IMG/VR virus record: IMGVR_UViG_3300031977_000602 | Span: 1 to 37,500 of that record | DNA: 37,500 nucleotides | From: a virus | Direction: 5' to 3' (one strand) | Shown: positions 1 through 37,500 of the stretch, one piece after another | Layout of the letters: each line of letters opens with the position of its first letter | Numbering within the stretch: position 1 is the first letter of the stretch | Notes under the pieces: model-generated | Seen by the model: the letters and a program-made list of their open reading frames with translations, nothing else | What the model was told of the DNA's origin: nothing | Database searches by the model: none | Made by a program: the position numbers and the translations under genes

Positions 1-448
1 AAACACCGGTAACCAGTCTGCTGCATCAAACACCGGTAATCGTTCTGCTGCATCAAACACCGGTAACTATTCTGCTGCATCAAACACCGGTAACCAGTCT
101 GCTGCATCAAACACCGGTAATCGTTCTGCTGCATCAAACACCGGTAACTATTCTGCTGCATCAAACACCGGTTACCAGTCTGCTGCATCAAACACCGGTA
201 ACTATTCTGCTGCATCAAACACCGGTAACTATTCTGCTGCATCAGTTGAGGGTGAACAATCGGTGGCGATTGTCACAGGGTACTACTCGAAAGCAAAAGC
301 GTCTGAAGGTTCGTGGGTGGTTATTACTGAGCGTAACGACGACTATGAAATCATCGACATCAAGACTGCCAAAGCCGGTGTTGATATTGAACCTGATACC
401 TATTACAAACTTGTCAATGGTGAGTTTGTTAAATGCGATAATGAGTAA
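1..448 (+). CDS. Partial nonapeptide-repeat phage protein (5' end outside window)
   Basis: The reading frame is open from base 2 and ends at the TAA at 446-448; the start lies left of the window. The visible part has nine 9-residue repeats of the form NTGN(Q/R/Y)SAAS, followed by a C-terminal domain of about 68 residues beginning VEGEQSVAIVTG and ending in VKCDNE. Tandem small-residue repeats of this kind suggest a beta-solenoid fold; that is inference. From memory, similar repeat-plus-cap proteins (repeats, then a conserved VEG..SVAIVTGY..KAKG..G.W..LTERD-like end) occur in other phages without a known role. The stop overlaps the ATG of the next gene (TAATG), so the two are translationally coupled and probably belong to one early operon. 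The size of the missing N-terminal part is unknown. Confidence 0.8.
   Translation, partial: NTGNQSAASNTGNRSAASNTGNYSAASNTGNQSAASNTGNRSAASNTGNYSAASNTGYQSAASNTGNYSAASNTGNYSAASVEGEQSVAIVTGYYSKAKASEGSWVVITERNDDYEIIDIKTAKAGVDIEPDTYYKLVNGEFVKCDNE
2..244 (+). repeat. Nine tandem 27-bp repeats with an 81-bp higher-order unit
   Basis: Nine in-frame 27-bp units each start AACACCGG and end TCTGCTGCATCA. Only codons 4 and 5 vary. By their variable residues the order is NQ, NR, NY, NQ, NR, NY, YQ, NY, NY. Units 1-3 (2-82) and 4-6 (83-163) are identical base for base, giving a perfect 81-bp direct repeat. The array probably continues left of the window. There are no unique spacers, so this is a coding repeat and not a CRISPR array. 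Confidence 0.95.
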
Positions 449-765
449 TGGGTACTCGTGAGAATAAAGTTGAAACCTATTTGCGTGATGAAATCAAGAA
501 ACTTAATGGTGACACACGTAAATGGATTTCACCTGGTCGTGATGGTGTCCCTGATCAAATCTGTTTCTTACCACACAGTATCTTCTTCGTAGAAGTAAAA
601 ACAATGGATGGTAAGTTTCAACCCGGTCAGGAACGTGAACATGGTCGGTTGCGTGACCTTGGTGCTCATGTCTGTACAGTGTGGGGTCACAAAGGTGTTG
701 ATGCACTGGTGAATGATTTGAGGTTGTTCAATCGGCCTGTGGAGGAATGCTATGGAAAGTCATAA
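448..765 (+). CDS. VRR-NUC domain nuclease
   Basis: A 105-residue protein with the core of the VRR-NUC family, a PD-(D/E)XK nuclease. The visible landmarks are GRDGVPDQICF (about residues 28-38, containing the catalytic PD), FFVEVKT (about 46-52, the E-x-K) and a downstream Q in the FQPGQEREH region (about 57-65). Stand-alone VRR-NUC proteins in phages often sit beside helicases, as here, with a SNF2-like helicase two genes on, and are thought to cut branched or replication-intermediate DNA. The ATG overlaps the stop of the upstream gene by one base. The substrate is inferred from the family. Confidence 0.88.
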   Translation: MGTRENKVETYLRDEIKKLNGDTRKWISPGRDGVPDQICFLPHSIFFVEVKTMDGKFQPGQEREHGRLRDLGAHVCTVWGHKGVDALVNDLRLFNRPVEECYGKS

Positions 766-907
766 CTTAACACGTGAAGGTGATGAATGGGTTTGCAGTT
801 GCAGTTGTGGTCTGCGTTGGGACACCGATGAAGATGACCCGCATCCGAAGACTGCTGAAGAACACATTGCAAAGATTAAGTACGAGATGAAACATGCAAA
901 CTCGTAA
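752..907 (+). CDS. Small Cys-rich hypothetical protein, 51 aa
   Basis: A short gene, ATG at 752 to TAA at 905-907, preceded by a strong GGAGG at 741-745. It begins inside the end of the nuclease gene and its stop overlaps the start of the next gene (894), so it fits a tightly coupled operon. The product contains WVCSCSCGLRW (residues 13-23), a C-x-C-x-C cluster, followed by acidic DTDEDDPHP and a helical, charged tail with two further histidines (H38 region and H48). The cysteines suggest metal binding. No family was recognised. It could be a small DNA- or protein-binding accessory. Confidence 0.75.
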   Translation: MESHNLTREGDEWVCSCSCGLRWDTDEDDPHPKTAEEHIAKIKYEMKHANS

Positions 908-1106
908 ACAGTCAGCCACTGAAGCAGTGATGAACATCCTGGTGGGGTACACGATTAACCTGATTGCAAACTTCACCATCTTCCCGTTGTTCGGTTGGGA
1001 CATCTCACTGCAACAGAACCTTCTCATCGGTGTATTCTATACCGTGATTTCATTCGCACGTAGCTACCTGCTGCGTCGTTTCTATAATTGGTGGCACAAC
1101 AGATGA
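894..1106 (+). CDS. Small two-helix membrane protein (DUF7220-like)
   Basis: 70 residues. The basic N-terminus MQTRKQSATEAV is followed by two hydrophobic segments, roughly residues 13-32 (MNILVGYTINLIANFTIFPL) and 42-58, and then SYLLRRFYNWW at the end. The pattern TRKQS.EAV.N..VGY, then IFPLFG, then SF.RSYLLRR.. matches, from memory, a family of small phage inner-membrane proteins (DUF7220) of unknown function. The start lies within the end of the 51-residue gene, and the stop overlaps the helicase start as ATGA. No signal-peptidase site is visible. Confidence 0.75.
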   Translation: MQTRKQSATEAVMNILVGYTINLIANFTIFPLFGWDISLQQNLLIGVFYTVISFARSYLLRRFYNWWHNR

Positions 1107-2599
1107 AAGAATTATTAACACCACAAATGCTTCACGACTACCAACGTGAATGCGTTATGCACCAGCTTCAGCACGATGATTCAATGCTGTGGCTGCAAAT
1201 GGGCTTAGGTAAAACACCGATCACTCTGACCACTATCGTTGACCGTATGCGTGCAGGTCAGGTGAAGAAGACTCTGATCTTCGGTCCACTGCGAGTCATA
1301 CAAGCGGTATGGGCTAGGGAAGCACGCAAGTGGTCACACACTCAGCACCTACGCTTCAGCGTCATACATGGTACGAAAGAGAAACGTGCACGTGCTCTTT
1401 TCGCTGATGCTGACATCTACCTGATCAACTACGAAGCAATGAATTGGCTTGCTGAAACACTGGACCATTACTATCTGTCCCAGGGTAAAGACCTACCGTT
1501 TGAGATGGTTGTCTATGATGAAGTGTCGAAGCTGAAGAACTCCACTACTCTGCGTATGGCTGGTGGTAAGCGTGACCGTAAAGACGGACGTGGTGAACCG
1601 GTGACTATCAAAGTGACAGGGTGGCGTAAAATCCTGAACCACTTCAAGTACCGCACAGGTCTGACCGGTACACCTGCGTCAAACGGTTACCTTGATCTGC
1701 ATGGTCAGTTCTTATCGGTGGACGGAGGTGAACGACTTGGTGAGTACATCACTCATTACAAAGACAGCTACTTCACCAGTGACTATTCAGGGTGGAACTA
1801 TTCACCGACTGAATTAGGTAAGCAGTGGATTGAGTTCAAGATCAGCGACATCACAAAGAAGATGGACGCTGCTGATTACCTTGACCTGCCCGACTGTAAA
1901 GTGACGAACATGATGGTTGACCTACCTGCCAACGCACGCAAGGCATACGAGGAAGTTGAAAAGAACATGTTCACCCAACTTGATTCAGGTCAAGAAGTGG
2001 AAGTGTTCAGTCGCTCATCGGTGTCGAACAAGTGCTTGCAGTTCTGCAATGGGTCACCGTACCTGAGCAGCGAGTCACCAGACTACGAGTCAGTGCATGA
2101 CGCTAAACTCGACGCACTTGAAGAAGTGTTGGAAGAAGCAGGTGGTGCACCGGTACTGTGTAGCTACACCTTCAAGTCCGATGCTGAACGTATCATGAAG
2201 AAGTTCAAAAAGCTGAAGCCGGTCAACCTGACACAGACTAAATCTGCTGACACTGAGCGCATCATCAACGAGTGGAACAGTGGCAAGATCAAGCTGTTAA
2301 TCGGTCACCCTGCTTCAATGGGTCACGGTGTCGATGGTCTTCAGGACAAAGGATCAATACTGGTGTGGTTCGGTCTGAACTGGTCACTGGAATTGTACGA
2401 GCAGATGTGTGGTCGCTTGAATCGTCAGGGTCAGAAGAAGCCGGTGTCAATCATCAGAATCCTATGTAACGATACTGTTGACCTTGCTGTGGCTGATGCT
2501 ATTGAACGTAAGACAGATGACCAGGAAGGTCTGAAGAATGCGTTGCAGCGATACCGTGATGGTATCACCACAAACGAATTAGAAACGAACTTCTTTTAA
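1103..2599 (+). CDS. SNF2-like superfamily 2 DNA helicase
   Basis: 498 residues. The ATG at 1103 is chosen because it forms an ATGA overlap with the preceding stop; an in-frame TTG at 1088 would add only five residues. Superfamily 2 motifs appear in order: Walker A MGLGKT (33-38), motif II DEVS (D139-E140), motif III LTGTPASNG, GHGVDGLQ (motif V region), and motif VI GRLNRQGQ. The order and the LNWSLELYEQM region are typical of phage SNF2/DEAD-type ATPases, which use ATP to translocate on or remodel double-stranded DNA. With VRR-NUC next door, a role in replication or recombination is likely. Its stop overlaps the stop of the convergent gene at 2596. Confidence 0.92.
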   Translation: MKELLTPQMLHDYQRECVMHQLQHDDSMLWLQMGLGKTPITLTTIVDRMRAGQVKKTLIFGPLRVIQAVWAREARKWSHTQHLRFSVIHGTKEKRARALFADADIYLINYEAMNWLAETLDHYYLSQGKDLPFEMVVYDEVSKLKNSTTLRMAGGKRDRKDGRGEPVTIKVTGWRKILNHFKYRTGLTGTPASNGYLDLHGQFLSVDGGERLGEYITHYKDSYFTSDYSGWNYSPTELGKQWIEFKISDITKKMDAADYLDLPDCKVTNMMVDLPANARKAYEEVEKNMFTQLDSGQEVEVFSRSSVSNKCLQFCNGSPYLSSESPDYESVHDAKLDALEEVLEEAGGAPVLCSYTFKSDAERIMKKFKKLKPVNLTQTKSADTERIINEWNSGKIKLLIGHPASMGHGVDGLQDKGSILVWFGLNWSLELYEQMCGRLNRQGQKKPVSIIRILCNDTVDLAVADAIERKTDDQEGLKNALQRYRDGITTNELETNFF

Positions 2600-2928
2600 G
2601 CACCAGGGAACTGCTTGAACAACCATGTGAGAAAGCCACCAACAAAAGCAAACCCACTTAACCATTTAACAAACTTACCTAACACTGACATTGTTTTAAC
2701 TGTACCGTTTGCAGCGTTCCATGCTAAAACAATGTCACGTGTTGATTCAGTCAATTCTTGTGTTGAACGGGTTAAGTCTTCAATGCTCTTGGTGTTACGT
2801 TCTTGAGCTACGATCAGATGCTCCCACCGCTTTTCTTCAGATTCACAATGCTCGTGAAATTCTTCAATGTGATCGTCTAGTTTCTGTTGCAATAGGAGTA
2901 CCTGAGCATCAGTTGACCTTCTTTCCAT
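2596..2928 (-). CDS. XhlA-like coiled-coil protein with C-terminal membrane anchor
   Basis: 110 residues from the ATG at 2928, chosen because AGAGG lies 8 bases upstream; an in-frame ATG at 2958 lies inside the endolysin gene and would add ten residues. The N-terminal two thirds is charged and helical (QQKLDDHIEEFHEHCESEE, then repeated TRSTQELTESTRD heptads). Near the C-terminus is one hydrophobic segment (VKWLSGFAFVGGFLTWLF), giving a tail-anchored layout like haemolysin XhlA-type lysis accessories. It is the last gene of the lysis cassette, after endolysin and holin. It lacks the N-terminal anchor of an Rz inner-membrane spanin. Role in lysis inferred. Confidence 0.72.
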   Translation of the reverse strand: MERRSTDAQVLLLQQKLDDHIEEFHEHCESEEKRWEHLIVAQERNTKSIEDLTRSTQELTESTRDIVLAWNAANGTVKTMSVLGKFVKWLSGFAFVGGFLTWLFKQFPGA

Positions 2929-2932
2929 ATCA

Positions 2933-3409
2933 TCAACCTCTGTTAAACACGTCGACATCGTAAGTCCTTACACCATCATTCCACAACTCTGCTTCAGCAG
3001 TTCTTCGACGTGATAAACCCCGAAGCACACGACCACCGGCTTTGTTCCAACGTGACAACTGGTAAGGTACATCGTCCCAGTCACCACTGTTGATCCGTCG
3101 TCTTAATGTTGAAGCCTTGAACGCACCACTGCCGAGGTTGTAAACAAAACTCGCCAGTGCTGCACGCTGTTTGTCATTCAGGTACGGTTTGCAGTACATA
3201 ATCACAGCACGTTCAGCCTTCTCAAGCTCATGGTGTAACCACGCTTCAGCTTGCTGTTTCGTACACTCAGGGTCGTCACCAGTTACACGACGACCATCAG
3301 GGTAACGTGTTGTACCGTAGCCTATGGTCCATACGCCAGCAGCACAGCGATAAGGGGTAGATGAATACCCCTCAAAGCGTATGACCAGATCAACCCCTTC
3401 TTTAATCAT
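2933..3409 (-). CDS. Endolysin, GH24 lysozyme (P22/T4 type)
   Basis: 158 residues. It has the glycoside hydrolase 24 catalytic signature E-x8-C-x5-T at E13, C22 and T28, in FEGYSSTPYRC and GVWTIGYGTT. Cysteine instead of aspartate at the second position is a known variant in this family. Downstream FVYNLGSGAF and RWNKAGGRVLRGLSRRR are the usual substrate-cleft and C-lobe motifs. The family cuts the N-acetylmuramic acid to N-acetylglucosamine bond of peptidoglycan. There is no N-terminal signal or SAR segment, so export should depend on the holin. The start overlaps the end of the holin gene. Confidence 0.95.
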   Translation of the reverse strand: MIKEGVDLVIRFEGYSSTPYRCAAGVWTIGYGTTRYPDGRRVTGDDPECTKQQAEAWLHHELEKAERAVIMYCKPYLNDKQRAALASFVYNLGSGAFKASTLRRRINSGDWDDVPYQLSRWNKAGGRVLRGLSRRRTAEAELWNDGVRTYDVDVFNRG

Positions 3410-3882
3410 TTTCGTGCAGACCTATATCCGAACAAGAAACCTAACACTGCTTGGATAGCTTCACCGATGAGTGAACCCCACAACAGGTCAACCGCTTGCA
3501 TGGTGTCGTTAAGAGACTCCACGGTGCTCAACACCGCATACGTGTAGAACGAAGCCATGACAGCAAATAACGTGATGATGATGGTCACAGCGAACGGTCT
3601 GAGTGCACCGTTCCATGCGTCCACCCAGGTGATACCAGTACCCTTCAGACTTGCACTGGCAATCTTGGCTTGTGACTCATACGCTACAATGTCAACCTCA
3701 CGGTCCATCTCAGCAACACGAGTCTCACCTTGCTTTTCAGCAATCTTCAACTGAAGTTCAGTCTGGATTTTAAGCATCTCGACCTCACGACTGTGTTCAC
3801 GAGATGCGCCCCACTCCTTCAGTAAGTTGGGAACTGTACCGGATACTAAACCGGTGAGTGTCGATATTAGTGCTGTAATCAT
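3406..3882 (-). CDS. Holin, 3TM gene-transfer-release type
   Basis: 158 residues. A moderately hydrophobic N-terminus (ITALISTLTGLVSGTV) is followed by a charged helical stretch (about 22-75). Two clear membrane segments come next, around residues 94-120 (ALRPFAVTIIITLFAV and on) and 132-154 (LLWGSLIGEAIQAVLGFLFG), and then a short basic tail SARK. A WVDAWNGALRPF-like lead-in to the second segment is typical of the 3TM holin family associated with gene-transfer-agent release (PF11351, from memory). The position directly before the endolysin supports the holin call. Its ATG overlaps the tailspike stop by one base. Confidence 0.85.
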   Translation of the reverse strand: MITALISTLTGLVSGTVPNLLKEWGASREHSREVEMLKIQTELQLKIAEKQGETRVAEMDREVDIVAYESQAKIASASLKGTGITWVDAWNGALRPFAVTIIITLFAVMASFYTYAVLSTVESLNDTMQAVDLLWGSLIGEAIQAVLGFLFGYRSARK

Positions 3883-5990
3883 TATCTGCCACCTATTGTC
3901 TTAAATGTGATAACGGTTGGATCGTACAAGTTCCATGCTACACCTGAACCAGAACCAGATCCTTCAGTGAACGCTAAGTCAAAACCTCTCGTTGTCACGT
4001 TCGAGTAAGCTACGGATCTGTTGTTAGCACCACTCAGAGCGTTGGCAATAATGGCATACGCACCAGTTGCTAACGGTGTTTCAAATGTGACTGAATATTG
4101 ACCGACACCGTTGCGAACAATACTGTCAATGTTCTTCTGTACACCAATGGCAACAGGATTACCGTTGAAGTGACCGACTGAAGAAACACCACCGTCAACA
4201 TCGTTAGCTAGAACATTGGTAATTGAATCAAATACAAGTGAGTCAAGGAATGTGTTAACCGTACCACCTGTATTACGGATCACTAAGTGATGCCAACCTT
4301 TTGTCGGTACGTGTATGAATGGTTGGGTAGCCCCTAGTGAGTAGTGAATATTACTTCTATTTTTAAATCCGGTAACTGAAACAGACTTAGCATTATCAGC
4401 TCTACTTGCTGACAACCCTAGTGGATAGCTAGACAGATTGACAGGGTTTAACGCCCCTCTGTTAAGTACCAGATCTAAAGTAGCAGTACCGTTGGCGTAG
4501 ATACTAGGGTAAATCACCAGGTTGTCATCTTCAGCGTAGAAAGGGATGTACACGTTGCGATCACTAACTGTCTGAACCAGTTGAACTGTACTTGGCTCAC
4601 TCCTCCGCAACCACGGTGTAGAACTTGTCAAGTTAGGCAGGATAGGTAACTGTCCTACAGACTGAATGCGAGAGTGCAGTTCGTTAGCCAGCAACACGCT
4701 TCCAGATTTAACGCTGTGGTCACCTTTATACCCACCCATCATCAAAGGTACACCCATCTTATTACCTAAGATTTTCAAACCGTCGTCATTCAGGTGTGTA
4801 CCATCGTTATAGATGTCACTGTACTGACGGAAAATATCAGACATGGTGTCGATGTATTTTGCGTTTAATAGTTTGGCAACAGACTCCGTTACATCTGAAT
4901 ATGCTTTTGTCAACTTAGCAGAAGCCAAACCAGTACCATCGTAACCAGTCAAAGAGTTGAAAGGGATACAACCCATCAGGATAAGTGCTTTACCACGCAA
5001 AATTTCACGAGCACAGAATTTCAATAATAAGGTGTTGAAGTTTTCAGCTTTATACAGACCGTTGGTTGCAACTTGCTCAGGGTTAGCACCGTTGCTTGTC
5101 GCAAACAGAGTATCGTTCACACCATACATAACCAGTGATACGTCAGCATCAGAAACAACACGGTGACGAAGATAACCGTTATACATACGGTCACCAGAGA
5201 AACCACGGTTATAAACAACTGCTTGGTTTCGCAGAGCGTTATTACTAAGAAGGTTTTGCAAGTAAGACGGATAGTTATTGGTGAACTGCCAGTGTGCGTA
5301 TGTACTGCCGTCACCGAAGTTGGTTGGTTCACCTATACGATCAACTGCACCAGGGTTATTTGCGTTTGCTTGTGCGTATGTGATTGAATCACCGTAGCAG
5401 TCGATTTTTACAACATCTGTTTTACCACGAATTTTACTTTCATATTTTGCATAGTTTTTCGATTCAAGAACAGGTAAAACATCCCAGTCATCGAATACCA
5501 ACATACCGCCACTGTTAACTAAAACATGAACTTCATCATCAAAAGTCATTTCAGTAACTGTTTGACCACTGATCAAGTTTCTGTCTGATTGGAACTTATA
5601 GCTGTAACCACCCAGGTCAGCAATACGAACAGTGTCACCGTCAGAATATGAAAGTGTTTTGGCTTGTGCTTTTGTAAGCCCCGATAATCGATTGAAATCT
5701 GCTACAGATGTGACCGGTAGATTGTTAACGATATAAATGAAACCTGATGTCAGATACACGTTACCGACAGCGTGCTTCGTGTAAGCAATCATGTTAGCAA
5801 CAGTGTCAAACTTCAACGGTGAAAGAGTGCTGAGTGCGTTCTCGTTAATATGTTTGATACCACCAAGGGTAGCACCGTCACCCATGTGAATGCTGTTATC
5901 GGTGGTATTGAACCACAGTTCAGCTATTGCAGGAACACCAGCCATAATTTCAGCATTAGTACCTCTGCGATGTTTTACTTGCGTAGCCAT
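3882..5990 (-). CDS. Tailspike with SGNH-hydrolase (esterase/deacetylase) domain
   Basis: 702 residues. Residues 1-50 (TQVKHRRGTNAEIM..., MGDGATLGG) resemble the N-terminal domain of the BPP-1 major tropism determinant, used to attach receptor-binding proteins. Residues about 57-140 look like a second adaptor. Residues about 192-412 form an SGNH hydrolase: block I YGDS with nucleophile S202, block III GVND (290-293), and block V DGTHLN with D396 and H399. Such domains deacylate surface polysaccharide, so this is the probable receptor-binding enzyme. The remaining 290 residues are Ser/Thr/Asn-rich and beta-like, without a recognised family. It is coupled to the tail adaptor gene by a one-base overlap. 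Confidence 0.9.
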   Translation of the reverse strand: MATQVKHRRGTNAEIMAGVPAIAELWFNTTDNSIHMGDGATLGGIKHINENALSTLSPLKFDTVANMIAYTKHAVGNVYLTSGFIYIVNNLPVTSVADFNRLSGLTKAQAKTLSYSDGDTVRIADLGGYSYKFQSDRNLISGQTVTEMTFDDEVHVLVNSGGMLVFDDWDVLPVLESKNYAKYESKIRGKTDVVKIDCYGDSITYAQANANNPGAVDRIGEPTNFGDGSTYAHWQFTNNYPSYLQNLLSNNALRNQAVVYNRGFSGDRMYNGYLRHRVVSDADVSLVMYGVNDTLFATSNGANPEQVATNGLYKAENFNTLLLKFCAREILRGKALILMGCIPFNSLTGYDGTGLASAKLTKAYSDVTESVAKLLNAKYIDTMSDIFRQYSDIYNDGTHLNDDGLKILGNKMGVPLMMGGYKGDHSVKSGSVLLANELHSRIQSVGQLPILPNLTSSTPWLRRSEPSTVQLVQTVSDRNVYIPFYAEDDNLVIYPSIYANGTATLDLVLNRGALNPVNLSSYPLGLSASRADNAKSVSVTGFKNRSNIHYSLGATQPFIHVPTKGWHHLVIRNTGGTVNTFLDSLVFDSITNVLANDVDGGVSSVGHFNGNPVAIGVQKNIDSIVRNGVGQYSVTFETPLATGAYAIIANALSGANNRSVAYSNVTTRGFDLAFTEGSGSGSGVAWNLYDPTVITFKTIGGR

Positions 5991-6700
5991 TATGCAACAC
6001 TCCCGTAGTCTAATTCGTCACCGACCGCACTCGTAACAAGCCCGTAGTCAATGAATTGTTGAGGGTCAAACCCTGGTATTGATTCAATTCTATCATCAAC
6101 CACTTCAACCAATTGGTACTGTGGCATGTAATGTGTGGGGTCTGTAGCTGCTGGTCCAGCCAACGGTGCTGTCATTGTGTCACCGTTGACGTTCACATAC
6201 TCAGCGTCAGTATCAAAGTTTTCTAATCCAGATTCGTCAGCGTTCCATCGTAGCACTTTGCCACTGTCAGGGTCTTCTAGTGTTAACGGTAGTGGTCCAC
6301 TGTATGAATCTGATAATGTGAATGTTCGACTTATTTTATCCAGAATCTGTTGGATTAAAAACGTCAGCTTATCCATTGCATTTTCATGAAGGTCAGGGAA
6401 AAACGCACCCTGAGATGTGAATGCAGTTAACTGAGTTTCATCGTAGTTAGAACGAATATACCACTCGTAGTTAGTAGGTAAAGCACCTGCGACACGTGTG
6501 ATTGTACCACCGCTATCATTCCCCACAGAGTTGACTGTGTAATCAGTGTCAACAACCAGTTCAGTTTGCACACCGGTGTCATCAGTTTCATACACACTCA
6601 GTTCAGTCTTATCATTGACCTTGAACCCATAACTGAACGTGTCAGCAATGCCGTTACCGGTATACGGTCCTGATGTGATTTTTTTAGTGTTTACTGTCAT
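5990..6700 (-). CDS. Tail fibre adaptor, T7 gp17 N-terminal-domain protein
   Basis: 236 residues from the ATG at 6700, which has GGGAG eight bases upstream; an upstream TTG at 6715 is less likely. The first 150 residues match the T7 gp17 tail-attachment domain in pattern: YTGNGIADTFSYGFKV, VDTDYTV, GGTITRV, RSNYDETQLTAFTSQGAFFPD, and HENAMDKLTFLIQQILDKISR. In T7 this region binds the tail tube and is followed by the long fibre; here the protein stops after a short tail. It probably docks to the tubular tail proteins and carries the separate tailspike encoded next. Confidence 0.92.
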   Translation of the reverse strand: MTVNTKKITSGPYTGNGIADTFSYGFKVNDKTELSVYETDDTGVQTELVVDTDYTVNSVGNDSGGTITRVAGALPTNYEWYIRSNYDETQLTAFTSQGAFFPDLHENAMDKLTFLIQQILDKISRTFTLSDSYSGPLPLTLEDPDSGKVLRWNADESGLENFDTDAEYVNVNGDTMTAPLAGPAATDPTHYMPQYQLVEVVDDRIESIPGFDPQQFIDYGLVTSAVGDELDYGSVA

Positions 6701-6735
6701 GTTGACAACTCCCAATTATTTAGTTAAGCATATCA

Positions 6736-9700
6736 TTACTTGCGTTCAGGACCAAATAGCAACTGGTGCATAGTCAGTTCTTCACCTTCTGCAACAACAT
6801 CATACAAGTGTTCACCTGTCGCCCACGCTTGTGCTGTACCTGGTACACCGAGTGCTGCACCGACAAACTTAGTTGCACCTTTAGCTTGTCCTTTTGTGAT
6901 TTCCTCATCAGTGAAACCTGCTTCAACCAGTTGCGGAATAGTACGAGTACCCTGTTCAATAATAGATTGCATCGGTGAAATGTTGTACCCGAAGTCACCT
7001 GTCACAGCGTTAGCAATGTCACGAACAAACGGTACTGACTGAACAGGGTACATTGCAACTGCTGTCAGCATTCGTTGCAACTTCTCTTCTTCAGTCTCAT
7101 CTTCCTTGTCAAACTCACCACGCATCATCATCTCGAACAGTACAGGTATGGTGAACAAGAACATCGATTTAGCTGCAAGGTTTGTCACCGAGTAAGCACC
7201 AGACCTACCGCCTTTCACCAGGTCACGTTCCATATTCCACAGTGAGCTGAAGAACGTCATGAACATGGTGAACATGCGACCTGTCTCACTCTGACCACGC
7301 ATGATACGAGCAAGGTCTTTCGTTGCACCTGAACCTTGTACGTTCTCAACTACCCAGTCAGCGTATTGGAACGCACGAGTCTCATCACCCCATTCCTTCA
7401 TACCTTTAATGTACGAAGCGTGCCATGTTGGTAAGTCCACCAGATACGTTTGAATCAGTGCAATGTGCTTCATCGACGCTTCTTGCACAGCAGCCATCAG
7501 ACCACGCTTACCTTCAATACGCTTCATTGCGTTCTTGATCTCACGGTCCATTGTCTGTGCACGATGTTCCATCACCTTCGAGTTCTCAACAGCAAAGTCC
7601 CACGCTTGCTTCATTGTGGTTGTGCTTCCCAGGATACTGCGCATCGCTTGCATAGTGTTCGCAGTACCCACTTCAGCAAGTGCGTTCGACAAACCTGAAA
7701 TCTGAATGATACCAGTGGACGCTTTGAAACCCATTGCACCGAGTGTCACACCGAAACGTAGACGTTGCAGAATGTCATCCCAAAACATTTTCGTCGGTGC
7801 TTCACGACCGTCTTTAGCAATGTCATTCAACCAAGGTCGAAGTTGTGCATACTCTTCAGGACCTAACTTCTCTTTGATAGTCTGAGCCACACGTTGATCA
7901 CGGATCAGACGGTTGACCTCACGCACAGGGTCGTGGTGAGTGACGTAGTGTATCGCTTCTTGGAAGTGAGCAGGTACAACATCAAGACTCAATCTGATCG
8001 CATCGTAGAAACCAGTACGCTCATTCGTTGAACCAGTATTCACCGATGACTGAATGCTGCTGTTATTGCTGAACATCGATTCAGTTTCAGCGTTCAGTTT
8101 GTCTTCATTCTGTGCTGCACGATGACTTCTGTTCGGGTCATACTTCACAGGGTAGTAACCACCCTTGAATGTACCGAACGGTGTTTCAACAGGGGTCGCT
8201 TCGACTTTAGGTGGTACAAGCCCAGTGGTACGACGGTGCACTTCAGCAAGTTGCGGATATAACGTGTCCATCTGATCCCAAATCATCTGAACCATCTTCC
8301 AATCGGATTCAGTCATGTGACTCAACACCGCTTGCAGTTTACGGTTCTGCAATGTGATTTCAGCATCGTTGTCAGGGTTCGCCCATTTTTCACCGAGTAG
8401 TAGCTTTCTCAAGTTACCTTCGTTACCGGTGTTCAATGCAACAGCTAGGATCTGATGACCATACAAATTGTCATCGATTTCAGGGATGTAGATTTTACGG
8501 TTGTGACGCTTGATGGTTTCTTTGTCACGACCTTCAATTGCTTCCATCACAGGTTTACCGGCTTCATCCCACAGCTTGATTTCAGCGTTGTACGCATCGG
8601 TGAATGGTTGAACAAGAACCTGGTGACTGATACCGACACGCTCACCACCGTCAAGCCATGAAGCCATAAACGGGATTTTCGTCATCTGAGCCATCAACCA
8701 ACGACCCCACTTCTTACCTTCAACAACGTCAGTACGTTTCGACTTGAAGCGAGTTTCAACATTCTCATCCATGCTAGTAGTCCAGCGATCCACCAGCTTA
8801 TTGAACTCAATTTCTTCACCCATGCGTGTCAGCTTGTTAGCGTAACGTGCAACGTGCTCAATGTTCTTCACTGAGTCATCGATACCCTGAAGGTCGCTAT
8901 ATGCAACATTCTTCCAGTGGGTAACGTATGACTCATTCAGCACAGCGTTGTGAAGCACCAGACCATCACCGTCAACATCAACACGTTCACGCATCCATGA
9001 ATTAATGTCCTGGTTAACTTCGTCAACCTGCTTCAGTGATGCAGTTTTTCTGAACTCAAAACGTTCAAGGATTTTGGTGATCTGCTCCCAGTAGCCACCT
9101 TCAGCTTTCTGAATTTCTTCTCTGACTTTCTTCTTGTTGTAACGAGCCATGCGGTCAACGATCTTCGTTGTCTCATTTTTTGCCTCCGTTGCAGCCATAC
9201 CAAGATAGTAATTCAGTGCTTGACGCTGTTTAGCTTGTGCAGCACCTTCCTTGTTCCCTTCAGCCAACATGCGTGCAGACTCTTGAGCAGCACGAATCTC
9301 AGCCTTGCGATACTTACCAGGGTGAATCTCTCTGAATGACAACTGACCGATACGTTCTTCAGCAACCGACTTCATTGTTTGACGGTCAATGGTTCGCTGG
9401 TTCGTACCACGTGTGAGCACCTTCAGTTCATGCAGGATCAGCTTTCCACGTTCTTCGTTCATCACCGCTTCGTTAGCAAGTTGCTCAATTGTACCGTCAG
9501 TGAACGGGTCACCGTGGCGTTCAATCATCGCAGCCTCAGCATTAGCTTCAGCAGTCTCACGCATCGGTGGTGCAACGATCAGGTCGTTCAGCATCTGTGA
9601 GCCTGAGTCGTAACCGAGGAATGCAGCAGCTTCGTCAGGGTGAATACCTTTCTGACCTTTCGCAGTCATACCACGAAGTTTGTCAGGGATACGTGTTGAT

Positions 9701-12700
9701 GTGCGACCCAGTTTGTCAGTCTTCTCTTCACCGATCATCTCTTTCACGGTGGCATGGTCGAGTTTAATATCACCGTCACGTAGACGTGCAGCAGTTGCAT
9801 AAACCTTTTCACCAGATAGGCGACTCATCTCTTCATCAACCAGATCGGCTTTCTCTTCCTTCCACCATTGCTTAGTCTTGCGAGTCAGTGATGCCATGAG
9901 TTTGTCACGCAGTGTTTCAGACTGAACGTCCTTGACCTTACCTTGACGCTTCTGATAATCAGCAAACTCTTCAGTCGTCATACCAGCCATTGCAGCATCG
10001 GTGAACATCGGTTCAACTCGTGCACGTGACTCAGCAGCAGCAATTTGTTCTTCGGTGGCAAGTAGTCGGTCAAACACCTGACGCATCTCGTTGTCGAGCT
10101 TCACGTTCAACTGTCCACGCAACGCCTGGTAAATCTGTGACAACCAGCGTGCAAAAGTTCTGAATGCGTTACGCAGTTCAATACTTGGTGCTTTACCTTC
10201 CATTAGGTAAGTCTCGAAGCCACGAGCAAACTGTTCATGAGTAGCACGACGGATTGCAGCATCTTTGTCAGTGTTACCGGTTGTACCTGTTTCAAGGTAG
10301 TTCACCACACTTGCTTCATTGATGGTCTTGTCGCTGGTAGTACGCTCACCCTGCTTCAGTGGGTCGAACTGACCGTTGAGATACTTAGTTGCTTCAGCAG
10401 CTACATCTTCAGCGTTGCGCTTGTACCAGTTATTAATGCTTGCACCGAGTTCAGTACCTGATTGCAGTTCCATCTCATACATGAAGTGTGAGAACTCATG
10501 AAGGAATGTTGACAGGTCAGCAGATTCAGTCAGACGGATGATACTGTTCTCAGGGTCGTAGTAACCACGAGCAGCACCGGTGTCTGGTTGCTTCTGGAAC
10601 AACAACTTGCTCAGTTTAGATACGACTTCGTTTCTTGAACCTTCAACATTCTGGTCATATCTGCGAATCTTCAGACCGTGAGACTTCAACCGGTCAACTG
10701 TTTCCTTTGATGCGTTCTTCGGTACAACAGCAGTGTCAAACTCTGACAACTGCATTGCACGTTGAACTTTAGTCTCGAAGTATTCAGTCGGTAACGCTGC
10801 CAGATATTTACCCAGGTCATCGATTATCTTCTTAGCTTCAGGACTGTTACCGAATGCTTCACGCACCCCTTTCGGACCTTCAGTGATTGCTTCAGCAACA
10901 TCGTTACCATAACCCCACCCATCGGTGTCATACTTGTAGTACGGCTTCAACTGCTCCAACGCTTCTTCAAACTTAACAGCAGACTCTTCCTTGATAACGT
11001 CCATCTCTTCAGATGTGACAAACTTATCACGTGACGCTTGCACCTTCTCTTTCGTGGATAACTCGTTAGCGTAGCGTGAGCGTACTGAAGCCACACCGTA
11101 GTTCATACCTTCACCGCCTTGCAGGGTTTTGGTCATCTCACGCACGACGTTGTTCAGTGTGTATTCAGCATACTTACGGTCACCAGATGGTGTGTAACCT
11201 TTGAATAACTGTTTCTTTGAAACAAGACCTGAGTAGGTTTCAGTCAACCAGTCTTTGAAGTCAGCACGCAACTTAGTGTTCTGATTCTTCTTGGCTAAGT
11301 CTTCACGGAATTTATCCTGATCAAACCCTTCACGGACTTTGCGAACATCACTGACAGCACTGGTGATCAGGTTTCGTTTCGGTTGTGTGAAATCAAGCTC
11401 GAAGTCACCAGACTCTTTCAGTTGGTCTTCGTATGCTTTCTGTGCTCTACGACGACGCAGTGAAGGACTACCGCCAGAAACGGTGTCAGTGATTTGCTCA
11501 TCACCTTTGAAGTATGCTACACCTTTGTTTTCATCATCTGGTACACGACGAAGCTCAACACCTTCAGGTAGTTTGATTTCAAACCAGTCTGCTGCAACGT
11601 CATTGATAACAGCAAGATCAGCGTCAGAAGGGTTTTCACCAAACGCTGCAACCATGTCGTCGTATTGCTTTTTGTAGATGTCAGCGACTGCTTGCTTCAG
11701 CTTGTCACTGTCAGCAAGGTCATTGTTGTCCACACCTTCAACCGCTTTTGACAACGGTGTTTTCTTCATCTTTTTCAGTTTCGGTGCTTTGCCAACAGTA
11801 GTCAGCCAATGGTTAAACACCACATCTTTATCCAGATCAGATATTTCACTGATGTCGTACAGTGGTCGTAACCCTGTACCTTCAGCAGATTGCTCAATGC
11901 TGTCAGTCAACTGACGAAGCTCTTTCTGCTTATAGCTATCAACTGAACGAGGTTGACGTGCTGAATAGATGTCAGCGTCAAATGTCTTGAATGTCGGGTC
12001 ATCAAGTACACTAGGATCAGCAATCAGCGACACTTCACCGAAGTTAGTGAAACCACCTTTGTCAATGTTGGTAACCGCAATCGAAGGTGCAGCCATGCCA
12101 CCGAGGTCTTCAACTGCTGCAAGCCCTGGTTCACTGATGTTGTGGACCACTGCAAGGTTCTTCGGTGGTTGTGTAACATCTATCTCATCAACTGACGACT
12201 GGAACAGTGCATCATCAGCAACTTCCTGTTCAAGCACCTGCTCACCTTCAAGGCGTGCACGCTCACCGGTTTGTGGTCCTTCGATGGTCAGACCTGCTGA
12301 CTCATAGACTTCCTGAACACTGCGACCTGTACGACGTGCCTGAGCAGTCGCCCATGCAGGGACAATTTGTGCCATTGTTGAAGCGTTAGCAGGACTCACC
12401 ACACCGGTGTCAACCAGTTGGTCACGAACCTGTGTGTAAATCTCTTGTGCTTCGACGTACTCTGATGCGTTCTCATTCGCTTCATCCAGCAACGACTTCA
12501 CATAGTTCTGAGTCTCAACTTTGTGCTGTTCCTGACGGAATGGTGAAACGGTTTCCTCACTCATCGTCATGTGGTCACGCAATTGTGTGAACGCTTCAGT
12601 ACCGGCAACGTCACCCATGAAATCTTCTACAGGGATAGCAACATCAGCACCAGTTGCACGTGACTCACGCACAGCGTTGTCGAGCACCTTCAGTGCAGGA

Positions 12701-14067
12701 TCAGCGTCAATCTCTTCACGAGTTTTACCTTGCAGATACAACGCAGTTTGCACACCGTCAATGAACACGTTGGTGTTGTTCTCACCGTCAGCTTCACGCA
12801 CAAACTGCTTGAATGATTCAACGTCACGTTCACGCAGCTTCGACGAAACTGAGTCAGCACTCAACTTGTCAATATTCTCTTGCTCAATAGCACCTTTGGT
12901 TTCGGTTTGCTGTTCAGTCTGTGATAGCTTTTCCACAGTTTTATTCACAGCAGTAGCAGCAGTGATCTGAGTACCACCAGCTACGATTGTAGCGATAGCA
13001 GTCACCGCTTGACGACGCATCTGGATCTCAACAATTTCTTGTGCAGATGTGGCGTTCTCTAATTCTTTATCAAGTCCGAACATGTACGAGTTGACTGTCT
13101 GCAATGCAGTAGCAAGTTGCTCAGTACCCATCTCACGCACGACGAACTTCAGTGCGTCTTTTTTCAGACCTTTACTTTGACCGGTGATGATAGTTTCAAG
13201 TGTGCCAGTCGGTAACAGTTCAGTACCCACTTCAATTGCGGCATCGATACCAGCGTACCATTGCGCTTCTTCAGGGGTCAGACCTTCAGCACGACTGTCA
13301 CCGTATGAACCTGCATACGTCTGAGCACCAACGGTGAACAGTAACGGTGCAGTACGACCACGTGATAACACAGTCAAACCAATACCAGGTAACATGTTAG
13401 CAATTGACTCGACACCTGCACGAACACCTTCTTGTACAATGTTCATGTCTTCAGGGGTCAGGTCTTGACGTTCTTTCTGGAGTTCTTGGATTTCACCGAC
13501 TAATCGATTCGCAGCTTCTTCTTTAGCAGCAATGAACTCTTCACGAGTCAGATCAGGATTGTAGTCGTCTGAGATGGCATAAAGCAGGTCAGGGTCAATA
13601 TCAATCAACCCACTGAGCAAACCGTCTTGTGGTTGAAACTGCTTCAGCGTGTCTTCGATACCTTTTAGTTTGAACCCTTTGTATTGAGTCTGGAAGCCAA
13701 CGCTGATCGCACCACCTAAACCGTCGAACGTCTTTTCAATACCTTCAAGTAAACCAGCAGTCACGTCTTCCTGTGCAATGACTGCGTTGTTCACATTGGA
13801 GGTTAAGAAGTTGGAAGTCTTCGGTGCACGTGTGGTCATACCTTCAAGGTTGATCTGGTCTAACTTCAGCTTGTGCTCTACTTGTTCAGGGTTCGATTGC
13901 ACAGCGAACTCAGGTACACCAGACGCTTGACTCAGCTTAACAGTCTGAGCATGTTGGTCTGGATTGACCTTCACCGCTTCAGACATTGTTGCATTGAGCT
14001 GTGTCTCTTTTTCTTCGTTTATCCCGAAGCTACCGAGGTCAATGTTCTCTAAGTTCAAATCTGCCAT
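6736..14067 (-). CDS. Giant DNA-ejection (internal virion) protein with zincin-like motif
   Basis: 2443 residues, one fifth of the window. It occupies the place of T7 gp16 but is almost twice as long. An HEFSH motif (HExxH) at residues 1190-1194 is followed by THEQFARGFE at 1276-1285, whose E1278 could be the third zinc ligand, as in gluzincin-type peptidases. An N-terminal region (about 215-290) is hydrophobic and amphipathic. Near the C-terminus, FTMFMTFFSSLWNMERDL and SMFLFTIPVLFEMMM could contact membranes. No SLT transglycosylase motif was found. The protein is probably packed in the capsid and ejected to form a channel across the envelope. The protease activity is predicted, not shown. 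Confidence 0.85.
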   Translation of the reverse strand: MADLNLENIDLGSFGINEEKETQLNATMSEAVKVNPDQHAQTVKLSQASGVPEFAVQSNPEQVEHKLKLDQINLEGMTTRAPKTSNFLTSNVNNAVIAQEDVTAGLLEGIEKTFDGLGGAISVGFQTQYKGFKLKGIEDTLKQFQPQDGLLSGLIDIDPDLLYAISDDYNPDLTREEFIAAKEEAANRLVGEIQELQKERQDLTPEDMNIVQEGVRAGVESIANMLPGIGLTVLSRGRTAPLLFTVGAQTYAGSYGDSRAEGLTPEEAQWYAGIDAAIEVGTELLPTGTLETIITGQSKGLKKDALKFVVREMGTEQLATALQTVNSYMFGLDKELENATSAQEIVEIQMRRQAVTAIATIVAGGTQITAATAVNKTVEKLSQTEQQTETKGAIEQENIDKLSADSVSSKLRERDVESFKQFVREADGENNTNVFIDGVQTALYLQGKTREEIDADPALKVLDNAVRESRATGADVAIPVEDFMGDVAGTEAFTQLRDHMTMSEETVSPFRQEQHKVETQNYVKSLLDEANENASEYVEAQEIYTQVRDQLVDTGVVSPANASTMAQIVPAWATAQARRTGRSVQEVYESAGLTIEGPQTGERARLEGEQVLEQEVADDALFQSSVDEIDVTQPPKNLAVVHNISEPGLAAVEDLGGMAAPSIAVTNIDKGGFTNFGEVSLIADPSVLDDPTFKTFDADIYSARQPRSVDSYKQKELRQLTDSIEQSAEGTGLRPLYDISEISDLDKDVVFNHWLTTVGKAPKLKKMKKTPLSKAVEGVDNNDLADSDKLKQAVADIYKKQYDDMVAAFGENPSDADLAVINDVAADWFEIKLPEGVELRRVPDDENKGVAYFKGDEQITDTVSGGSPSLRRRRAQKAYEDQLKESGDFELDFTQPKRNLITSAVSDVRKVREGFDQDKFREDLAKKNQNTKLRADFKDWLTETYSGLVSKKQLFKGYTPSGDRKYAEYTLNNVVREMTKTLQGGEGMNYGVASVRSRYANELSTKEKVQASRDKFVTSEEMDVIKEESAVKFEEALEQLKPYYKYDTDGWGYGNDVAEAITEGPKGVREAFGNSPEAKKIIDDLGKYLAALPTEYFETKVQRAMQLSEFDTAVVPKNASKETVDRLKSHGLKIRRYDQNVEGSRNEVVSKLSKLLFQKQPDTGAARGYYDPENSIIRLTESADLSTFLHEFSHFMYEMELQSGTELGASINNWYKRNAEDVAAEATKYLNGQFDPLKQGERTTSDKTINEASVVNYLETGTTGNTDKDAAIRRATHEQFARGFETYLMEGKAPSIELRNAFRTFARWLSQIYQALRGQLNVKLDNEMRQVFDRLLATEEQIAAAESRARVEPMFTDAAMAGMTTEEFADYQKRQGKVKDVQSETLRDKLMASLTRKTKQWWKEEKADLVDEEMSRLSGEKVYATAARLRDGDIKLDHATVKEMIGEEKTDKLGRTSTRIPDKLRGMTAKGQKGIHPDEAAAFLGYDSGSQMLNDLIVAPPMRETAEANAEAAMIERHGDPFTDGTIEQLANEAVMNEERGKLILHELKVLTRGTNQRTIDRQTMKSVAEERIGQLSFREIHPGKYRKAEIRAAQESARMLAEGNKEGAAQAKQRQALNYYLGMAATEAKNETTKIVDRMARYNKKKVREEIQKAEGGYWEQITKILERFEFRKTASLKQVDEVNQDINSWMRERVDVDGDGLVLHNAVLNESYVTHWKNVAYSDLQGIDDSVKNIEHVARYANKLTRMGEEIEFNKLVDRWTTSMDENVETRFKSKRTDVVEGKKWGRWLMAQMTKIPFMASWLDGGERVGISHQVLVQPFTDAYNAEIKLWDEAGKPVMEAIEGRDKETIKRHNRKIYIPEIDDNLYGHQILAVALNTGNEGNLRKLLLGEKWANPDNDAEITLQNRKLQAVLSHMTESDWKMVQMIWDQMDTLYPQLAEVHRRTTGLVPPKVEATPVETPFGTFKGGYYPVKYDPNRSHRAAQNEDKLNAETESMFSNNSSIQSSVNTGSTNERTGFYDAIRLSLDVVPAHFQEAIHYVTHHDPVREVNRLIRDQRVAQTIKEKLGPEEYAQLRPWLNDIAKDGREAPTKMFWDDILQRLRFGVTLGAMGFKASTGIIQISGLSNALAEVGTANTMQAMRSILGSTTTMKQAWDFAVENSKVMEHRAQTMDREIKNAMKRIEGKRGLMAAVQEASMKHIALIQTYLVDLPTWHASYIKGMKEWGDETRAFQYADWVVENVQGSGATKDLARIMRGQSETGRMFTMFMTFFSSLWNMERDLVKGGRSGAYSVTNLAAKSMFLFTIPVLFEMMMRGEFDKEDETEEEKLQRMLTAVAMYPVQSVPFVRDIANAVTGDFGYNISPMQSIIEQGTRTIPQLVEAGFTDEEITKGQAKGATKFVGAALGVPGTAQAWATGEHLYDVVAEGEELTMHQLLFGPERK

Positions 14068-15698
14068 TATTTAGTCGCCTGTCGTTGAGCTTTTAGGAGG
14101 TTGTCAGCAGTCACCGGTATCCCATTGCTACGCAAGAACTCTGATAGCACTCGCATGTTCTGTGGTGGTATGTCTGTGACACTTTGTTCCGCATCAGGGT
14201 ATAAGAACCCAACACCGAACGCACTACGTTCAATAGTAACCTCACGAGTCAGATCTGACAACACATCAGTAAATTCTTGCGATGTCAATTGACCGTCTTT
14301 TTGTTGCTCACGATACTTCACTTCACTGTCAAGCAGGTCATAGAAAGCATCAGCTTGTTTACGTTTATCATCGTTCCATTTAGTCTTCTTACCCAGTATC
14401 TGCTCAACAGCAGCAGTGGTCTGAGCACTACGAGTACGACCAACCTGGTGATCAATCTTCTCGCTTACAGTACCTGTACCTCTTGCACTCTTCACCGCAC
14501 TAATCAACTTGTTACGTTCAGCAGGTGCAAGTTGAGAAATGTGGTCAGCAGGGTTCACTTTCGCAAGTTCTTCCTTCGGTAACGTCATCAGATCAGAATA
14601 CAAATTCCAATCAGTCACCACAGGTTTTCCGGTTTCAAGACTCTTCTTCTGTTTAGCACTGAGTCGTTCCCACCCTTCAGGGTCTTCAGCTTGGAATGTT
14701 TCAGCACTACCACCGTCGTAGATGTGCATCTCAGCAGCGTCAAACGAGTCAGCTTGTGCTTCAGACTCAGCTTGCTTCTTCAGGTTAAACTGGCGCATTG
14801 CTTCGGTCATAGTTTTAGCACGACGTTCAGGGTCTTCAATGGTGTTCACTTCGTTACGGATGTCTTCACGACTGTCATACTGGTCAGCCAGACGTGCACC
14901 GGTGATAACAGCTTGTTGCGAGTCGCTTTGAATCTTTTCAGCTTTAGCCTTGTCAGCAATCGCTTTTTCGAGTTTGATTCTGTCAGGACCTTCTAAACGA
15001 TCACCGTACTTGTCGAACAACGCTTGACCATCTGCTGAACTATTGCTGGTGGCTGTTGCAATAGCTGTCTTGTTGAATGATGAGTCATAGGTCTGCAACC
15101 GTTCAGCAGTTGCTTCAGGTCCAATACCTTCAAGTTCAGCAGCATCCAACACCGCTTGACGACCTACCGCATTCTGCACCGCTAACTGGTCAGGTTGATT
15201 CCAATACAGTGAAGCATTTTCAACAGTGTTCTCGACTTGTGAGTTGATGGTGGCAACTTCCCAGGCTTTCAGTCCTTTAGCTGAATGACGTGCAATATCA
15301 GCCTGACTGCGTGTGATCTGCACTGTTGACGACTTGTCGAACATCGCACGAGCATTGGAGTTCAAACCTTCACCATACTGCTGTTGCAGTTTCTGCAATG
15401 CTTCACTCGTGGCTGCTGCATTGTCGTATGCGTTCTTACCTTGTGAATTGAAGTAACCACTTTCAGGGTTGAAGAACAGATTATTCTTGTCACGCTCGAA
15501 TGCCACCAACGCTTCTTCAGCAGATGTGGTGTCGATGCGCTGCACCATCTGTGCACCGGCTTGAGCTACTGACGCAAGACCTTCTGCTGCTTGCAGGTTT
15601 GAACGAAACACAGCATTCCCTGCTGAAGCATCAGCACGTGGTTGTCTGGCTATCTGAGTTTGAACACGAGGTTCACCGTACTGTGCTACTTTTGGCAT
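14067..15698 (-). CDS. Internal virion / ejection protein (T7 gp15 position)
   Basis: 543 residues, rich in Ala, Gln and charged residues and predicted to be almost all helix. The N-terminus MPKVAQYGEPRVQTQIARQP resembles the start of other podoviral ejection proteins. The order (after a gp14-like protein, before the giant protein) matches T7 gp15, which lines the ejectosome. No enzymatic motif was found. It shares a TAATG overlap with both neighbours, so stoichiometry may be set by coupled translation. Confidence 0.82.
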   Translation of the reverse strand: MPKVAQYGEPRVQTQIARQPRADASAGNAVFRSNLQAAEGLASVAQAGAQMVQRIDTTSAEEALVAFERDKNNLFFNPESGYFNSQGKNAYDNAAATSEALQKLQQQYGEGLNSNARAMFDKSSTVQITRSQADIARHSAKGLKAWEVATINSQVENTVENASLYWNQPDQLAVQNAVGRQAVLDAAELEGIGPEATAERLQTYDSSFNKTAIATATSNSSADGQALFDKYGDRLEGPDRIKLEKAIADKAKAEKIQSDSQQAVITGARLADQYDSREDIRNEVNTIEDPERRAKTMTEAMRQFNLKKQAESEAQADSFDAAEMHIYDGGSAETFQAEDPEGWERLSAKQKKSLETGKPVVTDWNLYSDLMTLPKEELAKVNPADHISQLAPAERNKLISAVKSARGTGTVSEKIDHQVGRTRSAQTTAAVEQILGKKTKWNDDKRKQADAFYDLLDSEVKYREQQKDGQLTSQEFTDVLSDLTREVTIERSAFGVGFLYPDAEQSVTDIPPQNMRVLSEFLRSNGIPVTADNLLKAQRQATK

Positions 15699-16273
15699 TA
15701 TGCGACTCCTACTAATGGATCACCAATCTGCCCTGTGGAGCTGATAGGACTTGGTGTACCTGCTAACACGGTAGCTGAACTGGTCGGTGTGAACCATTTA
15801 TCAGCCACACCTGAACCTGCTACACCAGCAGCACCTTGAAGCAACGACCCGACTGCTGCACTTTGACCTGCTGATCGGTTGAAGTCAGCCTGGTTAGTCA
15901 GTAAATCGGATTGTGATTGCAGTGATTCAACTTGTGCGTCGTAGTTGCTACGGATACGAAGTGCATCAGCTTCACCGAGCGCAATGGTATCTTCCTGAAG
16001 TTGCAGTGCTGAACCTGATCCAAGATCAACATTCGCAGCACCAAGTTGAGCACGCTGCTTAGACAACAGTTCAGCAGTGCGACGACGTTGCAAGTTCTCT
16101 TCTTCAACGCTTTTGTTTTGCACTTCTTGTGCTTCATTCTCAGCCACAGCAGCGTTGTATTCATTCACACCGGCTTGATACTTACTTTGCTGTACTTGCG
16201 TGTAGCCTGTGTACGCAGCAGACGCTGCTGCTGTTACTGCTGTTACCGCCATTATCGTTGTTGGTTCGCACAT
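15698..16273 (-). CDS. Internal virion protein (T7 gp14-like)
   Basis: 191 residues. The N-terminus MCEPTTIMAVTAVTAAASAAYTGY looks like a short membrane-inserting segment. A long helical stretch follows, with NEYNAAVAENEAQ and RRRTAELLSKQRAQLG, then ANVDLGSGSALQLQ and a Gly/Ser/Pro-rich tail. This arrangement, including the AANVDLGSGS.L.L motif, is characteristic of podoviral gp14-type ejection proteins, which in T7 form the outer-membrane part of the ejection channel. It is coupled by TAATG overlaps to the genes on both sides. Confidence 0.87.
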   Translation of the reverse strand: MCEPTTIMAVTAVTAAASAAYTGYTQVQQSKYQAGVNEYNAAVAENEAQEVQNKSVEEENLQRRRTAELLSKQRAQLGAANVDLGSGSALQLQEDTIALGEADALRIRSNYDAQVESLQSQSDLLTNQADFNRSAGQSAAVGSLLQGAAGVAGSGVADKWFTPTSSATVLAGTPSPISSTGQIGDPLVGVA

Positions 16274-16734
16274 CAGCGTGACCTCTCTAAATAAAATCGA
16301 TGAAACAGTTCACCATCAGGACCGTAAGGGATCGGGTCGTCAATTGTGAACCCTAACCATTTTAACCACTGAACACTGCTTGTATTCTTCCCATGAACCA
16401 TGTTACACAAACGGGGACAAATAGTCAGCATCTCATCGATCACAGGTTTGGTCTGACGAAAGAACTCTTTCTTGTATTTCATTGCTCTATTAGCACCGAG
16501 CATCCACACGACACCACTGCCTGACAACACGTCACGCTTAACCAGACCAATCATCACCAGTGGCTCACCGTCGCACATTGCGACTGTCGAGAAGTCAGAC
16601 GCTTCCCAACCTTTCATCATCGACTCTAACGGTGTGTGATGGTTTGAAGCCCACACTTCATTTGCGTCTGCTTGTCGCATATCTGCCGCAATCGATTCGA
16701 CCATCTCAACTGTGGGTCTTACAAACTCAATCAT
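16273..16734 (-). CDS. T7 gp13-like protein, GNAT-like fold (DUF2833)
   Basis: 153 residues. MIEFVRPTVEMVESIAADMRQAD, then a central AMCDGEPLVMIGLV strand, GSGVVWMLG, and a C-terminal WLKWLGFTIDDPIPYGPDG.LFHRF end give the signature of DUF2833/T7 gp13-type proteins, which have an acetyltransferase-like fold. The usual acetyl-CoA loop R/Q-x-x-G-x-G/A is not evident, so catalysis is doubtful. In T7, gp13 is needed for virion assembly. The gene lies between tail tube B and the gp14-like protein, as in T7. Confidence 0.85.
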   Translation of the reverse strand: MIEFVRPTVEMVESIAADMRQADANEVWASNHHTPLESMMKGWEASDFSTVAMCDGEPLVMIGLVKRDVLSGSGVVWMLGANRAMKYKKEFFRQTKPVIDEMLTICPRLCNMVHGKNTSSVQWLKWLGFTIDDPIPYGPDGELFHRFYLERSR

Positions 16735-19055
16735 TAGTTACCACCTATGTCGATTTGTGGAATTATTGAAAGTATAGACATCGGTAACGGTACACGCTGT
16801 TCAATGCGAACCCCACCACCTTTACCCCATTGTGGTTGAATGAACACTTCTGATTTGTAAGTCTTCAATGCAATCGGGTCATAGTTGTCACTGTCAAAAC
16901 GTGGCTTGATCTCACTCATTGGTGCAAGGTCACCGTTATCTTGACGTGGACCAACCCAACCACCACGAGAACCATCAACCTCAATGGTCACTTTCGACAC
17001 CGAGACTGATTGTGCTTTCAATGTCTGACTTGGTGACGGTGTGTCAATGTCCAATGTTTCAATTGCAGGTAAATAACTCAGACCTACATGAACGGTTGAT
17101 GCTGCACGTTGCAGTGTAATCTGTCCATCGTTAACAACCTGATCGGGTACAGTGTAACCATCAGTCAGGATACTAACTGTTTCACCGTTCAAGTGGTCAA
17201 GACCACTGATCACGGTTGCAGGGTCACCGTCATACGTCAGACCTGAATCGAGATAGAAACAATCTTCAGCATTGGTTGACTCACGTGGTTCTAGTCGTTC
17301 AACGTACCGCTTTGTTACACCGTTGATTGTACGCTTCACAATAGCATACACAGCGTCACGGTTATCTTCAGTGACTGTTGCAACGTATTCAAATTCACCC
17401 TGTGTCGTGTGCTTATGCCAACCCCACACCTGATGTTCACGTTGATAGGTTAAACCCAGTAGTACACCGTCATCACGGACACACCATACAATACTGTACG
17501 GCTCATCGGCATATGCCATCGACACCAATGTGAAACCTTCAAACAGGTGTTCTGACATCAGTGATAAATCGTTACCGGTGTACTTGTCACTACTGAACTC
17601 GTAACCCAGGTCACGCAGTCGTGTACCTTTCTCTTGCACATATAGTGCGGTACTGTTGATCACAACCGGTGGGATGATTGAACAACCGTTATACGACTGA
17701 ATACGCACACCGATAGTCGAGGGTGTGAGTACACCAGTGTCACCTTCTGTTGTCTTCCACTCAGCACCTGATGTAAGGATCAGCAACGTATCCAGTGGTA
17801 ACAGGTGACGAATCTCATTGACCTGACGTGCAGCAATGGTCCATGTAACCGCATCATCATCACGAGCAGGGTTAGACACTCGCAGTGAATCAAAGTTGTT
17901 TGTCTGTGTGGTAAATGTCGTCTGTGGCTCATTGAACGTATTAGCAAAGACCTGACGCTGCTGGTAGTACGTCACAGCAGAAGGTTTGTTACCTTCACCA
18001 TCAAACGGTCTACGATCAGACGGTGGCGCATCACTGGTGATAGGTGCAATGTTGTAGTCATCGAATGAATTGTTATTCGAGTCACCGATCCAACCATAGA
18101 TACCAGTACCCACTGACGGGTCTTTGTAAACACGGTAGTAGGTAGCTTCAGGTACAGTGTCCCAGGTTAAACGTACACCTGCTGTGGTTGCCAGTGAGCC
18201 TGTTGTGATACTAACTTCAGCAGATGCCAATGATTCTGAACCTTCAGCATCGACAGCAGTGACAACGTATGTGTAAGTCTTGTCGAAGTCACCGAAACCT
18301 TCACCGATAGTTATTGCACCGTTCTGACGGCTCGCTGTACCACCTGATGTGTAAGGTGTGTGTGCTGTCGCATCTTCACCGTTTAGTTCAAATGTATCAA
18401 CCGTCAACGCTGTGATAGTGAATGAGCGACCATTGACTTCCGTCATACCAACAACACCGTTGATGCTGATCAGGTTACCCGTTGCGAACCCATGACCCAC
18501 AGCAGTGACAACAGCAGGGTTAGCTGCTGTGATACCTGTGATCGCTTTATTGATTGAACCTGCACTGAATGTCGGACTGTCAACCGTTGGTGCATAGTCA
18601 ATGACAGTCAGTGACCAATCGTCATCCGCCATACGGTTGAGGTTACGAGGGTCATGTGAAGGGTGGACAATAGTCATCACGTCAGCGTTCTGCGTGAACC
18701 CTAGCGTCGGTAACTGTTCTTCAGTGTACGGTGTAGCAAGTTCAAAGATTGCAGGTCCATCACCGTCGAGAACAAACCCACCGTCTTTAATCACACGGAC
18801 TTTCAAGTGCTCAAACACGAGCATGTAAGTCTGGTCAGTGTTAAAGCTGAACGGTATTAGTCGACCCTTACGATTTGAATTATCAAGCTCACCAATGAAC
18901 TTGAACCCTGGACGTGAATACACACCACCCTGAGCACGCACGAAGAAGTTTTCACACAGATGTAAACCTGTGGCGTACTTTGTCATGTCAGCACGAGATT
19001 GTAATGCTGGTGCAATTTCACCGGATGTAAAGCTGCGTTGTGTGATTTGCGGCAT
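16734..19055 (-). CDS. Tail tubular protein B (T7 gp12-like nozzle)
   Basis: 773 residues. The N-terminus QRSFTSGEIAPALQSRADMTKY, then GLHLCENFFVRAQGGVYSRPG, is the hallmark of gp12-type tail nozzle proteins. Also visible are YTYVVTAVDAEGSES (a fibronectin-like stretch near residue 270), YYQQRQVFANTF and GAEWKTTEGD. The family forms the hexameric nozzle at the tail tip. AGGAGA precedes the ATG, and the gene starts three bases after the tail tube A stop. The inserted fibronectin-like region may contact fibres or glycans; this is inference. Confidence 0.94.
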   Translation of the reverse strand: MPQITQRSFTSGEIAPALQSRADMTKYATGLHLCENFFVRAQGGVYSRPGFKFIGELDNSNRKGRLIPFSFNTDQTYMLVFEHLKVRVIKDGGFVLDGDGPAIFELATPYTEEQLPTLGFTQNADVMTIVHPSHDPRNLNRMADDDWSLTVIDYAPTVDSPTFSAGSINKAITGITAANPAVVTAVGHGFATGNLISINGVVGMTEVNGRSFTITALTVDTFELNGEDATAHTPYTSGGTASRQNGAITIGEGFGDFDKTYTYVVTAVDAEGSESLASAEVSITTGSLATTAGVRLTWDTVPEATYYRVYKDPSVGTGIYGWIGDSNNNSFDDYNIAPITSDAPPSDRRPFDGEGNKPSAVTYYQQRQVFANTFNEPQTTFTTQTNNFDSLRVSNPARDDDAVTWTIAARQVNEIRHLLPLDTLLILTSGAEWKTTEGDTGVLTPSTIGVRIQSYNGCSIIPPVVINSTALYVQEKGTRLRDLGYEFSSDKYTGNDLSLMSEHLFEGFTLVSMAYADEPYSIVWCVRDDGVLLGLTYQREHQVWGWHKHTTQGEFEYVATVTEDNRDAVYAIVKRTINGVTKRYVERLEPRESTNAEDCFYLDSGLTYDGDPATVISGLDHLNGETVSILTDGYTVPDQVVNDGQITLQRAASTVHVGLSYLPAIETLDIDTPSPSQTLKAQSVSVSKVTIEVDGSRGGWVGPRQDNGDLAPMSEIKPRFDSDNYDPIALKTYKSEVFIQPQWGKGGGVRIEQRVPLPMSILSIIPQIDIGGN

Positions 19056-19058
19056 TAC

Positions 19059-19715
19059 TTATCTCCTAACGTTTACGAAGTCACTTTCACTTGGTAGGAA
19101 GTATTGATCATTCATGTCTGTTGCTATCGCAGACGACAAGTATTGACGGTAAAGCTGTAACGAGTCATTGCGTAGTGCACGACCCAGTTCAGCACCGACC
19201 ACCGGTATTGCAACTTCTGATGAAATAAGATGTGACAACGCCATGATGAAGTCATCACTGAATAAGTTCGGATCAGTAACCTTACCAGCAAAGTCGATGC
19301 GTAAATCAGGTTGATTCGCACCGATCACTTTGTTGTCGTCGAAGTTGAACACTTCATAAGGTATCTGATGTCGAAGGTCTGTTGGTGATACAACACGGCT
19401 ATCGAGCAGACGTGACGCAAGGTCAGACTGACCCATCGGTAATTCTTCATATACACCGACTAAACGGTGGATCTTGAGACAGTCAACAGGGTACGAATAC
19501 GCATAACCCCAGTTGAAGATGTCTGTGGTGACAGGTGCGAGTGCTCTGATTTTGTGGTTAAACTGCCACGGTATTTCACGCAGACAGCGATCACGAAGGA
19601 TAGGGTACTTCAGCTTACACAATTGTGCTTGCACGCTCCCTTCGTTCAGGGAATTGATACTACCTGCACGAATGTTACTCAGTGCCAGGTTACAAATTTC
19701 AACTTCAGAAGCCAT
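19059..19715 (-). CDS. Tail tubular protein A (T7 gp11-like adaptor)
   Basis: 218 residues. EICNLALSNIRAGSINSLNE, then CKLKYPILRDRCLREIPWQF and YAYSYPVDCLKIHRL, are classic for gp11-type gatekeeper proteins, which form a dodecameric ring between portal and nozzle. AAGGTGAC lies in front of the ATG. The usual length for the family is about 195-220 residues, so the gene is complete. It is followed within four bases by tail tube B. Confidence 0.94.
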   Translation of the reverse strand: MASEVEICNLALSNIRAGSINSLNEGSVQAQLCKLKYPILRDRCLREIPWQFNHKIRALAPVTTDIFNWGYAYSYPVDCLKIHRLVGVYEELPMGQSDLASRLLDSRVVSPTDLRHQIPYEVFNFDDNKVIGANQPDLRIDFAGKVTDPNLFSDDFIMALSHLISSEVAIPVVGAELGRALRNDSLQLYRQYLSSAIATDMNDQYFLPSESDFVNVRR

Positions 19716-19727
19716 GTGGTCACCTTG

Positions 19728-20039
19728 TTATGATTTAGGACCATAAAGCTGTTCAGCTCGATCACCAGTCTCACGTTGAATCTTAACGGTGGTTAACTGT
19801 AAACCTATGCTTTTGCTTGAGTGGTCTGTGCTTGTGTGTTCAGATTTACGTTCAACAAACGCATACCCACGAACTTCAACGATGTCACCAACAGCTAGGT
19901 TATCAACACCAAGTTCTTCAATCATATCATCGTCGAAACTCAGACTTGTACCGTATGGATAGTGGCTACCGTCGGAACAGCAAACCATACCGTCAGACTC
20001 GTATGATTGCTTTTTAATCTTTACTTGATCATCAGGCAT
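19728..20039 (-). CDS. Probable capsid staple/decoration-type protein
   Basis: 103 residues. The central HYPYGTSLSFDDDMIEELGV, then VGDIVEVRGYAFVERKSEH and a LQLTTVKIQRE strand near the end, resembles, from memory, small phage proteins with a YPYG-L-x-L-x-D core annotated as capsid staples or stabilisers. The protein is acidic and probably a small beta-barrel. It sits between the cement/capsid genes and tail tube A. AGGTGAACC precedes the ATG. Attachment to the capsid is inferred from family resemblance and position. Confidence 0.65.
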   Translation of the reverse strand: MPDDQVKIKKQSYESDGMVCCSDGSHYPYGTSLSFDDDMIEELGVDNLAVGDIVEVRGYAFVERKSEHTSTDHSSKSIGLQLTTVKIQRETGDRAEQLYGPKS

Positions 20040-20048
20040 GGTTCACCT

Positions 20049-20354
20049 CTACAGTGTTTCAACAGCAGACTGACCAGACTCACCTTCACCCATGAATGAG
20101 GCTTCAGCAATGTCTTTCTGGTCTTGTTCAGCTTGCTTTTTAGCAGCGTTAGCGGCTTTAGTTTCAGCAGCTTTACGTGCTTTCGCTTGTGCAGGTGTTT
20201 CAGGTTTAGCAGTTGCTTCAAGCCATGATGGTACTTGTTCTTTACCGCCTTTAGACGGAAACGGTTTATCAGTGTGCAGCACTGGACGCTTACCAGCAGG
20301 GTCATACTGACGACCACCGTAGAAACCTTTTTGAAGGACTTTGTAACTAGGCAT
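20049..20354 (-). CDS. Hypothetical Lys/Ala-rich structural-module protein
   Basis: 101 residues from the ATG at 20354, which has GGAG seven to eight bases upstream; a frame extending to 20405 would run through the hairpin and is rejected. The N-terminus PSYKVLQKGFYGGRQYDPAGK and the short motif VLHTDKPFP look like a small folded region. The second half (about residues 50-80) is a basic, Ala-rich single helix, QAKARKAAETKAANAAKK. The gene lies among head genes, so a minor head or head-completion role is possible. I do not recognise a named family. Confidence 0.75.
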   Translation of the reverse strand: MPSYKVLQKGFYGGRQYDPAGKRPVLHTDKPFPSKGGKEQVPSWLEATAKPETPAQAKARKAAETKAANAAKKQAEQDQKDIAEASFMGEGESGQSAVETL

Positions 20355-20381
20355 GTGATTCTCCAAGTCAGTTAAAGAATT

Positions 20382-20398
20382 GGGGACACGAAGTCCCC
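20382..20398 (-). terminator. Hairpin with UUCG-type loop after the cement gene
   Basis: A perfect 6-bp stem GGGGAC/GTCCCC with a 5-base loop; on the minus transcript the loop reads TTCGT. It lies 14 bases downstream of the cement gene stop and before the next ribosome binding site. The following sequence AATTCTTT is only weakly U-rich, so it may be a partial terminator or an mRNA 3' stabiliser that keeps capsid and cement message abundant relative to tail genes. Confidence 0.55.
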
Positions 20399-20411
20399 GA
20401 CTCAATTGTGG

Positions 20412-20843
20412 TTACGCACCAGTGATGTTCGTCTGGTTACCCATAGTGATACCAGTGGTGAACTTACCAGTAGACGGTGCAGTACCGACCACAGTGTAAC
20501 GAACACCCAGGTAACGCTCTGTAAGCTCAGTTGGTAGAACTTGAATCACTGACTGTTTACCAGCGACCAATTCAGCAAGCGGAATTGTTTCACTGAGAAT
20601 AACAGTACCAAGTGCATCAGTAGCACCTGTTTCGATTGCCACTGCAACAGAAGTCGCATTGTCAAAGTCTTCAGTAACCTGTGCCAAGAAGCAAACTTTG
20701 TTACCTTTACCGATGTCCTGGTTCAACGGTGCAACAGCACCATACGGTGTACCAGCCACACCGAGGTCGATAACGTTAGTCGAACGAGCAGTTGCTGTTA
20801 CAGCTTGGTCGTCCGAGAACAGTTGTTGTGCGGATAAGATCAT
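20412..20843 (-). CDS. Capsid cement protein, Bbp16 family
   Basis: 143 residues. SAQQLFSDDQAVTATARSTN, VIDLGVAGTPYG, a central beta-rich ATSVAVAIETGATDALGT, and TERYLGVRYTVVGTAPSTGKF follow the pattern of the Bordetella phage BPP-1 Bbp16 cement protein, which clamps neighbouring capsid subunits. Length and position right after the major capsid gene agree. A strong AGGAG precedes the ATG, fitting a highly expressed virion protein. Confidence 0.88.
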   Translation of the reverse strand: MILSAQQLFSDDQAVTATARSTNVIDLGVAGTPYGAVAPLNQDIGKGNKVCFLAQVTEDFDNATSVAVAIETGATDALGTVILSETIPLAELVAGKQSVIQVLPTELTERYLGVRYTVVGTAPSTGKFTTGITMGNQTNITGA

Positions 20844-20880
20844 GATGATTCTCCTAAGTTAGTTAAAGGGTCGTGCGGTA

Positions 20881-21879
20881 TTAAACCACACGAGCTTCAG
20901 TGTTAAGAATTGCATCACTCTCACGAATAGGGATGCCACGGTAAGTCATTACTTCTTTACCTTCGATCTCCATTGGTTTCAAGCGCACAAAGCTATCGGT
21001 TGCACCAGCGTTGGTTGCTAACGCATCCAGTGCTTCAAGTACATCACGGTTACAGTAGATCGCCATCTTACCACCGGCTACACGACGGTTCTGCAACTTG
21101 TAGTAAGCCTTACGCATGAAGTCGTACAACTTAACTGTACCACCAGCCATATCAGAAACATCGATGTTCGCAACACGTGAAACATAACGCCAGTCCTTCA
21201 CAGCCATACCAACATGCCATGTGAACTTCTCTTCTTTAGCGTAGTAAGCATTACCGTTTTCATCAGTAACACGTTGCTCACCCATGTCTTCACGCTGAAC
21301 ACCGGCTTGAGTGCCTTTAGGGTAAAGCAGGTTACACTGGTTATCACCCCAGGTAACAAACCAGATGGACGTGTTATCAGAACCAGTACCACCGGCATCG
21401 ATGATCTGACCACCGTTAGCAGCAGACTTGTCATTGAAACGTGGTGCAAGACCCATGAACTCTTCAGGGTCGTCAGCAGTGTTACCGTAGAAGATTTTAC
21501 CTGCTACTTCGTTTGACATTGCTTCAAGGTAAGCCTGAGCTTCAGACAGACGAACTGCACCTTCATTGGTGGACAGGTCAAGCAGACGTTTGTCGATGGT
21601 GCTTAGACCTTCAACGAAACCAGTTGTGTCTTCAACCTGAGCAGTACGACCTTTGCTGTTCGGGATACCTTTGTACAAACGACCCCATGTCACTGAAGGT
21701 AGACCAGTGCGAACTGTGTGTAAGTGGGTTGTACCCTTGTTACACTCAACCGCAATTGCATCTTCAAGAATCGGGTTCATTTCCATCAGCATTTCGATGA
21801 TAGGGTTGAATTGACCCTGACCGTCCTGCATCTTGTAAATATCGATTAAGTCGATAAAACTATTTCCTAGAGTAGCCAT
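20881..21879 (-). CDS. Major capsid protein (HK97 fold, BPP-1 type)
   Basis: 332 residues. The N-terminus MATLGNSFIDLIDIYKMQDG, a NPILEDAIAVECNKGTTHL segment, TGLPSVTWGRLYKGIPNSKG, then AGKIFYGNTADDPEEFMGL and a C-terminal YRGIPIRESDAI are typical of the BPP-1/related podoviral major capsid family with the HK97 fold. GAGGTGA precedes the ATG. The scaffold gene is immediately upstream and the cement gene downstream. There is no extra N-terminal delta domain, so assembly relies on the separate scaffold. Confidence 0.93.
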   Translation of the reverse strand: MATLGNSFIDLIDIYKMQDGQGQFNPIIEMLMEMNPILEDAIAVECNKGTTHLHTVRTGLPSVTWGRLYKGIPNSKGRTAQVEDTTGFVEGLSTIDKRLLDLSTNEGAVRLSEAQAYLEAMSNEVAGKIFYGNTADDPEEFMGLAPRFNDKSAANGGQIIDAGGTGSDNTSIWFVTWGDNQCNLLYPKGTQAGVQREDMGEQRVTDENGNAYYAKEEKFTWHVGMAVKDWRYVSRVANIDVSDMAGGTVKLYDFMRKAYYKLQNRRVAGGKMAIYCNRDVLEALDALATNAGATDSFVRLKPMEIEGKEVMTYRGIPIRESDAILNTEARVV

Positions 21880-21898
21880 ATTTCACCTCTTCAGTTAG

Positions 21899-22603
21899 TT
21901 AGGCAGTTTTGTCATTCGGGTAAAGAAGGGACACACGGTCTTGTGCTTTCGACGTTGGTGCAGTAGTGCCACCAGGTACATCTTCAGCAGTCAACTTCCC
22001 TACGTTGACCATAAACCGGATAACTTCAGGGTGGTTACCCACACCGTGTTCTTCCAGCAGTTGCTTCAATTCTGGCGTACCAAACTTGTCAATGGCAGAT
22101 CGTGCGATACCGATGTTCTCTTCAAACTTATCACCACCGAACTCTTTGTCATTGCGAGATTGTTCTTGCCAGTCATTCATCAACTGATTGAAAGCATCGA
22201 CGTTACTCTGCGAACTCGCCTGGACTTGTTTAGCTTGGAAATCAACGAGCTTCTGCGCTTGATCCTGAGTAAGCCCCAACTCTTTGAAGAGTGGTGTTGC
22301 TTCATTCAGCATTGCGCTATCAACTGTGACCCCTTCAGGCATCGCAAAGTCGGCATAAGTGTCGGGTGTTGTCTGGCTACCTTCACCATCAGTTTGTTGT
22401 CCAGCAGCATCAGTGCTACCGGTATCATCAGCAGTGTTACCTGCGTCGGATTCGTTTACAGCAGCCGGTGGAGTATTGTCACCCGCGTCCGTGTTATCTG
22501 TTTCGGCTTGCACGCCAGTGGTAGCTGCGCCACCGCCAGCAGTCCCGTCTGCACCAGCTTCTTGCTGATAGACGTTGAATAACCATTGTTTGTTAATAAG
22601 CAT
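21899..22603 (-). CDS. Scaffolding / capsid assembly protein
   Basis: 234 residues. An Asp/Thr/Gly/Ala-rich, acidic, low-complexity N-terminal third (about 15-80) is followed by YADFAMPEGVTVDSAMLNEA, KELGLTQDQAQKLVDFQAKQ and an NHPEVIRFMVNVGKL motif near the end. This is the standard layout of podoviral scaffolds: disordered start, helical rods, and a C-terminal capsid-binding helix. The position between portal-side genes and major capsid fits. AGGTGACGAT precedes the ATG. Confidence 0.88.
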   Translation of the reverse strand: MLINKQWLFNVYQQEAGADGTAGGGAATTGVQAETDNTDAGDNTPPAAVNESDAGNTADDTGSTDAAGQQTDGEGSQTTPDTYADFAMPEGVTVDSAMLNEATPLFKELGLTQDQAQKLVDFQAKQVQASSQSNVDAFNQLMNDWQEQSRNDKEFGGDKFEENIGIARSAIDKFGTPELKQLLEEHGVGNHPEVIRFMVNVGKLTAEDVPGGTTAPTSKAQDRVSLLYPNDKTA

Positions 22604-22607
22604 ATCG

Positions 22608-22880
22608 TCACCTGTTCTCTTTTAACATTTTGTAATAGTCTTCTGTTGCAGCATCTCGCAGTTCCTCATCTAACCACAAACCGTGACTTCTCAGACCTGC
22701 GTTGTGAGCGTGCTGAACAGTGTCCTTACTGAATATATTCTCAAAAGTACAGCAGTTTTGCAAACAACGCCACATGAATGCACGACCGTTCTCACTCTTC
22801 ATTATATTACGAATGGTCAACAGTTCCAATTCACGTGACTTCTGCTGCTTCTTAGCACCTTCGTTCTCTTCATCAAACAT
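22608..22880 (-). CDS. Bbp19-like small protein
   Basis: 90 residues. NIMKSENGRAFMWRCLQNCC, a phenylalanine/serine link, then HNAGLRSHGLWLDEELRDA and a final DYYKMLKE follow the Bbp19-type domain pattern (residues after G-R-x-F-x-W-R, then E/H-N-x-G-x-R-x-x-G-x-W-L). Such proteins lie between portal and scaffold genes in BPP-1-like phages; the function is unknown. The ATG overlaps the portal stop (TAATG). Confidence 0.8.
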   Translation of the reverse strand: MFDEENEGAKKQQKSRELELLTIRNIMKSENGRAFMWRCLQNCCTFENIFSKDTVQHAHNAGLRSHGLWLDEELRDAATEDYYKMLKENR

Positions 22881-24550
22881 TATGCTAGTCCTGCATTACG
22901 CATCACCGCACCGAGTGCATTCTCACCACCGGTGTCAGTCTCAGATGCTGTCTTGGCAATGTTCGCACCCTGCTCTGCTGCTGCCATCGCTTGAGCCTGT
23001 GCAGCTTGCTGTGCTTCAACTTGTACTCGCTGTGCCACTTCTTCATCACTGCGAACCAGTGCAGGATCAACACCAAGTGATTCAGCGTACTCATTGATAC
23101 CCTGGTTGATATTAACTTTGTGACGTGCTTCGGGCCACAGTTGTGAAGCCTGACCAACGAACCCGACTAGACGATCAACTGCACCAGTTGCAACCAGACG
23201 CTGTGCTTGTGCCAACACTGACACATATTCAACGTTCAGCTCACGATTCTGAAGCCCAGGTGGTGGTACAGGTAGAACACCGTTCGCTTGAAGGATGTTG
23301 AATGTACGGTCAATCAATGGGTCAAGTAACTCAGTATGCAGACGTTCAAGTACAGGACCTAACATCAGCAACTTCTCTTCATGCTTCTCAGCAACTTCAC
23401 GTGCAGTGATTTGACGACGGTCTGTGTTAGCCAACATCAAGAACAGGTCTTCATAGAAACCACGCTTAATGCGTTGCTCCACCGTCATAATCTCATTACT
23501 CAATGCACCAAGATCAGGTCTGAAGTCATAGATACTGCGTAACCCTTCACTGTTCTGCTCGTGCCAGATGATGTCATTCGGTCCAACACTGCCACCGTTC
23601 AACTTGTTCTTCAGTGACGATGGACCTTGCAACGGTGGGTTGACCATCTTATCAATCGCTTGATACTTACGACGTTCAGCAAGTTGAAGTGCTTTAGTGT
23701 CGCCCAGTGTTGTGATACCAGGACAATCAGTCGCATAGACATCTTCAGCAGTCACATCCCAACGTGGTGTCAGGATAGGGAAGTCATCAAACCCTGATTC
23801 ACGCAAGAACTTCGACTGACCTTCTTTCGTTCCTGAACTCTTCTCGTAGTAGACACTACGCCACGCTTTGTCACGTGCAAGTGGGCTGATACCGTCACGG
23901 TCATCGTTGGGTTCAACAGCATGGATAATCTTGACCCACGCTTCACTGTTACCCTTTTCCCACTGTTGCTTCACTGACTCACTGACGTTCTCAATACCGA
24001 ACTGCTTAATACACTGAGCAACACTGATTTCATATTCACGATAGAAGGTGTCACTGATGTTCTGAGCATTCAGACCGATCATGTAACTACCGACTGTGTA
24101 CGGCTTACACCAGATGACGTTCTCAAAGTCATGGAACACACCCATCGCAGCAGTACCAAACACACCGAGTTCAGCATAGAGCTGGTGGAGTGAGTTATAC
24201 ACGTTTGAGTGTGAAAAGACTTTGTACATGATCTGCTGTACTTCATGCAGCCACACCTTCACCGCTTGAACATCGTCAAGGCTACTTTCACCAGTACCGA
24301 GTCTGAACCAAGGTCTAGCCGGTGACGTGATACCTGACATCATGCCTGATGCAAGTGTACGTGCTGACATGCGTGACGTGTTGTTGATCTGTTTAGTGTT
24401 ACGCTTGTAACCCTTGTTACGGTCCGACGTGAGGAAGCGACCACGGTGTGCCAGGTGATAATCAGACAACTCACGATACAGTGGGATGAATGTTGATCGC
24501 TCTGATCGCAGTGCTTCGAGTCGTTTGTTGAATTGTATGATTGTTGGCAT
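22880..24550 (-). CDS. Portal protein (head-tail connector)
   Basis: 556 residues from the ATG at 24550 (AGAGG seven bases upstream); an in-frame GTG at 24553 is less likely. FNKRLEALRSERSTFIPLYRELSDY, RTLASGMMSGITSPARPWF and, near the middle, MVNPPLQGP are landmarks of the T7/BPP-1 head-tail connector family. The dodecameric portal is the packaging channel and docks the tail. The C-terminal tail is Gln/Ala-rich and helical, as in the portal barrel of related podoviruses. Confidence 0.94.
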   Translation of the reverse strand: MPTIIQFNKRLEALRSERSTFIPLYRELSDYHLAHRGRFLTSDRNKGYKRNTKQINNTSRMSARTLASGMMSGITSPARPWFRLGTGESSLDDVQAVKVWLHEVQQIMYKVFSHSNVYNSLHQLYAELGVFGTAAMGVFHDFENVIWCKPYTVGSYMIGLNAQNISDTFYREYEISVAQCIKQFGIENVSESVKQQWEKGNSEAWVKIIHAVEPNDDRDGISPLARDKAWRSVYYEKSSGTKEGQSKFLRESGFDDFPILTPRWDVTAEDVYATDCPGITTLGDTKALQLAERRKYQAIDKMVNPPLQGPSSLKNKLNGGSVGPNDIIWHEQNSEGLRSIYDFRPDLGALSNEIMTVEQRIKRGFYEDLFLMLANTDRRQITAREVAEKHEEKLLMLGPVLERLHTELLDPLIDRTFNILQANGVLPVPPPGLQNRELNVEYVSVLAQAQRLVATGAVDRLVGFVGQASQLWPEARHKVNINQGINEYAESLGVDPALVRSDEEVAQRVQVEAQQAAQAQAMAAAEQGANIAKTASETDTGGENALGAVMRNAGLA

Positions 24551-24560
24551 CACTGATCCT

Positions 24561-25373
24561 CTACACTATTGCGCTTATAGGGAACTCAGCCCAGTTGTAA
24601 GCTAGTTTAATTCTGTTAGGTGCATTATCAAGGTTAGTAACCTTAGCAATGAAGAATGAATCAGGTGAATAGATACGTGACCCTGTTTCGGGTGATATGT
24701 CACCAGATGAATTGTTCCCTTGTCCAATCTGATTCAGGAAGTCAACTTCTCGAATTGTACCTTCAGTCGTCGGTGGCGAAATCACACTGACAATCATCAA
24801 CCCTGTGTCACTCTCAAAGTTACGGTTCTCATTGAATGACGGCAACGGTGTACCTGGTGTGAACCCTGTTGAATCCCACAAGATTTCAATCTCAGCATCA
24901 GCATCACGAGACTTGAAGCGACGCTGTTGCAGTGTTACCAAGTACCCCGAAGACGCTGGTGGCATCTGATACAGAATGTACTTAGTTTCGTTACCAGCAT
25001 AAACCTCATCGTAGTCCACCACGAAACGCTTACCAATCGCTGAGAAGTATTCAACTTGTGACATTGATGATGTTCTAACCCGAAGATCAGACAGTCCATC
25101 TGTCACCGGTGACTTAAACTGTGTTGCAGTCAATGCACACTTATCTGATGTAGCCAACGCCCACACATCAGTCTCAGTCAGTGGTATGTTCAACGGTTCA
25201 TTGTCACCACCGAGTTCATGGAACACAGTATTGTCTCGTGCAGGTTTCACGTCACTGAACGCAATACGCACAGTGTCACGATGCGACTGCAACAACAGTG
25301 ATGCAGGTTTCAGTGGATCAGACGTTACTCTGACGTACTGAGTGACATCGAGATTCACACGAGTCGTTGACAT
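24561..25373 (-). CDS. Hypothetical protein between terminase and portal
   Basis: 270 residues, mostly beta-type composition. The N-terminus STTRVNLDVTQYVRVTSDPL is followed by SLLLQSHRDTVRIAFSD and later TVFHELGGDNEPLNIPLTE. The second half contains an LQQRRFKSRDADAEIEI strand and an FFIAKVTNLDNAPNRIKL end. I do not recognise a family. The location among virion genes and the beta-rich pattern suggest a capsid decoration or fibre-like protein. The ATG lies two bases after the stop of the upstream small gene, with AGGA as ribosome binding site. Confidence 0.8.
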   Translation of the reverse strand: MSTTRVNLDVTQYVRVTSDPLKPASLLLQSHRDTVRIAFSDVKPARDNTVFHELGGDNEPLNIPLTETDVWALATSDKCALTATQFKSPVTDGLSDLRVRTSSMSQVEYFSAIGKRFVVDYDEVYAGNETKYILYQMPPASSGYLVTLQQRRFKSRDADAEIEILWDSTGFTPGTPLPSFNENRNFESDTGLMIVSVISPPTTEGTIREVDFLNQIGQGNNSSGDISPETGSRIYSPDSFFIAKVTNLDNAPNRIKLAYNWAEFPISAIV

Positions 25374-25375
25374 TG

Positions 25376-25591
25376 TTACTGTCCTAGCAACGTTTTAGTT
25401 GCAGTTGCACCACTGTCCGTCACACCACGTGAGCTAGTCAGAATAGTACCACCATCTTGACCAGACGCTGCTGCACGACGACGTTTATCACGGTCTGCTT
25501 GACCTTCACCGCTTGCTGACGTATCAGGTGCAGTCGGTGCTTCAGGTACAGCAGGTGGTGGGGTTGGTGCACTTGGTGAGCCTCCACACAT
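25376..25591 (-). CDS. Small Pro-rich protein found beside podoviral terminases
   Basis: 71 residues. It begins MCGGSPSAPTPPPAVPEAP, has a basic DKRRRAA centre and ends GGTILTSSRGVTDSGATATK plus TLLGQ. The MCGG, proline stretch, RRR, TILT, and KTLLGQ pattern is widespread in small phage proteins encoded near terminase and portal genes, but its role is unknown. It is likely intrinsically disordered. GAGG lies in front of the ATG. Confidence 0.82.
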   Translation of the reverse strand: MCGGSPSAPTPPPAVPEAPTAPDTSASGEGQADRDKRRRAAASGQDGGTILTSSRGVTDSGATATKTLLGQ

Positions 25592-25635
25592 AACTAAATC
25601 CTCTTGACATTTGAAATTGTTCAGTTATTAGCATA

Positions 25636-27153
25636 CTACAGGTACTCATCTGAGTCCATGTTATCTAACGGGTTGTAGTCACGTCGGTCATTGTTACGTG
25701 TGTACGGGTTGTGGTCAAGATGTCCACGTGGTACTTCACGCTTCGGAACGGGTTCAGCAAACGTCAGGTACAACGCATCAGCCCAGTCAGGTGATACACC
25801 GATACGCTTCTTCATGTCCTTCTTGCGTTCTAGCACCAGTTGGTCTTTGTCATTGTGTCCGAACTCACGTGCAGTCAGTTCAAGTTCAAGCTGTGTGTCA
25901 TTGGGGATAGCACCACCGTCTAGCAGCCACTGACGACAACGTGCGCCCATCTCAGCAGTACGCATCTTGTAGTGCTTCACATCAGCAGCATTGTCACCGA
26001 AACCAACATCAATGACATGGTAACCGAGTTGACGCAGCCGATCTGCTACCGGTCCACCCATTGAACCCTTGTCCATGAATGCAACGTCAGGTTTGTGTCG
26101 GTCAAGTATCATGGTCAGTAGTGACACGACCTTCATTGAGTCACGTGACTTCTCACCTGGTATCTTGTAAACCTTCTCTGACTTGGCATCTTTACCACGT
26201 CTGAACTGGATCATGCAGTTATCGTCACCACCACGTGCCATGTCGATACCACAGATCAACGGATCATCACCGAGATACATACCAGAACCACGACGCATTG
26301 CATCATAGACAACATCTGATGGTATGAACTGCATGTCACCACCTTTCGGGAACATGCCACGCACACGAACACGCACGAAGTCACTGTCTTCACCGAAGTC
26401 ATCTATCCAGGTCTGAATGAGTCGCTTGTTCGTCATCTTAGCTTTGCGACTGTCAATCTGTCTCGTGATCCACCGGTGACTGTTCTTCCTGAAACACTCA
26501 TAGAATGAACCATTGTTACGGGTCGGGTTACCGAAACAGATGTGCATCGGCTCACCATCAGTCAGACCACCCTTCGCAACTTCCCATATCTTTTCAGGGA
26601 TAGCTGATGCTTCATCGAATATGTAGAAAGGGGTTGAGTCAGCAGCATGAAGACCAGCGAAACCTTCTGATGCTTCTTCACGTGAGGTCAGTGCGTCGCA
26701 TCGCCACGACTTAGGATAGGCACGATGTGAAATTGACATGGTGTTCATCTCAAACCAATGACCCGTGATGCACAGTGAATGCCACTTGGAAAGCTCCGAC
26801 ATCGTTTTAGTCTTCAACTGTTCACCAGTGTTAGCTGTGACCACACCTTTACATTTAGGTCTGGTGGACATGATCCAAAGTATCACCATTGCTGTGAACG
26901 CTGACTTGCCGATACCGTGACCCGATGAAACTGCAACCTGAATAGGGTCAACAGCATCAACACCGTTGAAGCCACGTTCTTTGACTTCATCACCGAGTGC
27001 TATCAGTAATTCCTTTTGCCACTCATCAGGGGATTCAAACCCATGCAATGATGTACCTGGTTCACCCCAAGGGAACGCATACAATACAAATCCGTAAGGG
27101 TCGTCATAGAACTGACTGATCTCTTCGGCAAGGTTCACATCAATATCAGACAT
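25636..27153 (-). CDS. terL: Terminase large subunit
   Basis: 505 residues. ATPase: Walker A GHGIGKS (78-84), Walker B FYIFDEAS with D180-E181. Nuclease (RNase H-like): CGIDMARGGDD with D304, FMDKGSMGG with D361, and SPDWADAL with D459. The enzyme translocates and cuts concatemeric DNA during packaging. The ribosome binding site GGGAG lies inside the end of the HNH gene, and the starts and stops overlap. The small subunit is encoded upstream, separated by the HNH gene. Confidence 0.97.
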   Translation of the reverse strand: MSDIDVNLAEEISQFYDDPYGFVLYAFPWGEPGTSLHGFESPDEWQKELLIALGDEVKERGFNGVDAVDPIQVAVSSGHGIGKSAFTAMVILWIMSTRPKCKGVVTANTGEQLKTKTMSELSKWHSLCITGHWFEMNTMSISHRAYPKSWRCDALTSREEASEGFAGLHAADSTPFYIFDEASAIPEKIWEVAKGGLTDGEPMHICFGNPTRNNGSFYECFRKNSHRWITRQIDSRKAKMTNKRLIQTWIDDFGEDSDFVRVRVRGMFPKGGDMQFIPSDVVYDAMRRGSGMYLGDDPLICGIDMARGGDDNCMIQFRRGKDAKSEKVYKIPGEKSRDSMKVVSLLTMILDRHKPDVAFMDKGSMGGPVADRLRQLGYHVIDVGFGDNAADVKHYKMRTAEMGARCRQWLLDGGAIPNDTQLELELTAREFGHNDKDQLVLERKKDMKKRIGVSPDWADALYLTFAEPVPKREVPRGHLDHNPYTRNNDRRDYNPLDNMDSDEYL

Positions 27154-27667
27154 TCTTCAATCTCCCGTGGTTCTCGTGGAAACCGTGTTTAACTTCAGCA
27201 GACTTACGAGCACAAACAGCTTCAAAGAAATCACTGAAACGACCCAAGAACTGCTCTTTGTGGTCCACCATGATTCTGACTCTCCACTTACCTCTGCTTT
27301 CGTTCCAACTCACACCATGTAAACCACTACCATTGTTAGTCTTCAAGCTGATGTTCTTACCGTTCGTCAACCTATCTACATCACGAAGGTTACACCATCG
27401 ATTGTCAGTACCATCACCGTTGATATGGTCCACTTCTCCTACAGGGAATAATCCTGTCATGTACAGGAAAGCAAGCCGGTGAGCTTTATAGAATTTACCT
27501 AGTATGTAGATGCGTCGATACGACAATGAAGTGTTCTTGCCATTCTTTGACGTGTTACCGGCTGGTCTGCCAGCAATACACTTGCTAGACCTTGTTATAG
27601 CCCAGGTGAAGTCACCAGTATCAGGGTCATAGTGAATAATTTCTTTGAGTTGTGTTTGAGTAATCAT
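27146..27667 (-). CDS. HNH homing endonuclease inserted between terS and terL
   Basis: 173 residues. HYDPDTGDFTWAITRSSK, then YRRIYILGKFYKAHRLAFLYMTG, and the HNH core VDHINGDGTDNRWCNLRDV (catalytic DH around residues 79-80, N for metal binding), followed by NGSGLHGVSWNESRGKWRVRI, an AP2-like DNA-binding repeat (about 113-160). This is the usual HNH_3 plus AP2 layout of free-standing phage homing endonucleases. AGGTGGCACT precedes the ATG. It sits between the two terminase genes, with a large hairpin just upstream. It probably promotes its own spread, but HNH proteins near terminases can also help packaging. Confidence 0.92.
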   Translation of the reverse strand: MITQTQLKEIIHYDPDTGDFTWAITRSSKCIAGRPAGNTSKNGKNTSLSYRRIYILGKFYKAHRLAFLYMTGLFPVGEVDHINGDGTDNRWCNLRDVDRLTNGKNISLKTNNGSGLHGVSWNESRGKWRVRIMVDHKEQFLGRFSDFFEAVCARKSAEVKHGFHENHGRLKNV

Positions 27668-27699
27668 AGTGCCACCTATTGATCGTCACCGTTGAGGAA

Positions 27700-27755
27700 C
27701 AGTTGCAGTGGTGTTCTAGACGGGCAGGTGACGGATGCCCACACCACTGCAACTG
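27700..27755 (-). repeat. Large perfect 15-bp inverted repeat with inner stem
   Basis: Bases 27700-27714 (CAGTTGCAGTGGTGT) are the exact reverse complement of 27741-27755. Inside is a second stem GGGCA (27722-27726) with TGCCC (27736-27740), leaving a 7-base one-sided bulge at 27715-27721. It fills the 102-bp space between the small terminase stop and the HNH gene. No U-run follows on either strand, so it is not a typical terminator. It may be an RNA processing site, an attenuator or a DNA site. Confidence 0.85.
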
Positions 27756-27769
27756 TGTATAGATTAGCA

Positions 27770-28222
27770 TTACAGGAATGAAACGTCATCATCTTCCTGC
27801 TGTGGCTTGTTAGCTTCAGAAACACGACGACGTGCAGCAACTAGGCGGTCCACCACATCAGCATCAGTGCTGACCTTGATCTTGTCAGCAGCAAAGGCAT
27901 CGACACGCTTATGCTTACCCACCATGTTCAGTGCTGTGTTACTGGCTGTGATGTTACCCTGCTGACGTGCAATCATGTGGTTGTCCACCATCTCATTGAG
28001 CAGCCAGTCAGCATCAATCATGTTCACTTCGAGTCGCTGCTGAATGATGTACTCAATAGCGTTGCTCACTTCAGGTTCTTCAAGTAACCGGTAACCATAG
28101 TCAGCAGAGTAACCTGAAGCCTCTGCTGCACGACGTGGTGCGAAATCTTTGATGTACTCCACCACGAAGCACGCCTTCTTCGGTGGTAGATTCAACTCAT
28201 CTAGTAGTCTGACCTTTATCAT
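27770..28222 (-). CDS. terS: Terminase small subunit
   Basis: 150 residues. LPPKKACFVVEYIKDF, RRAAEASGYSADYGYRLLEEP and AIEYIIQQRL match the N-terminal helix-turn-helix of the terminase_2 (PF03592) small subunits, which bind the packaging site. A WLLNEMVDNHMIARQ helix and a disordered acidic tail (about 128-150) follow. The ATG overlaps the previous gene's TGA (ATGA). The large subunit lies 617 bases downstream, separated by a hairpin and an HNH gene. Confidence 0.9.
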   Translation of the reverse strand: MIKVRLLDELNLPPKKACFVVEYIKDFAPRRAAEASGYSADYGYRLLEEPEVSNAIEYIIQQRLEVNMIDADWLLNEMVDNHMIARQQGNITASNTALNMVGKHKRVDAFAADKIKVSTDADVVDRLVAARRRVSEANKPQQEDDDVSFL

Positions 28223-28737
28223 AGGAAGCTCACTTCAGGGTTCTTTGATGCGTCAATAGCATCGTCAATATTATCATGGTAACTCAAAACTGTTTTGTTG
28301 TAATCATTGTCAACTGCTACCACCGTGAACAACCGTCTTTCATAGCTGAATGAAACCACAGTCAAACCTTTAGCACGATGCTTGTTTGACCGTTGACAGC
28401 CATAGGGTAACAAACAGATGTTGTCTACGCTGAAACGTGTCTCACCAGGTTTGATGGTCATGACTCGTTTACACGTACCTGTCTGATGCTCCCATAACAA
28501 CGGTAAAGCTCGACGTAACGAATTGTCTATCTTGATCTCATAGTCATAGCTTTGTCGTGTGGTTGTACCTGCTACAGCTCCCATCTTTGCACGACGCTTC
28601 ACAGCACCTGGTAACCGGTCAAACATTTCCTTGTTACGTGTCCACACCAGCCGCCCTGCACCGTGGTCGTAGTCGAAGAACTCAGTTAAGTAGTTCACGA
28701 TTTCATACGGTTCAATCTCTTCCATCCACCAGCTCAT
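28219..28737 (-). CDS. Degenerate HNH-like protein upstream of terS
   Basis: 172 residues, first gene of the late unit. FDYDHGAGRLVWTRNK, AVAGTTTRQSYDYEIKIDN, RRALPLLWEHQTG and VDNICLLPYGCQRSNKHR align in order with the HNH protein encoded at 27146-27667 (YDPDTGDFTWAI, RPAGNTS, YRRIYILG, AHRLAFLYMTG, TDNRWCNLRDV..TNGKN). The metal-binding DH pair is missing, replaced by TIKPGE. So the fold is probably HNH_3-like but inactive, or repurposed. GAGG lies eight bases before the ATG. A role in packaging regulation is possible but unproven. Confidence 0.72.
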   Translation of the reverse strand: MSWWMEEIEPYEIVNYLTEFFDYDHGAGRLVWTRNKEMFDRLPGAVKRRAKMGAVAGTTTRQSYDYEIKIDNSLRRALPLLWEHQTGTCKRVMTIKPGETRFSVDNICLLPYGCQRSNKHRAKGLTVVSFSYERRLFTVVAVDNDYNKTVLSYHDNIDDAIDASKNPEVSFL

Positions 28738-28804
28738 TCTTAATACCTCAGTTAATAGTTATCACCATGACAGTTTAACATAGACATTAAGATTTTGGTA
28801 AATG

Positions 28805-28834
28805 GTTATACTAAACATGTGTTCATTTTCACAA
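28805..28834 (-). promoter_or_regulatory. Candidate late promoter (TTGTGA-18-TATAAC)
   Basis: On the minus strand, TTGTGA (28829-28834), an 18-base spacer, and TATAAC (28805-28810). It would start a transcript about 60 bases before the first late gene. The -35 box is weak. It is one of two candidates in this region for the late unit. Confidence 0.4.
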
Positions 28835-28910
28835 CTGCTAATTTCCTATTTTAACTAAAAACGTGTCATAGTGGTATATATTAAGGTTTTTTCTTTAGTA
28901 AAATCAAAGG

Positions 28911-28938
28911 GTTATCTCCATGACGCAAATAGTGTCAA
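28911..28938 (-). promoter_or_regulatory. Candidate late promoter (TTGACA-16-GATAAC)
   Basis: On the minus strand, a consensus TTGACA (28933-28938), which is one of the TGTCAAA repeats read backwards, a 16-base spacer, and GATAAC (28911-28916). It would give a leader of about 165 bases ahead of the first late gene. Confidence 0.4.
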
Positions 28939-29073
28939 ACTTGTCATCGATTCGTCATGGACGTGACATCGTGACATGATAGTGTCAAATTCCATAAATC
29001 CTGTGTGAAATCAACAACTTGCAATACTGCTCCTGTGATTCCCACGTCTGAGTTACTGTCAAACTGTGTCAAA
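28929..29073. repeat. Four TGTCAAA repeats
   Basis: TGTCAAA occurs at 28933-28939, 28983-28989, 29057-29063 and 29067-29073. The first two share the longer ATAGTGTCAAA (28929-28939 and 28979-28989, exactly 50 bp apart), and the last two are 10 bp apart, one helical turn. The spacings suit a protein-binding array such as operators or iterons. Confidence 0.7.
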
Positions 29074-29158
29074 CTGTGCGAACAATCACCACTTGCACAC
29101 TCACACCTGTTGCTTGACACATTGCTTATACGTCCATGTCACGTCCATGACGAATCGA
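28947..29158. repeat. 23-bp perfect inverted repeat, arms 166 bp apart
   Basis: Arm 28947-28969 begins TCGATTCGTCATGG and ends ACGTGACAT; its exact reverse complement is at 29136-29158. Neither arm is coding. The right arm ends nine bases before the -35 box of the plus-strand promoter. It could be a pair of operators joined by a DNA loop or a large cruciform. Confidence 0.92.
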
Positions 29159-29166
29159 CTATGGCA

Positions 29167-29195
29167 TTGAAGTATCAAAACATGTCAGTTATAAT
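29167..29195 (+). promoter_or_regulatory. Sigma70-like promoter TTGAAG-17-TATAAT
   Basis: TTGAAG (29167-29172), a 17-base spacer and a consensus TATAAT (29190-29195). Transcription would start near 29202, about 24 bases before the ATG at 29226, and GAGGG sits seven bases upstream of that ATG. The long inverted repeat arm lies just upstream, so the promoter is probably regulated. Confidence 0.75.
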
Positions 29196-29225
29196 GCGGT
29201 AATGACACATTTATGAGGGTTCAAC

Positions 29226-29684
29226 ATGAGTATTTCCAAACTGGCTGACCAACTGCAAATAGACGAACATTCACTTCTAGCACTGATTGCTAAACTGAAT
29301 GATAAGCATGACATCGGGATAGAAGACACATCCAAGCTGACACCGACACAGCACAACATCATTCGTTCACTGCTTGACCCTGATTTCCTGGTGAAGTTCC
29401 TTATCGGTGATGCACCTGAGTCAAATCGATACAACTACAGCAGATCACCAGGTTACCAGCAGCTTGAACGGTGGATTGCTGCAAACAACCTGAACGGGTA
29501 CAGCACCAAGGATGTGAAGGAAGCAACACCTGAAGGTTCTAAATTTTACGGACCGCAAACCATATCGTCAGCAATGAAGGCTAACGGTTACACTATTCGT
29601 GTGATTGTTCTAGATAACGGCAAACAGGGTCGTCGTTGGTACAATGATGAGTTATGGGAACAAGACACCCCTTCCTTCTTCTAA
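29226..29684 (+). CDS. Hypothetical protein, possible regulator, 152 aa
   Basis: 152 residues with its own strong promoter. The N-terminus (SISKLADQLQIDEHSLLALI, then LTPTQHNIIRSLL) looks helical and could hold a helix-turn-helix. The second half has RSPGYQQLERWIAANNLNGY, a TKDVKEATPEGSKFYGPQTI region and a C-terminal KQGRRWYNDELW strand-like end, which looks like a second small helical/winged DNA-binding unit. It is the only plus-strand gene here and faces the minus-strand transcripts on both sides. The setting suggests an early transcription switch, but no family was recognised and DNA binding is inference. Confidence 0.8.
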   Translation: MSISKLADQLQIDEHSLLALIAKLNDKHDIGIEDTSKLTPTQHNIIRSLLDPDFLVKFLIGDAPESNRYNYSRSPGYQQLERWIAANNLNGYSTKDVKEATPEGSKFYGPQTISSAMKANGYTIRVIVLDNGKQGRRWYNDELWEQDTPSFF

Positions 29685-29728
29685 CACTTCACCAGCAGCG
29701 TCACAGCTCCTGTGGCGCACCGGCCCTT

Positions 29729-29756
29729 AGAAACAAAGAAGCCGCCCGAAGGCGGT
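29729..29756 (-). terminator. Intrinsic terminator with UUCG loop
   Basis: On the minus strand CCGCC-TTCG-GGCGG (29742-29755) followed by the T-rich CTTCTTTGTTTCT (29729-29741). It lies just after the 94-residue gene (ends 29783) and also between convergent genes. The plus-strand side has no U-run, so it acts mainly on the minus strand. Confidence 0.85.
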
Positions 29757-29782
29757 CTGTAATCGACATGATGCTGTGTGGC

Positions 29783-30067
29783 TTAGAGTCCGTGTAACGG
29801 GTCAGCACCGTCAAACACTTCATCAGGTACATCATCCCATTCTTCTCGTAAAGCATCGAACTCGCCTTCATTCCACAGTCGAAGGAACGTCTCGCAGTCA
29901 TCATCGTCCAATGCGTACTGGATAGCAGCCACAGCAGGGTTGTTGCGTGCGTCGTACTCATCCAGGGTCTTGTCACGTTCTTCAATGATGACAGTCAATC
30001 GTCTGATCTGCTCCTGCTGTGCTTCCAGTTCTTCGGTCAGACGTTTAATGATTTGCTTGTCGTTCAT
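29783..30067 (-). CDS. Small acidic coiled-coil protein, 94 aa
   Basis: 94 residues from the ATG at 30067 (GGAAGG seven bases upstream; ATGA overlap with the preceding tiny gene). An N-terminal coiled coil (IIKRLTEELEAQQEQIRRLT) is followed by DEYDARNNPAVAAIQYALDD, then an acidic tail DDVPDEVFDGADPLHGL. No enzymatic motif or membrane segment. Last gene before the terminator. Function unknown; proteins of this make-up are common in phage early regions. Confidence 0.78.
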   Translation of the reverse strand: MNDKQIIKRLTEELEAQQEQIRRLTVIIEERDKTLDEYDARNNPAVAAIQYALDDDDCETFLRLWNEGEFDALREEWDDVPDEVFDGADPLHGL

Positions 30068-30174
30068 GCCCACACCTTCCACGTCCCATTGTTCCAGATA
30101 CAACGCTTCACTGTCGCAGACTTGGTGAATGCCTCACGCAGAGCTTCACCCAGGTTCACTGATTCGATTAACAT
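30064..30174 (-). CDS. Tiny hypothetical protein, 36 aa
   Basis: ATG at 30174, TGA at 30064-30066, overlapping the next start as ATGA. AGAGG is seven bases before the ATG. The product begins MLIESVNLGEALREAFT and ends WNNGTWKVWA. Evidence is the ribosome binding site and the clean couplings at both ends. No family recognised. Confidence 0.6.
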   Translation of the reverse strand: MLIESVNLGEALREAFTKSATVKRCIWNNGTWKVWA

Positions 30175-30278
30175 GTGACACCTCTTATCTCATCCACTGT
30201 TAAACGAGTTCGATCACCACACCGATGGTCGGTGTGACCCACTTTATATGCTCGTGTTACCTTTTTACGTTTAGCCAT
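30168..30278 (-). CDS. Tiny basic hypothetical protein, 36 aa
   Basis: ATG at 30278 with AAGGTGAC upstream, TAA at 30168-30170, overlapping the next start by seven bases. The product begins MAKRKKVTRAYKVGH and is strongly basic, ending DEIRGVTC. It is the first gene after a promoter carrying a full operator. An 8-bp palindrome lies within its coding region (30218-30236). Nucleic-acid binding is possible from charge alone. Confidence 0.6.
   Translation of the reverse strand: MAKRKKVTRAYKVGHTDHRCGDRTRLTVDEIRGVTC
30218..30236. repeat. Perfect 8-bp dyad CACACCGA-TGG-TCGGTGTG
   Basis: Arms 30218-30225 and 30229-30236 with a 3-base centre. It is inside the 36-residue basic gene, so it may be a coincidence of coding sequence, an mRNA hairpin or a second operator below the promoter at 30310-30338. 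Confidence 0.5.
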
Positions 30279-30309
30279 GAATTAGTCACCTTTGATAAGT
30301 AATAATCTG

Positions 30310-30338
30310 ATTCTAGTGTAACATTGTTCCACAGTCAA
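30310..30338 (-). promoter_or_regulatory. Sigma70-like promoter TTGACT-17-TAGAAT
   Basis: On the minus strand TTGACT (30333-30338), exactly 17 bases, and TAGAAT (30310-30315). It drives the tiny genes and the 94-residue gene. The whole 17-base spacer is the dyad operator. It follows directly after the dUTPase terminator. Confidence 0.8.
30316..30332. promoter_or_regulatory. Operator dyad GTGTAACATTGTTCCAC (site 1)
   Basis: Half-sites GTGTAACA and TGTTCCAC around one central base, matching as a dyad at 7 of 8 pairs. It fills the -35/-10 spacer of the 30310 promoter. It shares 14 of 17 bases with site 2 when both are read on the minus strand. A bound protein would block RNA polymerase. Confidence 0.7.
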
Positions 30339-30348
30339 TAGCTGGCAC

Positions 30349-30380
30349 AAAAAAGCCCAGTTATTACACCAGGCTTTGTT
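30349..30380 (-). terminator. Intrinsic terminator after dUTPase
   Basis: On the minus strand AAAGCCTGG, an 8-base loop and CTGGGCTTT (stem with two G-U pairs), followed by a T-run at 30349-30354. It lies 34 bases after the dUTPase stop. The plus strand also has a T-rich side (GTTTTG), so some bidirectional action is possible. Confidence 0.78.
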
Positions 30381-30413
30381 TTGTAGCGCATCAGCTTGTC
30401 GGGTTGATACTTG

Positions 30414-30836
30414 TTAGTTTAGACCAGTGCTGCCGAAACCGCCATCACCACGTGAAGCATTGTGCAGTTCATCAACTTCGATCAGCTCACCACCGTAGTG
30501 AGTAACCACCACCATCTGAGCAATGCGGTCACCGGTCTTGATTTCGATAGGTTTGTCACCGAGGTTCACCAGCAACACTTTAACTTCACCACGGTAGTCT
30601 GAATCGACAACGCCAGCCATAACATGCAGACCTTCACGGCACGCTAACCCTGAACGTGGTCGGATAAGACCCACCATACTGTGCGGAATTTCCCATGCGA
30701 ATCCTGTTTCAATCAGCCCACGTTCACCAGGCATCAAACAGTATGTACCCACAGCAGCACGCAGATCGTAACCTGCTGCACCTTCAGTTTCACGTTGTGG
30801 TGCTTGCATTCCATCAATGAGTCGTTTGATTCGCAT
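30414..30836 (-). CDS. dut: dUTP diphosphatase (trimeric dUTPase)
   Basis: 140 residues from the ATG at 30836; an in-frame GTG at 30845 would add three residues but overlaps the ribosome binding site. All five motifs of the trimeric family are present: AAGYDLRA, IRPRSGLA, GVVDSDYRGEVKVLLVN (with the catalytic D), TGDRIAQMVV and RGDGGFGSTG near the C-terminus. The enzyme converts dUTP to dUMP and pyrophosphate, keeping uracil out of DNA and feeding dUMP to ThyX, encoded upstream in the same unit. Its start overlaps the end of the preceding gene by 23 bases. Confidence 0.97.
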   Translation of the reverse strand: MRIKRLIDGMQAPQRETEGAAGYDLRAAVGTYCLMPGERGLIETGFAWEIPHSMVGLIRPRSGLACREGLHVMAGVVDSDYRGEVKVLLVNLGDKPIEIKTGDRIAQMVVVTHYGGELIEVDELHNASRGDGGFGSTGLN

Positions 30837-31101
30837 CTTCTTCACCTTCAGATAGATTGATTGTAATACCTTCGACTAGTACAGGCATGGTCAGACCTAG
30901 ACTTTCAACGTGCTCCTTTGCCATTTGATATTCAGCTAGGAATTGCACAGCCCAACCATCCTTGTTTTCTGCGACAAAGGATGCAACGAGCTTGTGACCG
31001 CTTTCTTCAAACTTGTCCAGCCACATCTCAGACATTTCGATGAACGTCTGATCAACCAGCTCCTGTGTTATTTCAACCTGTTCTTCTTGCTTACTGTTCA
31101 T
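30814..31101 (-). CDS. Acidic hypothetical protein, 95 aa
   Basis: 95 residues from the ATG at 31101 with GAGGTGA two bases upstream of the spacer; a longer frame to 31134 would start within the hairpin. It begins MNSKQEEQVEITQELVDQTF, has a helical middle (SEMWLDKFEESGHKLVASF), a strand-like DGWAVQFLAEYQ and an acidic end EGEEDANQTTH. No family recognised. It is the first gene after the 31149 promoter and overlaps dUTPase, so the two are co-regulated. Confidence 0.75.
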   Translation of the reverse strand: MNSKQEEQVEITQELVDQTFIEMSEMWLDKFEESGHKLVASFVAENKDGWAVQFLAEYQMAKEHVESLGLTMPVLVEGITINLSEGEEDANQTTH

Positions 31102-31119
31102 AGTCACCTCAATTAAATT

Positions 31120-31147
31120 AAGCCAGTAACACAATTGCTACTGGCTT
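31120..31147 (-). terminator. 9-bp hairpin between RNR and next gene
   Basis: Perfect stem AAGCCAGTA (31120-31128) with TACTGGCTT (31139-31147) and a 10-base loop, followed on the minus strand by AATTTAATT. The U-content is modest, so termination of the RNR transcript is likely but perhaps partial. It abuts the -10 box of the promoter at 31149-31177, so transcripts from that promoter would contain only part of the stem. Confidence 0.6.
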
Positions 31148-31148
31148 C

Positions 31149-31177
31149 AGTATAGTGGAACATTGTCACACGTTCAA
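31149..31177 (-). promoter_or_regulatory. Sigma70-like promoter TTGAAC-17-TATACT
   Basis: On the minus strand TTGAAC (31172-31177), a 17-base spacer and TATACT (31149-31154), beginning just after the RNR stop codon (31178-31180). It drives the 95-residue gene and dUTPase. The spacer is the second copy of the dyad operator. Confidence 0.8.
31155..31171. promoter_or_regulatory. Operator dyad GTGGAACATTGTCACAC (site 2)
   Basis: Half-sites GTGGAACA and TGTCACAC around one base, 6 of 8 dyad pairs. On the minus strand it reads GTGTGACAATGTTCCAC against GTGGAACAATGTTACAC at site 1, 14 of 17 identical. It occupies the same promoter position, directly between -35 and -10. Confidence 0.7.
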
Positions 31178-33064
31178 CTAGATTTCACATCCACCAGCAG
31201 TACAAGCTAAAGTTTGCATTGACTCAGTGTTATCCTGTTCTTCCTTCAGCTCAGTCCAATCGACTTCAGGCATCGGGTTTGCAGCAGTCCATGCTTCATA
31301 CTCATCAACAGTCAGGTCCTGATATGGTGCTTGCATGTACGTGTGATCGGTGTGCGGTAGGAAGCTGATACCCGACACTTCATCAAAGTGCTTGTACACC
31401 CACGCGCCCACTTCAACCCACTCTTCATCACGCACAGTGATAGTCACCGATGGTTTATGTTCACACCACTCACGCTGATACATCAGCCACAGTTCAAGTG
31501 CTTCCATTGCAGACACTTCACTGCGAGTCACAGCAGACTCAGGTGCTTTGATAGCGAATGACACCACAGCAGTGCTGTCTGGTCGCATCTGGTCATCTTC
31601 GGTGTGGAAGCCTTTTTCAAGCATGAAGTTGTACAGTGGGTCTTTCTTATCGACACGCACAGTACGAATGTAATGCTGGTTATGACGTGCATGGATACCT
31701 GAAGCTGTGTTGCACAGTTGGCTCACAGTACCTGAAGGTTTGACACACGTGATCGCAGTCGAAGGGTTCACACCAAGTGCTTCAGCCCATACTTTGTTCA
31801 CCTCACGAGCATGGTCACGCAGTGTGTTCAGTGCTTTGGTTAGAATGTCGTGACCTTTCGCACCAGACATCAGTTCATTGTCCATGATACCGGTGAGACT
31901 CACACCCAGTAACGACTCTTCAGCAGTGTTCTGTTCCCACGCTTCAGATACGAAGTTGAAGTCAGTCAACATCGATTGCAGTGTACCCAGGATGGTTGCA
32001 ATCTCGACTTTATCCTTCAGGGTTTGGAAGTCATCGTCTTCACGAATAATCACTTCAGACAGGTTACACAGTTGCTTGTCACGCAGAATGATTTCACTGC
32101 AAGGGTTGCAACCATACGACAGATCGGCATCACGACGACCCCACTTAGCTGCTTGCTTACCTGCTGCTTCACGGTTGAAGATGCCACGTTCACCAGACTT
32201 CGACTTGACCAGTGATAGCCACTCTTCCATGAAGATTTCAGACGATGGTTTCTCAGTGTACGCAACCGAGTTGTTTGCCAGACCACGTTGAGGGTTGTCA
32301 GTCCACCATTGACCGGCTTTAGCATCACGCATACGCTGATCAGATAGGTTACTCAGGCTGATAAGTGCAGAGCGACGGACACCACCGACAACCACAATCT
32401 CACCGATCATGCACATCAGATCATGCACTTCTATACTGGTGAGTTTGCGCCCTTTGGCTTTCTGGAACGTATCAACGGTGAAGTCGAACAGACGCTTCAA
32501 TGGCTCAGGACCAGACGCACGACCACCGAACACCTTCAGACGCTCACCTGCTGGACGCACACGACTGTAATCCACTGAAGGGATGTCACCATTCCACAGA
32601 TGGTTCAGCAGTGCATGGAACGCTTTAGCCCACCCTTTCTTGCTGTCACCGACCACGATTGTGCTGTCAGTCTTGTTCAGTTCTTCAGGGATAGCAGGAA
32701 GACCAGCGACTTCTTGACGCTCACACGAGAAGCCCACACCAGTACCGCACATCAGAATGTAGAGTGCTTCAGCGAATGAACGCTTCGTGTTGACCGCCAG
32801 GTATGAGCAGTTGAACCCTGCAAGGTTCTCACGCTGCAACGCTGGACCTGCTGTCATCAGTGCACGCATAGAAGGCATGACTTTCAGATCGGTGATGAAC
32901 TCCTTCACCTTACCGTTCAGCACGTCATGGTGAGCACCGAGTGTTTTAGTGTCGAAGAAATCAATGTAACGCTGCACTGTCTCTTCCCAGGTTTCACGAC
33001 GACCTAAGTCATCACGCCAGCGTGAGTATCGGGAAATATGAATGTATTGTTGATATAAGTCCAT
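31178..33064 (-). CDS. Class II (adenosylcobalamin-dependent) ribonucleotide reductase
   Basis: 628 residues. YGCNPCSEI carries the thiyl cysteine C322 and E324. C86 (FNCSY) and C333 (QLCNL) are the expected reducible pair, and the C-terminal CTAGGC (C621, C626) is the redox shuttle. CGTGVGFSCE and the VKPSGTVSQL loop are further family landmarks. The make-up (single gene, no NrdB or NrdG partner visible, short N-terminus without an ATP cone) fits the monomeric class II type, which reduces ribonucleotides, usually triphosphates, with vitamin B12 coenzyme and works with or without oxygen. TAATG overlap with the upstream 54-residue gene. Confidence 0.93.
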   Translation of the reverse strand: MDLYQQYIHISRYSRWRDDLGRRETWEETVQRYIDFFDTKTLGAHHDVLNGKVKEFITDLKVMPSMRALMTAGPALQRENLAGFNCSYLAVNTKRSFAEALYILMCGTGVGFSCERQEVAGLPAIPEELNKTDSTIVVGDSKKGWAKAFHALLNHLWNGDIPSVDYSRVRPAGERLKVFGGRASGPEPLKRLFDFTVDTFQKAKGRKLTSIEVHDLMCMIGEIVVVGGVRRSALISLSNLSDQRMRDAKAGQWWTDNPQRGLANNSVAYTEKPSSEIFMEEWLSLVKSKSGERGIFNREAAGKQAAKWGRRDADLSYGCNPCSEIILRDKQLCNLSEVIIREDDDFQTLKDKVEIATILGTLQSMLTDFNFVSEAWEQNTAEESLLGVSLTGIMDNELMSGAKGHDILTKALNTLRDHAREVNKVWAEALGVNPSTAITCVKPSGTVSQLCNTASGIHARHNQHYIRTVRVDKKDPLYNFMLEKGFHTEDDQMRPDSTAVVSFAIKAPESAVTRSEVSAMEALELWLMYQREWCEHKPSVTITVRDEEWVEVGAWVYKHFDEVSGISFLPHTDHTYMQAPYQDLTVDEYEAWTAANPMPEVDWTELKEEQDNTESMQTLACTAGGCEI

Positions 33065-33228
33065 TATGTATTCTCTTTGATTAACAGTTGGATGTCCTGC
33101 ACAGTCTCTTTCAACTGTGCAAGTTCTTTCAGTGCTTCCAGTAACCCTTCACGCATGTCACCGTGATACAACTCAGGTTTGTCTGTCTCAACAGCATTGA
33201 TCAATCGATTCAGGTCACCGGTGTTCAT
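33064..33228 (-). CDS. Small hypothetical helical protein, 54 aa
   Basis: ATG at 33228, TAA at 33064-33066, sharing a base with the RNR start (TAATG) and starting three bases after the ThyX stop. The product begins MNTGDLNRLINAVETDKPEL and has a coiled-coil-like second half, LLEALKELAQLKETVQDIQL. It occupies the whole gap between thyX and RNR, so the gene is convincing despite its size. Its ribosome binding site is not obvious; coupling to ThyX translation is likely. Confidence 0.72.
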   Translation of the reverse strand: MNTGDLNRLINAVETDKPELYHGDMREGLLEALKELAQLKETVQDIQLLIKENT

Positions 33229-33230
33229 GA

Positions 33231-33911
33231 TTAGTACCCGTATTTCTTTTTGAATGCTGCAACAGCAACAGGTGCAACCGGTTCGATCAGCTCCAACATT
33301 GCTTCAGCGTAGACTCTGATCTCGTATTGTGCATGAGGGTGAAGACGTTCAGCTAAGAACTTAAATAGGTTGTTGAGGTTCATGGTTGCGAACATGTGCG
33401 AATAGGTTGACACCGGTAGAACAGAACGTGCCAGCTCACGAGGGCAACCGTCAGCAATCATCTGTTTGTAGTGACGGAATGCTGCTTCATTGTTGGTGCA
33501 CATCATCTGTCTGAACTTCTCAGCTTCAGGGTGCACTTCATCTGTACGCATCTGCTTGTTGTCAGTTGACTGTGTGGTGATCTGCGACGGTTCAGGGATG
33601 TAGAACTCTTCAGGTAGCTCACGGTAACGTGCAGACAGTTCGTTGTAAGACTGAGTACGGTGGCGATGCCACTGACGGAATACGAAGATCGGTGCTTTCA
33701 CATCGAAGGTAAAGGTCACCGCTTCAAACGGTGTGTTGTGACCGTGGTTGTACAGGTAGTTGATCAGTCGTGCGTCACTCCCTTCATCTTCACCAGCACG
33801 CCACTCAGCGTCATAGCTAACACGAGCATTACGCACGATAGACAGATCAGAACCCATGTGGTCCACCAGTCGAACGAAGCCGTGGTCAAGTAGGTCAATT
33901 TTATTTTGCAT
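33231..33911 (-). CDS. thyX: Flavin-dependent thymidylate synthase ThyX
   Basis: 226 residues from the ATG at 33911, preceded by AAGGTGAC; a frame to 33929 would add six residues. The ThyX signature RHRx7S is present as RHRTQSYNELS (83-93) followed by ARYRELP. HGHNTPFEAVTFTF (about 56-69) and a C-terminal FKFLAERLHPHAQYEIR complete the family pattern. The enzyme methylates dUMP to dTMP with methylene-tetrahydrofolate and FAD/NADPH. dUMP would come from the dUTPase encoded downstream. Confidence 0.97.
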   Translation of the reverse strand: MQNKIDLLDHGFVRLVDHMGSDLSIVRNARVSYDAEWRAGEDEGSDARLINYLYNHGHNTPFEAVTFTFDVKAPIFVFRQWHRHRTQSYNELSARYRELPEEFYIPEPSQITTQSTDNKQMRTDEVHPEAEKFRQMMCTNNEAAFRHYKQMIADGCPRELARSVLPVSTYSHMFATMNLNNLFKFLAERLHPHAQYEIRVYAEAMLELIEPVAPVAVAAFKKKYGY

Positions 33912-34122
33912 TGTCGTCACCTTGTTCAAGTTGTATCAGTAGTTCAATGTAGTGTTTGGCTTTCTCAAGGTCAGCCAGACCGTTTTTGTTTCGCCAGCGA
34001 GTCACATACTTCACCACGTTCCCTTCAAAGAAGTCGAGGTTGTTAGCGTGAATGTACTCCACTGGTTGAATCTTCTGTGTTTTATAGTGGTCACCGTCCA
34101 CTTGCTTATCTAATGCACTCAT
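33901..34122 (-). CDS. DUF3310 protein (T7 gp1.7-related domain)
   Basis: 73 residues from the ATG at 34122, with GAAGGTGA upstream. VDGDHYKTQKIQPVEYIHANNLDFFEGNVVKYVTRW is the complete DUF3310 core, as several short runs: DGDHY, QPVEYI, FFEGNVVKYVTRW and DLEKAKHYIELL. In T7 gp1.7 this domain is part of a nucleotide kinase. The protein here is only the domain itself. It lies between primase and thyX, so a role in nucleotide metabolism is probable but unproven. Overlaps thyX by 11 bases. Confidence 0.9.
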   Translation of the reverse strand: MSALDKQVDGDHYKTQKIQPVEYIHANNLDFFEGNVVKYVTRWRNKNGLADLEKAKHYIELLIQLEQGDDNAK

Positions 34123-34240
34123 CGTCGTCACCTTCAGTTGTTTCGTCCGACTCTTCAAGTTCCATCATGTACTTAGAGGGCCAGACGTTCAGTAAGTTAA
34201 TCGGTGGGAATACCAGTTCGGGCCATTGAATACCTTCCAT
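34106..34240 (-). CDS. Tiny acidic hypothetical protein, 44 aa
   Basis: ATG at 34240 just after the primase stop (TGA at 34242-34244), TAA at 34106-34108, overlapping the DUF3310 gene by 17 bases. It begins MEGIQWPELVFPPINLLNV and ends acidic with EESDETTEGDDDE. The DUF3310 ribosome binding site lies in its end. No family recognised. Continuity of the operon is the main evidence. Confidence 0.62.
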   Translation of the reverse strand: MEGIQWPELVFPPINLLNVWPSKYMMELEESDETTEGDDDECIR

Positions 34241-34241
34241 A

Positions 34242-36878
34242 TCACTTCACCACAGTTAGCTGTTGCTCACCACGTGCTTCACGCATCTGACGCTCGTACT
34301 CACGGTACAACTCAGTCGATGACATAGCAGCGTAGTTCTCTTCATTACGAACTATCCAAAGACGTGCATCACTGGTGCGTATCTGTTGGTAGCTCCCAAT
34401 CTCTTTCAATAGCATCCCGATCTTCTTGTCCGTGAAGAACTTCGGATCGGTCATCATGTCAGCCGGTGTCATTGCGCCAGCTCGTAAAGTCTCACCCATG
34501 TCATTCGTGGTCAGGATGTCACAACGGAATGCACCATGTTTCTTGTTGATGAATGCTTCCAGGGTCTGCTGCATCGGTGACTTCGATGACTCTTTGATCT
34601 CACGTAGGAACTCAGTCATCGGTGGTGCTTCGTTAGGGTTGAAGCTGCTCAGGTCAACGACGTGCATCAGATGGTACACAACCGCTTTCCAACCACCTGA
34701 CTTCATCCATGTCCAACGGTCTTCCCAGTAGTCAAGCCACTCACGCTTCATGTTGTCGTGCTTGTCACGTGGGTTCAGATCTGACCATATTGCATAGAAG
34801 CGTCGTGATGGACCGTTCAAGCGTAACGGCATCACTGAGTTAGTGGTCATGGTGGCGTTCAGGATGTTGCGAACCTTGATGCGCTTAATGCCTTTCTGGT
34901 TCACAGATAGTGTTTCTGGTGGCGCAGCAGCCAGGGGTTTGAGCTTGTTACTGACAGCCATTGCTTCACGACGGTCACCAAGTTCTGTTTCATTGATGTG
35001 CAGGTACTTGGTTGACAGCACATAGTCGTTGAACCCTTCCAGCAACTCTTCACCACTGATGACGGTGTTGTTCTCACCCATTGCTTTGATGAGTGGGTAA
35101 AGTAAGAAGTCTTTACCACAACCTTCACCAGAACCTAACAGCAGCATGTGGTTGATTTTCTGATCAGGGTGACGAAGAGTGAACGCCATCCATTTTTCAA
35201 TGTGGTCACGGTGTTCTTCCCAACCGAGTGCACCGAAGTGCATGATCCAACGACTAGCGTCACCGACTTCACCATAAGACTGTGTTGCATCACTCCATGT
35301 GTTAGCGTAGCGACAACCGTTCTCGATGAAGATACGTGGTTGTTTCGGTGCGTAGTCCAGACGGTCGACCTTCTGCACACGACCTTCTTGCAGTGCAATC
35401 TTGCGTGCTTCTGCATCTTCGTGGCTGAATGAGTTCTGGAATGCTTCAGTGCTGAAGAAGATGCGTGACTCCCAGTCATAGAACTGGTTGAGTTCTTTAA
35501 CGAATACCACGTCATCATAAAATTCTGCTTTGCTTACCTTCTCACCGTACCAAGTTTTACGCAGATCGGTGATGATGTCTTTGAAGTCAGCCTTCGACCA
35601 CCGCATGATGTCCACCACGATTTCGTGCCAATGCTTCTGATCAATCTTCGGCATATCATCGGTGAACTTTAGCACCTTTGAAGCCATTTCACGCTGTTCA
35701 GTTGTACCTGGTAGCTGACGACGAAGGTTGTCACAAAGAAGCTGAAGTGCATCAGGGGTCACAGTCTCAGCAGGTGCTGGTGGCTGTGGTGCAGTTGGAG
35801 TCATGAAGCTGACTTCGTTCAACTCACTCATTGCTTGCACTGTGACAGGGTTCGGTTGAGGTGCTGCCACCGGTGGTTGAACAGGGGTCGCAGCCATAAA
35901 CGATATTGGTTCAGCAACAATGTCTAGCTCACGCATCACCTGCCAGTTCTTCAGTTTGGAGTTGAACCCTGGTTGTCTTCCTTCAATGTGACGCAGTAAG
36001 TCTGCACCAGTACGACCCTGACAAGCACCGTGGTGACATTTGAACCCCATCGTACCGTCTGAGTTTGTGAACACTGCTGATCCTGAATCGTCTTGACCAG
36101 TGTGCTCATGTACCCACGGACACGTAATGTCGAAGCGTCCGTCACTGCGAACTTCTTTAACGTGGATAGTTTCAGGGATATTGATCAGAGGGTGGTCAGA
36201 GATTTCAGCAGCACCGTCAACACGTTGTTCACGTCGCACTGCGTCAAGGTCAACAGCGAATGGTGCAGCAAGTTGTTCAAGGGTTACACGGTTGAATGGT
36301 TGCCACAGTAACATGCGACACTGGAACGGTTGACCGTTCACCAGCTTACTGGCTTTGTTATTGATGCCTTCCGGAAGTCGGACGTATCGAGTCACACCCT
36401 TCATGCCAGGGTCACGACCATCTGGTGCAAGACCGTTCGCCACCAGCCCGTCAAGCAAGTTCTCAACACGACCACGATCAGCACATGGTTCATTGAGGAT
36501 GTAACCCCATTGTTCAGAACCCACTGATGATTCAAGTATCCATGCTGGTTGCGGTAGCTTGTTCACCTCAGTCATCGACAGCTTTTCTTTCACATCGTCC
36601 AGTACAATCACCGGTGTATGTCTGAATAGAGCCTTGCGACGACGTGCCTGACCTTGTTCGTCAGCGTAGAAGTTACTGATGGTAAAATATTGATTGGTGT
36701 TAGGCGACATTCTGTAACGTGAGAAGTAGTCACCCTTCCATGCGATGAGGTGTTGATCTTTAGGAATGTTACCAGGGTCATGAGGGAAATCTGTGACATG
36801 ACACCACGGTGCATCAACACCGAAAAGAGTTTCAACGAACTCCTTATTACTAATTTTTAGGGATAATTGTTCCGTCAT
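34242..36878 (-). CDS. Primase-helicase (SF3/D5-like, DUF5906 type)
   Basis: 878 residues from the ATG at 36878 (AAGG eight bases upstream; a frame to 36908 is possible but runs into the hairpin). The N-terminal part has VIVLDDVKEKL (about 90-100), resembling an archaeo-eukaryotic-like primase region. A zinc-binding pattern follows: C253 in CPWVHEH and FKCHHGAC (279-286). A Pro/Gln-rich linker leads to the helicase with Walker A GSGEGCGKD (582-590), then STKYLHINETELGD and ATMTTNSVMPLRL (sensor region). Such proteins prime and unwind DNA at the replication fork. Confidence 0.9.
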   Translation of the reverse strand: MTEQLSLKISNKEFVETLFGVDAPWCHVTDFPHDPGNIPKDQHLIAWKGDYFSRYRMSPNTNQYFTISNFYADEQGQARRRKALFRHTPVIVLDDVKEKLSMTEVNKLPQPAWILESSVGSEQWGYILNEPCADRGRVENLLDGLVANGLAPDGRDPGMKGVTRYVRLPEGINNKASKLVNGQPFQCRMLLWQPFNRVTLEQLAAPFAVDLDAVRREQRVDGAAEISDHPLINIPETIHVKEVRSDGRFDITCPWVHEHTGQDDSGSAVFTNSDGTMGFKCHHGACQGRTGADLLRHIEGRQPGFNSKLKNWQVMRELDIVAEPISFMAATPVQPPVAAPQPNPVTVQAMSELNEVSFMTPTAPQPPAPAETVTPDALQLLCDNLRRQLPGTTEQREMASKVLKFTDDMPKIDQKHWHEIVVDIMRWSKADFKDIITDLRKTWYGEKVSKAEFYDDVVFVKELNQFYDWESRIFFSTEAFQNSFSHEDAEARKIALQEGRVQKVDRLDYAPKQPRIFIENGCRYANTWSDATQSYGEVGDASRWIMHFGALGWEEHRDHIEKWMAFTLRHPDQKINHMLLLGSGEGCGKDFLLYPLIKAMGENNTVISGEELLEGFNDYVLSTKYLHINETELGDRREAMAVSNKLKPLAAAPPETLSVNQKGIKRIKVRNILNATMTTNSVMPLRLNGPSRRFYAIWSDLNPRDKHDNMKREWLDYWEDRWTWMKSGGWKAVVYHLMHVVDLSSFNPNEAPPMTEFLREIKESSKSPMQQTLEAFINKKHGAFRCDILTTNDMGETLRAGAMTPADMMTDPKFFTDKKIGMLLKEIGSYQQIRTSDARLWIVRNEENYAAMSSTELYREYERQMREARGEQQLTVVK

Positions 36879-36900
36879 TCTTCTGACCTTAAATGTAAGT

Positions 36901-36931
36901 CTGACCAAAAGAGTTGCGGCAACCTGGTCAG
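36901..36931 (-). other. Inverted repeat in primase leader
   Basis: CTGACCA (36901-36907) and TGGTCAG (36925-36931) are perfect reverse complements, enclosing an inner GTTG/CAAC stem. In the primase mRNA this would be a 31-base stem-loop ending 22 bases before the ATG. It may tune translation or be a protein-binding dyad. Confidence 0.6.
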
Positions 36932-37004
36932 AGTAGGCTGTTTCTATGATGTACGGTCACAGATAAGCCGCTTTAATATTTAAGCACTCTTGCTTCTGGA
37001 AATC

Positions 37005-37033
37005 AATTTACATCCTGTGTGTAACTTTGTCAA
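37005..37033 (-). promoter_or_regulatory. Primase promoter TTGACA-17-TAAATT
   Basis: On the minus strand, a consensus TTGACA (37028-37033), a 17-base spacer and TAAATT (37005-37010). The leader to the primase ATG would be about 120 bases. Its -35 box faces away from the plus promoter's -35, with only nine bases (37034-37042) between. Confidence 0.7.
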
Positions 37034-37035
37034 AC
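37019..37035. promoter_or_regulatory. Weak operator GTGTAACTTTGTCAAAC (site 4)
   Basis: It matches 10 of the 13 defined positions of GTGNNACANTGTTNCAC. It covers the -35 box of the primase promoter. This is the weakest copy and could be chance. Confidence 0.4.
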
Positions 37036-37042
37036 TTTTTAG

Positions 37043-37072
37043 TTGACATGTTCCTCACTGTTCCACTATGAT
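37043..37072 (+). promoter_or_regulatory. Sigma70-like promoter TTGACA-18-TATGAT
   Basis: TTGACA (37043-37048), an 18-base spacer and TATGAT (37067-37072). The start would be near 37079, 33 bases before the ATG at 37112. Its spacer holds the third operator copy. Confidence 0.8.
37050..37066. promoter_or_regulatory. Operator GTTCCTCACTGTTCCAC (site 3)
   Basis: It matches 11 of 13 defined positions of the GTGNNACANTGTTNCAC consensus; the right half TGTTCCAC is perfect and abuts the -10 box as at sites 1 and 2. It lies upstream of the ribbon-helix-helix gene, so that protein may repress itself. Confidence 0.6.
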
Positions 37073-37111
37073 TATCCGCGGTGACACAATGAACTACGAG
37101 GAAACTTCATC

Positions 37112-37330
37112 ATGTCTGTTGAAGAAAATGAAGTTTTAGACGGTGACTTGCGAATGCGTATTGCAGCGTCTGAACTTGACATCTTTCAAAAGAAGTCGAA
37201 ACGTGTAACAGGTAAACCGTACCAGTTATTATTGCGTGAAATGATCAAAGCCTTCAACGACGGACGTTTACGCATCGTCCCGACTGAAGAACAAAAATCC
37301 CAACTTGGAGAACTTTACAATGTCGATTAA
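37112..37330 (+). CDS. Ribbon-helix-helix-like transcription regulator, 72 aa
   Basis: 72 residues, first gene of the rightward unit. LRMRIAASELDIFQKKSKRV (13-32) looks like the beta-strand plus helix A of a ribbon-helix-helix domain, then TGKP as the turn and YQLLLREMIKAFNDG (37-51) as helix B. Such proteins (Arc, CopG, MetJ class) bind short dyads as dimers. GAGGA lies upstream of the ATG, and the promoter carries operator site 3. It is the best candidate in the window to bind the GTGNNACANTGTTNCAC sites. Alternative: a small protein with a similar helical hairpin and no DNA binding. Confidence 0.72.
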   Translation: MSVEENEVLDGDLRMRIAASELDIFQKKSKRVTGKPYQLLLREMIKAFNDGRLRIVPTEEQKSQLGELYNVD

Positions 37331-37500
37331 AAACCCTGAAGCCATCATCAGCCTTGCAGCACTTATGCTAGGTCACACCGCTACGCAAGACCGTGGTGCT
37401 AAGTTAGCTAAAGACCTTGCTGATGAACTGCTACCTCAGAAGTCTGAAGCATCAACCGGTGAAGTAGCTGCTCCTGCTGCTGCTGCTGCTCCTGCTGCTC
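37320..37500 (+). CDS. Partial Ala/Pro-rich hypothetical protein (3' end outside window)
   Basis: The ATG at 37320 overlaps the previous gene by 11 bases, with GGAG upstream. The visible 60 residues begin MSIKNPEAIISLAALMLGHT, continue through GAKLAKDLADELLPQK, and then enter an Ala/Pro low-complexity run (GCT/CCT repeats) at the edge. The run may be a linker to a domain outside the window. Function unknown. Confidence 0.75.
   Translation, partial: MSIKNPEAIISLAALMLGHTATQDRGAKLAKDLADELLPQKSEASTGEVAAPAAAAAPAA

Follow-up and report, generated by a model that had tools for sequence, protein, structure and literature searches.

The noncoding gap between two divergent genes of this phage holds two 23-bp arms that are exact reverse complements, which raises the question of what such a pair does: whether the arms act by themselves or as parts of a larger site, and which protein would read it. 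The stretch of DNA analysed (hereafter the window) covers 37.5 kb out of a 43.8-kb virus record. The inverted repeat described in an earlier note was recovered at the same place, with arms at 28947-28969 and 29136-29158, 166 nt between them, and no mismatch. A chance origin is unlikely, as that note had argued: in 20 dinucleotide-preserving shuffles of the 488-bp gap, the longest perfect inverted repeat was at most 13 nt (mean 9.1). Within the whole window, it was also the only inverted repeat of at least 17 nt with arms within 600 bp. A search of viral contigs for the exact 23-mer gave no match.

The nearest named relatives were Vibrio phages PS25B.1, 1.185.O, and 1.021.A, with MZH0603 being more distant, and the Nahant table classes those that it lists as podoviruses. 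Leftward of the gap follow P0002, the terminase small subunit (TerS), an HNH endonuclease, the terminase large subunit, and then the remaining late genes. Rightward lies the single gene P0001 (29226-29684), converging with the leftward early operon, which contains genes for dUTPase, ribonucleotide reductase, ThyX, and an 888-aa primase-helicase. The GC content of the gap was 0.37, compared with approximately 0.47 for the phage. The genes relevant to the locus are as follows.

25636-27153, minus strand: terminase large subunit
27770-28222, minus strand: terminase small subunit (Terminase_2), candidate reader of the array described below
28219-28737, minus strand: P0002, 172-aa degenerate HNH-like protein, first gene of the late operon
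29226-29684, plus strand: P0001, 152-aa protein with a predicted C-terminal winged helix, flanking the array
34242-36908, minus strand: primase-helicase (DUF5906), 888 aa, with a predicted C-terminal winged helix, rival candidate reader

The arms proved to be two members of a larger array of a short motif, referred to as motif A (ATCCATGACRCATT, half-site TGACR), which occurs in both orientations and fills the gap of approximately 490 bp. In the window, the array comprises five extended motif copies, 16 TGACR half-sites, and two sites matching the consensus of integration host factor (IHF), as listed here together with an adjoining promoter match.

28738-29225, no strand: whole array region, with 16 TGACR half-sites and two IHF-like sites, the densest cluster of the motif in the genome
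28766-28775, plus strand: A motif copy CATGACAGTT, close to where the late operon begins and also conserved in PS25B.1 and 1.185.O
28861-28870, minus strand: A motif copy TATGACACGT, outer site of the IHF module, with the same site and phasing in 1.021.A
28902-28914, plus strand: IHF-consensus site AATCAAAGGGTTA (WATCARNNNNTTR) with an A/T-rich flank; A half-sites lie 11 and 33 nt from its ends, a spacing that recurs in relatives
28919-28928, plus strand: A motif copy CATGACGCAA, inner site of the IHF module
28947-28969, minus strand: left arm of the 23-bp inverted repeat, with the A motif CATGACGAAT at 28950-28959 (minus)
29009-29021, plus strand: second IHF-consensus site AATCAACAACTTG, between the arms
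29136-29158, plus strand: right arm of the 23-bp inverted repeat, with the A motif CATGACGAAT at 29146-29155 (plus)
29167-29195, plus strand: sigma-70-like promoter match TTGAAG-17-TATAAT for the 29226 gene, conserved in PS25B.1 and 1.185.O

The core motif CCATGAC has four copies in the 488-bp gap, where its frequency in the rest of the genome predicts 0.08; for TGTCA, the corresponding figures are 13 and 2.0. Across 17 records (585 kb), 17 of the 18 matches to CCATGACRCA fell in the gap. The cleanest statistic came from a motif matrix trained on uncultured relatives only (consensus ATCCATGACACATT), since the training genomes differ from those scanned. The gap was the densest cluster of matrix matches in the window genome (8 in 500 bp; next best 4) and likewise in PS25B.1 and 1.185.O, while its lead was small in 1.021.A and MZH0603 (3 vs 2). 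No other set of short motifs in two orientations was found in the genome, the early region of which partly reads N; the other clusters were coding tandem repeats.

Among relatives gathered with TerS as the query, the array lies upstream of terS, either directly or across one small gene (P0002 in most), in the window and at least 16 relatives, comprising three named phages and at least 13 uncultured ones. TGACA-type and ATGAC motifs were enriched in this gap in nearly all relatives, most weakly in MZH0603. TerS is a neighbour conserved in each of these relatives, and the gene on the other side of the array varies.

A second conserved element, TAAGTTRYTGATTTA, fits WATCARNNNNTTR, the IHF consensus. 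It had 23 matches in 18 regions against a shuffle mean of 1.6 and a maximum of 6, figures that somewhat overstate significance, as do the other shuffle figures, because motif patterns and distance bins were picked after the sequences had been viewed. A strict match was absent in L009, L021, L024, L026, L031, L032, L034, and MZH0603. Distances between A half-sites and the IHF-like site were roughly helically phased, with 6-11, 18-23, 30-35, and 36-41 nt being preferred and no half-site at 0-5, 12-17, or 42-47 nt; 10 cases of an A half-site 29-34 nt away were counted, where the null mean was 0.05. In the commonest module, the IHF site is flanked by an inverted A half-site at 10-12 nt and, on its opposite side, by a direct A half-site at 32-33 nt. 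The window has this module at 28861-28928, adjoining the left arm. Judged from these matches and their phasing, IHF would bind at the consensus sites, and we read the array as a putative IHF-shaped nucleoprotein assembly site built of copies of a phage-specific motif.

The earlier note's reading would be refuted by arms that are lost in relatives while the surrounding genes persist, and the relatives did not show this. In the sister phages PS25B.1 and 1.185.O, a 16-bp core of the arms stays an inverted pair (GTCATGGATGCGACAC / GTGTCGTATCCATGAC) at the same spacing, 183 bp from start to start against 182 bp in the window. Relative to the window, the two arms share the same change at three core positions, and a fourth position is altered in only one arm. 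The outermost 7 bp (TCGATTC/GAATCGA) match in the window phage only and are not shared by the two sisters. Both arms are thus kept alike, whereas the full 23-bp match is specific to the window phage and probably recent. Other relatives carry perfect inverted repeats of 12-22 nt elsewhere in this gap, their starts being separated by 137-256 bp. Several of the long ones (22, 19, 14, and 13 nt) are built of motif A, and their varying positions indicate that a fixed distance between arms is no rule of the family.

These comparisons bear on a mainly mutational explanation of the perfect arms, in which template switching between adjacent inverted A sites copied the flanks and left a 23-bp identity without function beyond the A sites. 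We regard the chances for and against it as evenly balanced. It would account for outer 7 bp that match in the window phage alone, for the concerted shifts of the core in the sister phages, and for the 12-22 nt repeats at other positions in other relatives; the conservation of the array itself is left unexplained. Template switching is thus a complement to, and compatible with, any functional reading.

The position of the array between divergent genes suggests a regulatory region, in which a phage regulator on the A motifs would act with IHF to control a leftward late promoter and the rightward promoter of P0001, possibly through looping between inverted sites as the earlier note proposed. The conserved plus promoter begins 9 bp past the right arm, a late promoter could lie where an A site (28861) and an IHF site (28902) are found, and the neighbouring P0001 has a predicted winged helix. 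The two promoters claimed beside the arms fared differently. The match on the plus strand exists and is conserved in PS25B.1 and 1.185.O, but shuffles of the region yield approximately two such matches by chance. A promoter scan found none on the minus strand beside the left arm, and a TTGATT...TAATAT-like pair inside the 28861-28928 module is weak and overlaps the IHF-like site. Control of two promoters would also require far fewer sites than the array holds, and in the matrix scan motif A was not clustered at the other divergent early region. The motif is retained in more distant relatives even though their P0001 homologues share just 27-47% identity with P0001. Furthermore, no P0001 homologue was detectable in five relatives that all have the array (G003, G004, G005, G006, and G009; 33-45 kb). 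We therefore reject a lone inverted repeat read solely by the 29226 protein, the array surviving without that gene. What stands of the earlier reading is a noncoding, conserved element that looks protein-binding; arms that belong to an array do not fit two simple looping operators to which the 29226 protein would bind. Control of the late promoter ranks third, behind packaging and a replication origin, and is unlikely.

Two conserved proteins, TerS and the primase-helicase, are candidate readers. The reading narrowly favoured over an iteron replication origin is that DNA packaging starts, and is possibly cut, at the array, which would be a cosB- or pac-like site read by TerS together with IHF; on the sequence comparisons at hand, this assignment is tentative and falls short of an even chance. 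It is placed ahead because the array stays with terS while the other neighbour changes, and because its geometry is cosB-like. In the proposed mechanism, the small terminase, encoded just downstream, would bind inverted A sites, and bends at the two IHF sites would bring these sites together, so that IHF folds approximately 180-400 bp into a compact complex at which the large terminase could cut, in the manner of lambda cosB or a pac site. On this view, the two arms would be A sites with flanks copied to perfect identity over 23 bp, and they need not pair.

The likeness to lambda-type cosB concerns motif arrangement only: short sites occur in both orientations upstream of terS, and an IHF site separates flanking A half-sites of opposite orientation. 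In lambda cosB, R2 is opposite to R3 with IHF between, and in N15 an inverted rR2 lies approximately 200 bp from R3 (PMC4669245), compared with 182-183 bp for the main inverted pair of the phage array. Differences are that lambda cosB has three R sites and one IHF site, whereas the array has 16 half-sites and two IHF sites over approximately 400 bp, and that TerS of the array phage belongs to the Terminase_2 family and no cosN was identified. The array resembles SPP1- and P1-type pac sites in its clusters of short repeats, which adjoin terS and flank a central segment. Unlike in the array, the pacL and pacR repeats of SPP1 are not one shared motif, and SPP1-type small terminases bind with little sequence specificity (PMC4737164). 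This low specificity, the excess number of sites, and a mismatch between recognition helix and motif in one relative (G024, below) were counted against packaging.

In the Nahant viruses as a group, read-coverage maxima often lie near terS, which would fit a pac site at that position (PMC6029569), and this group-level remark lends weak support to packaging at the array. The record of 1.021.A ends inside the array and that of 1.185.O in P0002, with other records ending elsewhere; the rule by which the authors curated their records can explain these two ends and probably produced them, and they are not counted as independent evidence. The contig ends of the window's own record were rejected as physical ends, as they fall inside a coding 27-bp tandem repeat. 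We found no mapped start of packaging or replication for this marine Vibrio phage group, and a compact, recognisable array with IHF sites offers a direct place to test where either process starts.

As a replication origin, the array would consist of iterons (the A motifs) bound by the C-terminal winged helix predicted for the primase-helicase, with IHF and A/T-rich stretches aiding strand opening; we consider this only slightly less likely than packaging. Short repeats in two orientations, the IHF consensus, and the low GC content of the gap resemble an iteron origin, and the array is the only one of its kind found in the genome. The Rep protein of SaPI recognises iterons through its C-terminal domain (PMC7581432), and the likeness to SaPI Rep and P4 alpha origins extends to short repeats in noncoding A/T-rich DNA and a primase-helicase with a predicted C-terminal winged helix. 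SaPI origins, however, adjoin the initiator gene, being just downstream of rep, whereas the array (28.7-29.2 kb) is approximately 5 kb from the primase gene (34.2-36.9 kb). GC skew at third codon positions, used to place the origin, was uninformative and showed no clear origin at the array.

Replication is the surviving half of the earlier suggestion of a replication or recombination site. For recombination, the array resembles lambda attP in that specific sites are interleaved with IHF sites over a few hundred bp, but the phage lacks a detectable tyrosine integrase: no match to PF00589 was found in the record, one stretch of which reads N, and attP was rejected on that ground.

Distant relatives found via the primase allowed the two candidate readers to be compared. 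Their arrays carry other motifs: TTACAATGG, often palindromic, upstream of terS in G024 (L143); CGGACACT beside a recognisable TAAGTTGCTGATATACAAGGGAAA element in G023 (L152); and TATGAC in G018 and G020. TGACGGA was found in a nearer relative, G011. The motif thus switches between lineages yet is uniform within each phage. In G024 and G023, the array motif and the primase winged helix have both changed, and G018 retains part of both, which agrees with a primase-bound origin; G020 argues against it, since its TATGACA array is kept although the primase C-terminal winged helix has diverged to 23% identity. The recognition helix of G024 TerS is nearly identical to that of the window despite the quite different array motif. 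The comparison of recognition helices is therefore contradictory, with G024 speaking against TerS and G020 against the primase, and such comparisons are confounded by the physical linkage of the array to terS. The array may represent a class of phage nucleoprotein site in which a helically phased IHF framework is conserved family-wide, the motif is replaced wholesale yet uniform in each phage, and the specificity of packaging or replication is thereby particular to each lineage, perhaps with one site serving both processes, although we consider this improbable. The switch between lineages is a natural experiment in which a DNA-binding specificity and its whole set of sites change together.

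A TerS search in bacterial genome contigs gave no match, and in the distant TerL relatives HU1, BIS08P22, Carin1, HB2107-3I, phiv142-3, and PAS61 the gene order around terS differs or terS lies outside the stretch fetched. Fold searches with P0001 and with the primase C-terminal domain (Foldseek for the latter) returned weak matches only, winged-helix proteins among them. Homology between P0001 and the primase winged helix was rejected as not significant (probability 2.6%). Longer P0001 homologues (L021, L032, and L015) contain a second copy of the C-terminal winged-helix region.

Several minor features of the region were also observed. A second inverted pair in 1.185.O (24 bp, 96%; L002 30-53 and 145-168) lies around the start of the late operon; it is built on A motifs with a AATATATAC flank and is degenerate in the window. 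The HNH_3 endonuclease gene between terS and terL (27146-27667) has no counterpart at that place in PS25B.1 and is probably a homing-type insertion. An SF[LF] tail ends TerS (DDDVSFL), P0002 (NPEVSFL), and P0001 (DTPSFF), two more early proteins of PS25B.1 have ISFF or ISFM at the C-terminus, and VSFM occurs in the primase linker; these sequences may represent a docking motif common to the proteins. The two ends of the virus record fall in a single 27-bp coding tandem repeat with SNTGxxSAA units (window 1-244; L011 7076-7348), and the same repeat in Vibrio phage 1.185.O carries the annotation "CRISPR spacers", which looks like a misannotation.
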